The position numbers and the translations under genes are program-made. The notes under the pieces were generated by a model, which was not told the origin of the DNA, made no database searches, and saw only the letters and a program-made list of their open reading frames with translations. A stretch of 64,000 bases of DNA from contig JAFQQI010000066.1 in the NCBI GenBank assembly GCA_017411305.1, positions 62,001 to 126,000 on the forward strand, written 5' to 3'. Shown piece by piece: positions 1 to 64,000 of this stretch; the stretch's first letter is position 1, and every line of letters begins with the position of its first letter. This stretch comes from Lachnospiraceae bacterium (GTDB taxonomy: Bacteria > Bacillota > Clostridia > Lachnospirales > Lachnospiraceae).

Positions 1-1
1 A

Positions 2-589
2 GATGAAAAAAAGTTGCTGTTGGAAAGAAAACAGCAAATATTAAAGGATATCGCTTCCCTTACTGCAAAGCTGGCTGAAGTAGAATCCTATTTAAACAGA
101 GAAGAAGTAGCTCTTACCATGCCGGTACTAATAAAGAAACTTCCGGAAGTAACCGTATGTTCTATGGAAATGAAACTGGAATCCTATGATGCACTGTTTT
201 ACAAAATGCCCGAAATGGGGGAAGAAATGGAAAAACTGGGCTGTATTTGTACAGAACCGGGGTATTGCTTTACCCATTATTTGGAGCAGGGCTATAAAGA
301 GGAAGAAATTCTCGTGGAAATCTGTGAAGCTGTTACAGAAAAGAAAGCAGCTTCCGATTCGGTTCAATTCAAAGTGCTGCCCGAGGTTTCGGAAGCCGCT
401 TGTATTTTTCATAAAGGTTCTTATAACTCCTTCGCAAGCTCTTATGCAAAACTACTTCAATTTATTGAAGAAAATGATTATGAGATTTGCGGAAATATCA
501 GAGAATCTTATATTGACGGTGTGTGGAATAAGGAGTCTGAGGAAGAGTGGCTTTCGGAAATACAGATTCCTGTTTGTAAAAGAAAATAG
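2..589 (+). CDS. MerR-family regulator, C-terminal part (5' end outside window)
   Basis: The reading frame is open to the left window edge, so the N-terminal DNA-binding helices are missing here. What is visible is a Leu/Lys/Glu-rich helix of about 30 residues, as in the dimerisation coiled coil of MerR proteins, followed by about 150 residues that look like a GyrI-like effector-binding domain, the usual drug-sensing module of BmrR-type regulators. The gene ends 11 bp before the UvrA-like ATPase on the same strand, so the two are probably co-transcribed and the regulator probably controls the ATPase. A TTG at 14 could be mistaken for a start but lies inside the coiled coil. The family assignment rests on the domain order; the ligand is unknown. 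Confidence 0.75.
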   Translation, partial: DEKKLLLERKQQILKDIASLTAKLAEVESYLNREEVALTMPVLIKKLPEVTVCSMEMKLESYDALFYKMPEMGEEMEKLGCICTEPGYCFTHYLEQGYKEEEILVEICEAVTEKKAASDSVQFKVLPEVSEAACIFHKGSYNSFASSYAKLLQFIEENDYEICGNIRESYIDGVWNKESEEEWLSEIQIPVCKRK

Positions 590-600
590 AGGATAAACAA

Positions 601-2862
601 ATGGGTAAAGAACAGGAAAATATCATTATAAAAGGATTGAGACAAAACAATCTCAAAAATATTTCTTTGGAAATACCGAAGGAAAAAATTGTAGTCTTTA
701 CCGGAGTGTCAGGCTCCGGTAAATCCAGTATCGTATTTGACACCATAGCTGCAGAAAGTCAAAGACAAATGAACGAAACTTATACTGCCTTTATGCGGGG
801 CAGACTTCCCAAATATGAGAAACCAAAGGTGGATTTTATCGATAATCTTACTGCGCCGGTTATTATCGATCAAAGCAGATTAGGCGGAAATGCCCGTTCT
901 ACCGTGGGAACTATCAGTGATTTATACTCGGCAATCAGGCTTTTATATTCACGTATCGGTAATCCCTATGTGGGAACTGCCTCTTATTTTTCCTTTAATA
1001 ATCCCAACGGAATGTGCATGAACTGCTTTGGTATCGGCAAGGTCATGACGGTTGATGCAGAACGCAAAATAGACCCGGAAAAAACTTGGAACGAAGGAAT
1101 GGCTGATTTACCTGCATTTCATGTGGAAAACTGGTATTGGAAGCAATATGCCGCATCCGGTTTGTTACCATTAGATAAAAAATATAAAGACTATACAAAG
1201 GAAGAACGCAACATCCTTCTCTACGGTGCAAAGGAAAAGGGCGGAAAGCCGCTTTCCAAAAAAGTGGAAGGCGTGGAAAATTACCTGACGCGCCTGCTTC
1301 TGCGCAAGGACAGCTCAGAAGTAAAAGAAGCTTCCCTGAAAAAACATATGGAGCTGGTATCTGAAGAAGTCTGTCCTTTTTGTCACGGTAAACGCCTAAA
1401 CAATACGGCTTTAAGCAGCAAAGTGGCAGGCTACAGTATTGATGAAATGTGTGAATTGGAATTTGTAAAACTTCGTGAGGTTTTACTGAGTATCACCGAT
1501 AAACGTGCCGAAACAATTGTAGAAGCCCTGGTGGCTTCTCTGACACGTATGATTGATATCGGTTTACCCTATCTTAGTATGAATCGCGAATCCTCTACCC
1601 TATCCGGCGGCGAAGCACAGCGCCTTAAGCTGGTCAGATATATGGGAAGTTCTCTTACCGGAATGACTTATATTTTTGATGAGCCCAGCACGGGAATGCA
1701 TCCCAGAGATGTTCATCGTATGACAAAGCTCCTAAAAAGTCTCCGGGACAAAGGAAATACCGTGCTTGTCGTAGAACATGATAAGGATATTATCGGTATT
1801 GCAGATGTTGTAATCGATGTAGGACCTCTTGCCGGAAAACAGGGCGGACAAATTTTGTTTCAGGGAAGCTATGAAGCCTTACTTACCTCCGGCACCAAGA
1901 CCGGTAATGCATTGCGTGAAGAAATTCCGGTAAAAATGAACCCTCGAAAAGCTACTGAATTTTTACCGGTACGAAATGCAAACCTACACAATTTAAAAAA
2001 TGTATCGGTAGACATTCCTTTAAATGTTTTAACTGTAATTACAGGCGTGGCAGGCTCCGGTAAGAGTAGTTTAATTCATGATGTATTTGCCAAACAGTAT
2101 GAAAACAGAGTCGTATTAGTGGACCAGTCACCTGTTACGGCAACGGGACGTTCTACCCCCGCCACCTTTCTTGGCTTTTTTGATGAAATAAGGAAAGTAT
2201 TTGCCTTAGAAAGCGGACAGGATGCATCACTTTTTACTTTTAACGGCAAGGGCGCATGCCCGGTATGCAAAGGCAAAGGCGTTGTCATTACAGAACTGGT
2301 TTTTATGGACCCTGTGACTACGGTATGTGAAGCTTGCGAAGGCATGCGCTACAGCAAAGCCGCACTGCAGCATACCTTTCGCGGAAAAACTATTATGGAT
2401 GTACTGAATATGTCAGTTGAAGACGCATATGAATTCTTCCGGGGAAATAACAAAATTACGAAAAAGCTTAAAGCCATGTTGGAGGTTGGTCTACCGTATT
2501 TATCACTTGGTCAACCGCTATCCACCTTATCCGGAGGAGAACGGCAACGGGTAAAGCTTGCAAAAGAGCTCGACAAAAAAGGAAATATTTACATTTTGGA
2601 TGAACCTACCACCGGTCTACATGCTTCCGATATTACAAGCATAATGGACCTTTTGGAAAAGCTGGTAAAGAAAGGAAATACCGTTCTTGTCATCGAACAT
2701 AATCTGGATGTAATGAAGCAGGCGGATTACATCATCGATATCGGCCCGGACGGCGGCTCCGGCGGCGGTGAAGTAGTTTTTACCGGAACCCCCAAGGAAA
2801 TGATAGATACCTCTGAAACCATAACTGCACAATATCTAAAAAGAGACGCCGGCTTAAAATAA
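601..2862 (+). CDS. UvrA-like ABC ATPase lacking the UvrB-binding domain
   Basis: 753 residues against about 940 for housekeeping UvrA. Two ABC modules are intact: Walker A GVSGSGKS at 35-42 and GVAGSGKS near 482-489, signatures LSGGE near 334 and 643, and Walker B with FDEPSTGMHP near 359. The UvrA zinc modules are also present (CxxC near 139/142, 258/261, 553/556 and 577/580). The segment that in UvrA1 lies between the RVGEP-like motif and the first zinc module (roughly 120 residues, the UvrB-binding domain) is absent: RIGNP runs almost straight into SFNNPNG. It is therefore unlikely to work in classical excision repair. Short UvrA paralogues of this kind are linked to drug tolerance, and the MerR/GyrI regulator just upstream fits that. 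A GAGGA ribosome site precedes the ATG. Confidence 0.85.
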   Translation: MGKEQENIIIKGLRQNNLKNISLEIPKEKIVVFTGVSGSGKSSIVFDTIAAESQRQMNETYTAFMRGRLPKYEKPKVDFIDNLTAPVIIDQSRLGGNARSTVGTISDLYSAIRLLYSRIGNPYVGTASYFSFNNPNGMCMNCFGIGKVMTVDAERKIDPEKTWNEGMADLPAFHVENWYWKQYAASGLLPLDKKYKDYTKEERNILLYGAKEKGGKPLSKKVEGVENYLTRLLLRKDSSEVKEASLKKHMELVSEEVCPFCHGKRLNNTALSSKVAGYSIDEMCELEFVKLREVLLSITDKRAETIVEALVASLTRMIDIGLPYLSMNRESSTLSGGEAQRLKLVRYMGSSLTGMTYIFDEPSTGMHPRDVHRMTKLLKSLRDKGNTVLVVEHDKDIIGIADVVIDVGPLAGKQGGQILFQGSYEALLTSGTKTGNALREEIPVKMNPRKATEFLPVRNANLHNLKNVSVDIPLNVLTVITGVAGSGKSSLIHDVFAKQYENRVVLVDQSPVTATGRSTPATFLGFFDEIRKVFALESGQDASLFTFNGKGACPVCKGKGVVITELVFMDPVTTVCEACEGMRYSKAALQHTFRGKTIMDVLNMSVEDAYEFFRGNNKITKKLKAMLEVGLPYLSLGQPLSTLSGGERQRVKLAKELDKKGNIYILDEPTTGLHASDITSIMDLLEKLVKKGNTVLVIEHNLDVMKQADYIIDIGPDGGSGGGEVVFTGTPKEMIDTSETITAQYLKRDAGLK

Positions 2863-2879
2863 GTCGGCTTTTCTTTTTA
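2848..2879 (+). terminator. Rho-independent terminator after the UvrA-like gene
   Basis: The arms 2848-2855 and 2861-2868 form an 8-bp stem with one G-U pair, and a T-rich tract follows. The stem overlaps the stop codon of the UvrA-like gene. Confidence 0.8.
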
Positions 2880-2922
2880 TTAAGTTTGTATTATATTCCG
2901 TATATTTTTATTTTGAAAAAGA

Positions 2923-2951
2923 TTGACACCTTTTTATTTTCTTGTTAATAT
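2923..2951 (+). promoter_or_regulatory. Sigma-A promoter for the Rpn-type gene
   Basis: TTGACA at 2923-2928 and TAATAT at 2946-2951 are separated by 17 bp. The implied transcript starts near 2958 and has a leader of about 160 nt before the coding region. Confidence 0.8.
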
Positions 2952-2979
2952 AAAAACATCATACGAATCTTTATTCAGC

Positions 2980-3100
2980 TTGATGGTTTCCATCAATGTC
3001 TGATAATGTGCGTATCGCACATTCCGGCAGTTTCTGCCATGGTTTTCTTATTTTATTAATGGCAGGATTTGCAAAGTGATTACAAATATAGTGTCCTGCC
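2980..3100 (+). promoter_or_regulatory. Structured leader: three triloop hairpins plus a pre-RBS stem
   Basis: Three consecutive perfect hairpins with 3-nt loops are visible: TTGATGG/CCATCAA (2980-2996), AATGTGCG/CGCACATT (3005-3023) and GGCAG/CTGCC (3026-3038). A fourth stem, GGCAGGA (3061-3067) with TCCTGCC (3094-3100), ends 6 nt before the Shine-Dalgarno sequence. I do not recognise this as a known riboswitch class. Confidence 0.6.
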
Positions 3101-3120
3101 TATCAAAAGGAGGATATTAT

Positions 3121-4047
3121 ATGAATTATCAAAAAGTAACACATTTTATCAATCGGCATCTACCTACCCGTTTTCGCAGACAATTTAAGGACCGGCTTTT
3201 CCGCTTTTTGTTTGAAAAAGACAAGGAAGCACTTTTGAGCCTATATAATGCATTAAACGGAACAGATTACAAAGATGCCTCCTTACTGAAAATTGTAACT
3301 ATTGAAAACGCAGTATATCTGGAAATGAAAAATGACCTTGCCTTTGTGGTTACCGGTGTTCTTAACATGTACGAACACCAAAGCACATATAATCCAAATA
3401 TGCCTGTTCGGTTTTTAATGTATCTGGCACAGGAATATCATAAGACTATTGATCAAGCAGAAGACAGTCTCTATTCTTCCAGACAAATACCTTTGCCTAC
3501 ACCACAATGCGTTGTTTTTTATAACGGCACAAAGGAAATGCCTGAAGAGCATACCCTTTATCTTTCGGATGCTTTTCAAAACAAATCTGTTCCAAGCAGT
3601 GTTGAACTTCGTGTCAAAATGCTTAATATTAATTATGGGCATAACGTACAGCTAATGAAACAGTGCAAACTATTAAGCGAATATTCACAATTTATAGAAA
3701 TTACCAGAAATTATATGTCTCAATGCAATAATCTGAAAATAGCTTTAAATACTGCTATCGACTATTGCATTGAACATGATATTTTAAATCAGCAGTTAAG
3801 ACTATATCGTGCGGAGGTATTGGATATTATGCTGGAGCTATTTGATAAAAAGAAATATGAGCGTTCATTAAAGCGTGAAGCTCGAGAAGAGGGATATTTG
3901 GAAGGTCTGGAGAAAGGCATTAAAGTATTTATTTTACATTGCTCAAAGCAAAATATTGAAGAGGATCAACTTCTTGCTCAATTGGAAGATAATTTTCAAC
4001 TTACTCGAGTACAAGCACAGGAATATGTGGATAAATACTTTAAATAA
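3121..4047 (+). CDS. Rpn-family PD-(D/E)XK nuclease/transposase-like protein
   Basis: 308 residues from the ATG at 3121, chosen because AAAGGAGG ends 5-6 nt upstream; an earlier in-frame start at 3076 lies inside the leader hairpins. The N-terminal arrangement (DRLFRFLFE, then LEMKNDLAFVV and the EHQS motif) matches the recombination-promoting nuclease (Rpn/YhgA-like, PD-(D/E)XK transposase) family. These are DNA endonucleases, toxic when overproduced in E. coli and implicated in phage defence. The C-terminal 75 residues are charged and helical (KREAREEGYLEGLEKG), as is typical. The gene stands alone, with its own promoter and terminator. An in-frame ATG with a GGAGG site at 3829 could yield a separate C-terminal product. 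Confidence 0.85.
   Translation: MNYQKVTHFINRHLPTRFRRQFKDRLFRFLFEKDKEALLSLYNALNGTDYKDASLLKIVTIENAVYLEMKNDLAFVVTGVLNMYEHQSTYNPNMPVRFLMYLAQEYHKTIDQAEDSLYSSRQIPLPTPQCVVFYNGTKEMPEEHTLYLSDAFQNKSVPSSVELRVKMLNINYGHNVQLMKQCKLLSEYSQFIEITRNYMSQCNNLKIALNTAIDYCIEHDILNQQLRLYRAEVLDIMLELFDKKKYERSLKREAREEGYLEGLEKGIKVFILHCSKQNIEEDQLLAQLEDNFQLTRVQAQEYVDKYFK
3829..4047 (+). CDS. Possible internally initiated C-terminal product of the rpn gene
   Basis: An in-frame ATG at 3829 (codon 237) is preceded by GGAGG at 3813-3817, 11 nt away. Translation from it would give 72 residues covering the charged helical tail. In E. coli rpn genes, an analogous in-frame internal product (RpnS) blocks toxicity of the full-length nuclease. 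That this one is translated is inference; the GGAGG could also be chance within codons for AEV. Confidence 0.35.
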   Translation: MLELFDKKKYERSLKREAREEGYLEGLEKGIKVFILHCSKQNIEEDQLLAQLEDNFQLTRVQAQEYVDKYFK

Positions 4048-4059
4048 AGTTAAGCATCT

Positions 4060-4082
4060 CCCGCCCATATGGGCGGGCTTTT
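4060..4082 (+). terminator. Terminator after the rpn gene
   Basis: CCCGCCC (4060-4066) pairs with GGGCGGG (4071-4077) and is followed by CTTTTT. Confidence 0.9.
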
Positions 4083-4173
4083 TCATTTACATAAAGAATA
4101 AATACAGCGATACACCAAGCCGATAGCTTATCATTACCTATCATTGCAAAAATTAATTATATAGAATAGCAAA

Positions 4174-5550
4174 TTATATTAATGATTTTTCTGCTAAAAA
4201 AGTAATTAATCCACTTATTGGAATTACGCTCTGTTCCATAGTATCTCTGTCTCTTACGGTTACAGTTTCTTGCTCCAGAGTTGCATCATCAACTGTAATT
4301 GCATACGGAATACCTATTGCATCTCCTCTACGATATCTCTTTCCAATGCTTCCGGACTCTTCATACTGAACCATGCAATATTTGGCAAGCATCGTATATA
4401 ATTCTCTGGCTTTCTCAGCATGCTTCTTTTTAATTAGTGGAAGTATGTTGACTTTAATTGGCGCAAGTGACGGCTTAATATTAAATACAATACGGCTATC
4501 TGTATCACTAATCTGTTCTTCGTGTAAGCCTTCAAATATCAATGCTAATACAATACGGTCTAATCCATAAGTTGATTCAATAATATATGGAATATACTTT
4601 TCTTTTGTGGTTTCGTCAAAGTATTCCATTGATTTTCCTGAATATTCCTGATGCCTTGTAAGATCAAAATTAGTTCTGTTATGAGTACCGTTAATTTCAC
4701 CCCATCCAAATGGAAATTGATATTCAATATCACAGGCTTCTTTCGCATAATGCGCTAATTTTTCATGATTATGAAAACGTAATTTTTCTGAAGGTAATCC
4801 AAGACTTTCAAAAAATTTTACCCCGTATTCTTTGAAATACTGATAGAGTTCACTGTCAGAACCTTTCTTACAGAAAGTCTGAAACTCCATCTGTTCAAAC
4901 TCAATAGTTCTGAAAGTAAAGTTTTTGGGTGTAATCTCATTACGGAACGCTTTACCGATTTGTCCTATGCTAAAAGGTAATTTAGCTCTCATAGAACGCA
5001 TTACATTTAGATAATTAACATACTCACCTTGCGCATTTTCAGGTCGGAGAAAGATTCGGCTGGAACTGTCATCTGTCACACCTCTTTTGGTTTCAAACAT
5101 CAGATTAAACTGTCTGATATCTGTAAAATTTGACTTTCCGCATACCGGACAAGGAACATGGTTGTCACGAATAAATGCAATCATTTCTTCCTGCGACATA
5201 GTATCCGCATTGACGCTTTGATTATAGTCTTGAATTAAATTGTCTGCTCTATGCCGTGTCTTACACTCTTTACAATCAAGCAATGGATCTGAAAAACCGG
5301 CAAGATGCCCACTTGCCTCCCATACTTTTGGATTCATCAAGATATCTGCATCTACTTCATAGCTGTTTTCACGCATCTGAATAAAATGATATCTCCAGGC
5401 ATCTTTAACCTGATTTTTTAACCTTGTGCCTAATGGACCGTAATCCCACGTGTTAGCAAGCCCACCATAAATCTCACTTCCTTGAAAAATGAAACCATAC
5501 TGATTACAGTATGATACCACTTCATCCATTGAAAAATTTCGTCTCTCCAT
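4174..5550 (-). CDS. glyS: Glycyl-tRNA synthetase (single-chain class II type)
   Basis: 458 residues, the size of the eukaryote/archaea-like homodimeric GlyRS found in many Firmicutes instead of the alpha2beta2 enzyme. The N-terminus contains GLANTWDYGPLGTRLKNQ. A zinc-binding insert carries CKEC and CPVCGKSNF. Class II motif 2 appears as FRNEITPKNFTFRTIEFEQMEF, cited here by its key FRNE and EFEQ residues, and RPENAQG is the usual GlyRS active-site segment. The C-terminal anticodon-binding domain contains GIPYAITVDD. It charges tRNA-Gly in the cytoplasm. The start is supported by an AAAGG-type site, and a glycine T-box lies upstream, so expression should rise when tRNA-Gly is uncharged. Confidence 0.95.
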   Translation of the reverse strand: MERRNFSMDEVVSYCNQYGFIFQGSEIYGGLANTWDYGPLGTRLKNQVKDAWRYHFIQMRENSYEVDADILMNPKVWEASGHLAGFSDPLLDCKECKTRHRADNLIQDYNQSVNADTMSQEEMIAFIRDNHVPCPVCGKSNFTDIRQFNLMFETKRGVTDDSSSRIFLRPENAQGEYVNYLNVMRSMRAKLPFSIGQIGKAFRNEITPKNFTFRTIEFEQMEFQTFCKKGSDSELYQYFKEYGVKFFESLGLPSEKLRFHNHEKLAHYAKEACDIEYQFPFGWGEINGTHNRTNFDLTRHQEYSGKSMEYFDETTKEKYIPYIIESTYGLDRIVLALIFEGLHEEQISDTDSRIVFNIKPSLAPIKVNILPLIKKKHAEKARELYTMLAKYCMVQYEESGSIGKRYRRGDAIGIPYAITVDDATLEQETVTVRDRDTMEQSVIPISGLITFLAEKSLI

Positions 5551-5901
5551 CTTAATTACCTGACCTTTCTTTTGTTTTTGAAAATGACAAAGAATTGTCT
5601 ATTTTATGTTAGGCTGGAATAAAAAAGCCCTAAGTATAAATTAATATACTTAGGGCGAATATAACCGCGGTTCCACCTAAATTCAGATAACCATCTGCGC
5701 TTTTATCATAGTACGGATTTAACATCTTATACTACATTCCTTTTAACGGTGGAATTTTCCGTCGGACGCTACTTTATTATTCACTCCGCTGCTCCAAGAC
5801 GCCTTCCATGTTTTCCTCATAAGGGTTCGCACCAAACACCCTCTCTCTGAAATCAGATTAACACGTACTATTTCTCTTCTTCGCATTTTCATTTTAATTT
5901 A
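5551..5901 (-). promoter_or_regulatory. T-box riboswitch (glycine) upstream of glyS
   Basis: Reading the minus strand, the T-box core AGGTGGAACCGCGG lies at 5678-5665. The stem I features AGAGAGG and GGTGCGAACC precede it. A 12-bp terminator stem follows (5656-5645 with 5638-5627), then a T-run (5626-5621). The likely specifier triplet is GGC (5803-5801) in GAAGGC, a glycine codon that matches the downstream gene. The specifier position is inferred by eye. Confidence 0.93.
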
Positions 5902-5907
5902 TTGAAT

Positions 5908-5936
5908 AATATATCTTATCCCAGACCAACTGTCAA
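5908..5936 (-). promoter_or_regulatory. Promoter of the glyS T-box transcript
   Basis: On the minus strand TTGACA (5936-5931) and TATATT (5913-5908) are separated by 17 bp, placing the start of the T-box leader near 5901. Confidence 0.85.
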
Positions 5937-5992
5937 GATATGTTTTTCTTTGTATTCTATTCTTCCATTTTTCAAAAATTCATTTTCTCCTC

Positions 5993-6814
5993 TCAGTCCC
6001 CTTCCGTCGGCGCATGTCCGAAATGCTTCACATATGCCCGATAAAACACGGAATAGTCCCCGAACCCGCAGCTATCACTTGCTTCTCTTGCCAAGCTACC
6101 ACTACGCATTGCTTCTCTTGCCATGGTTAATCTTTTACGTATGATGTATTCCCACACGGACGCTCCTGTTGCCTGCTTAAAAATTCTGCTAAATTGAGAG
6201 GTGCTTAAATAAAATTCTTTTGCCAGTAATGGCACTGTCAGTTCCTCTTTTAAATGCCTGTTTACATATGCCACCATCTGCTCAGAAAGGCCTCCCGACG
6301 GTTTATCCTGTGTTGTTTCTCTTTGGTCAAAAAATTGATTGATTTTATCCAATAGCAAAAACAAATAAATACTGATATTTAACCGCTTGTTATAGTCGTT
6401 ATCCCGGCAACGGTACATGGACTCAAATATCTTTTTCAGTGGAATATCTCCAAATTCCGATTCCCGGTATTGATTCCCAAATCCCAAATCTCTGTCTGTA
6501 AATGCACGAAGTAATCGATGCTCCGGATCAATCTCATCCAATAAGGATGCATGAAAATTAATATAATACCTCTGATATGGTTTTTCTTTCAAAATCTTAG
6601 CCGCATGGGATTCTCCCGGACGCATAATCATTATCGTGTTTGGCTCTAAGGTATATTCATGTCCCTCCACCAGATAATTCACTTCTCCTGATACAAAATA
6701 ATAAATTTCATAAAGGTCATGAATATGCATTCCAAAGCTTTTTGCATCGGGTAATTCATCAATGGCATGGTGTGCCGTTAAATCTGTTGAAAGATATTGG
6801 TATATTGTACTCAT
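5993..6814 (-). CDS. AraC-family transcriptional regulator with cupin sensor
   Basis: 273 residues from the ATG at 6814. An in-frame start at 6871 exists, but the Lys/Arg-rich extension looks untranslated and an AAAGG sits 8 nt before the chosen ATG. The N-terminal half is a cupin-like ligand domain (H-D-LYEIYYFVSG and PGESHAAKI). The last 100 residues contain two helix-turn-helix units, with LLAKEFYLSTSQFSRIFK and the signature G-F-G-D-Y-S-V-F-Y-R-A. It is divergent from the isomerase/oxidoreductase pair, its likely target, and a 15-bp palindrome lies between them. The inducer is probably a sugar or sugar derivative (inference). Confidence 0.88.
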   Translation of the reverse strand: MSTIYQYLSTDLTAHHAIDELPDAKSFGMHIHDLYEIYYFVSGEVNYLVEGHEYTLEPNTIMIMRPGESHAAKILKEKPYQRYYINFHASLLDEIDPEHRLLRAFTDRDLGFGNQYRESEFGDIPLKKIFESMYRCRDNDYNKRLNISIYLFLLLDKINQFFDQRETTQDKPSGGLSEQMVAYVNRHLKEELTVPLLAKEFYLSTSQFSRIFKQATGASVWEYIIRKRLTMAREAMRSGSLAREASDSCGFGDYSVFYRAYVKHFGHAPTEGD

Positions 6815-6851
6815 TTTCTTTGCCTTTCTTTTTCTTCCTTTCATTATTGCA

Positions 6852-6879
6852 TTGTATGCTCGAATTTGCAATATATAAT
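6852..6879 (+). promoter_or_regulatory. Probable promoter of the isomerase/oxidoreductase genes
   Basis: TTGTAT (6852-6857) and TATAAT (6874-6879) have a 16-bp spacer. The implied transcript starts just before the palindrome at 6892-6906. Confidence 0.55.
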
Positions 6880-6891
6880 GCTCTAATCAGC

Positions 6892-6906
6892 AATTGTAAT
6901 ACAATT
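6892..6906. promoter_or_regulatory. 15-bp perfect palindrome, candidate operator
   Basis: AATTGTA-A-TACAATT sits between the divergent AraC regulator and the isomerase gene, just downstream of the predicted -10 element. Confidence 0.4.
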
Positions 6907-6955
6907 TCATTTATCATATCATGAGATTAACACGAACAAAAAGGAGGAATTTCTC

Positions 6956-7783
6956 ATGAAGTTTCAACTTGCGGCATTTGCCGATGAAGCAGACAGCAAA
7001 TTAACTAATCAAATAACCGCCATGACAGAAAACGGTATTTCTTATTTGGAAATCCGCGGTGTAGACGGTGAAAATATTGCAGATATTTCTGCCCAAAAGG
7101 CAAGAGAAATCCGTATGCAGCTCGATGCATCTTCCCTTAAGGTCTGGTCCTTAGGTTCTCCCTTTGGAAAAATCGGAATCAAAGATGACTTTGCACCACA
7201 CCTGGAAACCTTTAAAAGGAGTCTTGAAATTGCAGATATCCTGGGAACAAAGCACATCCGCATGTTCAGCTTTTATATTCCGCAAAATGAAGATTGCGGG
7301 AAATATACGGATAAGGTTATGAGCCGTTTGGAACAGTTTTTGTCTGCGGCTAAAGGCAGCGATGTTATCCTTTGTCATGAAAATGAAAAGGACATCTATG
7401 GAGATATCGCTTCCCGTTGTCTGGAAATCCATCAAAATTTCCCTACACTTAAAGCAATCTTCGACCCGGCCAATTTTATCCAATGCGGACAGGATACTAT
7501 GGAAGCGTGGGAGCTTCTTGCGCCTTATGTAGAATACATGCATATCAAAGATGCTTTAGCAGACGGCTCTGTAGTTCCTGCCGGTAAGGGCATCGGTAAC
7601 ATTCCCTACCTGCTAAGCGAGTACAAAGGCAATGTGCTTACCATAGAACCGCATTTATCGGTCTTTGACGGACTGGCACAGCTGGAGGCTGATAAGAAAA
7701 CAGCCATCAATCCTTACAGCTACCCTGACAATCGCACTGCTTTTGACGCTGCAGTAAATGCACTAAAAGAAATAATCGTCTAA
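6956..7783 (+). CDS. Sugar phosphate isomerase/epimerase-like TIM-barrel protein
   Basis: 275 residues. It has the xylose-isomerase-like/AP-endonuclease-2 TIM-barrel pattern: FADEADSKL near the N-terminus, YLEIRGVDG, LCHENEKDIYGD, AIFDPANFIQCG and EYMHIKDALADG. The Glu, Asp and His residues in these motifs are the usual metal ligands. Family members isomerise or epimerise sugars, inositols or keto-sugars; the exact substrate is not readable. The start has AAAGGAGG 8 nt upstream. The Gfo/Idh/MocA oxidoreductase starts 15 bp downstream with its own strong ribosome site, so the two form an operon. This pairing is typical of catabolic pathways for modified sugars or cyclitols. Confidence 0.85.
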   Translation: MKFQLAAFADEADSKLTNQITAMTENGISYLEIRGVDGENIADISAQKAREIRMQLDASSLKVWSLGSPFGKIGIKDDFAPHLETFKRSLEIADILGTKHIRMFSFYIPQNEDCGKYTDKVMSRLEQFLSAAKGSDVILCHENEKDIYGDIASRCLEIHQNFPTLKAIFDPANFIQCGQDTMEAWELLAPYVEYMHIKDALADGSVVPAGKGIGNIPYLLSEYKGNVLTIEPHLSVFDGLAQLEADKKTAINPYSYPDNRTAFDAAVNALKEIIV

Positions 7784-7798
7784 AAAGGAGATGTTTGT

Positions 7799-8971
7799 AT
7801 GAACCAAATCAGACTTGGAATTATCGGAATGGGAAATATGGGATCGGGCCATCTGCAAAATGTCTTAGATGGACTGTGTCCCTCTGTTACGGTTACTGCT
7901 GTATCAGACATTAACCCGGAAAAACTGGAACAGGTAAAAGCAAAAGATCTTTCCATCGCATTATTTACCGACACCTTGGAAATGTTGGACAGCGGGCTTA
8001 TTGATGCTGCACTGGTTGCGGTTCCGCACTATGACCATCCTACTTATGCCATAGAATGCTTTAAACGCAATATTCACGTATTAATTGAAAAGCCTGCAGG
8101 TGTCTATACCAGACAGGTCCGCATTATGAATGAAGAAGCCGAAAAAGCCAATGTGAAATTCGGTATTATGTTTAATCAGCGTACCAATCCTTTGTTTGCC
8201 AAAGCCCGCGAAATTGTACAAAGCGGCGCACTGGGTTCTCCAAAGCGTCTGGTATGGATTATTACCAACTGGTATCGTACCCAGGCTTATTATGATTCCG
8301 GAAGCTGGCGTGCGTCCTGGACCGGAGAAGGCGGTGGTGTATTGCTGAATCAGGCTCCCCACAACCTTGACTTATGGCAATGGATCTTCGGTATGCCCAA
8401 AAAAATACGTGCATTTTGCAGCTTCGGAAAATACCATAACATCGATGTAGAAGATGATGTTACTATTTACGGAGAATATGAAAACGGTGCAACTGCCGTA
8501 TTTATTACTACTACCGGTGAAACTCCCGGCACTAACCGTTTGGAAATTACAGGCGATTTAGGAAAGCTGGTGCTGGAAGAAGAAAAGCTGAAATGGTGGA
8601 AGCTTGCTGCTCCGGAACGGGAATTTTGTTTTACTGTCTCAGAGGGTTTTTATGTTCCGGAAACTACTTATGAAGAATTCACACAGGAAGCTCCCGCAGG
8701 GCATCCCATTATCCTTGAAAATTTTGCAAAATCTATTCTGGAGGATGCTCCCATGATTGCTCCCGGAATAGAGGGTATCAACTCTCTGGCTCTTTCCAAT
8801 GCTGCCTATATCTCTTCCTGGACCAATGATTTTGTAGAACTTCCAACCGACGAAGCCTTGTTCGAGGATCACCTGCTTCGCTTATGCCGGGAAGAAAAAT
8901 TAAAACAAAAAAATCTGAAGGCTTCCGATATCCACGAAGACCTTCAGAATCGTTGGAAAGTAAGGTGGTAA
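7799..8971 (+). CDS. Gfo/Idh/MocA-family NAD(P)-dependent oxidoreductase
   Basis: 390 residues. The Rossmann motif GIIGMGNMGSGHL is at the N-terminus. EKPAGVYTRQ (near residue 97) is the family's EKP signature. WTGEGGGVLLNQAPHNLDLWQW (key residues G-G-G-V-L and H-N-L-D) is the substrate-site stretch with the catalytic-type histidine. It probably oxidises or reduces a sugar or cyclitol hydroxyl, partnered with the isomerase upstream. AAAGGAG precedes the ATG by 7-8 nt. It ends in a long hairpin shared with the convergent gene. Confidence 0.9.
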   Translation: MNQIRLGIIGMGNMGSGHLQNVLDGLCPSVTVTAVSDINPEKLEQVKAKDLSIALFTDTLEMLDSGLIDAALVAVPHYDHPTYAIECFKRNIHVLIEKPAGVYTRQVRIMNEEAEKANVKFGIMFNQRTNPLFAKAREIVQSGALGSPKRLVWIITNWYRTQAYYDSGSWRASWTGEGGGVLLNQAPHNLDLWQWIFGMPKKIRAFCSFGKYHNIDVEDDVTIYGEYENGATAVFITTTGETPGTNRLEITGDLGKLVLEEEKLKWWKLAAPEREFCFTVSEGFYVPETTYEEFTQEAPAGHPIILENFAKSILEDAPMIAPGIEGINSLALSNAAYISSWTNDFVELPTDEALFEDHLLRLCREEKLKQKNLKASDIHEDLQNRWKVRW

Positions 8972-8987
8972 CATACCACCTTACTTT
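8957..8987. terminator. Long hairpin between convergent genes (bidirectional terminator)
   Basis: A perfect 14-bp stem (8957-8970 with 8974-8987) has a 3-nt loop. It covers the end of the oxidoreductase gene and lies 12 bp from the end of the convergent gene. The T-tract is weak on both sides. Confidence 0.65.
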
Positions 8988-8998
8988 ATTATATCCTA

Positions 8999-10537
8999 TT
9001 AAATTCTGGGTAAATTAGGTGTTGCCGCAGGTCCCCTCTTTTCCCACTTCACCGGAACAGTACTACCGCTTTGGGTAAGCAGAACAAACGGAACCTCCAT
9101 TGCTTTATTGTTACGACTGTCTTCATAAACAAATTCCGCAACGAAACGATAGGAGGGTTTCAAAGGTCCTTCTATCGTAATTTCATACTCAATTTCCTTG
9201 ATGCCGTCACCCATATGTGCCATGGTCAGGAACACAGCCTGTTCATTCTGTGGCGTTATCTGACAGCCTTCACGGGCATATAAATATACATTTACTCTGT
9301 CAGAAGTAATCGCCTTGGAAGTATTGGACAAAATAAACTTAATCTTCTTAGGCTCACCGCTAACAATCACAGGGTCACCGCAATAATCCAACCGAACATT
9401 CAGATAAGGGAAGTTGTAACGGACTACCTTCATTTCGTCATAAATGTTTTTGAAATAGGGCTTCGCATAAAAGTCCTGACCGTCCCATTCCGTAAGTTCA
9501 TTTTCTACAAATGCCTGCTCATGCAAAACACTCACGCGGTCAGTCAGCTCTTCCACTGTCTTAGGAATCTTACCGTACATCAGAAAAGGATTAATGCTGA
9601 CGGTCACAATTTTATTTCCGATAGGAGCAACCCATTTTTCGTCAAAGATACTTCTTCCGTACATAATACCGTAAAGTGCTGCAATAGTACCTGCCGTACA
9701 GTCGGTATCTTCTCCGTAATTTACGGCTGTGCACATTGCTTTTTCAAAATTGCCTTCCCCATACAAAAGACCATAAATAATAATCATGATATTGGAGGGA
9801 ACATCCCAGCCCATCTTGCCTTCGTTATAACCCTTCGCTTCATCCTCGTCGGAAATGGCATGCCATTCCAAATGACCGATATAATTCTTCATGATATATT
9901 CACGGCTTTCTTCCATGGTCATACCGTTATCATAGGTGGTAATAGCATCCCTGATTACCTTACTTACTGCACAATCCTCAGGAATATAGCTTAAACCGAT
10001 ATCAATCAGCTTACGGATATCCTTTTCATAAAAGGCCGCACTTTCCATAGCCGCCACAAAGACCTCCGCATAAACACCTTCTCCGTCACCGTGATCCACC
10101 AGAGCATCTTCAAACGCATATTTAGCTGCCAATTCCGGATAACCTGGATACAGACATGCCCAAATATCAGAACGGATATAAGAACCACAACTGTCCTTAA
10201 AACAGTTGTTAAAGCTTCCGCTTACCGGAGGTTGCAGCCCTGCCCGCAAATTGGTCTGGGCCGTTCCGTACTCTGCATGGGTAAAAATCATATATTCATT
10301 AAAATATTCGCCCAGAATCTTGGCGTCTACATCAAGGCCTCTCTCTTCCAATGCCAAAAGCCACAAAATCTGAATGTCCAAATCGTCATTGGGAAGAGGT
10401 TCGCCCGTAATATCATGGGTATAGTAGGTAACATCATTTTTCTTACGCTCCCATTCCATCGGCATACCCAGTGTTCCGCCTATGTTTTTGCCAAGCCAAC
10501 AGCCAAGCACTCTGTCACGGTATTCACTCTTGTTCAT
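8999..10537 (-). CDS. ADP-ribosylglycohydrolase-family protein with C-terminal extension
   Basis: 512 residues. The N-terminal 330 residues match the ADP-ribosylglycohydrolase (ARH/DraG) fold: RVLGCWLGKNIGGTLGMPMEW at the start, an NDDLDIQ metal-site stretch, and YGEDTDCTAGTIAALYG carrying the second metal ligands. The remaining 180 residues are beta-rich (SGEPKKIKFILSNTSKAI) and look like an accessory domain not found in minimal DraG. Family members remove ADP-ribose from proteins or nucleic acids, but many ARH-like proteins in sugar loci have unknown substrates. AAGGAG precedes the ATG. It converges on the isomerase/oxidoreductase operon. Confidence 0.82.
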   Translation of the reverse strand: MNKSEYRDRVLGCWLGKNIGGTLGMPMEWERKKNDVTYYTHDITGEPLPNDDLDIQILWLLALEERGLDVDAKILGEYFNEYMIFTHAEYGTAQTNLRAGLQPPVSGSFNNCFKDSCGSYIRSDIWACLYPGYPELAAKYAFEDALVDHGDGEGVYAEVFVAAMESAAFYEKDIRKLIDIGLSYIPEDCAVSKVIRDAITTYDNGMTMEESREYIMKNYIGHLEWHAISDEDEAKGYNEGKMGWDVPSNIMIIIYGLLYGEGNFEKAMCTAVNYGEDTDCTAGTIAALYGIMYGRSIFDEKWVAPIGNKIVTVSINPFLMYGKIPKTVEELTDRVSVLHEQAFVENELTEWDGQDFYAKPYFKNIYDEMKVVRYNFPYLNVRLDYCGDPVIVSGEPKKIKFILSNTSKAITSDRVNVYLYAREGCQITPQNEQAVFLTMAHMGDGIKEIEYEITIEGPLKPSYRFVAEFVYEDSRNNKAMEVPFVLLTQSGSTVPVKWEKRGPAATPNLPRI

Positions 10538-10558
10538 TCAAAATCTCCTTCCTCAAAA

Positions 10559-10587
10559 AAGGCGCAAAGCATTATCCTCTGCACCTT
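10559..10587 (-). terminator. Probable terminator after the GGDEF gene
   Basis: Minus-strand arms AAGGTGCA (10587-10580) and TGCGCCTT (10566-10559) pair with one G-U, followed by a T-run. It lies just upstream of the ARH-like gene's ribosome site, so that gene may be partly read through from upstream. Confidence 0.6.
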
Positions 10588-10608
10588 ATTTTTAGCTCTT
10601 TTTGCCTT

Positions 10609-11703
10609 TTAAAATATAATAGTATCTCTACCCTTTTCCTTGCCAATGTAGAGCTTCTCATCTGCTTCTTTTAAAGTAGAACCCAAACCATTGAAGAAAT
10701 CATATTCCGCCAAGCCGAAGGTCATCGTCACATGAATGGATAAATCGTCCTTCTGCATGGCAGTTTCCTTGATTCTGCGTCTGATTTGTTCAATAACCAC
10801 ATAAGCCTCATCACCATTGCATTCCGGAAACAAAAGAAGAAATTCTTCTCCTCCCCATCTTGCCGCCAGGTTTTTTCCCTGCATTTCTTCCCTAAAAATT
10901 TCTGCAATTTTTTTCAATACCAAATCACCAAAATCGTGTCCGTAATTGTCATTTACCTTCTTAAAAAAATCAATATCACAAATACAAACACAAAAACCTT
11001 TATCATTACTCATCTTTTCTACCATGGCATTCATATAATCCATAGCTTTTCTGCGGTTGAAAAGTCCCGTCAGGGTATCGGTATTTGCCTGCTGCTGCAA
11101 CTGGCTGTTGTACTCTATCAGCTTACCTTCCAACTCCTGGCTATCCTTGCTAAAAACAAAAGATATCACGGAAATACACCAAAAAATGGTAATGGTATTC
11201 AGCACCTGTAAAATCGACTCCTCCAACCCGCTGAGCTTCCATACCGGTACTTTATCCTGATATAAATAAAAAAGAGTTATTCTTAGAGCACAAATCGTAA
11301 CCGCAAATACTATTTTGTGGACATATTTTTTGTAGCCGGAAAAAAAATACAAAATCAAAAGCACCATTAAAAAATGCTGAACACCGATATTCCAACCAAA
11401 GCTATGTACTATAGCCACTACCCATATAATGGTACTGAAGCAAAAGCTCCATAAAGTAACCGAGGTTTTGTAACTGTACGACATTGCAAAAAGTGCAATA
11501 AACAGAAGTAAAAAACTTCCGTAAAATAATAAAACCTTAGGATTCTCAAATACCACATTACATACTATCATATTGGCTGTAAAATAAAGTATGTAAGAAA
11601 TAATCATAATACGGATGATTACAATTATTTTCTTCGATTCATTACGACCACTGGTATCCATACCAATAAAATCTACGAAATTTTTTAATAAATCCTTTCC
11701 CAC
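10609..11703 (-). CDS. Membrane-bound diguanylate cyclase (GGDEF)
   Basis: 364 residues from a GTG at 11703, chosen because GGAGG lies 6 nt upstream; the longer frame to 11772 lacks a ribosome site. About 180 residues of hydrophobic segments (six or so membrane spans, e.g. VLLFYGSFLLLFIALFAMS) are followed by a GGDEF domain with DTLTGLFNRR and the active-site loop RWGGEEF. No RxxD inhibitory I-site is seen five residues before GGEEF, so product inhibition may be absent. It would make cyclic di-GMP from GTP at the membrane. It is the last gene on the strand of the arabinose/chemotaxis block, separated from the binding-protein gene by a terminator hairpin. Confidence 0.9.
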   Translation of the reverse strand: MGKDLLKNFVDFIGMDTSGRNESKKIIVIIRIMIISYILYFTANMIVCNVVFENPKVLLFYGSFLLLFIALFAMSYSYKTSVTLWSFCFSTIIWVVAIVHSFGWNIGVQHFLMVLLILYFFSGYKKYVHKIVFAVTICALRITLFYLYQDKVPVWKLSGLEESILQVLNTITIFWCISVISFVFSKDSQELEGKLIEYNSQLQQQANTDTLTGLFNRRKAMDYMNAMVEKMSNDKGFCVCICDIDFFKKVNDNYGHDFGDLVLKKIAEIFREEMQGKNLAARWGGEEFLLLFPECNGDEAYVVIEQIRRRIKETAMQKDDLSIHVTMTFGLAEYDFFNGLGSTLKEADEKLYIGKEKGRDTIIF

Positions 11704-11769
11704 AGAATTCCTCCACAAACATATAATAATATATTTTACACCACTTGCCCGCAATATGTAAACGTAAAA

Positions 11770-11799
11770 CAAAAAAAGGTACAGAAAAGCTTCTGTACC
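11770..11799 (-). terminator. Terminator after the second binding-protein gene
   Basis: GGTACAGAA (11799-11791) pairs with TTCTGTACC (11786-11778) and is followed by seven T on the minus strand. Confidence 0.9.
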
Positions 11800-11819
11800 C
11801 TCATAAGTCTTATGTTATT

Positions 11820-12881
11820 CTACTTGGCATCCTCAGGTTGCAAAATCGTTACCGGATAAACAGTGTCTCCAATGGTTAAGTCTTTTACTGTTTCGTTAGC
11901 ACTAAATATTTCCTCATCTACGTAAGCAAACTTATCCGGTGTTTTGCCTTCTTCCAAAGCTTCGATAATTGCCTGAACTCTGGGACCATGTAAAGGATTA
12001 CACTCTGCAATACAGGTAATCTTTCCTTCTAAAACATAATTAATAGCACTTTCGTTCACACCATCAAAAGAAATAATCATGATCTCCCCGCCGGTAATGT
12101 CAGAGCCTACCGTCTTTCCGGCCGCTTCTATGGCTTCAATGGCGCCTAATGCCTCATTATCATTTTCACAATATACTACGTTAATATTATCATACTGCTT
12201 TAAGAAGGATTCCATGACTTCCCTTCCCTTAGCCTGTGTATAATCACCGCTCACCTCTGCTAACAGATTCCATCCGTTTGCTTTCACAGCATCTGCAAGT
12301 CCTTTGGTCCGTCCGATTTGTGAAGATGCACCGATGGTTCCCTGTATATTTACAATATGTATTTCTTCCGATGCAATCTTTTCTTTCAAAGTATATTGAT
12401 ATAACCACTCTGCTGCTTTTTTACCTTCCAGCTCAAAATCAGAACCCACCCAACAGGTAAAGAGACTGTCATCCGATACGTCTACCATACGGTCTACAAT
12501 AATTACGGGAATTCCCGCATCCTTAGCCTCTTGAAGCACAGTATCCCAACCGGTTTCCGTTACAGGTGCCAGTACAATATAATCTACTTCCTGCTGAATA
12601 AAGGTCCGGATTGCCATAATCTGATTTGCCTGCTTTTGTTGACCGTCTTCAAAAATCAACTCATATCCGTTTTCAGAGGTGAAGGTTTCCTTCATGGACT
12701 TGGAATTAGCACTTCGCCAGTCAGATTCTGCACCAAGCTGCGAAAAACCCACTACAATCTTTTCTGCTGCAGCAATTGTCTGAACAGCTTCCTGCTCTTT
12801 TTCTGCTTTATTGCTTCTGCCACAGCCTGCTGCCAATACGCAAATTGCCAATATCATAATGACCGCTATAGATTTTTTCAC
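11820..12881 (-). CDS. YtfQ-like sugar-binding lipoprotein (second copy)
   Basis: 353 residues from a GTG at 12881 with GAGGAGG 8 nt upstream. A lipoprotein signal peptide with lipobox LAAGC is followed by a periplasmic-binding-protein type 1 fold. Motifs strongly match YtfQ-type galactofuranose/pentose binders: GFSQLGAESDWR, EDGQQKQANQI, APVTETGW and IVDRMVDV. It is closer to YtfQ than the binding protein beside the ATPase gene is. No transport genes follow it; it sits just after the chemoreceptor gene, so it may feed the importer with an alternative ligand or present ligand to the receptor (inference). Confidence 0.9.
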   Translation of the reverse strand: MKKSIAVIMILAICVLAAGCGRSNKAEKEQEAVQTIAAAEKIVVGFSQLGAESDWRSANSKSMKETFTSENGYELIFEDGQQKQANQIMAIRTFIQQEVDYIVLAPVTETGWDTVLQEAKDAGIPVIIVDRMVDVSDDSLFTCWVGSDFELEGKKAAEWLYQYTLKEKIASEEIHIVNIQGTIGASSQIGRTKGLADAVKANGWNLLAEVSGDYTQAKGREVMESFLKQYDNINVVYCENDNEALGAIEAIEAAGKTVGSDITGGEIMIISFDGVNESAINYVLEGKITCIAECNPLHGPRVQAIIEALEEGKTPDKFAYVDEEIFSANETVKDLTIGDTVYPVTILQPEDAK

Positions 12882-12944
12882 TGCCTGTTCCTCCTCTTTC
12901 AATAGATAATCTTACATTTCTTATACTATCTCTGCGCCCGGTTG

Positions 12945-14657
12945 TCAATCTCGAAAGTAAGTTACGGCTTCTTCCAGGTTCTTTGCCATTTCATTCATCT
13001 TTCCGCAATGATTGTTTACCATCTGGAATTCACCGATAATATCTCCGATATTGGCACTTACCTGCTCACTGCTTGCTGCATTTTGTTGGCTGATAGCACC
13101 CAGACTTTGTACGTTTTCAATGACCTTTTCTTTATAATTTGTCAGGTAATCGGTTTTTTCTGCAATAGATTCGATTTCTGCTACAGACTGATTTATTTCC
13201 TGACTAAGTGCTTCATATTTCTGCTGTGTTTGAGTCATATTTTTTTGCTCAAGAGCGATTAACTCATGTACTCCCTTCGCCAGCTGTACAGACCTACCGG
13301 ATTTTTCCACAATAGTTCCCGCTATATTCTTAATCATTTCTGCGCCTTCCGCACTTTGTTCGGAAAGGCGTCTGATTTCTTCTGCAACTACAGCAAAGCC
13401 CCGGCCGGCTTCTCCTGCCCTTGCTGCTTCAATAGAAGCATTCAGACTGAGAAGATTTGTTTGCTGGGAAATATTTAAAATAAGCTCTACTGCCCGGTCA
13501 ATTTCACCGATAGAATCATTGGTCTGCGTAATCTGTTCTGTAATACTGTTTACGGCTTCCACAGACTTTCTGCTGTTTTCCATAATGGTATCCATACTGA
13601 TTTTGGCTTCATCATTGGTCTGTAAAATTACTTTAGTGCTATTATTAAGCTGATCAACATTTCCGGAAATATCATTTACAAAATTCCCGATTTCCATCAT
13701 TTGGGTATTGATATCCTGTACATTTTCTGCCATGGCAATTCCCGAGCCTGCAAGCTCCTCCATGGTAGTTGTAATTGCTTTCGCTTTTCCTGCACTGCTT
13801 TCGCTTAACTGCGTTACTTTAGATACATCTACCACCAACTCACCGGAAACTGCTTTGACCTTTCCAATGGTTTCTGATAGATTTTCCTGCATCAGCTTAG
13901 TCTCTTCCAGTAATACATTCATTTCCCTGACAGCACTTTTACTTTCTTTTTGCTTACTTAAGTCACCGCTTGCAAGCGCATTTACATTTTTACCTACATT
14001 TTTCAAAGATTTTGACAATCCCTTGCTAAACAAAAAAGTAATGACTGCAAAAATAACAACCAGTAAGGCAGCAGCACTGATAAACAAAGTTACAATATCG
14101 CCTATTGCTCCCGTAACATACTCCTGTTTTTGTCCTGCAAATGCAATACCCGTAATTTCCCCGTTTACTTCTATAGGCATACAATAGGTATAATAGGCTG
14201 CGCCTTCTATTATTACATTTTCTTCATAATAGCCGCCCTTTAACTGCTCACGCTCTGCCAAGACATCCTTTTTAAAAGTAATTTCTCGGATACGATAGTC
14301 ATTCTCATTTTTAATGGAAGTAGTACAGGGTGCCCCTTCCAAAATAATAGCCATCTCAATGTTCTGTTCTTTCAAGCTATCCAGATAATCATAATAATCC
14401 GTCACATTAATAGCATTAATTTCATTTTCTTTGCAATGATTTGCCAGGTTATTTGCAACTACGAAAAGAGTGTCTTTTGCAGCCTGCTCCAAATTGCCTT
14501 TGGTAACATACAAGGAAACGCTGCTGAGAATTATGATTGATATAATAAGCGGCAGCAAACAAAGTATAATCAGGAGAGAGAATAAACTAAGCCTTTTTGT
14601 CCCCTTGCTGTTTATGCTTTTTTTGTTCTGTTTATTCTTTTCTTTCTTTATATTCAT
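12945..14657 (-). CDS. Methyl-accepting chemotaxis protein
   Basis: 570 residues from the ATG at 14657 (GGAGG 6 nt upstream). A first membrane span near residues 22-48 is followed by an extracellular sensor of about 140 residues with Cache-like features ([20 protein letters not shown]), a second span near 190-215 and a HAMP linker. The signalling domain carries the conserved hairpin tip with [18 protein letters not shown] and [13 protein letters not shown]. It should pass ligand occupancy to CheA/CheW; those genes are not in the window. Its place after the sugar permeases suggests taxis toward the same sugar. No CheR-tethering pentapeptide is seen at the C-terminus (TYFRD). Confidence 0.92.
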
Positions 14658-14676
14658 GAGAATCCTCCAAATGTGC

Positions 14677-14715
14677 AAAAAGAGGTTGCTGCAATTTCGG
14701 TCAGCCACCTCTTTT
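14677..14715 (-). terminator. Hairpin between permease and chemoreceptor genes
   Basis: On the minus strand AAAAGAGGTGGCTG (14715-14702) pairs with the stretch at 14691-14678 with one mismatch, and Ts run into the lower stem. It probably attenuates transcription into the chemoreceptor gene. Confidence 0.55.
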
Positions 14716-14739
14716 AAGCTTTATGAGAACCGTTTTGGT

Positions 14740-15768
14740 CTATTTTTCCGTTTTCTGTTTACGGGCCATAACCACACTCTGTATCACTAAGAACAGACAC
14801 AGCATTGCTGCAATGGTTATTCCTGTCCACCATGCCTGATCAAGACCGGCAGATGAAACAATATTTTGGATAGTGCTCAAAGAAAGTACCCCGAAGAAGG
14901 TTCCGATAATGTTACCCACACCACCGGTCAGCATTGTACCGCCGATGATAGAGGATGCAATCGCATTCATTTCCATGCCGCTTGCATGAGAAGCAGAACC
15001 GGAACCTACATGCAGGAAGTAAACAAAACCACCGATACCTGCCAAAAGACCACAAATAAGATGAGAGAGGAATTTGGTTCTCTTGACATTGATACCGAGC
15101 ATCAGCGCACTTTGGCTATTGCCGCCCACAGCATAAAAGCTGCGACCAAGCTTTGTCCATCTAAGAACACAAAACAAAATAATTACTGTTAACAAAGCAA
15201 CAACTACACCGATTTCGATGTATGCGGGAACATAATTCCCCAGTTTGTTTACAGAACCGAATCCGGGAACTGTAATTCGCGTTTCTTTCAGCGCTACAAA
15301 ATTTTCATTTGCTACATTGAAAGGATTGGTATTAACAATTGTTGTCATACCACGGGCAAAGAACATACCTGCCAAAGTTACGATAAACGGCTGGATGTCC
15401 AAATAGGCTACCAGGAATCCCTGTACGATACCAAATGCAAGACCGATTGCCAATGCAATCAACATGGAAACAAACACATTACCGCCCTTATAATCCAAAT
15501 ACACGGCACAACACATGCTTACCAGCGCAGTTACACCGCCAACAGAAATATCAATTCCGCCTGTAATCATAACAAGGCTAAGTCCGCATGCAAGAATAAT
15601 CAGAGATGCGTTTGCATTTAAAATATTGAAAAAAGTCTGAGGCTTTAAAAAACCTTTTCCCTGAAATAATATTGCACCGATATACATTGCAAAGAAAACA
15701 ACTACCGTAATTAATAAAAGCAGATTGGTATCGGTAATATTTTTGAATTTATCTTTTATTCTATTCAT
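14740..15768 (-). CDS. yjfF: Sugar ABC transporter permease, YjfF-like
   Basis: 342 residues from the ATG at 15768 (GGAGG 9 nt upstream), starting one base after the preceding permease's stop. It is a hydrophobic carbohydrate-uptake-2 (RbsC/BPD-2) permease with GGIDISVGGVTAL and SIIGGTMLTGGVGN. Together with the neighbouring permease it would form a heterodimeric channel. Two-permease importers of this type are the E. coli YtfQRT-YjfF galactofuranose system and Firmicute relatives used for pentoses. The arabinose genes upstream point to L-arabinose or an arabinofuranoside (inference). Confidence 0.9.
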   Translation of the reverse strand: MNRIKDKFKNITDTNLLLLITVVVFFAMYIGAILFQGKGFLKPQTFFNILNANASLIILACGLSLVMITGGIDISVGGVTALVSMCCAVYLDYKGGNVFVSMLIALAIGLAFGIVQGFLVAYLDIQPFIVTLAGMFFARGMTTIVNTNPFNVANENFVALKETRITVPGFGSVNKLGNYVPAYIEIGVVVALLTVIILFCVLRWTKLGRSFYAVGGNSQSALMLGINVKRTKFLSHLICGLLAGIGGFVYFLHVGSGSASHASGMEMNAIASSIIGGTMLTGGVGNIIGTFFGVLSLSTIQNIVSSAGLDQAWWTGITIAAMLCLFLVIQSVVMARKQKTEK

Positions 15769-15769
15769 A

Positions 15770-16864
15770 TTAACCAACCTCCTTTACATGTATCATTGCT
15801 TTGATTTTCTTTCCCAAACCGGATAAAAACTCTCTTACTACAGGTGTACTTAATACTACAAGTACAATAACCACAACTGCTTTATACGCAGAAAGTGCAT
15901 CTGACTGTACGTTGAATTTGTATAAAGTAGTGGTAAGGAACTGAATTACATATGCTCCGAGAATTGATGCCGTCATATTAAATTTACCGCCGCTTAATGC
16001 ATTTCCTCCAAGAGCAACTGCTAAGATGGCATCCATTTCAATGTCCTTGGCAATAACAGAGTAGTTAATGGAAGAAAGACGGCTTACCTTAATTAATCCT
16101 GCCACTGCTACACACAAGCCTAAAATAACGAATGTAATAAACTTAATAAATGCAGGGTTTAAACCGTTTAATCTGGAGGAGCTCTCATTGATACCTACAG
16201 ATTGCGTATATAATCCTAACGTAGTAAACTTAAGCACAAGCGCAATAATTACCATACATGCTACAGCAATAAAGAAAGGCGTAGGAACCGGAATTCCCGG
16301 AATGAATCCGCCGAAATAGCTAAAGGTAGGGTCACTGATAATCGGAAGCTCATTATTGTTAATCCATGCCGCGATGGAACGACCTGCCGTGAATAAAATC
16401 AGCGTTGCCACCATTGGCTGAATTTTGAAATATGCAACCAGAGCACCGTTAAATGCTCCAAATAGCATCGCTACAACACAGCTTATAAGAAATGCTACAA
16501 TTATCGGTGCCTGTAAGGTTTCCGGTCTGGAATCGGTTCCGCAAAGTACGCGAAGTACTACGCTGCCGGCAATGGCAATGCCGGCGCCTACACTGATATC
16601 CTGGCCACCCGTAGCAGCAGTTACCAATGTCATACCAATCGCCAAAATAGCAAGTTCTGAACCGTAATCCAAAATGGTCATCAGATAGCCGGATAATACA
16701 GGATCGCCTACACTGTTATAACCTAATGTAATCTTAAAGAAGGAAGGATCGGTAATCAAATTGAATACCGCCAGTACTAATAGCGCTGCGATAGGGATAA
16801 ATATCTGCTTTCTGAATAATTTCATGACAGATTCAGATAAACTTTTCATTTCTTTATTCTGCAT
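15770..16864 (-). CDS. ytfT: Sugar ABC transporter permease, YtfT-like
   Basis: 364 residues from the ATG at 16864, overlapping the ATPase gene by 11 nt; the last codons of that gene contain its GGAGG site. An RbsC-type permease with ATGGQDISVGAGIAIAG, the EAA-like region IALGGNALSGGKFN and about eight to ten membrane spans. It pairs with the YjfF-like permease. Confidence 0.9.
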   Translation of the reverse strand: MQNKEMKSLSESVMKLFRKQIFIPIAALLVLAVFNLITDPSFFKITLGYNSVGDPVLSGYLMTILDYGSELAILAIGMTLVTAATGGQDISVGAGIAIAGSVVLRVLCGTDSRPETLQAPIIVAFLISCVVAMLFGAFNGALVAYFKIQPMVATLILFTAGRSIAAWINNNELPIISDPTFSYFGGFIPGIPVPTPFFIAVACMVIIALVLKFTTLGLYTQSVGINESSSRLNGLNPAFIKFITFVILGLCVAVAGLIKVSRLSSINYSVIAKDIEMDAILAVALGGNALSGGKFNMTASILGAYVIQFLTTTLYKFNVQSDALSAYKAVVVIVLVVLSTPVVREFLSGLGKKIKAMIHVKEVG

Positions 16865-18377
16865 TATTATCACCTCCGGCTATCGTACTCATAATCATAT
16901 TCTGTGTCAGCTCTTCTCCGGAAAGTTCTCCGACCACCTTGCGGTCACGCATAACAACAAGTCGCGAACAGGTACGAAGCATTTCATCCGTCTCTGATGA
17001 AATAAAGGTAATGCTCATACCCTCCGAAGCCAGCTTAAGCACTAATTTTTGTATATCAATTTTAGTACCTACATCAATACCTCTGGTTGGTTCGTCTAAA
17101 ATCAGGTATTCCGGATGTGTCAGAAGCCAACGGGCTAGAATTACCTTTTGCTGATTTCCGCCGGAAAGAGATTTAATCGGTGTATCTGCAGAAGCTGTCT
17201 TGATACCGAGAAGCTTGATGTATTCATCTGCAAATTTGTAAGCATCTGCCTTGGAAATCGGTTTAAAGAAGCCCTGAAGCACCTGAAGCGCAAGAACAAT
17301 GTTTTCTCTTACGGAAAGGTCTCCTACAATACCGTCTATCTTACGGTCTTCCGGTAAATAAGCAATACCGTTTCTCATAGCATCTAAAGGCTTTGTAATC
17401 TTAATGGTTTTTCCGTCTTTCTTTACGGTTCCTCCGGTTACTCTGTCTGCACCGAAAATTGCACGGACACATTCACTTCGGCCGGAGCCCAAAAGTCCTG
17501 TAAATCCATTTACTTCACCCTTCTTAATGTAGAAATCAAATGGCTTGATTCCTGCATTACTTACAAGACCTTCTGCTTCAAATACAGATGCGGAAGCATC
17601 TTCCTTATCATAAGCAGATTGTTCACTTTTAATATCTGACATATCATCCAGATCCTTACCCAGCATTTTAGATACCAGCTGCACGCGGGGCAGATCTTTG
17701 ATTTCATATTCTCCTACTAAACGTCCGTCACGAAGAACGGTAATCTTATCGCAAACTTCATATACCTGATCAAGGAAGTGAGTAACAAAGATGATTCCAA
17801 CGCCTCTTTCTTTCAAATCGCGCATCAGCTTAAACAGCTTTGCAACCTCCTGTTCGTCAAGAGAAGAGGTGGGTTCGTCAAGGATTAATACCTTGCAGTC
17901 CATATCAACCGCACGTGCAATAGCCACCATCTGTTGCACTGCAATGGAACAGCTTGCCAACTGCTGGGTAGCACTCGCCGGAATATCAAGCGATTTCAGA
18001 ATTTGGTCAGCATCTTCATTCATTTTTTTCCAGTTCTGATATACGCTGCTTGTTCTGCCGATGTACATATTTTCAGCAACCGAAAGATTCGGACACAGTG
18101 TAATTTCCTGATATACGGTACTGATTCCAAGCTTCTGCGCATCCTGTGGAGAACGGATGATAACTGCTTTTTCTTTTCCCTTAATAAAAATCTCACCCTC
18201 ATCCTTGGTATAAACACCTGTTAATACCTTAATAAGAGTAGATTTTCCGGCACCGTTTTCACCCATCAAAGCATGGATTTCACCTTCGCATAAAGTAAAG
18301 TCCACTCCCTGAAGAGCACGTACTCCGGGAAAGCTTTTATGTATGTTTCTCATTTCCAATACGGCCTTTTCTTTCAC
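16854..18377 (-). CDS. ytfR: Sugar ABC transporter ATP-binding protein (fused double ATPase)
   Basis: 507 residues. Two ABC domains in one chain, as in RbsA/MglA/YtfR. Domain 1 has Walker A GENGAGKST and Walker B ILDEPTSSLD; its signature region is degenerate (SCSIAVQQM). Domain 2 has GLLGSGRSE at the Walker A position, a conserved non-canonical version, with LSGGNQQK and ILDEPTRGIDVG. The start is a GTG at 18377, 11 nt after AAGGAG; a GTG at 18389 overlaps that site and is less likely. It energises import through the two permeases. Confidence 0.92.
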   Translation of the reverse strand: MKEKAVLEMRNIHKSFPGVRALQGVDFTLCEGEIHALMGENGAGKSTLIKVLTGVYTKDEGEIFIKGKEKAVIIRSPQDAQKLGISTVYQEITLCPNLSVAENMYIGRTSSVYQNWKKMNEDADQILKSLDIPASATQQLASCSIAVQQMVAIARAVDMDCKVLILDEPTSSLDEQEVAKLFKLMRDLKERGVGIIFVTHFLDQVYEVCDKITVLRDGRLVGEYEIKDLPRVQLVSKMLGKDLDDMSDIKSEQSAYDKEDASASVFEAEGLVSNAGIKPFDFYIKKGEVNGFTGLLGSGRSECVRAIFGADRVTGGTVKKDGKTIKITKPLDAMRNGIAYLPEDRKIDGIVGDLSVRENIVLALQVLQGFFKPISKADAYKFADEYIKLLGIKTASADTPIKSLSGGNQQKVILARWLLTHPEYLILDEPTRGIDVGTKIDIQKLVLKLASEGMSITFISSETDEMLRTCSRLVVMRDRKVVGELSGEELTQNMIMSTIAGGDNNAE

Positions 18378-18430
18378 CAGTGTGTTCACTCCTTACTCAT
18401 TATTTCGTTATAGGAAAGTCCTATGAAGTT

Positions 18431-18478
18431 AAAAAGCGCGGGCAAGCGTACGAATTTATCATTTACGCTGCGCCGCGC
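18431..18478 (-). terminator. Partial terminator/processing hairpin between binding protein and ATPase genes
   Basis: GCGCGG...AGCGTA (18478-18464) pairs with TACGCT...CCGCGC (18450-18436) around a 3x3 internal loop, followed by TTTTT. Such hairpins commonly keep binding-protein mRNA in excess over membrane components. Confidence 0.75.
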
Positions 18479-18521
18479 CTTGTTAACAATCAGTTATGCT
18501 GTCTCAAACTATGTATCTGAA

Positions 18522-19499
18522 TTAGATACCGTACTTATCAACATCTTCCTGTGTAATCGTTGAAGCATCAAATCCCTTTTCATCCATGATGATAGTCTTT
18601 TCGGAAAGAGTTTCGCCTGCTTCAAGCTTCTTGATAATATCGTTGATATAGGAAGCCTGGAAAGGATTACACTGTCCGTCATAGTTCCAGTTCTGGTTCA
18701 ATAATTCTTCTAATGCCCACTTATTGCAGTCAAAGCCCATAACTACTACGTCTTTGCCAACACCGTGAGAGATGTTTGCTTTGTCGAGAGCTGCTACAGC
18801 ACCCTTAGCCATATCGTCGTTTTCTGCATAAATAACGTTGAAGGATTCACCGGAGTCGATTACAGACTGAACGATCTGCTGAGCTTTTTCAGCGTTCCAT
18901 TCTGCTGTCTGCTGTGTAACTAATGTCCATCCGTCAGATGCAACTGCTGCATCAAGCGCACCGGAACGTCCCTGCTGAGCTGCGGAACCCATAACACCCT
19001 GAAGGTGGATAATCTTGTATTCGCCAAGGTTCTGTCCCTTTAACCAATCAACTGCTGTCTGGCCTTCTTTGTCCATATCGGAAACGATGGAAGCTTCATA
19101 AAGACTGGGATCTGCATCGATTGTACGGTCAAATAAAATAACCTTAATTCCTTCAGCCTGAGCATCCTTTAATACAGAATCCCAACCTGCTGTATCTGCT
19201 GCGGAAAGAAGAAGATAGTCAACGCCGTCCTGGATGAACTTCTGAGCTGCTGTAATCTGTTCATCATTCTTAAGGCTGTAAGCGAAGGATGCTTCGTATC
19301 CGTTAGCTTCTGTAAACATTTCTTTCATATCCTTATCGTTTGCTGTACGATAACCGGATTCGTTAGGGTCATTGTTGATGATACCTACTTTGATTAAACC
19401 GCCCTTATCGGATGAAGCTTCCTCTGCTGCTCCGCCACAAGCTGTTAAACCAAATACCATTGTTGCTGCCATAATGAGTGCTAAAATTCTTTTCTTCAT
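18522..19499 (-). CDS. ytfQ: Sugar-binding lipoprotein of the ABC importer
   Basis: 325 residues from the ATG at 19499 (GGGAGG 7 nt upstream). Lipoprotein signal with lipobox LTACG, then a type 1 periplasmic-binding-protein fold: KVGIINNDPNESGYRTA, LLLSAADTAGWDSVL, VILFDRTIDAD and VMGFDCNKWALEEL. It is related to YtfQ but diverged at the ligand-contact segments (SAADTAGW in place of the APVTETGW seen in the second copy), suggesting a different sugar. It heads the transport genes, just downstream of the sensor kinase that may control it. Confidence 0.9.
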   Translation of the reverse strand: MKKRILALIMAATMVFGLTACGGAAEEASSDKGGLIKVGIINNDPNESGYRTANDKDMKEMFTEANGYEASFAYSLKNDEQITAAQKFIQDGVDYLLLSAADTAGWDSVLKDAQAEGIKVILFDRTIDADPSLYEASIVSDMDKEGQTAVDWLKGQNLGEYKIIHLQGVMGSAAQQGRSGALDAAVASDGWTLVTQQTAEWNAEKAQQIVQSVIDSGESFNVIYAENDDMAKGAVAALDKANISHGVGKDVVVMGFDCNKWALEELLNQNWNYDGQCNPFQASYINDIIKKLEAGETLSEKTIIMDEKGFDASTITQEDVDKYGI

Positions 19500-19586
19500 T
19501 ATTTTTCCTCCCAATAATTTGTTTTTCGGAATTCCTTCCTTTGATGGTTTTATCTTACAGCGGATTTGTCAATGATTCCATGAAGA

Positions 19587-19633
19587 AACCTCTTAAAAAA
19601 GTTCGATTTTCTACCCGAAATTTTTAAGAGGTT
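19587..19633. other. Inverted repeat upstream of the binding-protein gene
   Basis: AACCTCTTAAAAA (19587-19599) and its exact complement (19621-19633) form a 13-bp stem between the kinase stop and the binding-protein gene. On the minus strand no T-tract follows, so it is more likely a leader structure or regulator site than a terminator of the kinase gene. Confidence 0.45.
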
Positions 19634-19673
19634 GATTTTTTTACGATATATGTTAGTTTTTTTATTTTTATAT

Positions 19674-21122
19674 TTATTCGTTTCCTGTATAAGGAAGCTT
19701 TATACTCACTGTTGTTCCTTCTCCGTAATTACTTTCTATGGAAACACCATACTCTTCTCCAAAGTTCAGCCGGATTCTTTCGTTTACATTATATAAGCCA
19801 TATATTCCTTTTCCGTCTAACTTATTATTATTAATTTCATTACGGATCTGCATCAGTCTGTCCTTACTAATACCGATACCGTTATCCTCTATAATCAATC
19901 GGAAGTAATCTTTCTCCTTAACTCCCGTAATGATGATTTTTCCCAAGCCACGCTTATTTTTGATGCCGTGATACAATGCATTTTCTACCAAAGGCTGTAT
20001 GGTAATCTTAGGAATCATATACGGATTAAGCTCTTCGGGAATATTAATCTCATATTGCATAATATCCTGATAACGTACCTGCTGGATTTCCAAGTAACTC
20101 CGCACATGCATCAGCTCTTCCCTGATAGATACGATATCCTTTCCCTGGTTTAAAGATGCCCGGAAAAAATCAGATAAACTGCCTACCATACGGACTACCT
20201 TCTTTTGCTCTCCGGATTCTGCCAGCCACACGATAGTATCAAGGGTATTGTAAAGGAAATGCGGATTAATCTGTGACTGCAAAAGCTCAAACTCTGCCTT
20301 ACGCAGACTAACCTGTTCCTTCTTTACCTGCTCAAGCAATTCATTAATTTTATCAATCATGGTATTGAGGGAATCGTTCAGCATTGTAACTTCCGCACCT
20401 GTTCTGACATCAGAACGGACTGACAAATCCCCCTTTGCCACCTGATCCGTTACTTCGCTCAGCTTTCTGATTGGACGGGTAATGCTTAAGGGAATATAAT
20501 AGGATAAAAAAACGATTAAAACAGAAATAAGTCCAAATGCAACCAACGAAAACCGCAGCATGGTAACATAAAAATCCATGTATTCATCCCTTGCCTGCTG
20601 GATATCTCTGATCTCATAAAAAACATATTGAAATACGGTTTCTCTAAGCAAAGCAGTTACTATCTGTACGTCGTTTTCCCAAATCTCCAGATTTTCCTCA
20701 TACATATTTCCCTTTGCCAAATTCTCTTTAATTCTCTCTATATAGCTTTCAAGATTGGCGATATATTTTTGGGCACTGCCTAAACGGTTCATATTGTCCT
20801 GAGAATTTGTCAGCGACTCTAACCCCGTAATAATACGGTTTGCTTCTGCCAATAGGTTATCCAAATTAGATTCTTCAATGGTTTTGTTTTCTACTACCAA
20901 CAAGTATGTTTCATAATCAAAGTCTTTTTTAAAATCCAGGGAAAACTCACTTGCCATCATAGTGGAGTTGATCATATCCTCATAGTTACGGCTGCTGTCC
21001 CACAAATGATAAATACAAAATACCAAAAAAGCAAACATTGGTACCAGCAATAAAAAATACGAATATCTGATTTTTGTAGCAAGCGTGGAATGATTATAAA
21101 TTCTTTTAATTTTATCAATCAT
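19674..21122 (-). CDS. YesM-type sensor histidine kinase
   Basis: 482 residues starting immediately after the regulator's stop codon (TAA then ATG). Two membrane spans (near 18-38 and 185-207) flank an extracellular helical sensor of about 145 residues. A HAMP domain follows (ITRPIRKLSEVTDQVAKGD). The LytS/YesM-type kinase core has the phospho-acceptor histidine in NPHFLYNTLD and an N-box ENALYHGIKN with G-boxes DNGIGI and GIYGLYNV. Sugar-transport operons in Firmicutes are often controlled by such pairs. Confidence 0.93.
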   Translation of the reverse strand: MIDKIKRIYNHSTLATKIRYSYFLLLVPMFAFLVFCIYHLWDSSRNYEDMINSTMMASEFSLDFKKDFDYETYLLVVENKTIEESNLDNLLAEANRIITGLESLTNSQDNMNRLGSAQKYIANLESYIERIKENLAKGNMYEENLEIWENDVQIVTALLRETVFQYVFYEIRDIQQARDEYMDFYVTMLRFSLVAFGLISVLIVFLSYYIPLSITRPIRKLSEVTDQVAKGDLSVRSDVRTGAEVTMLNDSLNTMIDKINELLEQVKKEQVSLRKAEFELLQSQINPHFLYNTLDTIVWLAESGEQKKVVRMVGSLSDFFRASLNQGKDIVSIREELMHVRSYLEIQQVRYQDIMQYEINIPEELNPYMIPKITIQPLVENALYHGIKNKRGLGKIIITGVKEKDYFRLIIEDNGIGISKDRLMQIRNEINNNKLDGKGIYGLYNVNERIRLNFGEEYGVSIESNYGEGTTVSIKLPYTGNE

Positions 21123-22748
21123 TTATTCCTCTCCTTCCCCGCCTTTACCACCACGGTACTGGGTCGGTGTCATACCCTGTGTTTTTTTGAATAAATAAGA
21201 GAAATAATGGGGATCTTTATAACCCACTTCCATGCTGACGATACTACTCTTTTTATTGGTGCAGCGAAGCAACTCTTTTGCTTTATTCATACGATAATCG
21301 GTGACATACTTAATTAGCGTCTGCCCTGTCTGCTGACTGAATACCATACTTAAATGATTAGGTGAAAAATTCACATGAGAGGCAATCAGATTTAAAGACA
21401 GCTCTTCATCTGCATAATTTTTCTCAATATATGCCATAACCTCATCTACGACATCTCCGTAACGGTTACTTGCGGATTTGTCCCGAAGTTCCAGGGCTTT
21501 TGCAATAATTTTTACTACATAGCTCATAGCCGCTTCTTCGTTTTGCAAAATACCTGAAGTAATATCAAGAGGCTCGATTTCACTTTTGGGAATTTGCAAC
21601 CCCTCTAAAAAATCAATTACACAGAAGTAGGCATCCATAATAATGTATTGGCGGAACATAACGGATTTCATGGCGTTAGTCCGCAAATCTTTAAAGAACT
21701 CCTCCACAAAATAAATCGATTCTTCTCTGTCACCTGTTTTTAAAAACTCACGGATTTTGTTTCTGTCGAGTTGTTTAGGACTTACGTCATTGATATCAAA
21801 ATCTGATTCATCCGAATAAACACTCTGCTTCATATCACTACTGTTTATAATCCGGCTTTCTTCTACCAAATAACGATGGGCAAAAGCATGGCTTGCTCTC
21901 TCAAAAGACACCGGCAGCTCCCGCAAACGATTAACAGGTACACCAATACCTCCAAAATAGCGGACATGCTCATACTCTTTCATAACTGCTTCTATCTTTT
22001 CAATGGCACTTTTTTGAAGCTCTAATAACTCTTCTTTAGAATCTGCTTTAAAAAGAAGTGCTTTTCCTTCCAGATTTCTGTCAAAAACAAGTACCTGTTT
22101 ATCATTCATGCTTATGTAATCAAGCTTCTGCTCTATCTCGATTAAACTTCCCGAATATTCATCATGAGCATGATTTCTGGACTGGAACTTAAGCAGTACG
22201 ATATTATACCACATAGCCGAAAGGTCCATTTCCAGCTTTTGGGCAAACTCCAAAAGCTCTGACATGGATTTATTACCGGTAACAAGATATTGGAACAAAT
22301 CCTTTCTTTCTTTTAAAGAATTTTCCTCCATCTCTTTGACATATTTTTCCCTGATTTCACGTTCTTTCCGGCGCTCCTCGATTTTCAGTGCAACCCGGTC
22401 CACTTCACTTAAAAGATCTTCACCGTTAATAGGTTTTAGCAAATATTCTGCTATTCCTAATTTGATAGCTTCTTTCGCATACTCAAACTCACCATGTCCT
22501 GTCAGAATAATGATTTCAACCTGAGGAAGTTCCTTCTTAATCAGCTTACTGAGCTCAAGTCCGTCCATAAAGGGCATACGGATATCTGTGATGACAATAT
22601 CAGGTTTCGCCTTTTGAATCATGGGAAATGCCAGCTCTCCGTCACTTGCTTCCCCGCAAAAATCATAACCGTGGGATTTCCAGTCAATATTCTTTTTGAT
22701 ACCTTCCCGTACTACAAATTCATCTTCTACCAAAAAAACCTTCAGCAT
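21123..22748 (-). CDS. YesN-type response regulator (REC + AraC)
   Basis: 541 residues from the ATG at 22748. The receiver domain (residues 1-125) has the acidic pair VEDE, the phospho-acceptor in DIVITDIRMP and the lysine in LLKPI. A middle helical region of about 280 residues follows. The C-terminal two-helix AraC DNA-binding domain has NLIASHVNFSPNHLSMVF and YKDPHYFSYLFKKTQGMTP. It probably activates the transporter genes. A terminator lies directly before its ribosome site, so it may depend on read-through from araD or on a promoter inside araD. Confidence 0.93.
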   Translation of the reverse strand: MLKVFLVEDEFVVREGIKKNIDWKSHGYDFCGEASDGELAFPMIQKAKPDIVITDIRMPFMDGLELSKLIKKELPQVEIIILTGHGEFEYAKEAIKLGIAEYLLKPINGEDLLSEVDRVALKIEERRKEREIREKYVKEMEENSLKERKDLFQYLVTGNKSMSELLEFAQKLEMDLSAMWYNIVLLKFQSRNHAHDEYSGSLIEIEQKLDYISMNDKQVLVFDRNLEGKALLFKADSKEELLELQKSAIEKIEAVMKEYEHVRYFGGIGVPVNRLRELPVSFERASHAFAHRYLVEESRIINSSDMKQSVYSDESDFDINDVSPKQLDRNKIREFLKTGDREESIYFVEEFFKDLRTNAMKSVMFRQYIIMDAYFCVIDFLEGLQIPKSEIEPLDITSGILQNEEAAMSYVVKIIAKALELRDKSASNRYGDVVDEVMAYIEKNYADEELSLNLIASHVNFSPNHLSMVFSQQTGQTLIKYVTDYRMNKAKELLRCTNKKSSIVSMEVGYKDPHYFSYLFKKTQGMTPTQYRGGKGGEGEE

Positions 22749-22765
22749 AACCATCCACCTTTTTT

Positions 22766-22798
22766 TAAAAAGTGCCCTGCAAATAAATTGCAGAGCAC
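22766..22798 (-). terminator. Terminator between araD and the YesN-type regulator
   Basis: GTGCTCTGCAA (22798-22788) pairs with TTGCAGGGCAC (22782-22772) with one mismatch, followed by TTTTT on the minus strand. It overlaps the leader of the next gene. Confidence 0.8.
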
Positions 22799-22815
22799 CT
22801 TCATTTTAAGCCTGA

Positions 22816-23511
22816 TTAATTCTGTCCGTAGTAAGCATTTGCTCCATGTTTTCTGAAATAATGTTTGTCCTGAAGCTCAGTGGGTGCAGGTGACACCTTA
22901 GGGTTAATCACCTCGGCACGATATGCCATCTTAGCAACCTCCTCCAAAACCACAGCGTTATGTACTGCGTCCATGGCATCCTTACCCCATGCAAAAGGAC
23001 CATGATTCTTGCAAAGTACTGCCGGAACTGCCATAGGATCTTTGTTCAAACGTTTGAACTCTTCTACAATTAAGAGTCCGGTATTTTCCTCATAAGCCTC
23101 ATCAATCTCTTCCTTGGTCAGACATCTGACACACGGAACTTCTCCGTAAATATAATCAGCATGTGTGGTTCCGTAGCAGGGAATACTTCTTCCTGCCTGT
23201 GCCCAACTGGTTGCGTAAGAAGAATGGGTATGTACTACACCACCAATCTCCGGAAATGCCTTGTAAAGCTCTAAATGCGTTGGTGTATCAGAAGAAGGCT
23301 TATACTTTCCTTCTACTTTATTTCCCTGTAAATCCATTACTACCATATCCTCGGGAGTAAGCTTATCATAATCTACTCCGCTGGGCTTAATTACAAACAG
23401 TCCGCTTTCCGTATCAATAGCACTCACATTACCCCATGTAAAGGTAACAAGTCCGTATTTGGGCAGCATCATATTTGCTTCGTATACCTGTCTTTTTAAT
23501 TCTTCCAACAT
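22816..23511 (-). CDS. araD: L-ribulose-5-phosphate 4-epimerase
   Basis: 231 residues, the family's normal length. Class II aldolase/epimerase fold with GNVSA near residue 28, [10 protein letters not shown], the zinc histidines in [10 protein letters not shown] (near 96-98), and [10 protein letters not shown] with the third ligand histidine near 171. It converts L-ribulose 5-phosphate to D-xylulose 5-phosphate, the last dedicated step of L-arabinose use. GAGGAGG lies 10 nt upstream. The kinase gene ends 25 bp upstream. No araA (isomerase) is in the window. Confidence 0.95.
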
Positions 23512-23536
23512 GAGCTGTGTACCTCCTCTAAACTGC

Positions 23537-25129
23537 TTACTTCAGTGCATCAACTGCTGCATGCTCGATGGCAAGTCCTGCCATATAACGTTTCATAAAT
23601 CGGTCAAAGCCTTCTACGTCTTCTGCTACAGGTTCCATGCTGCTGCCGCTCTGTCCTGCAAATACCTTATTATCTAAATATTCCTGTAAGGTTTCGGAAT
23701 CACCTTTATTCTTCATATAATCAGCAAGAAGTGCAATACCCCATGCACCGCCTTCTCCTGCTGTTTCCATAACGGAAACGGGAGAATTCATTGCTGCTGC
23801 CGCAATCCTCTGTCCAACACCCTTTGTCTTAAACAAACCGCCGTGTCCGAACATTTTATCAACCTTTACATCTTCTTCCTTAAACATTAAGTCAAGTCCT
23901 GCTTTTAACGCAGCTAAAGAAGAATATAAATGTGCTCTCATGAAGTTTGCCAGATTAAAGGTATCATCTGCCTTTCTTACAAATAAAGGAGCACCTTCAT
24001 CAAAGCCGGTTACCGGCTCACCGGAGAAATAATTATAGGAAATCAGGCCGCCACAATCAGCGTCTCCTTCCAGTGCCTTGTTGTAAAGAACAGAGAATAA
24101 GGTGTTTTTATCAACCTTTGCGCCGATACTTTCCGCAAACTGGTCAAAGATATTTACCCAGGCATTCAAATCGGAAGTACAGTTATTGCAATGTACCATA
24201 CCTACCAGTGCACCATCCGGTGTGGTAACCAGGTCTATCTCCGGATAAACCTTTGAAAGCTCCTTTTCAAGCACTACCATGGCAAATACGGACGTACCTG
24301 CAGATACATTACCGGTTCTGATTCCTACGGAATTAGTTGCTGTCATACCGGTTCCCGCATCGCCTTCGGGGGGACAAACAGGAATGTTTGCACACAGCTT
24401 ACCGCTGACATCAAGAAGCTTTGCTCCTTCTACGGTCAAAGTACCTGCATTTTCACCTGCTGTCAGCACTTCAGGAAGAATATCGGATAATTTCCAGGTA
24501 AAGCCTTCCCCGCTTATCAGAGCATCGAATTTATCTACCATTGTCTTATCATAATTTCCCGTCTTAATATCAATAGGGAACATACCGGAGGCATCACCTA
24601 CACCGAGCACTTTTTTACCGGTCAGCTTCCAGTGTACATATCCTGCAAGGGTGGTAAAGAATGCCACATCCTTTACATGTTTCTCTTTGTTCAGAATCGC
24701 CTGATATAAATGGGAAATACTCCATCTTTGGGGAATATTATAATTAAATTCTTTGGTAAGCTTACTTGCTGCTTCTTCCGTAATGGTATTTCTCCATGTA
24801 CGGAAGGGAACCAAAAGGTTATCCTCCTTATCAAACGCAAGATAACCGTGCATCATGGCAGAAAATCCGATAGAACCGATTTGTGTAATTTCCGCATCAT
24901 ACTGCTTCTTTACATCGGCAAGTAAATCCTGATAGCAATCCTGTAATCCTTTCCATACATCATCAAGGGAATAGGTCCAAATCCCGTTTACCAGCTGATT
25001 TTCCCACTCATAGCTTCCGGATGCAAGAGGTTCACCGCCTTCTGCAATCAGAACCGCTTTGATTCTGGTAGAACCAAACTCAATGCCTAATGATGTTTTT
25101 CCCTGCTCAATTAATAATTTCTTGTCCAC
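23537..25129 (-). CDS. FGGY-family pentulose kinase, probable ribulokinase
   Basis: 530 residues from a GTG at 25129, chosen because GGAGG lies 8 nt upstream; the open frame continues back over the promoter. N-terminal phosphate loop [14 protein letters not shown] has Glu where most FGGY kinases have Asp. [23 protein letters not shown] and [11 protein letters not shown] follow the FGGY pattern. Its position between araR and araD makes L-ribulose the likely substrate; xylulose cannot be excluded. It is shorter than E. coli AraB (566 residues) and is probably the non-orthologous Firmicute type. Confidence 0.85.
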
Positions 25130-25166
25130 AACCCATACCTCCATATTTTTCCTATTGTAATTTAAT

Positions 25167-25197
25167 GGTATAACTTGTACGCTTATTCTTACAAGTT
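25167..25197 (-). promoter_or_regulatory. Kinase promoter overlapped by AraR-type operator
   Basis: AACTTGTA (25172-25179) and TACAAGTT (25190-25197) form an inverted repeat with a 10-bp centre. They share the ACTTGTA half-site of AraR operators. On the minus strand TTGTAA (25194-25189) and TATACC (25172-25167) with a 16-bp spacer look like a promoter inside it, so bound AraR would block transcription. Confidence 0.7.
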
Positions 25198-25202
25198 GTT
25201 TT

Positions 25203-26330
25203 TTACATTTGCCGGTTCTTATTTCTACATCGACAAATGCAGGAATTTCCCTCAACAAGCTCCGGTTCAATTAATATCTTTTTTTCTTTTACAGATTCTT
25301 CTCCACTATGTAACAAGTCAAGCAGAAGCTCTGCAGCCATTTCTCCCATCTTTTCCTGAGGATGTACAATTGTTGTCAGCCTGAAATCATCACTAACTGC
25401 CATATAAGAATTATCATAGCCTGTTACGGAAATATCCTCCGGTACCTTAAGTCCTAAATCCTTTAATGCTCTGATTACCTGCATAGCTATCTGGTCATTG
25501 TAACAAACAACGCCATCTATAGGCATTTTTTGCTCCAACAGGCGCTTAATTCCATGATAAGGATGTACCTTTCTATCCTCCGTATGGAACCAAATAACCT
25601 TGTCCGGATCATAAAGAATTCCTGCTTCCTGCAAAGCCATCACATAACCTTTATGTCTGTTCTGTCCCTGAATATCGTCTGCCTTAAATACTCCTGCTAT
25701 ATGCTTATGCCCATTATCTATTAAATATTTGGTAATTATGTAGCCACCCCGGAAATCATCCATTAACACCTGTGGCTTATCACTCATTTTAGAAAAACAG
25801 CCCTGAATAAAAACATAAGGGATTTTATAATCCTCAAGCTTCTGATATAAATTCATATGCCGACAATAAATCTGACTTTTACTGGGTTCAATAATAATCC
25901 CTTCAATATCCTTTTGTAAAAGCTCCTCCAGATATTTTGCTTCCTGGCTACGGGAATTATTGGTATTCTTTAAGATAATACTATATCCTTCTTTCGCTAA
26001 AGCGGCATCAATTCCGGCAATTACCCTGGGGAAAATATAATCTGACAGATAAGTGGTAACCACTGCGATATTTTTGGAATTCCTGCTTTTATGTACCAGC
26101 TCTGAGCAAAAGGTTCCTCTGCCATGCTCCGCATAAATATAGCCTGCATTTTCCAATATGGATAGTGCCTTTCGAACGGTTTGCCTGCTGACCTGATATT
26201 TGGCAGAAAGTTCATTTTCCGAAGGCAACTTATCGCCTGTTTGAATCTCACCTTTTAGAATCTGTTCCTTTAGGTCATCCATTAATCTATAATATTTTAA
26301 TTGCTTTCTCTCTATGCTTTGGTTTGTCAT
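25203..26330 (-). CDS. araR: Arabinose repressor, GntR/LacI chimera
   Basis: 375 residues. The N-terminal winged helix of GntR type ([28 protein letters not shown]) is joined to a LacI-type sugar-binding domain ([53 protein letters not shown]). That is the architecture of B. subtilis AraR. L-arabinose should release it from DNA. Half-site repeats lie at its own promoter, and the operator above lies just after its stop codon at the kinase promoter. Confidence 0.93.
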
Positions 26331-26351
26331 AAATCCTCTATCAGTATCTGC

Positions 26352-26369
26352 ACTTGTATGTAACTTGTA
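26352..26369. promoter_or_regulatory. Tandem AraR-type half-sites upstream of araR
   Basis: Two copies of ACTTGTA (26352-26358 and 26363-26369) spaced 11 bp apart, one helical turn. They lie downstream of a TATGAT -10-like element on the minus strand and fit autorepression. Confidence 0.5.
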
Positions 26370-26398
26370 TTTTTATCATAGCACAGATAAGGCAATAA

Positions 26399-26430
26399 GA
26401 AAACCCACGAGTAGTAACTCGCGGGTTTTC
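26399..26430. terminator. Bidirectional terminator hairpin between AraC/GyrI gene and araR
   Basis: GAAAACCCACGAG (26399-26411) pairs with CTCGCGGGTTTTC (26418-26430). The same stem sequence recurs at 29850-29881 in the toxin locus, and the bases that follow are also similar. Confidence 0.8.
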
Positions 26431-26444
26431 ATTTGTAACTGTTA

Positions 26445-27335
26445 TTATTTTTTTATAACCGGTATCCAGAGCTCACACATCAGATTGTTTTCACCCTTTT
26501 CAAAATAGATTTCATAGTCGGTATCATCTGTCTGTATATATCCTGTCTGGGGCGAAAACTCTTTAAAGAACTTACTCCAGGTTTCGCTGATACAGTCTCC
26601 GTCCTGTCCGTAGCACTTAAACACGGCATAGTCAGCAGGCTCTGTTTCCCATACAGAAAAGCCTTCTTTTTTTAACTCTTCTAAATCGCATGCTTTTGTT
26701 TCTTCATCGATAATAACACCAATGCCATAGTTAAAGTAGTTTTCATTTTCCTGCTTGGGACTGCATAAACCATACAAATCTCTTTTGCCTTCGGGACGAA
26801 GCGACCGTATTTGTTCTACCAGATTTTTGTCATGACACTCCTTCCAAAAATCAGGAATACTATGGTCTTTTTCATCATTAATGATTTCATTGGAAAATGC
26901 TCTTACCAAGGCGATAAACTTCTGATTTCCTTTTCTTTCGATTCTGTACTCCATACTTTCTCCTCCGCTTACCACTATTTTAATGACAAGAGGATTAAAC
27001 AAATGTAGCTTTGTACCTTTGCACTTAGCCTGCTTTGGCGTAGAACCGTGAAAACGTGTAAATGCCTTGGAAAAACTCTCCGGGGTCTCATAGCCATACT
27101 TATAGGCAATATCAATAACGGAATTTACCGTACTTTGAAGCTCTTCACCGGCAAGCGAAAGACGTCTGTTTCTGATATACTCGTTTGCGGTAATGCCTGT
27201 AACGGCACTGAAAGTCCTATGAAAGTTATAGCTTGACATATGCACGTTCGTAGCAACATCTTCGTAATTAATATCTTCCAAAAGATGTTCCTCCATATAA
27301 AAAATGGCCTGCTGCAAAAGTTGTATTGACATCAT
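26445..27335 (-). CDS. AraC-family regulator with GyrI-like effector domain
   Basis: 296 residues. The two AraC helix-turn-helix units are at the N-terminus (DVATNVHMSSYNFHRTFSA, then YKYGYETPESFSKAFTRFHG). The C-terminal 160 residues, starting near MEYRIERKGNQKF, look like the GyrI-like small-molecule-binding domain of Rob/BmrR. Regulators of this layout often control multidrug efflux or stress genes. No obvious target gene is adjacent; thrS upstream has its own T-box. The ATGs at 27335 and 27332 are both usable after GGAGG. Confidence 0.9.
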   Translation of the reverse strand: MMSIQLLQQAIFYMEEHLLEDINYEDVATNVHMSSYNFHRTFSAVTGITANEYIRNRRLSLAGEELQSTVNSVIDIAYKYGYETPESFSKAFTRFHGSTPKQAKCKGTKLHLFNPLVIKIVVSGGESMEYRIERKGNQKFIALVRAFSNEIINDEKDHSIPDFWKECHDKNLVEQIRSLRPEGKRDLYGLCSPKQENENYFNYGIGVIIDEETKACDLEELKKEGFSVWETEPADYAVFKCYGQDGDCISETWSKFFKEFSPQTGYIQTDDTDYEIYFEKGENNLMCELWIPVIKK

Positions 27336-27389
27336 ACCTGTTCTCCTCCTGTAGCTATATCATAAGTCAGCTTTGGTCAAAAGTCCTGT

Positions 27390-29162
27390 TCAAGCTTGCT
27401 CATTTTTGTCCGATAAAAGCTTCACAAATTCCTCTACCGGCATCTCACCCAAATCCTGTTTATCTCTTTCACCATCGCGGCTTCTGACAGATATTTTTCT
27501 GCTATTCTGCTCCTTTTCTCCTAATATAATCATATAAGGTACTTTGTCAAGCTGTGCTTCCCGGATTTTGTATCCCAGCTTTTCATCCCGGATATCCAAT
27601 TCCACACGGATTCCTTTTTCTTTCAGCCAAGCTTCCACTTCTTCTGCATAAGAAACATATTTATCGGAAACGGGCAATATCTTTACCTGAACCGGCGCAA
27701 GCCATACGGGAAATTTTCCGGCATAATGCTCAATCAGAATACCGATAAACCGTTCAATGGAACCGAATACCACACGATGTATCATAATAGGACGATGGGC
27801 TTCTCCGTCAGAACCGATATATTCTATGTTAAATCGCTGCGGCAACTGGAAATCAAGCTGAATCGTTCCGCACTGCCACGTTCTGCCAATAGAATCCTTC
27901 AAATGGAAATCCAGCTTCGGTCCATAAAAAGCACCGTCACCTTCATTGATTTTATAGGATACGCCGATGGCATCCATGGCACTTGAGAGCGCATTTGTAG
28001 CCATTTCCCAGTCTTCATCGCTACCGATGCTTTTCTCCGGTCTTGTGGACAGCTCTACCTCATAATCAAATCCGAATCTTGCGTAAACTTCATCAATCAG
28101 CTTTGCCACGTTTTGGATTTCACTGATGATTTGATCCTCCGTCATAAAAATGTGGGCATCGTCCTGCGTTAATGCACGCACACGCATGAGGCCATGAAGC
28201 GTTCCCGACTTTTCATTACGGTGTACTAATCCCAGCTCCGCCATTCTCATAGGCAGCTCCTTATAGGACCTGGGCTGTAAATTATAAACCAACATTCCAC
28301 CGGGACAGCTCATGGGCTTAATGGCAAATTCTGCCTCATCAATTTCCGTCGTGTACATATTTTCCCGATAATAGTCCCAATGCCCGGACGTCTCCCAAAG
28401 ACTTTTATCCAGCATAATCGGCGTAGAAATCTCCATGTAGCCTTCTCTTTGATGGATTTTTCTCCAATAATCAATCAGAAGATTTTTCAGTATCATTCCT
28501 TTGGGCAAAAATACCGGAAAGCCGGGACCCTGTTCAAAAATTGTGAACAATCCTAACTCTTTTCCTAACTTCCTGTGGTCTCGCATTTTTGCCTCTTCTA
28601 TCATGTTCAGGTATTCTTCCAACTGTGATGCCTTAGGGAAAGAAATACCATAGATTCTTGTAAGCATTTTGTTCTTTTCATTGCCTCTCCAATACGCTCC
28701 TGCCACCGATAATAACTTAATTGCCTTGATATAGCTCGTATTTGAAATGTGAGGACCTACACAAAATTCCTTATAATCACCCTGCTGATAAAATGTGATC
28801 ACTTCTCCTTGAGAAAGTTCTTTTATCATTTCCGCTTTGTAGGGTTCCTTATGCTCTTCCATAAAAACTGCTGCCTTATCTTTTGAAACCTCATAAACCT
28901 GAAGAGATAAGGATTCTTTTACAATTCTTTTCATCTCCTCTTCCACGCAGCTTAAATGCTCTTCGGAAAAAGGAAAAGAAAATTCAAAATCATAATAAAA
29001 TCCGTTTTCGATAGCGGGCCCAATTGCACATTTTGTATCCGGGTACAAATTTTTCACTGCTTGTGCAAGTACATGGGCACTCGTATGCCAAAACGCCTCT
29101 TTTCCCTCTCTGCTGTCAAAATTAATTTCCTGCAATTCTCCGTTTCTTAATAAAACCTTCAT
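27390..29162 (-). CDS. thrS: Threonyl-tRNA synthetase lacking the TGS domain
   Basis: 590 residues; usual bacterial ThrRS is about 640. The N-terminal TGS domain (about 60 residues) is missing, so the protein starts nearly at the editing domain. Editing zinc-site motifs are present: HTSAH near residue 28 and CVGPH near 133-137. The class II core has MRMAELGLVHRNEKSGTLHG (motif 2) and GSIERFIGILIEH (motif 3). The C-terminal anticodon-binding domain has PVQVKILPVSD. The start is supported by AAAGGAG. It may be the cell's only ThrRS or an inducible second copy; the threonine T-box suggests expression on threonine limitation. Confidence 0.95.
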   Translation of the reverse strand: MKVLLRNGELQEINFDSREGKEAFWHTSAHVLAQAVKNLYPDTKCAIGPAIENGFYYDFEFSFPFSEEHLSCVEEEMKRIVKESLSLQVYEVSKDKAAVFMEEHKEPYKAEMIKELSQGEVITFYQQGDYKEFCVGPHISNTSYIKAIKLLSVAGAYWRGNEKNKMLTRIYGISFPKASQLEEYLNMIEEAKMRDHRKLGKELGLFTIFEQGPGFPVFLPKGMILKNLLIDYWRKIHQREGYMEISTPIMLDKSLWETSGHWDYYRENMYTTEIDEAEFAIKPMSCPGGMLVYNLQPRSYKELPMRMAELGLVHRNEKSGTLHGLMRVRALTQDDAHIFMTEDQIISEIQNVAKLIDEVYARFGFDYEVELSTRPEKSIGSDEDWEMATNALSSAMDAIGVSYKINEGDGAFYGPKLDFHLKDSIGRTWQCGTIQLDFQLPQRFNIEYIGSDGEAHRPIMIHRVVFGSIERFIGILIEHYAGKFPVWLAPVQVKILPVSDKYVSYAEEVEAWLKEKGIRVELDIRDEKLGYKIREAQLDKVPYMIILGEKEQNSRKISVRSRDGERDKQDLGEMPVEEFVKLLSDKNEQA

Positions 29163-29474
29163 TTCTCATGTCTCCTTTCGACTATTAAATTAATAAGTAT
29201 CGAATAACATAAGAAAAGCACCCATAAGACTACTATACAGTAATCCTAAGGGTGCATTTTGCACGGTTCCACCTTAACTTTTCACTTCAGATTCCAACAA
29301 ATCCTATCCCTTAACGCGGGCTTACGGTAATACTTAATAACTTATGTTTTAGGTATTACAGCTCGGGAATGGTTTTCGTCTGTCGTCCTCATAAATGACT
29401 TCCACCAATTGTCATTCTCTCTGGATGATTCGGGGCAAACTACTCTTTCCGTCATTGCTTTTCTCATGTTATTT
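29163..29474 (-). promoter_or_regulatory. T-box riboswitch (threonine) upstream of thrS
   Basis: Minus strand: T-box core AGGTGGAACCGTGC at 29274-29261. The stem I motifs AGAGAG and GGTGGAAG precede it, with a likely specifier ACC (29373-29371), a threonine codon followed by A. The terminator stem GCACCC.../...GGGTGC spans 29255-29218 and ends in TTTTC. Confidence 0.93.
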
Positions 29475-29480
29475 GTTCGT

Positions 29481-29509
29481 ATCATAGCACTGAACAATTT
29501 TTTTGTCAA
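29481..29509 (-). promoter_or_regulatory. Promoter of the thrS T-box transcript
   Basis: TTGACA (29509-29504) and TATGAT (29486-29481) on the minus strand with a 17-bp spacer. Confidence 0.9.
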
Positions 29510-29532
29510 TTGCTATATTATTATTCTTTTTA

Positions 29533-29561
29533 TTGCTTATTTCGACAAAAGTTGATATGAT
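29533..29561 (+). promoter_or_regulatory. Probable promoter of the 28-residue peptide mRNA
   Basis: TTGCTT (29533-29538) and TATGAT (29556-29561) with 17 bp between. A hairpin ATAGAAAAA/TTTTTCTAT near 29571-29591 would lie close to the 5' end of the mRNA, as in long-lived toxin mRNAs. Confidence 0.5.
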
Positions 29562-29677
29562 GTAACAATCATAGAAAAATGATTTTTCTATTTCTTATTT
29601 TCAATAGTTTTATTCCCATTCTAAAGATAACCTCTAAATAATTTTCCAAAACTATTTAGAATCGTGATTACGGTTAC

Positions 29678-29708
29678 CGTCTCCTACACCGGCAACAGGA
29701 AGGAGGTG
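29678..29708 (+). promoter_or_regulatory. Hairpin masking the toxin ribosome site
   Basis: CTCCT (29681-29685) pairs with AGGAG (29701-29705) of the Shine-Dalgarno sequence; flanking bases extend the stem to 8 bp including two G-U pairs. Confidence 0.5.
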
Positions 29709-29714
29709 CTAATT

Positions 29715-29801
29715 GTGCAACTTATTTTTTCATTTACTCTTTCTATCATGGCAAGTGTAATTGCTTATTACATATGCAAATGGTTCGATAAGAAAGATTA
29801 A
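29715..29801 (+). CDS. 28-residue membrane peptide, putative type I toxin
   Basis: GTG start at 29715 with a very strong site (GGAAGGAGGTG) 6-8 nt upstream. The peptide has one hydrophobic segment of about 20 residues, then a charged tail CKWFDKKD, the layout of Fst/Ldr-type and other type I toxins, which insert in the cytoplasmic membrane. The ribosome site can be masked by an upstream CTCCT. The locus ends in a bidirectional terminator. A convergent promoter would make an RNA complementary to the start codon. I cannot name the family with certainty; toxicity is inference from architecture. Confidence 0.65.
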   Translation: MQLIFSFTLSIMASVIAYYICKWFDKKD

Positions 29802-29845
29802 CGGTAATGAACCTGATGGTTTAGTCTGCCATCTAAAATAATTGT

Positions 29846-29921
29846 ACAAGAAAACCCACGAGCGGCAACTCGTGGGTTTTCGATTTGTGTATAACTGTGC
29901 AACTTATATTACTTTCCATCT
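29846..29921 (-). ncRNA. Predicted convergent antitoxin RNA
   Basis: A promoter at 29956-29928 on the minus strand would start an RNA near 29921. It runs over the second direct repeat (complementary to the toxin start codon) and ends at the shared terminator near 29848, about 75 nt in all. Its ends are inferred from promoter and terminator positions. Confidence 0.6.
29850..29881. terminator. Bidirectional terminator shared by toxin mRNA and antisense RNA
   Basis: A perfect 13-bp stem GAAAACCCACGAG/CTCGTGGGTTTTC with a 6-nt loop; T-rich arms on each strand. Confidence 0.85.
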
Positions 29922-29927
29922 GATTGC

Positions 29928-29956
29928 ATTGTAACATAACAACACTTTATTTACAA
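29928..29956 (-). promoter_or_regulatory. Promoter of the predicted antitoxin RNA
   Basis: TTGTAA (29956-29951) and TACAAT (29933-29928) on the minus strand with a 17-bp spacer; stronger than the toxin promoter, as expected for an antitoxin. Confidence 0.65.
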
Positions 29957-29986
29957 GATTTTTAATAACTGCTTCTAATAAACTTT

Positions 29987-31555
29987 TCATTTCTCTGAAA
30001 TTCCGCCAAATTGATAAGATTCCCAACTAAATTCAAATTCTGTAGTTGCCTCACCTTGCATTTGACTACCTCTGAAGTCTTTGCCACCTTCGGGTCTTTC
30101 TCCATCAGGCATTCTCGGACGTTCACCGTCTGCCATAGCAGGCACATCCCCTCCGGGCATTGGCCCTCTGCCGCCGCCCATTCCGGGACCTCCCATCATA
30201 AACCCACCACTTGTCTGTAGCTGCACTGCATCTGTATAATCCGTAATATTGGTATATATGCTACCCTTCAAATCACCAGTTACGGAAGATACTTTATATA
30301 AGTGATAAGTCCCTTCTGCAAGCTCGGGGCTACTGTATGCCGCAACTGTATAATCATTTACCGCACTAAATGCAAAAATCGGAGTATCTTCCTCATCTGT
30401 TACCATAATGTGCTCATCTTCCGTTATCTTCTCTCTGAAATTAAGCACCATAAAAAGCTGCTCAGAGTCCTTTTCTATTTCATCATACATGTTCCCACTG
30501 GCAAGAAGTGTACCGCCATTGGTATAAATTCCTAAATCAGAATCAACACCACTATCCATACTCTTGGCATTAGCACAGGCAATCACATAACCACCATTCA
30601 TGGTAATGTAGCCATTAGAATCTATACCGTCGCCTTCCTCGCCAAGGCCCGAGTCACAAATAACTACGCCGTCGTTAATCGTCAGCACAGAAACATTGTC
30701 TTCGCTGGTATTAATGGCGTCATCGGAAGAATTGATTACAATTTCTCCACCGTTTATGGTCATATGAAGAGCACTTGAAATTCCTTCATTATCCGCATTT
30801 ACAGTAAGCTTACCATTCTCCTGTGCATCGATATTAAAGGAAACCAGACTGTTAATTGCCCCATCAAATTTATATTTCTTCTTGGCTTTGTCGTTTTCTA
30901 CATCTTCCTTGGTAGTGTCATCCTTATAAATCTTGGCAACATGTGAACCATTAATTATATTTACACTGTCCTTTGCCAGAATCAGATTAAAGCCTGCTGC
31001 CGAAGTATCTACCGTAGGCATGGCATTATCTTCATCATCGTCGCCACATTCATAAGCGTTTAATACCACAATACCGGAAGCAACATCACAATTAATATTC
31101 ACACCGTTTAACACCAAATTGACTACTGCTGTCTCAGCTTCTTCGGCATCCTCTCCTAAATCAACTGCTATCTGACCATAGGAAAGGCTACCGCTGACAG
31201 TATAAGTACCCGGCTTTGTAATGGTTACAACCGTATGCTTATCCGCTTCTTTTTTACTATGTTCGTCGTCCTTATCACCTTCGCCGTAAAGCTCACCCTT
31301 ACCTTCTTCATAATAAATAATATCAGTATCGGCATGCACCGCATCTGTTTCCTTTTCCGAAATTGCTTCTCCGTCTACTGTAATTCCTTCATCGGATAAA
31401 ACAATCTGTACTCCCTCTGCCGCAATTCCTGTAAGCTCACCACTGACAGCACTTTCTACCTTGCTGTTGTCAGATGCTGTAGCTGCTTCTGCACACCCTG
31501 CCAATACCATGGTTGCCATTATAACAGGTGCAATTATTTTACTGAATTTTTCCAT
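29987..31555 (-). CDS. Cthe_2159-like carbohydrate-binding lipoprotein
   Basis: 522 residues with a lipoprotein signal (MVLAGC lipobox at about 16-21). The body resembles the beta-helical Cthe_2159 family (PF14262): HTVVTITKPGTYTVSGSLSYG, NLVLNGVNI, ALHMTINGGEIVINSSDDAIN, GDGIDSNGYITMNGG and SMDSGVDSDLGIYTNGGTL. The founding member binds polygalacturonate, using acidic metal-binding loops like the Asp-rich ones here. The C-terminus is Gly/Met/Pro-rich (GPGMGGGRGPMPGG), perhaps an unstructured surface tail. It has its own promoter. A role at the cell surface in plant polysaccharide binding is likely but unproven. Confidence 0.85.
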   Translation of the reverse strand: MEKFSKIIAPVIMATMVLAGCAEAATASDNSKVESAVSGELTGIAAEGVQIVLSDEGITVDGEAISEKETDAVHADTDIIYYEEGKGELYGEGDKDDEHSKKEADKHTVVTITKPGTYTVSGSLSYGQIAVDLGEDAEEAETAVVNLVLNGVNINCDVASGIVVLNAYECGDDDEDNAMPTVDTSAAGFNLILAKDSVNIINGSHVAKIYKDDTTKEDVENDKAKKKYKFDGAINSLVSFNIDAQENGKLTVNADNEGISSALHMTINGGEIVINSSDDAINTSEDNVSVLTINDGVVICDSGLGEEGDGIDSNGYITMNGGYVIACANAKSMDSGVDSDLGIYTNGGTLLASGNMYDEIEKDSEQLFMVLNFREKITEDEHIMVTDEEDTPIFAFSAVNDYTVAAYSSPELAEGTYHLYKVSSVTGDLKGSIYTNITDYTDAVQLQTSGGFMMGGPGMGGGRGPMPGGDVPAMADGERPRMPDGERPEGGKDFRGSQMQGEATTEFEFSWESYQFGGISEK

Positions 31556-31574
31556 ATTTCCTCCGTTTCCTGCT

Positions 31575-31603
31575 ATTACACTTTATAAATCTCTCTTTGT
31601 TAA
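31575..31603 (-). promoter_or_regulatory. Promoter of the Cthe_2159-like gene
   Basis: TTAACA (31603-31598) and TGTAAT (31580-31575) on the minus strand, 17-bp spacer, 20 bp before the coding region. Confidence 0.6.
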
Positions 31604-31648
31604 TGAAAAGAATATCATATAAATGTGTCCATTCTGCGAAAAAAATAT

Positions 31649-32521
31649 TTATTTCGTCTCCTCAGCCAGCTTCTCTATCTGTTCCTTAGTCATGGAAGGC
31701 ACCAAAATATGGCTCTTGTCATAATAAGTTGCACCTTGCTTAAGCATATATTGAACAAACTTATCATAGTCGTACAGACCGTCCATCAAACGGTCTTCAG
31801 AGAAAATATAATAACGCACAAAACTCTCATCTATGTCAATGCGTTTCATACAGAAGAACCCATCTTTCTTTATCGGGAATATACTTTCACATTCCTCCGT
31901 GAAAGTATAAAATGCACCCACTTCGCCTGTCTGCTTCTGTAAAAGTCTGGGCTTGGCATAATAAACATCCAAGCTCTGTTTGTCATGTAAAATCTGCTCA
32001 AACTCCCGTAAATCTGTACAAGTTTCAAAGTTTGCCACCATTTCCTCCGTCAATTCCAGTGGCCACATGGCCAGCGTAAATATGTAGGAGCTGTATTCCT
32101 TATTCGCACAAAACTCATTTAGTTTTTCTCTGCAAAATTGCACCATACGTTCTTTATTCTGCTCAAGCTGCGCTGTAGTATATTTACACTTTTCCTCCAC
32201 ACAATACATCTCCACCTTTTTTAACTGTCGCTCCAGCTCCTTGGCCACACAGATAAAATCAATAATCTCTGCCTCTGTAGTGGGGATATTATAGCTGATT
32301 TCCACCTTGCCTTCCTTCATCCGGCGTCCGTCAAAGAAAATACCTCGCCCTATGCGGCTGGGATTATAAAGGATAACCGTATTATCCGCTGCTCCCTCCT
32401 CCAAAATATAAAATTCATTGTTATGCCCGAATTGCAGACCACAATTATGAATTAATTGACCAAAATCAACAGCCTTATTTCCAAACAATGTCTTTGATTC
32501 AATCTTAAGTGTAAATGCCAC
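31649..32521 (-). CDS. Uncharacterised protein, DUF4299-like
   Basis: 290 residues from a GTG start with GGAGG 7 nt upstream. The N-terminal third (MAFTLKIESKTLFGNK, NPSRIGRGIFF) resembles DUF4299 proteins of streptococci and clostridia, which have no known function. No signal peptide or membrane span; mixed helical, acidic, cytoplasmic. It lies 22 bp after the GH2 gene and is probably co-transcribed with it. The link to glycan use is only positional. Confidence 0.55.
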   Translation of the reverse strand: MAFTLKIESKTLFGNKAVDFGQLIHNCGLQFGHNNEFYILEEGAADNTVILYNPSRIGRGIFFDGRRMKEGKVEISYNIPTTEAEIIDFICVAKELERQLKKVEMYCVEEKCKYTTAQLEQNKERMVQFCREKLNEFCANKEYSSYIFTLAMWPLELTEEMVANFETCTDLREFEQILHDKQSLDVYYAKPRLLQKQTGEVGAFYTFTEECESIFPIKKDGFFCMKRIDIDESFVRYYIFSEDRLMDGLYDYDKFVQYMLKQGATYYDKSHILVPSMTKEQIEKLAEETK

Positions 32522-32543
32522 GTTTGTTCCTCCTTATCTTACC

Positions 32544-34784
32544 CTAAACATTCAGCATACCTTCCGTATCCACCATCTGCTTTTTACGGCAAAGAAAGAT
32601 GTAGTCGGAGCTCATTTCGGAATGTCCTTCTACCTGCAAGCTGATATGAAGCTCTCCCTCAAAATCCTTAGGAATTTCAAACAGTAACATACCGCATCTG
32701 AAATTCGTCTGAGGACTAAGGCTGTCATAACGCAGAATGCCCCATTCCTTCAAAGGTTCATCTCCCACTCCATAGGAAACCGTAATGCTTCCTCCGGCAA
32801 GCTCTTCTAACGAATCATGCAGCATCCAGACTTCTGCACGGAACGCATCTCCACCATGCCATAAATGCCTATCCACACGAAGTGATGCAAGGGTAGGACG
32901 CAGCGCACTCTTTACTGCATGATAAGCGGGACGTACCTTATCCGGCCAGGAGGTCAGACTGTTATTACCGATTGTCGGCCAGGGCTCATTAAAGCACCAG
33001 TTTAACGCCATGGCACAATGAGGCCACTGTTTACGCATTTCTTCAAAGCAGGACTTGTAACTCATGCTTTGAAGAAGCTCCGTCTTCATAAATAAATCTT
33101 CTTTATCCTTGTAGCTTCCGTAAAAGTACTCAACCTCAGGAATACGCACCCAGCAGTTTTCGCGCCATGCCTGAAAACCATGATGCCCTATCCACACTTC
33201 ATTTTCAGGACCGTAATTTTCATAGTCCTCATCCGTCATAAAACTCTTTATCTGCTCAATATTAGAAACTGCGGGACAGCCAAACTCTGTATATGCCGTA
33301 TTGTGAGAGCGCGTTAACAACGTAATAAACTCCTGTCCGGTTTCCTCATCATAATTCATATAATGCCCGTGGCCCATACCGTTTAAGGGAGAAGTCATAA
33401 TAAAGGGTGTATCCTTATCCTCAAGGTAGCAAACACTGTCCAGCAATCGAAGAGCATGATGCTGGTCTGTCATTTTTGACCAGTTATTAAACAGCTCATT
33501 TCCGCCGCACCACAAAACCAGACAGGGATGGGTACGAAGGCGTCTGATAATAGCTGTTGCTTCCTTTTCCAAAACAGAAAGATAATTCTCATCATCAGGA
33601 TATTCGTTACAGGCCAAAGGAAATTCCTGCCAAACCATAATACCCAGTTCATCGCACAAATCATAAAAGCTTTCTTTATTAATAAAGCCGCCGCCCCAAA
33701 TACGCAGAATATTCATATTTGCGTTCTTCACCAGATTAAGCAGCTTTTCGTAATGCTCTTTACACATTTCACCGGGGAAGACCTGCGCATTGACCCAGTT
33801 TGAGCCCTTAGCAAAAATACGTTGTCCGTTAATTTCAAAAGTAGCAGGTGCATCAGAACGGCTTTTGGGAAAAGCATCCGGCAAATCCCAGCTACCCTCG
33901 TTCATTACCAAACGGGAACGGCAAAAGCCAATACGACGCTCTCTTTGCTCACTAACCTTGCCATCCGATGCAAGCGTAGAAATAATTAATGTATAAACAG
34001 TCTGACTACCGTAACCGGAAGGCTGCCAAAGTCTTGGATTCTCTAAAGTCAGGCTGTAAGTACCTTTAAATGTCCCTCCATCCGCTTCCTTCTCTTTGAT
34101 AGCTTCTGCATCAAATAGTTGCTCCAGAACAGTTTCCTGCTCCAGCTTTAATGTCAGCTTCACACCACAGACTTTACTAAGCACAAGCTCTGTTTCTATC
34201 CGGCACTTATCCAACGCTTCATTTAACCGATAAGAAACCTCCGCATTCAAAATTCCATAGGTGTCCTGAATGATCAGCTTAGCCTCGTCCCAAAGTCCGG
34301 CCGTCACCAAACGGGGATGCCAGTCCCAGCCATAGCATGCCGCAGACTTGCAGCTCTTTCTTGCCTGAGAACGGGTATTAGAATCATCCGCCTTAGGGGA
34401 CGGATAAATAAGGACCTCCAATACTGCTTCTTTTCCTGCAAATTTCGTTACATCCACAGAAACATGGGAAAACATACCTTCATCCTGACAAAGCATCTCT
34501 CCGTTTACACTGATTCTATACCTATAATCAATTCCCTTGAACAAAACCGTAGCACTCTGACCGGGCTTTAGTATAAAAGAAAGGGGCGCGCGGTAAACCC
34601 AATACACATCCTCCATCCACACATAATCTTTAAAATTTACTCCCTGATAAAAAGGCTCCCAGCCTTTGTATGCCGCATAGTCAAGCTGTGCAGCACCGGG
34701 TACTTTTGCAGGAAACATTTCCTCTGGTTCCTGTTCATTATTTAAAGAATATCCCACTGTCCAATTTAAATCGTATGCTTTCAT
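32544..34784 (-). CDS. GH2 glycoside hydrolase, beta-mannosidase-like
   Basis: 746 residues, AAGGAG 8 nt before the ATG. GH2 sandwich domains occupy the first 280 residues (VMEDVYWVYRAPL-type region, RQARKSCKSAACYGWDWHP). The TIM barrel carries NILRIWGGGFINKESFYDLC, VLWCGGNEL with the acid/base Glu near 430, and AYTEFGCPA with the nucleophile Glu near 496. The WGGG and CYGWDWHP motifs are typical of beta-mannosidases rather than beta-galactosidases. No signal peptide, so it acts on imported manno-oligosaccharides. Shorter than most members (about 820-860). Confidence 0.88.
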   Translation of the reverse strand: MKAYDLNWTVGYSLNNEQEPEEMFPAKVPGAAQLDYAAYKGWEPFYQGVNFKDYVWMEDVYWVYRAPLSFILKPGQSATVLFKGIDYRYRISVNGEMLCQDEGMFSHVSVDVTKFAGKEAVLEVLIYPSPKADDSNTRSQARKSCKSAACYGWDWHPRLVTAGLWDEAKLIIQDTYGILNAEVSYRLNEALDKCRIETELVLSKVCGVKLTLKLEQETVLEQLFDAEAIKEKEADGGTFKGTYSLTLENPRLWQPSGYGSQTVYTLIISTLASDGKVSEQRERRIGFCRSRLVMNEGSWDLPDAFPKSRSDAPATFEINGQRIFAKGSNWVNAQVFPGEMCKEHYEKLLNLVKNANMNILRIWGGGFINKESFYDLCDELGIMVWQEFPLACNEYPDDENYLSVLEKEATAIIRRLRTHPCLVLWCGGNELFNNWSKMTDQHHALRLLDSVCYLEDKDTPFIMTSPLNGMGHGHYMNYDEETGQEFITLLTRSHNTAYTEFGCPAVSNIEQIKSFMTDEDYENYGPENEVWIGHHGFQAWRENCWVRIPEVEYFYGSYKDKEDLFMKTELLQSMSYKSCFEEMRKQWPHCAMALNWCFNEPWPTIGNNSLTSWPDKVRPAYHAVKSALRPTLASLRVDRHLWHGGDAFRAEVWMLHDSLEELAGGSITVSYGVGDEPLKEWGILRYDSLSPQTNFRCGMLLFEIPKDFEGELHISLQVEGHSEMSSDYIFLCRKKQMVDTEGMLNV

Positions 34785-34890
34785 TAAAGAGACTCCTTAC
34801 TTTTATCTTATATCATCAAGGATAATTCTCTTTATCCCTGTTGTAAACCATATGTAACATTTTTTTGCCAAAAATGTCAGCTTTATTTGA

Positions 34891-34919
34891 TAGACATACT
34901 TCTTCAAAGGATTTATAAT
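34891..34919 (+). promoter_or_regulatory. Promoter of the glycosyltransferase operon
   Basis: TAGACA (34891-34896) and TATAAT (34914-34919) with a 17-bp spacer. Confidence 0.7.
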
Positions 34920-34996
34920 GCAACTAAAGCTACCAAAAGTAGGAAAAAAATAATTAAGCATACAAATTACACAAAGGCAGAAAGGCAGTGAATATT

Positions 34997-36208
34997 ATGA
35001 GTAAAATCGTATTTTTTTGTATCCCCGCACACGGACATACCAACCCTACCTTAAATGTGGTTAGAGAATTAACAGACAGAGGACATCAGGTTTGGTATTA
35101 TTCCTATGAATCTTTTCGTGAAAAAATTGAAAGCACCGGTGCACGCTTTATTCCCTGTGACGCTTATGATATGGAACAGCGCCTTTCACCCGAGGATGGA
35201 GCAAGAATAGGAAAAGACCTTGCTTTCTCTACTAAAATACTGGTAGATACCACATTGGCTCTGGACGATGCGATTTTAGAAGATATGAAAAAAATACAGC
35301 CCGATTGTATTGTGGCAGATTCCATGGCAGTTTGGGGCAAAGCAATTGCAATGAAACTTAACATACCCTTTGTTTCCTCTACTACCACCTTTGCCTTCAA
35401 TCAGTATTCCTCAAAAATAATGAAGCAAAGCATCGGTCAGCTGTTTAACATGATTATCTCCATGCCTAAAATTAGTAAAGACTTAAAGCGGTTGCAGGCA
35501 AAAGGTTATCCGATTACAAATATTCTGGACATTATCCAGAATGATAATCTGACTCATACCGTTGTATATACCTCTAAGGAATTCCAACCCTGCGCGGATA
35601 CCTTTTCCGAAAAATATTCCTTCGTGGGTCCTTCTATCAGAGAAACCGAAAAGCTTGTAAAAAAGAATGCAGATAAACTGATTTATATTTCCCTGGGAAC
35701 CGTAAATAACATGATGACCGATTTTTACAAAAATTGTATTGCTGCCCTGAAGGACACAGAATATCAGGTGATTATGTCAGTAGGTGAATATATCGATATT
35801 AAGAGTCTCGGTGAAATACCCGAAAACTTTAAGATTTTACCATCCGTAGACCAGATTGCCGTGCTAAAAGCGGCGGATGCTTTTCTAACCCACTGCGGAA
35901 TGAATAGTGTAAATGAAGGCCTTTATCATGAAGTACCACTGGTGCTTTTCCCTCAAACCCCTGAGCAGGGAGGCGTAGCAAGAAGAGTATCCGACTTAGA
36001 AGCCGGCATTTATTTAAATAAAAATACCCCGGAAGAAATTAAAGCTTCTTTGGAAACCGTTTTGAATGATTCCAAATATAAAGAGAATGCTTCTTCCATA
36101 TCCGAAAGCTTCAAAAGATGCGGCGGTGCTGTCAAAGCAGCAGACAAAATTCTTAATGTAGCCCGTAAGCAACCAAGCATTAATTTTGAAAGGATCCGTA
36201 TATGTTAA
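34997..36208 (+). CDS. Macrolide-type glycosyltransferase (GT1, MGT family)
   Basis: 403 residues from the ATG at 34997; a GTG at 34988 is only 2 nt from the AAAGG and less likely. GT-B fold: KIVFFCIPAHGHTNPTLN at the N-terminus with the catalytic-type His, and the nucleotide-sugar site in the C-terminal half (YISLGTVNN, HCGMNSVNEGLYHEVPLVLFPQ with the GT1 H-C-G motif). Members such as OleD/MGT glycosylate and inactivate macrolides or other small hydroxylated compounds using UDP-sugars. It heads a three-gene set with a regulator and a membrane protein. Substrate unknown. Confidence 0.88.
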   Translation: MSKIVFFCIPAHGHTNPTLNVVRELTDRGHQVWYYSYESFREKIESTGARFIPCDAYDMEQRLSPEDGARIGKDLAFSTKILVDTTLALDDAILEDMKKIQPDCIVADSMAVWGKAIAMKLNIPFVSSTTTFAFNQYSSKIMKQSIGQLFNMIISMPKISKDLKRLQAKGYPITNILDIIQNDNLTHTVVYTSKEFQPCADTFSEKYSFVGPSIRETEKLVKKNADKLIYISLGTVNNMMTDFYKNCIAALKDTEYQVIMSVGEYIDIKSLGEIPENFKILPSVDQIAVLKAADAFLTHCGMNSVNEGLYHEVPLVLFPQTPEQGGVARRVSDLEAGIYLNKNTPEEIKASLETVLNDSKYKENASSISESFKRCGGAVKAADKILNVARKQPSINFERIRIC

Positions 36209-36636
36209 ATGAAAACTTGTTAAACCTTCGTAAAATCAATAAATTTTCCCAAGAATATGTAGCAGAACAAATCGGTGTTTCCAGACAGGCCGTTGCAAAA
36301 TGGGAAACCGGAGAAACTACACCTGACATCTCTAATTGTAAGGCACTTGCCGATTTGTATGACGTTTCCTTAGACGACCTTGTAAATTATACTCCGGATA
36401 CTATGGGTCTTGGTGTCCCACCAAAGGGGAAGCATATTTTTGGTGTTGTTAAAGTAGGAGAAAAGGGACAGATTGTCATTCCCAAAAAAGCCCGTGATGT
36501 TTTTAAGATTAAACCCGGGGACGGACTGGTGATTTTGGGCGATGAAGAGCAGGGGATGGCAGTCATCAAAGCATCCGCCATGGTGAATATGATGAACAAT
36601 ATCAGAAGTTTTATGGATAAAACTATCGAGGAATAA
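36202..36636 (+). CDS. XRE helix-turn-helix / SpoVT-AbrB fusion regulator
   Basis: 144 residues, overlapping the glycosyltransferase by 7 nt with GAAAGGA upstream. Residues 1-60 are an XRE-type helix-turn-helix (NKFSQEYVAEQIGVSRQAVAKWETGE). Residues 80-125 are a swapped-hairpin AbrB domain (VKVGEKGQIVIPKKARDVFKIKPGD). Two DNA-binding domains in one small chain may recognise a composite operator. It probably controls the glycosyltransferase operon and itself. Confidence 0.9.
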   Translation: MLNENLLNLRKINKFSQEYVAEQIGVSRQAVAKWETGETTPDISNCKALADLYDVSLDDLVNYTPDTMGLGVPPKGKHIFGVVKVGEKGQIVIPKKARDVFKIKPGDGLVILGDEEQGMAVIKASAMVNMMNNIRSFMDKTIEE

Positions 36637-36655
36637 GAAAACTAAAAGATAATAT

Positions 36656-37291
36656 ATGAGTGAATTATATGAAAATCAATTATTTAATTTCATTTTATTA
36701 TTAACCGTTATAGGAGAATTTTTTCTTCCGTGGATATTGATGCATTTTTATCCCGGATATAACAGCAAAACAATGGTAATGAGTGCTTTGGGCAATCCCG
36801 AAAGTCCGGTAAGAAATATTTATAACATCTGGCTTATTTGGTTAGGTATTTTCCTGTTATTTACTTCTTTTGTCATTTATCCTGAAATAAAGCAGGTATC
36901 TGCTTCTCTAGCTGTTATGACCTCTTTATCAATTGCTGTTTTTGCAGTCGGTGCAGGTATTTTGGCTGGTATATTCAGCGTAAATGAATCAAAAGAAACT
37001 GTTACTGTTGCCTCAAAAATTCACGGCATCGGTTCTGCCATTGGTTTTATGTTTTTACTCTTTTTTCCGTTACTTAGTTGCATAACGGGATTTAAAAACA
37101 ATAACCATATCCAAGGAACCATATGTGTAATAGCTTTTATTTCAGCAATTGTATTCTTCATTTTCTTTATCATGGGGGATAAAGAAGAATTTCAAAAAAC
37201 AATATTTTCCTATGAAGGTCTATGGGAGAGATTAACTCTCTTTTGCATGTACATCCCTTTTATTTACCGGGTACTTATTCTTTTACACTAA
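36656..37291 (+). CDS. DUF998-like integral membrane protein
   Basis: 211 residues with six predicted membrane spans and short loops. The first loop contains SALGNPESPVRNIYN and the last span follows GLWERLTLFCMYIPF, features of DUF998 membrane proteins of unknown function. It follows the regulator by 19 bp with no strong ribosome site (start uncertain), so translation may be coupled. A contribution to export or detoxification alongside the glycosyltransferase is speculative. Confidence 0.65.
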   Translation: MSELYENQLFNFILLLTVIGEFFLPWILMHFYPGYNSKTMVMSALGNPESPVRNIYNIWLIWLGIFLLFTSFVIYPEIKQVSASLAVMTSLSIAVFAVGAGILAGIFSVNESKETVTVASKIHGIGSAIGFMFLLFFPLLSCITGFKNNNHIQGTICVIAFISAIVFFIFFIMGDKEEFQKTIFSYEGLWERLTLFCMYIPFIYRVLILLH

Positions 37292-37312
37292 TTCATTACT
37301 ATTAAATAATCA

Positions 37313-37341
37313 TTGACACAACAAATATTTCCGCTTAATAT
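37313..37341 (+). promoter_or_regulatory. Promoter of the small RNA opposite the holin-like toxin gene
   Basis: TTGACA (37313-37318) and TAATAT (37336-37341), spacer 17 bp, near-consensus. Confidence 0.85.
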
Positions 37342-37347
37342 AAAAAT

Positions 37348-37435
37348 AGAAAGGGTACTACCGATAGACGGTTAGTCCATGTTAGTTGATTAAAAATAAT
37401 CGCCTAAAGTTTGTCAGGACCTAGGCGATTATTTT
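37348..37435 (+). ncRNA. Predicted antitoxin RNA of the holin-like toxin locus
   Basis: Starts a few bases after a near-consensus promoter and ends at the shared terminator 37398-37430. It overlaps the 3' end of the convergent toxin gene, the arrangement of RatA with TxpA in Bacillus subtilis. No ORF is visible in it. Its 5' sequence GGGTACTACC...GGTTAGTCC resembles that of the toxin mRNA (inverted repeat 37353-37378 / 37653-37622). Confidence 0.65.
37398..37430. terminator. Bidirectional terminator at the end of the toxin gene
   Basis: AATCGCCTA (37398-37406) with TAGGCGATT (37422-37430), flanked by A/T-rich tracts on both sides; overlaps the toxin stop codon. Confidence 0.85.
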
Positions 37436-37524
37436 TGTGCTTTATTGTTCCCCATTGCATACCCAAGTCCAAAAGCTGTCAGTACAAGACTTACAACAGC
37501 TATCAAACCCTCAAGCGTCAGCAT
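37429..37524 (-). CDS. 31-residue holin-like toxin (type I, TxpA/BsrG-like)
   Basis: Minus-strand ATG at 37524 with an AGAGGGTG site 7-9 nt upstream. The peptide begins MLTLEGLIAVVSLVLTAFGLGY and ends in a basic tail NNKAQK. This matches the short 'putative holin-like toxin' family (Hol_Tox) common in Firmicutes: one membrane span, G-Y/A-x-G near its end and a charged tail. Such peptides depolarise the membrane when free of their antisense RNA. It converges on a strong small-RNA promoter and shares a terminator with it. Confidence 0.8.
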   Translation of the reverse strand: MLTLEGLIAVVSLVLTAFGLGYAMGNNKAQK

Positions 37525-37661
37525 TGGCAACACCCTCTTTCATACCAAATTCCCTATGTCTTTATGGTATATAATGACAAGAGTTTCTATGTAAACAAAG
37601 AGTCACAGTCCCTCTGTAGAAGGACTAACCGCCTACCGTAAATGGTAATACCCGTGTATGT

Positions 37662-37690
37662 AGTGTATCAGAGGTACATTATCTCTACAA
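37662..37690 (-). promoter_or_regulatory. Promoter of the holin-like toxin mRNA
   Basis: TTGTAG (37690-37685) and TACACT (37667-37662), 17-bp spacer, with TG before the -10 (extended -10). Confidence 0.6.
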
Positions 37691-37721
37691 TGCGCAATTT
37701 TCACAAAACGAGTAAAAGTTA

Positions 37722-37750
37722 TTGACAAATGGTTTTCAGAGTGATATTTT
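37722..37750 (+). promoter_or_regulatory. Promoter of the leader and methyltransferase operon
   Basis: TTGACA (37722-37727) and TATTTT (37745-37750) with a 17-bp spacer. Confidence 0.75.
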
Positions 37751-37779
37751 AGTTGAAAATAAATGCAAGGAGAAAGACT

Positions 37780-37911
37780 ATGTTTGCAAATGTGAAAAAC
37801 GTCATTACAATTTCACAGATTACTATGGACGTGATGCCCACTATGCTTCATTTAGTGGTAAATGCAGGTCTTATTTGTGATACGCAAACATTGTGCTTGA
37901 CGCATTTCTAA
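37780..37911 (+). CDS. 43-residue leader peptide of the methyltransferase operon
   Basis: ATG at 37780 with AAGGAG 7 nt upstream, an ideal start. It begins MFANVKNVITISQITMD and ends TLCLTHF before TAA. It is hydrophobic, with several Met codons (16, 19, 22) and no recognised domain. Its first codons contain ATGTTTGC and codons 35-37 contain the complement GCAAACAT. ATGTTTGC also recurs in the terminator that follows. This makes it a probable regulatory leader peptide whose translation state sets the downstream RNA fold. Confidence 0.75.
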   Translation: MFANVKNVITISQITMDVMPTMLHLVVNAGLICDTQTLCLTHF

Positions 37912-37983
37912 ACATTACCGTTTTATTCTATTATTAACGAGTATGAGAGCTGATGTTTGCAATTGCAGACATCAGTTTTTTTA
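37780..37983 (+). promoter_or_regulatory. Candidate ribosome-controlled transcription attenuator
   Basis: Four elements are seen: 1 = ATGTTTGC (37780-37787), 2 = GCAAACAT (37884-37891), 3 = ATGTTTGC (37953-37960), 4 = GCAGACAT (37965-37972). Pairing 3:4 forms the terminator, a stem 37950-37975 followed by seven Ts. Pairing 2:3 (8 bp) would be the antiterminator, and 1:2 would free the terminator. A ribosome held early in the leader ORF would cover element 1 and favour read-through. Confidence 0.65.
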
Positions 37984-38006
37984 TTCTCGAAGAAAGGAGA
38001 AAAATC

Positions 38007-38798
38007 ATGAAAAGTAACTACAAACAAAAGGTACTGGAAGCATATTCCGGCGGCGGCGAAGTAAATCGTGCAGCAAAAACAGGTGAATACGGCATGGAAT
38101 TCATCTATACCAAAAGAGCCTTAGATCCCTACATCACCAAAAAGAAAAAAGTCATTGAAATCGGCTGTGGCGGTGGCTATTATCTGATGCACTATGCTCC
38201 CAAATGTGCAAAATATCTTGGAGTGGATTTATCTCCTGTTAACATAGAAATTGTAAAAGAGCAGATGAAAGCAAGCGGATACAAAAACACCTCCGCAAAA
38301 GTCGGAGATGCCACTGACTTAACAAATGTTGCCGATGAAAGCTACGATGTTGTTCTCTGTCTGGGGCCTCTTTATCACTTAAACCGGGAGGATAGAAAAA
38401 AATGCATTTTGGAATGCAAACGTATTTGTAAACCGGGTGGCATCATCGCTTTTGCCTTTATTAACAAGTTAGGAGTGATGGCAAAATTTGGTCACGGCGT
38501 TGGCTGGAAACACGTACTGACACCTCATATTGGTAAGTGCGTTTTGGAAAAAGGAACCGATGATGTACATACAGACGTTTTCTTTTATACATCACCGGAA
38601 GAACTTGTGGAAGATACCGAAAGTGCCGGGTTAAAACATATCCGTATTACAGCTCTTGATTTTTTACTACTGGAGGATGAAATTGAATCTTTCACCGATG
38701 AACAACGGAAAATCTGGTTTCAATATGCAGATATGTTAGCAAACAGCGAATTTGCATCAGCTCTGGGTAATCATACGTTATTTATTTGTGAAAAGTAA
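38007..38798 (+). CDS. Class I SAM-dependent methyltransferase
   Basis: 263 residues from the ATG at 38007 (AAAGGAG 7 nt upstream), just after the attenuator terminator. SAM-binding motif I is VIEIGCGGGYYLMHYAP near residue 46, motif II YLGVDLSPVNIEIVKE, and the later motif is VVLCLGPLYHLN. No substrate-specific features are recognised; it has the general small-molecule (UbiE-like) layout and lacks Erm features. First gene of a seven-gene co-directional run, and the leader suggests control by ribosome stalling. Confidence 0.85.
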   Translation: MKSNYKQKVLEAYSGGGEVNRAAKTGEYGMEFIYTKRALDPYITKKKKVIEIGCGGGYYLMHYAPKCAKYLGVDLSPVNIEIVKEQMKASGYKNTSAKVGDATDLTNVADESYDVVLCLGPLYHLNREDRKKCILECKRICKPGGIIAFAFINKLGVMAKFGHGVGWKHVLTPHIGKCVLEKGTDDVHTDVFFYTSPEELVEDTESAGLKHIRITALDFLLLEDEIESFTDEQRKIWFQYADMLANSEFASALGNHTLFICEK

Positions 38799-38823
38799 TA
38801 ATTTAAATATTATGGAGGTTATT

Positions 38824-39306
38824 ATGATAAAAAAGATTGCAGAGAAGGATATTACAGAATGTGTAGAATTAATTAGAAACAGTTTTTTGACTATTGCGGT
38901 TCAGTTTGGATTTACACCTGAAAATGCTCCCGGGTTTACAGCCTTTGCAACTACCGAAAATAGATTGATGTGGCAATTTGAGCAAGAAAAACGGCCAATG
39001 TATGCCTTTTTTGATAATGATAGAATTATAGGTTATTTTTCGTTACAGTTATTGGAAAATAACATATGTGAACTAAACAATTTGTGTGTCAGTCCGGAAT
39101 ATCGGCATAAAGGAATAGGAGAAAAACTGGTCAGTCATGCATTCCGAGTGGCAAAAGAGTTAAATTGCAGCAAAATGAATATCGGAATTGTTGAAGAAAA
39201 TACTGTTTTAAAAAAATGGTATGAATCGTTAGGCTTTATACATACAGGAACAAAAAAGTTTGATTGTTTTCCATTTACCTGCGGATACATGGAAAGAAAG
39301 TTGTAA
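38824..39306 (+). CDS. GNAT N-acetyltransferase
   Basis: 160 residues from the ATG at 38824 (GGAGG 5 nt upstream). GNAT core: IIGYFSLQLLENNICELNNLCV (beta4) and the acetyl-CoA loop PEYRHKGIGEKLV near residues 97-109. The C-terminal part WYESLGFIHTGTKKF is typical. Substrate unknown. A+T-rich like the next two genes. Confidence 0.88.
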   Translation: MIKKIAEKDITECVELIRNSFLTIAVQFGFTPENAPGFTAFATTENRLMWQFEQEKRPMYAFFDNDRIIGYFSLQLLENNICELNNLCVSPEYRHKGIGEKLVSHAFRVAKELNCSKMNIGIVEENTVLKKWYESLGFIHTGTKKFDCFPFTCGYMERKL

Positions 39307-39338
39307 CGACATTGATGTGCGAAAAGGAGTAAATCAAT

Positions 39339-39977
39339 ATGAGTAACCCTTGGGAGTCAATTAATTTATATGATTATGAAAATCACATGAGCTTAAATAG
39401 TGTTTATCAACTGCAAACCTTGAATGAAATGATGAAAAAGCAATTTAATTCCTATGATGTAACATCAGCAATGGTTCTTGGTGTAGCAGGCGGTAATGGT
39501 ATAGAGCACATTACGAAAGAAAAGTTTCAAAAAGTCTACGGTGTAGATGTAAATAAAACATTTCTTACAGAATGCCAAAATCGATTTAAAAATTTAGAAG
39601 GTGTTTTTGAAACCATTTGTGCAGATTTATCAGAAAAAAATTTTAAATTACCAACTGCCGAACTTTTAATTGCTAATTTACTGATTGAGTATATCGGTTA
39701 TAAATGCTTTCAAAACGTTGTGAAAACAGTAAAACCCAAATATGTATCCTGTGTCATACAGTTAAATACCGATGCTTCTTTCGTATCCGATTCTCCCTAT
39801 ATTCATACTTTTGACTGTTTAGAGGAAGTTCACCATCAGATGGAAGAAATTGAATTGATAAATTATATGCGGATGATTAACTATAAACTTATTATGACTG
39901 AAGAAAAAAAATTACCTAACGGTAAAAAATTTCTTAAAATTGATTTTACCATTAAAAAGGCGGAGGTATCCATATGA
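39339..39977 (+). CDS. Small SAM-dependent methyltransferase-like protein
   Basis: 212 residues, AAAAGGAG upstream of the ATG. It has a Rossmann-like motif (MVLGVAGGNGIEHI then VYGVDVNKTFLTEC) and a middle motif LPTAELLIANLLIEYIGY. This fits class I methyltransferases, although the motif I spacing is slightly unusual. It overlaps the racemase gene by 4 nt (translational coupling). Target unknown. Confidence 0.75.
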   Translation: MSNPWESINLYDYENHMSLNSVYQLQTLNEMMKKQFNSYDVTSAMVLGVAGGNGIEHITKEKFQKVYGVDVNKTFLTECQNRFKNLEGVFETICADLSEKNFKLPTAELLIANLLIEYIGYKCFQNVVKTVKPKYVSCVIQLNTDASFVSDSPYIHTFDCLEEVHHQMEEIELINYMRMINYKLIMTEEKKLPNGKKFLKIDFTIKKAEVSI

Positions 39978-40666
39978 AAAAATTAGGTTTAGTAGGTGGC
40001 TTGGGACCGGAATCCACAATCCTGTATTATCATGATCTTGTTTATGGTGTACAGAAAAAAACCGGTAAAGAGTTATTTCCCAATTTGAGTATTGAAAGTG
40101 TTAATGTTTTTGAAGCTTTAGATTTTTGCAAAAAAGAAGATTATGACGGATTAACCGTTTATCTTATGGATGCAATTAATAATCTTATCAAGAGCGGTGC
40201 AGATTTCATTGCTTTAAGTGCCAATACGCCACACATTGTTTTTGATAGGTTACAGGAGCTAGCAACAGTTCCGTTGGTAAGTATTATTGAAGCAACCTGC
40301 GAGGAAGCCAAAAAGCAAAATCTGAAAAAATTAGGTTTACTGGGTACTATTTTTACCATGACAGGAGATTTTTACAAAAAGCCTTTTATCAACGCCGGGA
40401 TAGAAATTATAACACCTACCGCTGAGGAAATGGATTTTGTTAATTACAAAATTGCTAATGAACTGGAGTGTGGTATTGTCAAAGAAGAGACTTTAAAGGA
40501 TTTTCAAAAAATTATTACCCGCATGAAAAATGAACAGGGAATCGAGGCCATTATTTTGGGCTGTACAGAAATTCCTCTCCTGCTAAATGACAATGTCAGC
40601 CCAGTTCCCTGCCTTGATACCATGAAAATACATATTGATACATTGATTGACAGGATACTCTCATAA
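39974..40666 (+). CDS. Aspartate/glutamate racemase-family protein
   Basis: 230 residues. N-terminal LGLVGGLGPESTILYY and the two half-sites of the cofactor-independent racemases: SANTPHIVF near residue 82, where the first catalytic Cys is replaced, and LGCTEIPLL with the second Cys near 196. A missing first Cys is seen in the RacX/YgeA-like branch, which acts on various amino acids with altered specificity. Probable role: making a D-amino acid or an unrelated isomerisation. Start overlaps the upstream gene by 4 nt. Confidence 0.85.
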   Translation: MKKLGLVGGLGPESTILYYHDLVYGVQKKTGKELFPNLSIESVNVFEALDFCKKEDYDGLTVYLMDAINNLIKSGADFIALSANTPHIVFDRLQELATVPLVSIIEATCEEAKKQNLKKLGLLGTIFTMTGDFYKKPFINAGIEIITPTAEEMDFVNYKIANELECGIVKEETLKDFQKIITRMKNEQGIEAIILGCTEIPLLLNDNVSPVPCLDTMKIHIDTLIDRILS

Positions 40667-40683
40667 TAGGAAAGGTGATAGAT

Positions 40684-41217
40684 ATGCTACGATTAAGACC
40701 CTATAAACCATGCGATGCAAAAACAATAGCCGGTTGGATAAAAGATGAAATATCCTTCCGTAAATGGTGCTCCGACAGATTTGAAAGTTTTCCGATTACA
40801 GCAGAAGACATAAATCGCAAATACATAAATTACAACGGGGATTGTATGGAAGAAGACAATTTCTACCCTATGACAGCCTTTGACGAAACCGGAATCGTGG
40901 GACATTTAATTTTACGATTTACGGATGCAGAAAAAAAGACGATACGTTTTGGTTTTGTTATCGTAGACGATACCAAGCGGGGAAAAGGCTACGGAAAAGA
41001 AATGCTGATGCTGGCACAGCAATTTGCCTTCAGTATCCTAAAAGCTGAAAAGATAACTCTGGGCGTATTTGATAATAATCCTTCGGCGTACTACTGCTAT
41101 AAGGCAGCAGGCTTCCGGGATGTACAGATAGATCAAGAAATTATTTGTAACATCTTGGGAGAACAGTGGAAAATTACAGAGCTGGAATTAATTTCAAATA
41201 AAAGCCAGAAGGCATGA
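40684..41217 (+). CDS. GNAT acetyltransferase, RimJ/RimL-like
   Basis: 177 residues from the ATG at 40684 (AAAGGTG 6 nt upstream; a GTG at 40675 lies inside that site). LRLRPYKPCDA at the start, IRFGFVIVDDTKRGKGYGKEML (acetyl-CoA loop K-R-G-K-G-Y-G) and ITLGVFDNNPSAYYCYKAAGF are the usual GNAT_3 features. Acceptor unknown. Confidence 0.87.
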   Translation: MLRLRPYKPCDAKTIAGWIKDEISFRKWCSDRFESFPITAEDINRKYINYNGDCMEEDNFYPMTAFDETGIVGHLILRFTDAEKKTIRFGFVIVDDTKRGKGYGKEMLMLAQQFAFSILKAEKITLGVFDNNPSAYYCYKAAGFRDVQIDQEIICNILGEQWKITELELISNKSQKA

Positions 41218-41244
41218 TTTGACGAAAATCTTCGGAGGTCTCAT

Positions 41245-41865
41245 ATGAATCATAAAACCACAATTTTGTTTGATATGTACGGTGTTATCCTGGAGGAAAG
41301 CAAGGGAAATTTCATTCCTTACACCTTTCAGCATTTTGGCAAGGAAGAGCATGAACGATTAATCCGACAGTTTAAAAAAGAGCAATTATTTACAAAAGCA
41401 GGAAACGGAGAAATAACATCAAATACCTTTCTTACCATGTTAGGTTATGACAATCCCGAATATCACATGAGAAACTATATCGAAAACTATCTTACACTTG
41501 ATAATGCCTTTATTCCTTTCGCAGAAAAATATCACACACAATATGAGTTTGTCCTATTGTCAAATGATGTTTCGGAATGGAGCTCCTATATTACGGATTA
41601 TTACAGACTGAATCAGTATTTCAAGGATAAAATTGTAAGCGGGGATGTAAAATGTCGTAAGCCTGATAAAAAGATTTACGAACTGGCACTTGAAAAGATT
41701 CAAAGAGCTCCTTCTGAATGCTACTTTATAGATAATAGTGTGCAAAATCTTAAAGTAGCAGAGGAATTGGGAATTTCTCCTATCCTGTTCAATCGGGATA
41801 ATGAGGAATATACTGGAGTCATTATTAATTCTTTTGAGGAACTTGAAAATATATTAAAACGATAG
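41245..41865 (+). CDS. HAD-like hydrolase
   Basis: 206 residues with GGAGG 5-6 nt upstream. Motif I is FDMYGVI (nucleophile Asp, with Tyr where phosphatases usually have the second Asp, as in some dehalogenase-type HADs). Motif II is FVLLSNDVSEW. Motif III is the Lys in CRKPDKKIYE and motif IV is CYFIDNSVQNLKVAEELG. The altered motif I leaves open whether it is a phosphatase or acts on another bond. Confidence 0.85.
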   Translation: MNHKTTILFDMYGVILEESKGNFIPYTFQHFGKEEHERLIRQFKKEQLFTKAGNGEITSNTFLTMLGYDNPEYHMRNYIENYLTLDNAFIPFAEKYHTQYEFVLLSNDVSEWSSYITDYYRLNQYFKDKIVSGDVKCRKPDKKIYELALEKIQRAPSECYFIDNSVQNLKVAEELGISPILFNRDNEEYTGVIINSFEELENILKR

Positions 41866-41888
41866 CTTTCATGTAAGAGGTACTTATT

Positions 41889-42341
41889 ATGTCCATATAC
41901 TACAAGAGATTAACAGAAACTGAACTTGATGATTTTATCATGCTCCGAATCAATCAATTACGGGAAGAGGGAGCAACAGAAGACATTGACTTAATTCCTA
42001 CCCTGAAAGATTACTATAACCGTCATATGACAGACGGAACTTTTGTATCATGGCTTGCTATGGACAGAGAAAAAATAGTAGGAACAAGCGGAATGTCCTT
42101 TGTGGAAAAACCGCCTTATTTCGGTTGCCCTAACGGAAGAATTGGCCTGCTTTCTTCCATGTATACCGTAAAGGACTATCGCAGAAAAGGCATCGCCAAA
42201 GAGCTTCTTACCAAAGTAGTAAATGAAGCAAAAGAATATGGATGTGGCGCAGTTCAGATTACAGCATCTGATATGGGCATGTTACTTTATTCTGATTTTG
42301 GCTTTATTAAAAATAATAATTTCATGCAGTATAATCTGTAG
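41889..42341 (+). CDS. GNAT acetyltransferase
   Basis: 150 residues. Acetyl-CoA loop YRRKGIAKELL near residue 100, with LLSSMYTVKD before it and YSDFGFIKNN at the end. Third GNAT of the run and the last gene before the strand switch. Substrate unknown. Confidence 0.87.
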   Translation: MSIYYKRLTETELDDFIMLRINQLREEGATEDIDLIPTLKDYYNRHMTDGTFVSWLAMDREKIVGTSGMSFVEKPPYFGCPNGRIGLLSSMYTVKDYRRKGIAKELLTKVVNEAKEYGCGAVQITASDMGMLLYSDFGFIKNNNFMQYNL

Positions 42342-42379
42342 AAAGGAGATGTAATCGCCGGAAACTGCCTTACCAATAT

Positions 42380-42757
42380 TTATTTCATCAGTTCATCTGC
42401 CAGCCTAAGGATTTCGGGAGCAATTTTTTCTCTTTCTTTTTTAGTAATGTAATTGTATGCCGGATAAGCAACTACCATGATACCGATACCTATTATCCCA
42501 ATGGCAATGCCGGGAAGAAACCAAACCGCACTCCACACCATCGTACAACACATACCAATTCCCAAAAGTAAACTGCCGATAATACCAAGTGCAATTGCAT
42601 ATATCGTTCCCTTTTGGGTTACACTTTTATCCAAACGTCGAAGCAGGTCCATTTTATTATTTTCGGGTATATACTTCTGCCTTATTTTTTTTATTTCTTC
42701 CTGCTCCTTTGCAGAATAGGTAAAATGAAAGGATTCATTTTTGTTTAAGTTATCCAT
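42380..42757 (-). CDS. Small two-span membrane protein, paralogue A
   Basis: 125 residues, AAAGGAG before the ATG. About 50 charged residues (YSAKEQEEIKKIRQKYIP) precede two membrane spans joined by a short turn, then a charged helix KKEREKIAPEILRLADELMK. It is similar in layout and tail to the 122-residue protein at 45586-45954. Function unknown. It is the distal gene of the two-component cassette. Confidence 0.7.
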   Translation of the reverse strand: MDNLNKNESFHFTYSAKEQEEIKKIRQKYIPENNKMDLLRRLDKSVTQKGTIYAIALGIIGSLLLGIGMCCTMVWSAVWFLPGIAIGIIGIGIMVVAYPAYNYITKKEREKIAPEILRLADELMK

Positions 42758-42778
42758 ACCGATATTTCTCCTTTAATT

Positions 42779-43684
42779 TCAAAATGATACTGAATTATTT
42801 GTCTTTAGCATGTTAATTTCTTTGGTTGTCCGAACAATCATATAAACTGACATTGCGACCACTATCAAACTAATGCCGGCACCTGTTGCAATAATCATAA
42901 TTTGCTGCACTTCAAAAGAGGTATTTTCCCCGAACTGTGCAAACATTGCTGTTTCCAAAAAAAGCATGGAAAACAGTGCAGATGCCAATTTAATGATTTT
43001 AGAAACAGACATCACTGGACTCTTATATTTGCGATATTTCACCATATCGATAATTGCCGTTATGGTCATATAAAAAGTATACATAGCTATTACATAAATT
43101 AATACTCCCTGATACTGAAAGCCTCGGTGAAAGCAAACCATCATTAGCACTGCACCTGACAGGGCAAGGTTTACAGTCATCAGAATATAGGCACAAAGAC
43201 GAGAACGTTTCAATTCTCCAAGCCTGTTTTCTCCGATTTGGGATTTACCCATATAGCGAACAAGCAAAAAACGCATAATTGCCATAATCGCATAGTAAAC
43301 AGCAAAAATTCCAAACCAATAGGTGTGAAACACAATTCCTGAAACTGCATTGATTGCTACATATATCAAATTGATTACCAGCGAACGATATAAATTTACA
43401 TGGGTCTTATATGTTACATCCGTTAAATACCGATTGGCATATTGATTCTCATATAGCTTTTCTTTGGCATTTTTATAATATCCCGGAATCGTTTTATAAC
43501 AAGCAAGGCATGTAATGGTAAGCGTATAAAAGGATGTTACATAAACCACATAAGCAATAAGGGTAGCATCCCACCCTTTAACAAACACCGCTACAAGAGC
43601 TATTGTACTGATTACTGTTAAAATCAAAATCAGCCACATCGGTGGAAATAATAGCTTTTTCCACACTGATTTCCAGTTTTTCAT
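42779..43684 (-). CDS. Uncharacterised integral membrane protein
   Basis: 301 residues with about seven or eight membrane spans (LFPPMWLILILTVISTIALVA at the start). Basic loops lie on the cytoplasmic side, including YKTIPGYYKNAKEKLYENQY. I recognise no family. It begins one base after the histidine kinase stop codon, with GGAGG in the kinase's last codons, so it is tightly coupled to the two-component system and could be a sensor partner or its effector. Confidence 0.7.
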   Translation of the reverse strand: MKNWKSVWKKLLFPPMWLILILTVISTIALVAVFVKGWDATLIAYVVYVTSFYTLTITCLACYKTIPGYYKNAKEKLYENQYANRYLTDVTYKTHVNLYRSLVINLIYVAINAVSGIVFHTYWFGIFAVYYAIMAIMRFLLVRYMGKSQIGENRLGELKRSRLCAYILMTVNLALSGAVLMMVCFHRGFQYQGVLIYVIAMYTFYMTITAIIDMVKYRKYKSPVMSVSKIIKLASALFSMLFLETAMFAQFGENTSFEVQQIMIIATGAGISLIVVAMSVYMIVRTTKEINMLKTNNSVSF

Positions 43685-43685
43685 G

Positions 43686-44759
43686 TCAGGTCCTCCGGAA
43701 TTTTACCGTGAAGGTGCTTCCTTTTCCAAGTGCGCTTTCCACACTGATTTCTCCATACAGAATATCTACCACCCGTTTCACAAGCGCAAGCCCCAAACCG
43801 TTACCTTGGGTTGCATGGGAAGTATCACCCTGATAGAATTTGTCGAAAATATGTGCACCAACCTCCGGCGTCATACCGCAACCGGTATCCTTTACTTTTA
43901 CGATTGCATGATGCTCTGTAGCCTCCAAAATCACTGTTACCTTACCGCCATTTGACGTAAACTTAAAGGCATTGGAAAAAAGATTATTCCAAACAAGAGA
44001 AAGTAGCTCACTGTCCGTATTGACCTTCACATCTTCTGCTATTTCCGTCTCGATTTCAATCTGTTTCTTTTCCCATACGCTTTCATAACCAAGCAGACAC
44101 TCACAAAGCTGCTCTCCCAGGTCATATTCGGCTGTAATCGGATATATCTGCTGTTTTTCAAGGCGGTTCAGCTTTAAAATGTTTGTCATCATATCGGCAA
44201 GGCTACGGGAACCGTCAGTAACCCCTTTCGCATACTCTATGCGCTTTTCTTCTTCTAAATCCGATTGCTGCAAAAGAGTTCCGTAGTTTTGCATAATGGC
44301 CAGAGGGGTTTTCATTTCATGAGATACATTGGCAATAAAATCGGTACGAAGAGTTTCTACTCCGGCAAGTTCCTCTGTCATGGTATTAAAACAATCAATA
44401 ATTTCATTAAAATTTTTATCTGCACCGAATTGACTTATTGGTGAAATTCGTACACTAAAATCACCTTTAATCACCTTTTTGGCTGCCTCCGCAATCCGCT
44501 TGGTGATTCTCTCGGTTGTAAACTTTCTGCGAAAAGCATCTATTACAGTAAATAGAATGCTCAAAAAAATAACATTGAGAAAGGTCAGCTTCGCTGCCAC
44601 ATTCAGGTTGTCACCGGTAAGCTCTATGTTCAATGTTTCCGATAAGATAGAAACAAACAGCATAGTTGAACAGGTAACAAGGAACGCAACCAGTAGAAAA
44701 AAGAGGAAATAATTATAAAGGCTCCGAAGAACTTTATGCTTTAAATCAGTTTTTTTCAT
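43686..44759 (-). CDS. Sensor histidine kinase (EnvZ/HPK1-like)
   Basis: 357 residues. Two membrane spans (near 15-37 and 55-75) enclose only a short extracellular loop, so it may sense the membrane or a partner protein. A HAMP-like segment follows (IAEAAKKVIKGDFSVRI). The dimerisation box has FIANVSHEMKTPLAIM with the phospho-His near 147. ATPase boxes are NNLFSNAFKFT, KDTGCGM, FDKFYQGD and GNGLGLAL. It overlaps the regulator gene by 4 nt. Confidence 0.95.
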   Translation of the reverse strand: MKKTDLKHKVLRSLYNYFLFFLLVAFLVTCSTMLFVSILSETLNIELTGDNLNVAAKLTFLNVIFLSILFTVIDAFRRKFTTERITKRIAEAAKKVIKGDFSVRISPISQFGADKNFNEIIDCFNTMTEELAGVETLRTDFIANVSHEMKTPLAIMQNYGTLLQQSDLEEEKRIEYAKGVTDGSRSLADMMTNILKLNRLEKQQIYPITAEYDLGEQLCECLLGYESVWEKKQIEIETEIAEDVKVNTDSELLSLVWNNLFSNAFKFTSNGGKVTVILEATEHHAIVKVKDTGCGMTPEVGAHIFDKFYQGDTSHATQGNGLGLALVKRVVDILYGEISVESALGKGSTFTVKFRRT

Positions 44760-45427
44760 GTTAATACCGCCTTATAACCCAGACCATGAACTGTTACAAT
44801 TTCAAAATCATCACAATCCGAAAGCTTACCGCGAAGCTTCGTCATATACACATCAACCGCTCTCGGTGCTGTCTCCGTATCAGCATCCCAGAATTCATCC
44901 ATAAGCTGTGTCCTTGTAAAAGTCTTTTTGGGATAAGAAAGTAACTTATAAAGGATACTGAACTCACGGTTGGTAAGCGGAATTTCCTCATCATTTAAGT
45001 AAGCAGTATGCTCGTCTGCATCCATAACAAAGCTACCCACTTCCAGCTTCCTGCTGGAAGCTATCTTTGCACGGCGTAACAAAGCACCAATTCGTAAAAA
45101 CAGCTCATCTAAATCAATAGGCTTTACCATGTAATCATCTACACCGATACGGAAGCCCCTTTGCTTGGAAGCAATGTCATCACGAGCAGTCATGAAAAGA
45201 ATGGGAATATTCTCATTCAGCTCACGGACATTCTCGGCAAACTCAAAGCCGTCAATGCCCGGCATCATAATATCGGATATAATAAGGTCAAACATATGGG
45301 TATACATTTCATCATACGCCTCGTTTGCGTTTAGACAGCCTGTAGCTTCATATCCGCTGTGATTCAAAAAGGAACATACTGTTTTGTTTAACTCCCTGTC
45401 ATCTTCTACTACCAATATCTTAAACAT
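44756..45427 (-). CDS. OmpR/PhoB-type response regulator
   Basis: 223 residues from the ATG at 45427 with GGAGG upstream. Receiver domain with VVEDDRELN, DLIISDIMMPG (phospho-Asp) and VKPIDLDEL. The winged-helix output domain has LTNREFSILYKLLSYPKKTFTRTQLMDEFW and VDVYMTKLRGKL. It probably controls the genes around it. A long hairpin lies in its 5' leader. Confidence 0.95.
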   Translation of the reverse strand: MFKILVVEDDRELNKTVCSFLNHSGYEATGCLNANEAYDEMYTHMFDLIISDIMMPGIDGFEFAENVRELNENIPILFMTARDDIASKQRGFRIGVDDYMVKPIDLDELFLRIGALLRRAKIASSRKLEVGSFVMDADEHTAYLNDEEIPLTNREFSILYKLLSYPKKTFTRTQLMDEFWDADTETAPRAVDVYMTKLRGKLSDCDDFEIVTVHGLGYKAVLT

Positions 45428-45463
45428 CCCATTTCCTCCAAATATCATATTTCCCCAAACATG

Positions 45464-45517
45464 ATAACAACAGAATCCCCAAGCGCCAAGTATGCATTTG
45501 GCAGATTCCGTTGTTAT
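45464..45517. repeat. Long imperfect inverted repeat in the regulator's leader
   Basis: Arms 45464-45477 and 45504-45517 (ATAACAACAGAATC against its complement, one mismatch), with an inner stem GCCAA/TTGGC. On the minus strand a TGGTACAAT extended -10 (around 45524-45516) would start transcription at its edge, so the RNA would carry a hairpin of about 50 nt at its 5' end. Confidence 0.6.
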
Positions 45518-45585
45518 TGTACCATATAAATGTTAAAGTTTTGTTTCTGTTTTGCATCATATTGGCTTTTTTACATTATGAAAAA

Positions 45586-45954
45586 CTATTGATTACTCAT
45601 GATTTTATCGCTAAGTTCCATAATTTTGTCGGCATACTTCTTTCTACGGGAAGCAAGCATTTTCTTGTAAATGGGATAGTTAACGATGGCCATCAGCATA
45701 CCTACAACTCCGATAACAATACCGGGCACCATTGTGTCTTCCATACCAATGGATGAACCGATGTCGGTCATGACAAGACTCATGCCGCTACCCATGATGA
45801 TTGCACTGATGCTACCAAATACATACGCAAATACATTTGCAGGACGCTTTACTTTTGTATCAAGCTCTTTCAGCTCATCCAACCGTGTATGTTCTTTCTC
45901 TGTATACTGTGTGCGAATTTTTTGTACAAGAAATTCCTGGTCGTTTCTATTCAT
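45586..45954 (-). CDS. Small two-span membrane protein, paralogue B
   Basis: 122 residues, GAGAGG site upstream. It has the same layout as the protein at 42380-42757: a charged N-terminal helix (FLVQKIRTQYTEKEHTRLDELKELD), two membrane spans separated by an acidic turn (GSSIGMEDTMVPG) and a lysine-rich tail ending KIMELSDKIMSNQ. Function unknown. The paralogue pair brackets the two-component system. Confidence 0.72.
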   Translation of the reverse strand: MNRNDQEFLVQKIRTQYTEKEHTRLDELKELDTKVKRPANVFAYVFGSISAIIMGSGMSLVMTDIGSSIGMEDTMVPGIVIGVVGMLMAIVNYPIYKKMLASRRKKYADKIMELSDKIMSNQ

Positions 45955-45959
45955 AGCAA

Positions 45960-46187
45960 TTACCTCTCTTCCTTCTTTTCTCCGGAAAGTCTCTTTTTAG
46001 CTTCTTCCACCGTTTCTCCCTCTTTTGCAAAAAGCTTTTCCACACACTTATCAGTTACTTTGTTAAAACCATCAACAGCACCCTTTTCGATTTTCTTATA
46101 ACCACCTACAACACCATCCTCAATCTTCTTGTAGCCTTCCACTACAGCCTCTGCGATTTTTTCATTTGCTTCTACTAATTTAGACAT
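45960..46187 (-). CDS. 75-residue helical protein with GYKKIE repeats
   Basis: Starts at 46187 with AAAGGAG 9 nt upstream; the frame extends back without a ribosome site. Residues 15-47 hold three near-repeats of 11 residues built on V-x-G-Y-K-K-I-E-x-G. The tail ends with EGETVEEAKKRLSGEKKEER. It is soluble and amphipathic, resembling small clostridial proteins of unknown role. It ends 5 bp before paralogue B and is co-transcribed with it. Confidence 0.7.
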   Translation of the reverse strand: MSKLVEANEKIAEAVVEGYKKIEDGVVGGYKKIEKGAVDGFNKVTDKCVEKLFAKEGETVEEAKKRLSGEKKEER

Positions 46188-46288
46188 TGTAATTATCTCC
46201 TTTTCTTGATTTTGTAATTTCATTGTAGCTTTGATTTGTTTGTGAGTTTTTTAAGAAATGTTTCTGAAATGTTAAAATTCTTACAACA

Positions 46289-46322
46289 TAAAAAGAGAAG
46301 TAACTTTACAATCACTTCTCCT
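46289..46322 (-). terminator. Terminator after the PfkB kinase gene
   Basis: A GAGAAGT/ACTTCTC stem on the minus strand, followed by TTTTT, 30 bp after the kinase stop. Confidence 0.65.
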
Positions 46323-46351
46323 CATACACTACTTATTCAATTTTTAATTTT

Positions 46352-47158
46352 CTAAAACCCGCCTACAAATGATAAGGTTTTAGATGCCGTCTCCGAACCC
46401 TTTATCATGGAAGCTAAAATATTTCTGTGCTTTAAGTATTCACAAATAAATCCCGCCTGATAGCTGTCACTACAGCCTGTAGTATCAATTACTTCAGCCA
46501 CCGGAACCGCACAGGTTTGATATTTGTGACCACGGTAAAAGGCAATACTCCCTTTCTCTGCCAGTGTTGCCACAAATACTGTATGAAACTCTTCAGATAA
46601 CTCTGATATTTTGGAAAGTACTTCATCATCACCACTGATAAAGAAGAAATCAATATAGGGCAGATATTCCTTCCAGCTGTCAAAATCCCTGGTAATATCA
46701 AAATCCACTGAAAGCATGAAAGGATTCTTCTTTTTGAATTCTAAAATCTCTTTGAAATTTGGACAGGTTACTCCTGTATGTATCAGATATGCCTGCTTCA
46801 TCAGCTCTTTATCTTCATCAGAAAGCTTAAAATTCTGATACACACCTCCTGTCCAGGAATCCGGTTTATAATACCTATCCCCTTCTTTTGTCAGATAAGT
46901 AACATTATTAGCGGTAGCCCCTTCTACCCTATGAATATATTCCCTGTTAATATCCTTATCCTTGATAGAATCCAAAATTCGGTCACCATAAATATCGTTT
47001 CCTATGGCACCAATAATATAGCGTTCAATGTGCTCCTGCCCGCAACAATTAGCAATAAAATTAAGTGCCTCACCACCTGGACGAATTTGATCCATAGAAT
47101 CAAAAATATCGACGCACATACATGTCATGGCTATTACTTTTTTCTTTTGATTAGACAT
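46352..47158 (-). CDS. PfkB-family sugar kinase
   Basis: 268 residues, shorter than typical ribokinases (about 310). The substrate-side motif is RPGGEALNFIANC near residue 26, then IGAIGNDIYGDRIL. The C-terminal DTTGCSDSYQAGF carries the catalytic Asp, with C-S replacing the usual A-G of the anion hole. FrlD-like fructoselysine kinases have a similar size. A GGGGGAG site precedes the ATG. It follows the GH9 gene by 62 bp and could phosphorylate the sugar released there. Confidence 0.8.
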   Translation of the reverse strand: MSNQKKKVIAMTCMCVDIFDSMDQIRPGGEALNFIANCCGQEHIERYIIGAIGNDIYGDRILDSIKDKDINREYIHRVEGATANNVTYLTKEGDRYYKPDSWTGGVYQNFKLSDEDKELMKQAYLIHTGVTCPNFKEILEFKKKNPFMLSVDFDITRDFDSWKEYLPYIDFFFISGDDEVLSKISELSEEFHTVFVATLAEKGSIAFYRGHKYQTCAVPVAEVIDTTGCSDSYQAGFICEYLKHRNILASMIKGSETASKTLSFVGGF

Positions 47159-47220
47159 TTTTACTCCCCCTTGTCAATCAATAATTTACCCTTCTGTGTT
47201 TGCACTATTTCATTCAATAT

Positions 47221-49758
47221 TTATTTATTAAGTACCTGCTGTACTGCCAGTACCAGGAACATGTAGTTAGAGGAGCCACCTCCCAGCACATATTCCGTCT
47301 GCTGCCACAGGAAAGGAAACTCCAGCAGTTCCGGGAAATCAGGACGAATTAGCGCCGTACCGGAAACCACACCACCGGGAATATAAGACCAATCTGCACG
47401 GTTCAGTCCGTAAGCAGTAGTCGCAGATTTAGCACCTACACCAGATGCAAATGATGCAGTATTAGAGCCCGGATGACAACCCAGCACGAAATTCAGTGCA
47501 TTCAGCATAAGCTCCGGTTCAAAAATATCCGGGAATGCTTTATGCAGGAAATAATATTCAAAGCCCATTCTTTGAATCATCCAGCCTGCGCCCCAAATGT
47601 GAGGACGATAAGGAATGCCGTAAGGTGTTTCCTTGCTCAGCTCATTTATCTTTTCTTTATATACGGATAATGCCTCACGAAGTACTGCAGTATATGATTC
47701 ATCCTGCATTGCATCCTTTGCACGACAACAAATCCAGCCCAATGTTTCAATATTCTCTTTAATAAAATCAAGCTTACTAAGCAGGAAATCCTTATACTGT
47801 TGCTTTCCCGTAGTTAAGTATAACTCTACAGATGCATGAATTCTTGCATGATCAGTTTTATCACTTCCGTCTGTTACGGTAAAGAAGGAAGAAGAATTAT
47901 CACTAACCTGTCCGCCTCCCACAGTACTTTCATATATTTCAACTGCTGCTTTTAATGCATCTTCACTTAAAGAATCATTAAATCCTTTCAGTGCTCTGGA
48001 AGAAGCCGCAAGCTGGGCAACAGTCATTAGCTGTCTGGGCGGATTATCTTCCGTAAATACCCATCTGTCATCCTCATCACCGGGGATGTTTTTGGTCATG
48101 GCAGAGGAATCACCCATCAGTACATACTGACGTAAATCATTACAAATAATACCACGATATAAACGACCAAGTGCTTTATATCCACCTACTACAGAAAGCA
48201 TACCATGCTCTATCTGCTGCAAAATATCATTTTTACCGTCAGGCTGGTGAATTTCCGTCACTTTTGCTTTCTGGTCAATAGTAGTGGCATCATAATCCAC
48301 ACCAAATGCTTCATAAGCAAGTGTCAGATTATAGCATTCTCCTGCCTGTGACTCTATACGAAGGTCAAAGTCTCCTGCATCATGCCAACCACCTGCATTT
48401 AGTCCGGGAACATGATCACCGGGCTGATATTTACACAAAGTAGAAGGTCCCTGCACATAACCGTCAAAATGATTATAATTAACAGGAGCCATGCGGGCAT
48501 CATCATCATGACATAAATCATGCCAAACACGATATTTTTCATTTACACGCATGTGACACATCTGTACCGGCAGGAAATATTCCAAAACCGGCTGCCATAC
48601 ACCGCGGTCATAAATATCCTGTGCTATTCTGAAAACAGAAGATTCCTGCTTACCGTAGCAAACCTTATAAAGTCCCTCTTCCTTAATTTCACTAAAATCA
48701 AACTGCAGATAATGATAACGAAGGAACTTACCCCATTCCTTTCCATCTTTACATAGAATTTCTTCTTCACCATTCTCCGTAATCTGATAAAGAATCACTT
48801 TTTCACGATTCTTATCACGATTATCCAATTCCACCATAGCAACTTTTGGTGCACCGGGATGATAACCTACCTGAGATGTTTGTACTACAGGTGTATAAAG
48901 CCACTCTTCTACCACATTAGGTGTAATCACCCATTCAATAGCTTTTTCTGTTTTACCTGCAGGAACTTCACTACTGATTACAAACCAGCCATTGTTATGA
49001 TTCATACGTCCGTCATAAAGCTTTAAATCAACATCCTTGCTTTCTACGGTAAATCTGTTATAAGCATCATCCGGTCTTACTGTAAAACGTCTACCAATTG
49101 CATAAGGTTCTGCTATCAAAGTATCTGCTGTTGCAGGGCTATATTCCTTATCCTCTCGGGATAATTTTGCCACACTACTCTTAATACTATCCTCAGGATC
49201 TGCTAACGCATGCTTATGATTACCGGGCAGAGATAAAGTAGGACCGTTAGCTTGTCTGGGGAAAATTCCCTGTTTCTTATCCATAATCCAAGGCTTTCCA
49301 AATAAACTTCCGGGGAAAAGCTCCATATTAAAGCACAATTTTCCAAAAAATTCTTCCGGAACAGGCTTTTCCAAATCTACCGTTACAATTACGGATGGAC
49401 CATCACCCTTTACAGTCACTTTATAATCAAATTCAAAATCAGGATATATCATGGGATTAAAGCCTTTTAAATGAGCATCATAATCCGGATATCCCAAAAT
49501 AGTTTCAATTGTATTTTTCTCTTCATCCATTTTACGTTCTTTTTGTTTGGGAACAGGCTGCCATTGACCCGGTGTCTGCTCAAAACGGATATCTCCGTTA
49601 GTTGCCACACGATGTCCATGCATCAAGATACTGACACCTGACTGATGACCAACAGGATAAATATCATCAAATGCCATAACATCAACACCCTTATTCTGAA
49701 AATAACCGGTTGATGTATTTAACTGAAATCCGCTTCTTTTATTCATTTCATTTGCCAT
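47221..49758 (-). CDS. GH9 glycoside hydrolase, no signal peptide
   Basis: 845 residues. About 290 N-terminal residues have no family I recognise. An Ig-like CelD_N-type domain (VVQTSQVGYHPGAPK) and the (alpha/alpha)6 barrel of GH9 follow. LNAGGWHDAGDFDLR holds the catalytic Asp pair near residues 455-460. VLGCHPGSNTASFASGVG and YGLNRADW hold the conserved His/Arg region. WQQTEYVLGGGS holds the acid Glu near 827. Absence of a signal peptide points to intracellular cleavage of imported beta-glucan or chitosan-type oligosaccharides rather than secreted cellulase. The start is uncertain (weak AAAGG 12 nt upstream). Confidence 0.85.
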   Translation of the reverse strand: MANEMNKRSGFQLNTSTGYFQNKGVDVMAFDDIYPVGHQSGVSILMHGHRVATNGDIRFEQTPGQWQPVPKQKERKMDEEKNTIETILGYPDYDAHLKGFNPMIYPDFEFDYKVTVKGDGPSVIVTVDLEKPVPEEFFGKLCFNMELFPGSLFGKPWIMDKKQGIFPRQANGPTLSLPGNHKHALADPEDSIKSSVAKLSREDKEYSPATADTLIAEPYAIGRRFTVRPDDAYNRFTVESKDVDLKLYDGRMNHNNGWFVISSEVPAGKTEKAIEWVITPNVVEEWLYTPVVQTSQVGYHPGAPKVAMVELDNRDKNREKVILYQITENGEEEILCKDGKEWGKFLRYHYLQFDFSEIKEEGLYKVCYGKQESSVFRIAQDIYDRGVWQPVLEYFLPVQMCHMRVNEKYRVWHDLCHDDDARMAPVNYNHFDGYVQGPSTLCKYQPGDHVPGLNAGGWHDAGDFDLRIESQAGECYNLTLAYEAFGVDYDATTIDQKAKVTEIHQPDGKNDILQQIEHGMLSVVGGYKALGRLYRGIICNDLRQYVLMGDSSAMTKNIPGDEDDRWVFTEDNPPRQLMTVAQLAASSRALKGFNDSLSEDALKAAVEIYESTVGGGQVSDNSSSFFTVTDGSDKTDHARIHASVELYLTTGKQQYKDFLLSKLDFIKENIETLGWICCRAKDAMQDESYTAVLREALSVYKEKINELSKETPYGIPYRPHIWGAGWMIQRMGFEYYFLHKAFPDIFEPELMLNALNFVLGCHPGSNTASFASGVGAKSATTAYGLNRADWSYIPGGVVSGTALIRPDFPELLEFPFLWQQTEYVLGGGSSNYMFLVLAVQQVLNK

Positions 49759-49896
49759 AATATGACCATACCTTTCTCTTACCTGACACTTTTAAAGCGC
49801 AGTAACTATCATTCATACCTTCATCCTAAATGTACATGAAAAAAAATACAAAGTATAGTAAATTTCTCTTTCATAATAGGAAGTTTTACTCCTTTG

Positions 49897-49925
49897 TTGA
49901 CAAAAATAACATGGAGTGCTAGAAT
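49897..49925 (+). promoter_or_regulatory. Promoter of the ABC-F gene
   Basis: TTGACA (49897-49902) and TAGAAT (49920-49925) with a 17-bp spacer; leader of about 300 nt. Confidence 0.85.
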
Positions 49926-49954
49926 AACCCTAGTTTAAAGAAAGAGGTGAAAAG

Positions 49955-49966
49955 ATGCGAAGATAA
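49955..49966 (+). CDS. Three-codon upstream ORF (Met-Arg-Arg)
   Basis: ATG CGA AGA TAA at 49955 with GAGGTG 5 nt upstream, about 25 nt into the transcript. Minimal ORFs of this kind act as antibiotic-sensing leaders of resistance genes; here it heads the ABC-F leader. Confidence 0.55.
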   Translation: MRR

Positions 49967-49997
49967 TTTACTTTTGATTACATGAAGGTTTGATAGT

Positions 49998-50039
49998 ATG
50001 CATGAAATATCAGTATGCTCTCTCAGCTACCTGATTTGA
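49998..50039 (+). CDS. Second small upstream ORF (13 residues)
   Basis: ATG at 49998, peptide MHEISVCSLSYLI, with GAAGG 9 nt upstream. Its role as a second leader peptide is uncertain. Confidence 0.35.
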   Translation: MHEISVCSLSYLI

Positions 50040-50170
50040 TTCAGATGCATATTATTTGTCATGTTGCCAAAAGTGGATTATGTTCTCATAACCTCTTTTT
50101 TTGTTGCAATAAAATTATCATGTGTATATGCATATGTAGTTATTATTAATTTGTTGAGGTTAGGGTATGT

Positions 50171-50209
50171 AACGGAACTGTTTGGCAACAAACGGTTCCG
50201 TTTTTTTGG
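50171..50209 (+). terminator. Attenuator terminator in the ABC-F leader
   Basis: AACGGAACTGTTT (50171-50183) pairs with AAACGGTTCCGTT (50190-50202), followed by seven Ts and 10-20 bp before the ribosome site of the ABC-F gene. Upstream TGTTGCCAAA (50062-50071) is exactly complementary to its loop region TTTGGCAACA (50181-50190), and TAACCTC/GAGGTTA (50089-50095 / 50156-50162) can form a preceding stem. Confidence 0.85.
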
Positions 50210-50233
50210 AACCCTTTGGAAGGAGGAATGCAT

Positions 50234-51760
50234 ATGGCACAAATTAGTGTAAATAATCTTACTTTTTGCTATGAAGGAAGCTTTGACAATATATTTGAAA
50301 ACGTTTCCTTTTCTATTGATACGGATTGGAAGCTTGGATTTATCGGTCGTAACGGGAAGGGGAAAACTACCTTTTTAAACCTATTACTTGGCAACTATTC
50401 CTACCAAGGAACAATTACCGGTATTACTTCCTTTGACTATTTTCCCTATCCGGTTACAGAAAAGCAAATGCAACTTCCTGCTGCTGACTTTTTAGAAGAA
50501 TGGAAGATGGGCTGTGAAGAATGGCGTGTCATTTGTGAATTAACACAATTAGAAGAAGATGCTGAAATTTTGTACAGACCCTTTGCTACTTTAAGTCCCG
50601 GAGAACGAACTAAGGTAATGCTGGCCGTTTTGTTTTCAGGAGAAAATGATTTTCTGTTAATAGACGAGCCCACCAATCATTTGGATAAAACTGCAAGGGA
50701 AAATGTGAAGAACTATTTATCATCCAAAAAAGGATTTATTTTGGTATCCCATGACAGGGATTTACTGGATGTCTGCACTGACCATGTACTGGTTTTAAAC
50801 AGACAAACCATTGAAGTGGAAAAAGGTAATTTTTCTTCCTGGTGGGAAAATAAGCAACGAAAAGATAAATTCGTCCAGGCTGAAAACGAAAAACATATGA
50901 AAGAAATCCATAAGCTGAAGCAGGCGGCTGCCCGCACTGCAATGTGGGCTGAGAAAAAAGAAAGCACCAAAATTGGTTTTGATCCTATTAAGGAACATGA
51001 CAGATTTCTTAATACCAGAGCTTATATCGGAGCCAAAACCAAGAAAATGCAAAGCAGAGTCAAACAAATGGAGCAAAGAATTGATCGGGAAATAGAAGAA
51101 AAGGAAGGACTATTGGTAGATTTGGAACAATCCGTAGATTTGAAGCTAATGCCTCTTACCCATCATAAGCAAAGACTTATTAATATCAGAGAGTATGAGG
51201 TGAAGTATAAAGAAGCAGAATGTCCGGTTTTCACAAACCTAACTTTTACTTTAGAACGGGGAGAGCGGGTAGCCCTGCACGGTGAAAACGGCTGTGGTAA
51301 ATCTACGCTTATTAAAATGATTCTAAAGAAAGCCGGTTTTAATACTATGGAAATACCTATTTCAGAAAGTGGAATTTGTGAAACAGCTTCCGGTCTTGTG
51401 ATTTCCTATGTGAACCAGGATACCTCTCATTTACAGGGGACTCTTTCTGATTTTTGTAAAGCACGGAATTTGGACAAAAGCCTGTTTTTCTCTATTTTGA
51501 GACAATTGGATTTTGAACGGGTACAATTTACCAAAAATATGGAGGATTATTCGGAGGGACAAAAGAAAAAAGTACTGCTGGCAGCAAGTCTGCTGACACC
51601 TGCTCATCTTTATGTATGGGATGAACCCCTGAATTATATTGATATATTTTCCAGAATGCAAATTGAAAAGCTACTGTTAAAATATCAGCCTACTATGTTA
51701 TTTGTAGAGCATGATACCATGTTCCGTGAAAAAATTGCTACACGTACTATTACATTTTAA
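50234..51760 (+). CDS. Lsa-type ABC-F ribosome-protection ATPase
   Basis: 508 residues from the ATG at 50234 (AAGGAGG 7 nt upstream). Two ABC domains without membrane spans: Walker A GRNGKGKTT near residue 41 and GENGCGKST near 354; signatures LSPGER and YSEGQ; Walker B LLIDEPTNHLD and VWDEPLNYID. The second Walker B carries N-Y-I-D as in Lsa proteins. The linker between domains (residues about 200-305) is the antibiotic-resistance helix pair. Lsa-like factors bind the ribosomal E site and displace lincosamides, streptogramin A and pleuromutilins. The uORF/terminator leader fits drug-induced expression. Confidence 0.9.
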   Translation: MAQISVNNLTFCYEGSFDNIFENVSFSIDTDWKLGFIGRNGKGKTTFLNLLLGNYSYQGTITGITSFDYFPYPVTEKQMQLPAADFLEEWKMGCEEWRVICELTQLEEDAEILYRPFATLSPGERTKVMLAVLFSGENDFLLIDEPTNHLDKTARENVKNYLSSKKGFILVSHDRDLLDVCTDHVLVLNRQTIEVEKGNFSSWWENKQRKDKFVQAENEKHMKEIHKLKQAAARTAMWAEKKESTKIGFDPIKEHDRFLNTRAYIGAKTKKMQSRVKQMEQRIDREIEEKEGLLVDLEQSVDLKLMPLTHHKQRLINIREYEVKYKEAECPVFTNLTFTLERGERVALHGENGCGKSTLIKMILKKAGFNTMEIPISESGICETASGLVISYVNQDTSHLQGTLSDFCKARNLDKSLFFSILRQLDFERVQFTKNMEDYSEGQKKKVLLAASLLTPAHLYVWDEPLNYIDIFSRMQIEKLLLKYQPTMLFVEHDTMFREKIATRTITF

Positions 51761-51809
51761 TTATAATAGACGGGCGTAAACAGAAATATGCCAGTCTGTT
51801 ACATATGTA

Positions 51810-51843
51810 AGAGGCAGTCATAATGATATGACTGCCTCTTTCT
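51810..51843. terminator. Bidirectional terminator between ABC-F gene and trpB
   Basis: AGAGGCAGTCATA (51810-51822) with TATGACTGCCTCT (51827-51839), a 13-bp stem with a 4-nt loop and T-tract. Confidence 0.9.
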
Positions 51844-51878
51844 ATAGATGAATAACTATATATTTTTATTATGAAATA

Positions 51879-53096
51879 TTAACGGATACCATATCTTTCA
51901 ATGATGTAATCCATATCCTTGTCACCTCTGCCGGATAAGTTGATAAGAATGGAGCCTTTGCCCATTTCCTTAGCAAGCTTCATGGCATAAGCAACTGCAT
52001 GGGAGCTTTCAATAGCAGGGATAATACCCTCCATTCTGGAAAGCTTGAAGAAAGCATCAATCGTTTCTTCATCATCAACTACATCATATTTTACTCTGCC
52101 AAGGTCGTGTAAGAATGCATGCTCAGGACCGGAGGAAGGATAATCAAGTCCGCTTGCTACAGAATATACGGGAGCAGGTTCACCGTTTTCATCCTTTAGC
52201 ATAATGCTGTTAAAGCCATGCATAATTCCTTCTGTACCATACTTAAGGCTCGCAGCATGGTCGCCTAATTTAGGACCGCGTCCTAAAGGTTCTACACCGT
52301 AAATATCTACCGGGTCATTTAAAAATCCTGAGAAAATACCCATTGCATTGGAACCACCGCCTACACATGCTACTAAAGCATCAGGAAGCTCACCTGTCAT
52401 TTCTATAAACTGTTCTCTTGCTTCAATACCCACTACACTCTGGAAATCACGCACCATCATAGGGAAAGGATGAGGTCCAAGTACGGAACCGATACAATAA
52501 ATAGCATCCTTATATTCTTTGCAATATGCAGCAAATGCAGCATCTACCGCTTCTTTTAAGGTTGCAAGACCTTCGGTAACTTCTACTACGTTAGCACCAA
52601 GTATTTTCATTCTAGCAACGTTGGGAGCCTGCTTTTTGATATCAACAGAACCCATATAAATATCACATTCCAACCCGAAATATGCTGCTGCAGTGGCAAG
52701 AGCTACACCATGCTGACCTGCACCTGTTTCAGCAATCACTTTTTTCTTGCCCATATATTTTGCAAGAAGTGCTTCACCCATACAATGATTCAATTTGTGT
52801 GCACCGGTATGATTTAAATCCTCACGCTTTACATAAAGCTGTACATTACCAATAGAACCGGATAATCTTTCCAAATAGGAAATAGGAGTAGGTCTTCCCT
52901 GGAATTCTTTACGGATACGACGAAGCTCATTAATAAATCTTCTGGATTTACAAATAGTAAAATATGCTTCCGTAATTTCTTCCATAGCTTTCTTAAGTTC
53001 CGGAGAAACATAAGAGCCGCCGTACTTTCCGAAAAAGCCGTCCGCATCAGGATAATTTTTAAAATAAGTGTCAAATTCGATATTGTTAAAGTTCAT
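51879..53096 (-). CDS. trpB: Tryptophan synthase beta chain (stand-alone)
   Basis: 405 residues from the ATG at 53096 with GGAGG 8 nt upstream. PLP lysine in [10 protein letters not shown] near residue 88 (HKLNH where most TrpB have HKINN). [11 protein letters not shown], the phosphate loop [12 protein letters not shown] and LSGRGDKDM are TrpB signatures. It joins indole and serine to make tryptophan. No trpA or other trp gene is adjacent, so it may salvage indole, or its partner lies elsewhere. Regulated by the tryptophan T-box upstream, with a 19-codon ORF in between. Confidence 0.95.
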
Positions 53097-53126
53097 AGTT
53101 ATTACCTCCAAAATATATTGATGTTA

Positions 53127-53186
53127 TTAATAAATAATTTTTATTCTTTTTGTAAATTGGCAACGCCATCGTTTAGTTAATAACAT
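53127..53186 (-). CDS. 19-residue ORF between trpB T-box and trpB
   Basis: Minus-strand ATG at 53186 with AAGGAGGTAA 7-8 nt upstream, one of the best ribosome sites here. The peptide is MLLTKRWRCQFTKRIKIIY, basic, with one Trp codon at position 7. It lies after the T-box terminator and ends 30 nt before trpB. Its product may be a leader peptide or a chance ORF used to load ribosomes. Confidence 0.5.
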   Translation of the reverse strand: MLLTKRWRCQFTKRIKIIY

Positions 53187-53494
53187 GTAACCATTACCTC
53201 CTTAATAAAAAACGTCCTTGACAAACTATTTGTCTGTCAAGGACGAATAATTAACTTATCCGCGGTGCCACCTTGCATTCACAAGTTCAACTTGCGCTCT
53301 TAGCAGAATACCTTCATATTCCCGGCAACTGACGTATGCCCTCACGTCGCAGAATACTCTGTACATCATACATTTGACTGCGCCCTCAGCGGTCCATTTG
53401 ATAATCTGTTTTTCACCCGGCTCTCAGCACCCCGGACTCTCTGTGGAAGCATAACTACCTTTATCTCCGCATCAACGGTTTGACAATATTGATT
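53187..53494 (-). promoter_or_regulatory. T-box riboswitch (tryptophan) upstream of trpB
   Basis: T-box core AGGTGGCACCGCGG (53273-53260, minus). The likely specifier TGG (53396-53394), the tryptophan codon followed by A, sits in the stem I bulge. The terminator CGTCCTTGACA/TGTCAAGGACG (53245-53213) is followed by TTTTTT. Promoter is at 53529-53501. Confidence 0.93.
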
Positions 53495-53500
53495 TTCTTT

Positions 53501-53529
53501 ATTAAAACACTATAAAAAATATTTGTCAA
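53501..53529 (-). promoter_or_regulatory. Promoter of the trpB T-box transcript
   Basis: TTGACA (53529-53524) and TTTAAT (53506-53501) on the minus strand, spacer 17 bp. Confidence 0.75.
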
Positions 53530-53550
53530 TATATTTTATGAGACTTTTTA

Positions 53551-53579
53551 AAAAAGAGTCCGCAAAGCGGACTCTTTTT
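53551..53579. terminator. Terminator after the flotillin gene
   Basis: AAAAAGAGTCCGC (53551-53563) with GCGGACTCTTTTT (53567-53579); perfect 13-bp stem, 3-nt loop, works in either direction. Confidence 0.92.
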
Positions 53580-53580
53580 G

Positions 53581-55104
53581 TTATGCATTTTCAGATTCAC
53601 TTACAATTTCTTCTGCAACAGCACCTGCCATAGCTGCCACTGCTTCATTTTGCTGTTCGTCAGGAAGTCCCGTAAAGTTGATATTTCTGTTTACCTTTGC
53701 GTCATATGTACCGGCCTTCACAATATCAGCCAAATCAATTCCTACAGTTTCCTTCATGGTTTCAAACAGTTTTGCCATGACTCCCGGAACATTATCTGCT
53801 ACAGAAGATACACCGTTACCGCCGTCTCCGCCGATAATGGTAATCTTATCAATCTGGGTAAGAGGTTCTGCAATCTTACCTGCAATTTCAGGAAGTACCT
53901 GAATGAGCATTTCTGCCATAGCGGCATTGTTGTACTTCTGGTAAGCAATTGCTTTCTTTTCCATAGCTTCTGCTTCCGCAAGACCCTTTGCTCTGATAGC
54001 TTCCGCTTCTGCTTCACCCACCATACGGATACCTTCTGCTTCCTGTTCTTTAGCAAATTTCTGTGCTTCTGCTGTAGCCTTTAATGCTTCCGCTTCTTTT
54101 TCCCGTTCGAATTTATCTGCTTCCGCATTTTTCATTCTTTCATAAAGCTCTGCTTCTGACTGTTGCTGACGGGCAAACTTTTCAGCTTCTGCTTTCTTCT
54201 TAATTTCAGCATCCAAAGCTTTTTCTTTAACTTCTGCTTCACGCTGTTTTAAGATAACTTCCTTTTCCTGCTTTGCAATACTTGCTTCCTGAGTAGCAAT
54301 TTCAATTGTTTTACGCTGTTCCTGCTCTTGGATACTGTAAGCCGCATCAGCTTCTGCACGCTTAGTGTCTTCCATCTTCTGCAGTTCTGCCTTTTGAAGA
54401 GCAAGCTCATTATTTTTCTTTGCAATTTCACGCTCAGCATTGATTCTTGCGTCATTTGCCTGCTTATCAGCTTCTGCCTTTGCTACAGCAATTTCTTTTT
54501 CAGCTTCTGCTTTTGCAATAGCTGCTTTTTTCTTAATCTGCGAAATGTTATCAATACCTAAGTCATCAATAACACCATTTTCATCAGCAAAATTCTGTAC
54601 GTTAAAGCTGACAATATCAAGACCCATAGCTGCAAGGTCAGGTTCTGCATTTTCTTTTACCAAATCAGCAAATTTCTGACGGTCGCTAACCATTTCTTCC
54701 AGTCTCATACGACCAACAATTTCACGCATATTACCTTCCAAAACTTCTCTGGCAATATTTGCAATATACTGCGTATTCTGGTTCAAAAAGTTTTCTGCTG
54801 CCAAAGCTAACTTACTGGGTTCATTACTGATTTTAACGTTAACTGCAGCATCAACATGAATATTAATATAATCTGCAGTAGGTACGGCACTTGATGTTTT
54901 TACATCAATAGCAATCAGCTTAAGACTCAACTTATCAATTCTTTCCAAAAACGGAATTTTAATACTTGCCTTACCGATAATTACCTTACGGCGAAGACCG
55001 GAAATAATAAATGCAGTATCCGGGGGTGCCTTTTTGTAACCGGTAATCAAAACAACAATAAACAATACTAGAACTACTGCTAACCCTAAAATAATTCCTA
55101 ACAT
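53581..55104 (-). CDS. Flotillin-like SPFH membrane protein (YuaG/FloT type)
   Basis: 507 residues. One N-terminal membrane span (IILGLAVVLVLFIVVLI, 3-20) is followed by an SPFH domain (RKVIIGKASIKIPFLERIDKLSL to about 190). A long coiled coil rich in Glu-Ala repeats (KAEAEKEIAVAKAEADKQA and onward, about 190-390) carries the EA-rich flotillin signature. The tail contains IIGGDGGNGVSSVADN. Flotillins organise membrane microdomains and fluidity. It starts 30 bp after gyrA with no terminator between, so it may be co-transcribed from the origin cluster. Confidence 0.93.
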   Translation of the reverse strand: MLGIILGLAVVLVLFIVVLITGYKKAPPDTAFIISGLRRKVIIGKASIKIPFLERIDKLSLKLIAIDVKTSSAVPTADYINIHVDAAVNVKISNEPSKLALAAENFLNQNTQYIANIAREVLEGNMREIVGRMRLEEMVSDRQKFADLVKENAEPDLAAMGLDIVSFNVQNFADENGVIDDLGIDNISQIKKKAAIAKAEAEKEIAVAKAEADKQANDARINAEREIAKKNNELALQKAELQKMEDTKRAEADAAYSIQEQEQRKTIEIATQEASIAKQEKEVILKQREAEVKEKALDAEIKKKAEAEKFARQQQSEAELYERMKNAEADKFEREKEAEALKATAEAQKFAKEQEAEGIRMVGEAEAEAIRAKGLAEAEAMEKKAIAYQKYNNAAMAEMLIQVLPEIAGKIAEPLTQIDKITIIGGDGGNGVSSVADNVPGVMAKLFETMKETVGIDLADIVKAGTYDAKVNRNINFTGLPDEQQNEAVAAMAGAVAEEIVSESENA

Positions 55105-55134
55105 AACCCCTTATCCTTTCTTTAAAAAATATTT

Positions 55135-57708
55135 TTATTCTTCATCATCTTCTTTAGGAAGTGTTATTTCTTCTTCTTCAGAAAATAAATATTCCTGCTC
55201 CGGAATTTCTTCCATAGCATCTTCCATGTTATCGTATTCCTGATTTCCGTCAGAAATCTTTTCTCTTACTTTTGCAATCTGAGCTACCGTTACGCCTTCA
55301 TCCAGGTTAATGAGCTTCACGCCGGAAGTAATACGTCCTAAAGTAGAAACATCACTCATAGGAATCTGGATAATAATTCCGCCTGTTGTAATCATCATAA
55401 TTTCATGATCATCATTAACAGCCTTAACACCTACTACATAACCTGTCTTTTCGGTAATCTTGTAACACTTTACACCTTTACCGCCTCTGTACTGAATATT
55501 AAATTCATCCAGATAAGTACGCTTACCCATACCGTTTTCAGAAGCAATCAGAAGTGAATCGCCCTGATGATCAAGCTGCATACCTACAATTTCATCATCA
55601 TCGGAAAGATTCATACCAATAACACCCATAGAACTTCTACCGGTTGCCCTTACATCAGTTTCCTTGAAACGGATACACATACCGTTTTTGGTTACAAGGA
55701 AAATATCTGTATCAGCATCAGTAATTTTAACCTCAATTAATTCATCACCTTCACGGAGATTGATGGCAGTTAAACCATTCTTACGGATATGACTGTATTC
55801 AGTGATATTTGTCTTCTTTGCAATACCGTTTTTGGTAATCATAAAGAAATTCTTATTTTCTTCATAATCCTTTACAGGCATAATAGCAGAAATCTTTTCG
55901 CCCGGATTTAACTGAAGCAGATTAATAATGGCGGTTCCTCTGGAAGTTCTGGAAGCTTCCGGAATCTCATAAGCTTTTAATCTGTACACACGGCCAAAAT
56001 TGGTAAAGAACATAATATAATGATGGGTTGTAGTCATCAGAAGATCTGCAATAAAATCATCCTCGATAGTCTGCATACCCTTAATTCCTTTACCGCCACG
56101 ATGCTGGGATTTGAAATTATCAATAGTCATTCTCTTGATATATCCCAAATTTGTCATGGAAATTACAGTATTATCCATAGGAATTAAATCTTCCATGGAA
56201 ATATCATACTCATCAAATCCAATTACACTTCTTCTGTCATCACCATATTTATCAGCGGTTGCTTTCATTTCTGTTCTGATAACACCGAGAAGAAGCTTTT
56301 CATCAGCAAGAATTGCTTTTAATTCTGCAATTTTTGCCATTAATTCCTTATGTTCATTTTCCAGTTTTTCTCTTTCCAAACCGGTCAGAGCACGAAGTCT
56401 CATATCAACGATAGCTTGTGACTGTACTTCTGTAAGACCAAAACGGTCCATTAACCGTTCTTTTGCTATCTGGGTTGTCTGACTTCCTCTGATAATTTTA
56501 ATAACTTCATCAATATGGTCAAGCGCAATTAATAATCCCTGTAAAATATGGTCACGCTCTTCTGCCTTATTTAAATCATATTTAGTTCTTCTTGTTACAA
56601 CCTCTTCCTGATGCTTTAAATAATATTTTAACATATCAAGAAGATTCATTACCTTAGGCTCATTATTCACAAGAGCAAGCATAATAACGCCGAAAGTATC
56701 CTGCATCTGTGTATGCTTATAAAGCTGATTTAAAATAACATTAGCATTAGCATCACGTCGAAGCTCTATTACGATACGCATACCTTCTCTGTCTGATTCA
56801 TCACGAAGATCTGTGATACCGTCAATTTTTTTCAGCTTCACAAGTTCTGCAATTTTCAAAATCAGATTAGCTTTATTTACCATGTAAGGAAGCTCAGAAA
56901 CAATAATTCTTGTCTTACCGTTTGCCATGGTTTCAATATCGGTGACGGCACGTACTCTTACTTTACCGCGACCGGTTCTATAAGCTTCTTCACTTCCTCT
57001 GGTACCAAGGATAATACCACCTGTAGGGAAGTCAGGTGCTTTTACAATAGATAAAATTTCTTCAATTTCAGTTTCTTTATCTTCAATAACTCTGTTATCA
57101 ATAATTTTAATAATAGCATCTACTACCTCACGAAGATTATGAGGAGGAATATTAGTTGCCATACCTACTGCAATACCGGTAGTACCATTTACCAAAAGAT
57201 TAGGATAACGGCTGGGAAGCACTACAGGTTCTTTTTCGGTTTCATCAAAGTTAGGAACAAAATCTACAGTATCTTTATTGATATCAGCAAGAAGTTCCAT
57301 AGAAATTTTAGAAAGACGTGCTTCTGTATAACGCATTGCAGCAGCGCCGTCACCATCCACAGAACCAAAATTTCCGTGTCCGTCTACCAAAGGATAACGG
57401 AAAGACCAAGGCTGTGCCATATTAACCAAAGCACCATAAATAGAGCTGTCACCATGAGGGTGATATTTACCCATGGTATCACCGACAATACGTGCACTTT
57501 TACGATGTGGTTTGTCAGGACCGTTATTTAATTCTATCATAGAATAAAGAACTCTTCTTTGTACCGGCTTAAGACCATCTCTTACATCAGGAAGCGCACG
57601 GGAAGCAATAACACTCATGGCATAATCAATATAAGAAGTTTCCATGGTTTTCTTTAGGTCTACATCATGAATTTTGTCAAAAATATTATCTTCCATTTTT
57701 TCTCTCAT
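55135..57708 (-). CDS. gyrA: DNA gyrase subunit A
   Basis: 857 residues. Winged-helix region with [17 protein letters not shown] and catalytic Tyr in ARLSKI-adjacent AMRYTEARL. The quinolone region reads [19 protein letters not shown] (Ser at the E. coli 83 position, Gly at the 87 position). The GyrA-box QRGGKG-type motif ([12 protein letters not shown]) begins the C-terminal DNA-wrapping blades; the tail is acidic. With GyrB it introduces negative supercoils. An ATG at 57696 (MEDNIFDK) is an alternative start. Confidence 0.97.
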
Positions 57709-57738
57709 TCTGCCTGTTACAGGCTTTACATTTATTCT

Positions 57739-60808
<3,070 letters not shown>

Positions 60809-60850
60809 TTTTATCTCCTAATGCCTTAAAAACAAGTAAAATCAAATAAT

Positions 60851-61060
60851 TTATTTTTCAATCAGAATTGTTTCACCGTCAAACTCTACTTTATCGCCTG
60901 CATAAAGTTTCTTTCCTCTTTGAATTTCTGTTTGACCGTTTACTTTTACAAGACCGTCCTGAATTACAAATTTTGCATCTACACCTGATTCTACTAATCC
61001 GACTGCTTTAAGAGCCTGTCCTAATTTGATAAATTCATCTCTTAATATTATTTTTTCCAT
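60851..61060 (-). CDS. yaaA: S4-domain RNA-binding protein YaaA
   Basis: 69 residues. A minimal S4 fold: FIKLGQALKAVGLVESGVDAK, VKVNGQTEIQRGKKLYAGDKVEF. Members are small RNA-binding proteins, linked in B. subtilis to ribosome/RecF operon function. Sits between dnaN and recF as in many Firmicutes. Confidence 0.93.
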   Translation of the reverse strand: MEKIILRDEFIKLGQALKAVGLVESGVDAKFVIQDGLVKVNGQTEIQRGKKLYAGDKVEFDGETILIEK

Positions 61061-61080
61061 ATTATACCAACCTATTCAAC

Positions 61081-62190
61081 TTATGAAACTGTAGTAAAGT
61101 TAACAGGAAGAATTAAATAAATATATTTTCCTTTTACATCTCTGATAAAACAAGGTGCTTTAGGATTTACAAGATAAATATCAATTTCTTCATCATCAAT
61201 TACTTTTAAAGCATCAATCATAAATTTAGGATTAAATCCAATCATTAAATCTTTACCCTGCTTGGTAATATCAATTTCTTCATTCATACTACCAACAGTA
61301 GAATTAATTTTCAGTTCCATTACACCATCGGTAATATTGATAATAATAGGTTTTTTATCTCCTTCTTTTACAAGAAGAGTAGCTCTGTCAATACATTCTA
61401 ATAATTCTTTTTTATTAATAGTAACCTTTGTTTCATAATCACTGGAAAGCATCTGATCAATTTTAAAATATTCTCCTTCAATTAATCTGGAAACAACGGT
61501 TGTATTATCAAATTCAAATACTATATGCTTTCCTGTAAAGAAAATAGATACATCCTTATCTGCATCACCGGAAAGAATCTTACTTACTTCATTTAATGTT
61601 TTACCCGGAACAACTACCTTTCTGGAAGGATAATGATTTTTAAGTTCAATATTACGGATAGAAATTCTGTGACCGTCAAGAGATACTACTTTTAAAGTAT
61701 CACCATTTATCTCAAAAAGTTCACCTGTCATTAATTTATTGTTATCATTATCAGCAATAGAGAAAATAGTCTGTCTCACAACTTCCTTTAATGTAAATTG
61801 TGAAAGAATAATAGAATCAATCCTTTCAATAGAAGGAAGATAAGAGAAATCTTCTCCTGATTTACCTATAATTGTGAATTTAGCTTTTTCACAAGTAATA
61901 TTTGTTTTGTAAGAACTGTCTGTAACAATAGTTACATCATTATCAGGAAGCTTTCTCATTATTTCAAGGAAAATTTTTGCATCTAAAGCAATCTGTCCCT
62001 TTTCAACAATTTCTCCCTCTATAATAGTTTCAATACCAAGTTCCATATCATTAGCTATTAATTTAATCTGACCTTCTGTTGCATCAATTAAAATACATTC
62101 AAGAATAGACATTGTTGTTTTGTTAGGAACTGCTTTTGATACAATCTGTACTCCGCTTAATAATTTTGATTTACTACATACTAATTTCAT
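61081..62190 (-). CDS. dnaN: DNA polymerase III beta sliding clamp
   Basis: 369 residues, normal length. Three repeated clamp domains: start MKLVCSKSKLLSGVQIVSKAVP, middle VVSLDGHRISIRNIELK and C-terminal IRDVKGKYIYLILPVNF. It holds polymerase on DNA. The AAGG ribosome site is followed by TTATTCACA, a DnaA box, just before the ATG. Low GC. Confidence 0.97.
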   Translation of the reverse strand: MKLVCSKSKLLSGVQIVSKAVPNKTTMSILECILIDATEGQIKLIANDMELGIETIIEGEIVEKGQIALDAKIFLEIMRKLPDNDVTIVTDSSYKTNITCEKAKFTIIGKSGEDFSYLPSIERIDSIILSQFTLKEVVRQTIFSIADNDNNKLMTGELFEINGDTLKVVSLDGHRISIRNIELKNHYPSRKVVVPGKTLNEVSKILSGDADKDVSIFFTGKHIVFEFDNTTVVSRLIEGEYFKIDQMLSSDYETKVTINKKELLECIDRATLLVKEGDKKPIIINITDGVMELKINSTVGSMNEEIDITKQGKDLMIGFNPKFMIDALKVIDDEEIDIYLVNPKAPCFIRDVKGKYIYLILPVNFTTVS

Positions 62191-62495
62191 TTGTGAATAA
62201 CTTCCTTTCCTTGAGATGTGAGTAAATAGGGTGCTACAAAATATATTTATATATAAATTATTTAGTAATATAAATAGTAAGAGGTGTTGATATTGTGTAT
62301 AACTCTTTTATTATACTATTTTTAAAGAAAAAATGGAATGTAAAAAGGTGGGGATAAATAAAAATAATACATTGATAACTTTATAGTTATTCACAACCAT
62401 TTTTTATCTATAAAAAGTAATATTATTTTGATGAATATATCAACAACTTAACCACAATAAAAAAGCTGATAAAGTGGAAAAACAGTGGATAATTT
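62191..62495. other. oriC-type spacer between dnaA and dnaN with DnaA boxes
   Basis: A+T-rich, no gene. DnaA-box-like 9-mers are TGTGAATAA (62192-62200), TGTGTATAA (62294-62302), TGGGGATAA (62349-62357), TTATTCACA (62387-62395), TTAACCACA (62448-62456) and AGTGGATAA (62484-62492), the first three and the last in reverse orientation. Two are perfect TTATTCACA-type boxes; the rest are relaxed. Confidence 0.75.
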
Positions 62496-63845
62496 TTAGG
62501 AAGGATTTATTTTCTTCATAATGATATCAATCCTGTTTTTCAGTTCATCATTTGTTTGAATTTCTTCCGTAATTCTGTCAATTCCGTGAATGACGGTTGT
62601 ATGATCTTTTTTACCTAAAGCTTTACCTATGCTTTGAAGAGATTCTTCCGTAAGCTTCCGGCAAAGATACATACATATTTGTCTTGGTTGAACAAATTCA
62701 GAATTACGTTTTTTTGAAGTGATATCTTCAGATGTAATACCAAAGTGATCAGCTACTACATTAATAATAAGCTGAGGAGTTATCTGCCTTACTACATCAG
62801 GAGAAATAATATCTTTTAATGCTTCTTCTACATTATCTAAGGTAATATCTACTTTATTTAATCTTGAAAAAGCAATTACCTTATTAAATGCTCCTTCTAA
62901 TTCTCTTATATTTGATTTGATGTTGGAAGCAATATAATCAAATATTTCTTCATCAATTTCTTTACCATAGTTTTCGGCGTTCTTTTTTAGAATGGCCATT
63001 CTTGTTTCATAATCAGGTTGCTGGATATCAGCAATTAATCCCCATTCGAATCTGGAACGGAAACGTTCCTCTAAAGTTTCCATTTCTTTCGGAGGTTTAT
63101 CTGAAGAAAGAATAATTTGTTTACCGGCAGAATGAAGTACATTAAATGTATGGAAAAATTCTTCCTGTGTACTTTCTTTACCTATAATAAACTGAACATC
63201 GTCGACTAAAAGAACATCTACGGATCTGTATTTTTCTCTTACTTTGTTCATTTTAGCAGCATTACCGCTTCTGATGGATTCAATTACTTCATTTGTAAAT
63301 TGTTCTGATGTAACATAAAGAACTTTTTTATCAGGGTTTTGATCTAATATAAAATGTCCGATGGAATGCATTAAGTGTGTTTTACCAAGACCCGCTCCTC
63401 CGTATAAATAAAGAGGATTATATGCTTCTCCGGGAGATTCTGCTACAGCCAGTGATGCAGAATGTGCAAATTTATTATTATTACCTACTACAAAGGTATC
63501 AAATCTGTATTTAGAATTTAAATTTGCAGTTTCATAACTGATATTATAAACAGATCCGGGAGCAGAAAGCATGTCTTTTCCTGCGTCAGATTCTAAAATA
63601 AAGGAAATATCATAAGTATGATTCATCATTTCAGATATGGTTACTTTGAAATAATCCTTATATTTTGAAGAAATATAATTAAGGGCATGTGCCTGATCAG
63701 ATGGAATAATAATGATAACCGTATCATCTTTAACATTATGAAAATTTAATGGTTTTACCCATGTATTATAAGAAATATCCGATAAATCATATTCTGCTCT
63801 GATAGTATCTTTAATTACGTCCCAATTTTCTTTTATGAACTCCAT
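62496..63845 (-). CDS. dnaA: Chromosomal replication initiator DnaA
   Basis: 449 residues. Domain I at the N-terminus (YDLSDISYNTWVKPL). AAA+ domain with Walker A YGGAGLGKTHLMH near residue 150, Walker B VDVLLVDDVQFI and the arginine-finger region. Domain IV has the signature KKRNSEFVQPRQICMYL and KKDHTTVIHG for DnaA-box binding. The ribosome site is an unusual GGGGGCC 6 nt before the ATG. Confidence 0.98.
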   Translation of the reverse strand: MEFIKENWDVIKDTIRAEYDLSDISYNTWVKPLNFHNVKDDTVIIIIPSDQAHALNYISSKYKDYFKVTISEMMNHTYDISFILESDAGKDMLSAPGSVYNISYETANLNSKYRFDTFVVGNNNKFAHSASLAVAESPGEAYNPLYLYGGAGLGKTHLMHSIGHFILDQNPDKKVLYVTSEQFTNEVIESIRSGNAAKMNKVREKYRSVDVLLVDDVQFIIGKESTQEEFFHTFNVLHSAGKQIILSSDKPPKEMETLEERFRSRFEWGLIADIQQPDYETRMAILKKNAENYGKEIDEEIFDYIASNIKSNIRELEGAFNKVIAFSRLNKVDITLDNVEEALKDIISPDVVRQITPQLIINVVADHFGITSEDITSKKRNSEFVQPRQICMYLCRKLTEESLQSIGKALGKKDHTTVIHGIDRITEEIQTNDELKNRIDIIMKKINPS

Positions 63846-64000
63846 TATATGGCCCCCAAAATCTATGATAGAAAGTTAAACAAATTTCCTCTACTATATA
63901 TTAATATAAATAAAGTAAAATTTCAAATAAAAATAAGAAGGAAGTAAAATAATAAACATATGTAAAAATTATCCTCAAAATTATCCACAAGTTAACATAA
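63846..64000. other. Upstream part of oriC and dnaA promoter
   Basis: DnaA boxes TTATCCTCA (63969-63977) and TTATCCACA (63981-63989, consensus). On the minus strand TTGAAA (63926-63921) and TAATAT (63903-63898), 17 bp apart, form the dnaA promoter. The region continues beyond the window. Confidence 0.8.

What the first reader, a model, noticed from the sequence alone, without database searches (positions are those of the whole stretch)
29533..29956. Fst/par-like type I toxin-antitoxin locus with start-codon-targeting antisense RNA
A 28-residue single-span peptide with a KWFDKKD tail has a very strong but maskable ribosome site (CTCCT opposite AGGAG). It ends at a bidirectional terminator. From the other side, a 17-bp-spaced promoter would make an RNA of about 75 nt ending at the same terminator. 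A 12-bp direct repeat, TGTGCAACTTAT, spans the toxin start codon and recurs in the convergent RNA's template, making that RNA exactly complementary to the start codon. This reproduces the logic of Enterococcus par with an apparently different peptide.
Basis: partly seen in the sequence, partly recalled or inferred. Interest (0 to 1): 0.75.

Follow-up and report, generated by a model that had tools for sequence, protein, structure and literature searches.

The report
Antisense-controlled toxin peptide gene pair
A gut bacterium carries a tiny gene for a membrane peptide next to a short opposing RNA whose sequence should block that gene's start signal; it looks like a new member of a known kind of toxin-antitoxin pair that is widespread but often left out of annotations.

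Summary
Window 29657-29956 has the anatomy of a par/Fst-type type I toxin-antitoxin locus: a 28-residue single-span peptide with a strong, maskable ribosome site, a convergent RNA of about 76 nt, a shared terminator, and a 12-nt direct repeat over the start codon (two exact copies; 0.02 expected). The main evidence is comparative. In 120 non-redundant loci (the window and 119 relatives) the repeat differs between loci but matches within a locus: 107 of 120 in the top 5% of non-cognate pairings, controls 4 and 3 of 120. The RNA resembles pneumococcal F66 (Rfam RF02442, E 6e-8, below cut-off), which by my coordinate inference is an annotated Fst-family locus. The peptide is below all curated cut-offs but profile-related to Fst (95%). 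Verdict: new member of a known kind, in a widespread clade without annotation in the plasmid rows seen. Transcription and toxicity are untested.

The parts
29657..29662 (+). probable -10 of the toxin promoter (TAGAAT); mRNA start expected near 29669-29673
   Evidence: stands in the -10 column of 119 aligned leaders; family median 46 nt from -10 to start codon, 52 nt here; -35 is poor
29673..29680 (+). mRNA 5'-end element GTTACCGT that can pair with 29801-29808
   Evidence: covariation in relatives; RF02442 match also begins at 29673
29681..29685 (+). CTCCT, can mask the SD (AGGAG 29701-29705)
   Evidence: predicted fold
29700..29708 (+). Shine-Dalgarno AAGGAGGTG
   Evidence: sequence
29715..29801 (+). 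toxin-like peptide ORF, GTG start, 28 residues, one hydrophobic span and charged KWFDKKD tail
   Evidence: family profile
29710..29725 (+). direct repeat block a, toxin copy, spans the start codon
29892..29907 (+). direct repeat block a, antisense-template copy
29739..29747 (+). direct repeat block b, toxin copy
   Evidence: duplex, coordinates read from the sequence
29912..29920 (+). direct repeat block b, antisense-template copy (one mismatch)
   Evidence: duplex, coordinates read from the sequence
29801..29808 (+). ACGGTAAT at the stop codon, partner of the mRNA 5' end
   Evidence: strict pairing 5 of 6, sixth is G-U
29850..29881 (.). shared bidirectional terminator
   Evidence: folds
29846..29921 (-). 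predicted antisense RNA, about 76 nt
   Evidence: promoter, fold; conserved layout
29928..29956 (-). antisense promoter TTGTAA-17-TACAAT with TG
   Evidence: score 9.5

Best explanation
A par/Fst-type type I toxin-antitoxin locus. An mRNA of about 215 nt encodes a 28-residue membrane peptide. Its leader can hide the ribosome site and its 5' end pairs with the stop-codon region. A convergent RNA of about 76 nt shares the terminator; its 5' half pairs with the start codon and first codons through two repeat blocks, and the complementary terminator stem-loops give a second contact. While the antisense RNA is present the peptide is not translated; when it falls, the peptide is made and acts on the cell membrane. 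Shown here: anatomy, conservation and covariation of the pairing elements, remote similarity of the peptide to Fst. Inferred: transcription of both RNAs, translational block, toxicity, any difference in RNA stability.
For: Repeat pair: own score mean 12.6 against 6.4 non-cognate, 107 of 120 in the top 5%, controls 4 and 3 of 120. Own antisense is the best binder of all 120 in 103 of 120 loci; window -27.9 kcal/mol against mean -13.4, best -25.6 for 119 others. Antisense promoter scoring 9.5 or more in 107 of 120 against 6.2% of shuffles. mRNA 5' end and stop region covary, 55 of 117 against 1.3%. Annotated Fst loci show the same layout: repeat score 13 or more in 6 of 8. Peptide profile related to Fst, hhalign 95%. 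RNA resembles F66, Northern-confirmed in pneumococcus (PMC3395615, passages). Relatives beside rep or mob genes on plasmids.
Against: No expression or toxicity data for this locus. Weak toxin promoter in the window. Peptide below every curated cut-off and a profile search of solved structures did not retrieve Fst. 13 of 120 loci are not in the top 5% for the repeat, and 2 of 8 Fst loci also fail as scored. SD masking shows no cognate signal and only a modest one by SD type. RNAalifold gave no consensus fold of the leader.
Confidence: 0.87

Rival explanations
1. The antisense RNA does control a small membrane peptide, but this chromosomal copy is not an addiction toxin: it is a membrane or stress regulator, or a domesticated copy with mild effect.
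For: Chromosomal, no mobile functions in nine neighbours scanned, single copy found in an 83%-complete genome. Weaver 2020 calls the functions of chromosomal Fst loci obscure (PMC7472228, section read).
Against: Same family lies on plasmids and viral contigs and is patchy in the genus, 8 of 37, as addiction modules are. Does not conflict with the antisense mechanism itself.
Confidence: 0.25
2. It is a member of the C. difficile-type type I toxins rather than of par/Fst.
For: 50 of 71 family members touch NF047374 (best E 1.4e-4), more than touch the NCBIfam Fst model (9 of 71, best E 5.4e-4).
Against: Window 17.7 bits against a cut-off of 60. C. difficile toxins are 34 to 59 residues (PMC6563280, section read). 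Start-codon direct repeats as here are the par feature. No direct profile comparison with C. difficile toxins was made.
Confidence: 0.1
3. Chance: a short ORF, a terminator and a 12-nt repeat that happen to fall together.
For: Short ORFs and promoter-like sites are common in this stretch.
Against: The repeat pair is expected 0.02 times; family profile hit 61 bits, E 2.6e-16 (partly circular, the window peptide is one of 71 rows); conserved layout in relatives.
Confidence: 0.01

Closest known systems
par of Enterococcus plasmid pAD1 (RNA I/RNA II, Fst) and homologues
   Same: Convergent promoters, shared terminator, direct repeats over the start codon, masked SD, sequestered 5' end, tryptophan between a membrane span and a charged tail (PMC7472228, sections read; annotated Fst loci)
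   Different: SxxxS in place of the PxxxG of the fetched Fst peptides; peptide under the NCBIfam Fst cut-off; RNA does not match RefB11 (12.9 bits, E 3.7) while 7 of 7 Fst loci do (5 of 7 over its cut-off)
Pneumococcal RNA F66/srn502 (Rfam RF02442 SpF66)
   Same: Full-length match from the 5' end to the terminator, E 6.4e-8; its consensus contains an ORF ending CKWLDGKE that scores 32 bits on the window's family profile
   Different: 38.1 bits, below the gathering score of 42; listed in Rfam as an sRNA; 32% identity between the peptides over 28 residues
C. difficile type I modules (e.g. CD0977.1-RCd11)
   Same: Small hydrophobic peptide with charged tail and convergent antisense RNA (PMC7699646, section and passages)
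   Different: Longer peptides; sequence score far below the NF047374 cut-off

Membership tests
Fst/Ldr superfamily, par-type loci | Tryptophan between a hydrophobic span and a charged C-terminus | tested here: met
   W23 in ...YYICKWFDKKD; signature as in PMC7472228
Fst/Ldr superfamily, par-type loci | P/D/S/TxxxG(C) motif (present in the majority, not all) | tested here: inconclusive
   Window has SxxxS; family has S at W-13 in 58 of 70 and G at W-9 in 28 of 70, S in 35 of 70
Fst/Ldr superfamily, par-type loci | Convergent promoters and bidirectional terminator | tested here: met
   as sequence only, and the toxin promoter is weak
Fst/Ldr superfamily, par-type loci | Direct repeats making the antisense RNA complementary to the translation start | tested here: met
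Fst/Ldr superfamily, par-type loci | 5' stem-loop masking the SD | tested here: inconclusive
   CUCCU:AGGAG present and folds; cognate test negative, modest by SD type
Fst/Ldr superfamily, par-type loci | Helix sequestering the extreme 5' end | tested here: met
   Pairs with the stop-codon region; 55 of 117 against 1.3%, window 5 of 6 plus G-U. Whether this is par's 'upstream helix' was not shown
Fst/Ldr superfamily, par-type loci | U-turn YUNR in the terminator loop (not in all homologues) | tested here: not met
   Loop CGGCAA, antisense UUGCCG, read; PMC7472228 says not all homologues have it
Fst/Ldr superfamily, par-type loci | Curated model cut-offs (a naming threshold, not a biological feature) | tested here: not met
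   Window: no NF033608 or PF13955 hit. Members: 9 of 71 touch NF033608, 1 of 71 PF13955, 4 of 71 Ldr_toxin. F66 consensus peptide also fails, 18.9 of 26 bits
Fst/Ldr superfamily, par-type loci | Toxicity relieved by the antisense RNA | not testable with these tools
   Needs expression
Rfam RF02442 SpF66_sRNA | Gathering score 42 bits | tested here: not met
   38.1 bits, E 6.4e-8; relatives L159 and L167 pass, 2 of 12 tested
NF047374 C. difficile type I toxin | Curated cut-off 60 bits | tested here: not met
   17.7 bits

The most novel reading that the evidence does not exclude
The locus belongs to a large clade of par-type systems (peptides ending CKWLD/CKWFD), common in Lachnospirales and riding enterococcal and streptococcal plasmids, that has mostly gone unannotated. 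Its mRNA is locked by a covarying helix between the extreme 5' end and the stop codon, so that ribosomes at the stop codon or 3' trimming would open the leader; the same lock may be the 'upstream helix' of classical par. Rfam's SpF66 'sRNA' would be the mRNA of this toxin clade.
Probability: 0.5. Interest if true: 0.55.

Novelty: new member of a known kind. Interest (0 to 1): 0.42.

Why it matters
It ties a class of tiny genes in gut Clostridia, and on 257 plasmid records that the window peptide finds at E up to 1, to a specific, testable antisense mechanism. It suggests that an RNA family listed as an sRNA (SpF66) is a toxin mRNA. The covarying 5'-end/stop-codon helix is a concrete hypothesis for how such mRNAs stay silent.

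Tried and rejected
An automatic scan chose a third site, 29613-29642.

Start codon paired with the stretch before the terminator (prominent in the window's own folds): not conserved, 0 of 119 in the top 5%; dropped as a general mechanism.

SD masking by the cognate test: no signal, 3 of 120. By SD type the own-type helix is longer (4.41, 4.17, 4.83 against 3.79, 3.94, 3.86), but shuffled loops score nearly as well (mean 4.2 against 4.5; 5 or more in 34% against 57 of 117).

RNAalifold on 119 leaders: no fold. The count of antisense bases following deviations (614 of 645) is conditional on blocks picked for identity and is not used as evidence.

No relevant hit: PADLOC, solved structures (did not retrieve Fst), Rfam at gathering score (two T-boxes only), phage records (six weak hits). 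The NCBIfam Fst model over 98 relatives: 54 with a match at E up to 1, 0 over cut-off, 9 of 14 control genomes also ring, so mostly noise; but its best hit (24.1 of 26 bits, G070:C33) is a member of this family. Pfam over 71 members gave weak hits to several families, among them DUF2158 (26), a phage holin (21), Ldr_toxin (4) and Fst_toxin (1).

Literature: peptide-string search found no relevant paper. Fozo 2010 and Weaver 2009, the surveys most likely to have met this clade, were not read; I know them only as cited. So I do not claim that the clade is unpublished.

Full report
OBSERVATION. A GTG-started 28-codon ORF (29715-29801) follows a strong SD (29700-29708). A 13-pair hairpin lies at 29850-29881. 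Facing it on the minus strand is TTGTAA-17-TACAAT with TG, 29956-29928; promoter-like sites are frequent here (9 found, 2.6 expected), so this alone is weak. TGTGCAACTTAT occurs twice in 64 kb, over the start codon (29714-29725) and beyond the terminator (29896-29907); 0.02 expected, 0 of 100 shuffles with two. An RNA from the minus promoter is therefore complementary to the start codon. Its predicted duplex with the start region has -27.9 kcal/mol, against a mean of -13.4 and a best of -25.6 for the antisense RNAs of 119 other loci. The longer duplex in that call has a second block (29739-29747 / 29912-29920), the two-block layout described for par.

RELATIVES. One copy was found in the 2.9-Mb genome, which is 83% complete. 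tblastn with the single peptide over 98 relatives matched 44 at E up to 1, many of them noise; of 31 loci fetched I kept L003-L019 by eye and dropped L020-L031. A profile (A2) of 71 of the 110 distinct peptides finds the family in 8 of 37 genomes of the genus and in 83 of 392 genomes sampled from the order at E up to 1e-4, up to seven copies in one. Viral contigs gave 35 loci. Plasmids gave 257 records at E up to 1, 201 of them Enterococcus; no gene was annotated under the match in the 30 and 60 rows displayed, but that gene table is incomplete.

CONSERVED MECHANISM. The loci: the window's own and 17, and 115 in all. L010 and loci cut too short were dropped (127 left), then identical cores (121 left). 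Twelve plasmid loci were added and the set thinned to 120, the window included. Best ungapped match between the start region and the 90 nt beyond the terminator: mean 12.6 for a locus with itself, 6.4 with other loci; 107 of 120 in the top 5%, 88 above every non-cognate score. Controls: mid-ORF against the same region 4 of 120; start region against 100-190 nt beyond the terminator 3 of 120. By duplex energy 103 of 120 bind their own antisense best of all 120. An antisense promoter scoring 9.5 or more is found in 107 of 120, against 6.2% of shuffles, its -10 at a median of 42 nt from the terminator; a toxin promoter in 83 of 119, against 5.3%. The repeat sequence changes from locus to locus and the match is kept.

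POSITIVE CONTROL. Of eight annotated Fst loci fetched from plasmids, six score 13 or more for the repeat; L219 (7) and L222 (5) fail as scored. L219 was left out of the Fst alignment A3, seven peptides.

TOXIN mRNA. In the alignment of 119 leaders (about a quarter of the rows printed) the window's TAGAAT 29657-29662 stands in the TATAAT column. The mRNA probably starts near 29669-29673, not near 29568; the RF02442 match begins at 29673 too. The extreme 5' element (GTTACC here; GTTGTC, GTTGCC, GCTGTC and others elsewhere) is perfectly complementary to an element at the stop codon in 55 of 117 loci; with loci carrying a different element the rate is 1.3% (150 of 11,592). At 5 of 6 or better it is 93 of 117 against 32%. 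The window is 5 of 6 in strict pairs with a G-U sixth; with two more bases, GUUACCGU 29673-29680 pairs with ACGGUAAU 29801-29808. An earlier, looser version of this test gave a weaker signal, 21 of 120 in the top 5%. Fst loci show stretches of 8 to 11 nt in four of eight and 5 to 7 in the others, without a control. This may be par's 'upstream helix'; the passages I read say that it sequesters the extreme 5' end and do not name its partner. The leader's CUCCU can mask AGGAG, with only modest comparative support. The pairing of the start codon with the pre-terminator stretch seen in the window's fold is not conserved.

WHAT IT IS CALLED. The window peptide meets no curated model: NF047374 at 17.7 of 60 bits, PHROG 738 of unknown function at E 2.9e-5. 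Weaver's signature, W between span and charged tail, is met (PMC7472228, sections read). hhalign with the Fst alignment gives 95% and E 3.9e-8 for this single comparison. Members score a mean of 6.9 bits on the Fst HMM against a shuffled 99th percentile of 3.6 and maximum of 9.0; in the other direction four of seven Fst peptides exceed the shuffled 99th percentile of 4.0. The window itself scores 5.0. So the relation is probable, not proven. The RNA matches RF02442 SpF66 end to end, 38.1 bits, E 6.4e-8, below the gathering score of 42; of 12 relatives tested seven match at E up to 0.5 and two pass. The SpF66 consensus contains an ORF, MSLILELVLTIIADVIAGIILYFVCKWLDGKE, with a DxxxG motif, one of the motif classes Weaver lists; it scores 32 bits on A2 and 15 on the Fst profile, a bridge between them.

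F66 AND PRINT. F66 was found by sequencing and confirmed by Northern, 239 nt; insertions in it were scored as lost in nasopharyngeal colonisation (PMC3395615, passages). PMC12323649 (passages) says that its neighbour F67 (M18) is annotated as an Fst-family type I module. PMC6212727 (passages) lists Fst-family antitoxins at D39V 1973172-1973570 (not detected there, annotated by similarity) and 1973509-1973913, citing Fozo 2010. Shifting D39 coordinates by 456, the offset of one sRNA that I take to be shared, puts F66 inside the first span and F67 inside the second. That step is my inference. If right, the pneumococcal relative is already filed under Fst.

CONTEXT. In 17 thrS loci of the genus the match to the window ends at 29513 or earlier, and none carries the adjoining Cthe_2159-like protein within the up to 1.5 kb of flank fetched; some are cut by contig ends. 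thrS and its T-box are conserved, what lies beyond is not. Nine neighbouring proteins show no mobile-element function. On small plasmids relatives lie near rep or mob genes, which fits plasmid addiction.

VERDICT. New member of a known kind. The antisense block of the start codon is well supported by comparison; expression and toxicity are untested. The added value is the breadth of the clade and the covarying link between mRNA 5' end and stop codon.

Noticed in passing
window 29633-29660: A 28-nt imperfect palindrome TCTAAATAATTTTCCAAAACTATTTAGA overlaps the probable toxin -10; other upstream arms (29597-29611, 29618-29625) can pair with the same right arm. Exact in no relative among 223 loci, only in copies of the window itself. 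Candidate operator or switch, unexplained.
   Followed up: partly
window 29245-29464 and 5648-5890, minus strand: Two T-box leaders; the first precedes thrS (27390-29162). The genome has a second ThrS, 44% identical, on C61.
   Followed up: no
L167 (Enterococcus faecium plasmid) and other enterococcal plasmid records: A relative with the same repeat layout lies between small plasmid genes, no gene annotated there; 201 Enterococcus plasmid records match at E up to 1.
   Followed up: partly
Rfam RF02442 (SpF66): A family listed as sRNA whose consensus carries an intact 32-codon ORF of this peptide clade.
   Followed up: partly
G344:C40, G302:C7, G269:C71, G382:C18, G226:C100, G240:C104: Copies of the peptide lie about 300-500 nt apart in tandem (positions), as F66 and F67 do.
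   Followed up: no
L006 1741-2089: tmRNA gene about 130 nt from a copy of the locus, a common integration place for mobile elements (recalled).
   Followed up: no
terminator loops of the family: The loop centre is conserved (G then C in 71 and 65 of 81 even-length hairpins) while stems differ; possibly the first contact between the two RNAs.
   Followed up: no
L008 around 1501: A copy without a recognisable start codon or SD, with terminator and a weak repeat; probably decaying.
   Followed up: no
window 36202-36636: Protein with a helix-turn-helix and a MazE-like domain, next to a DUF998 membrane protein.
   Followed up: no
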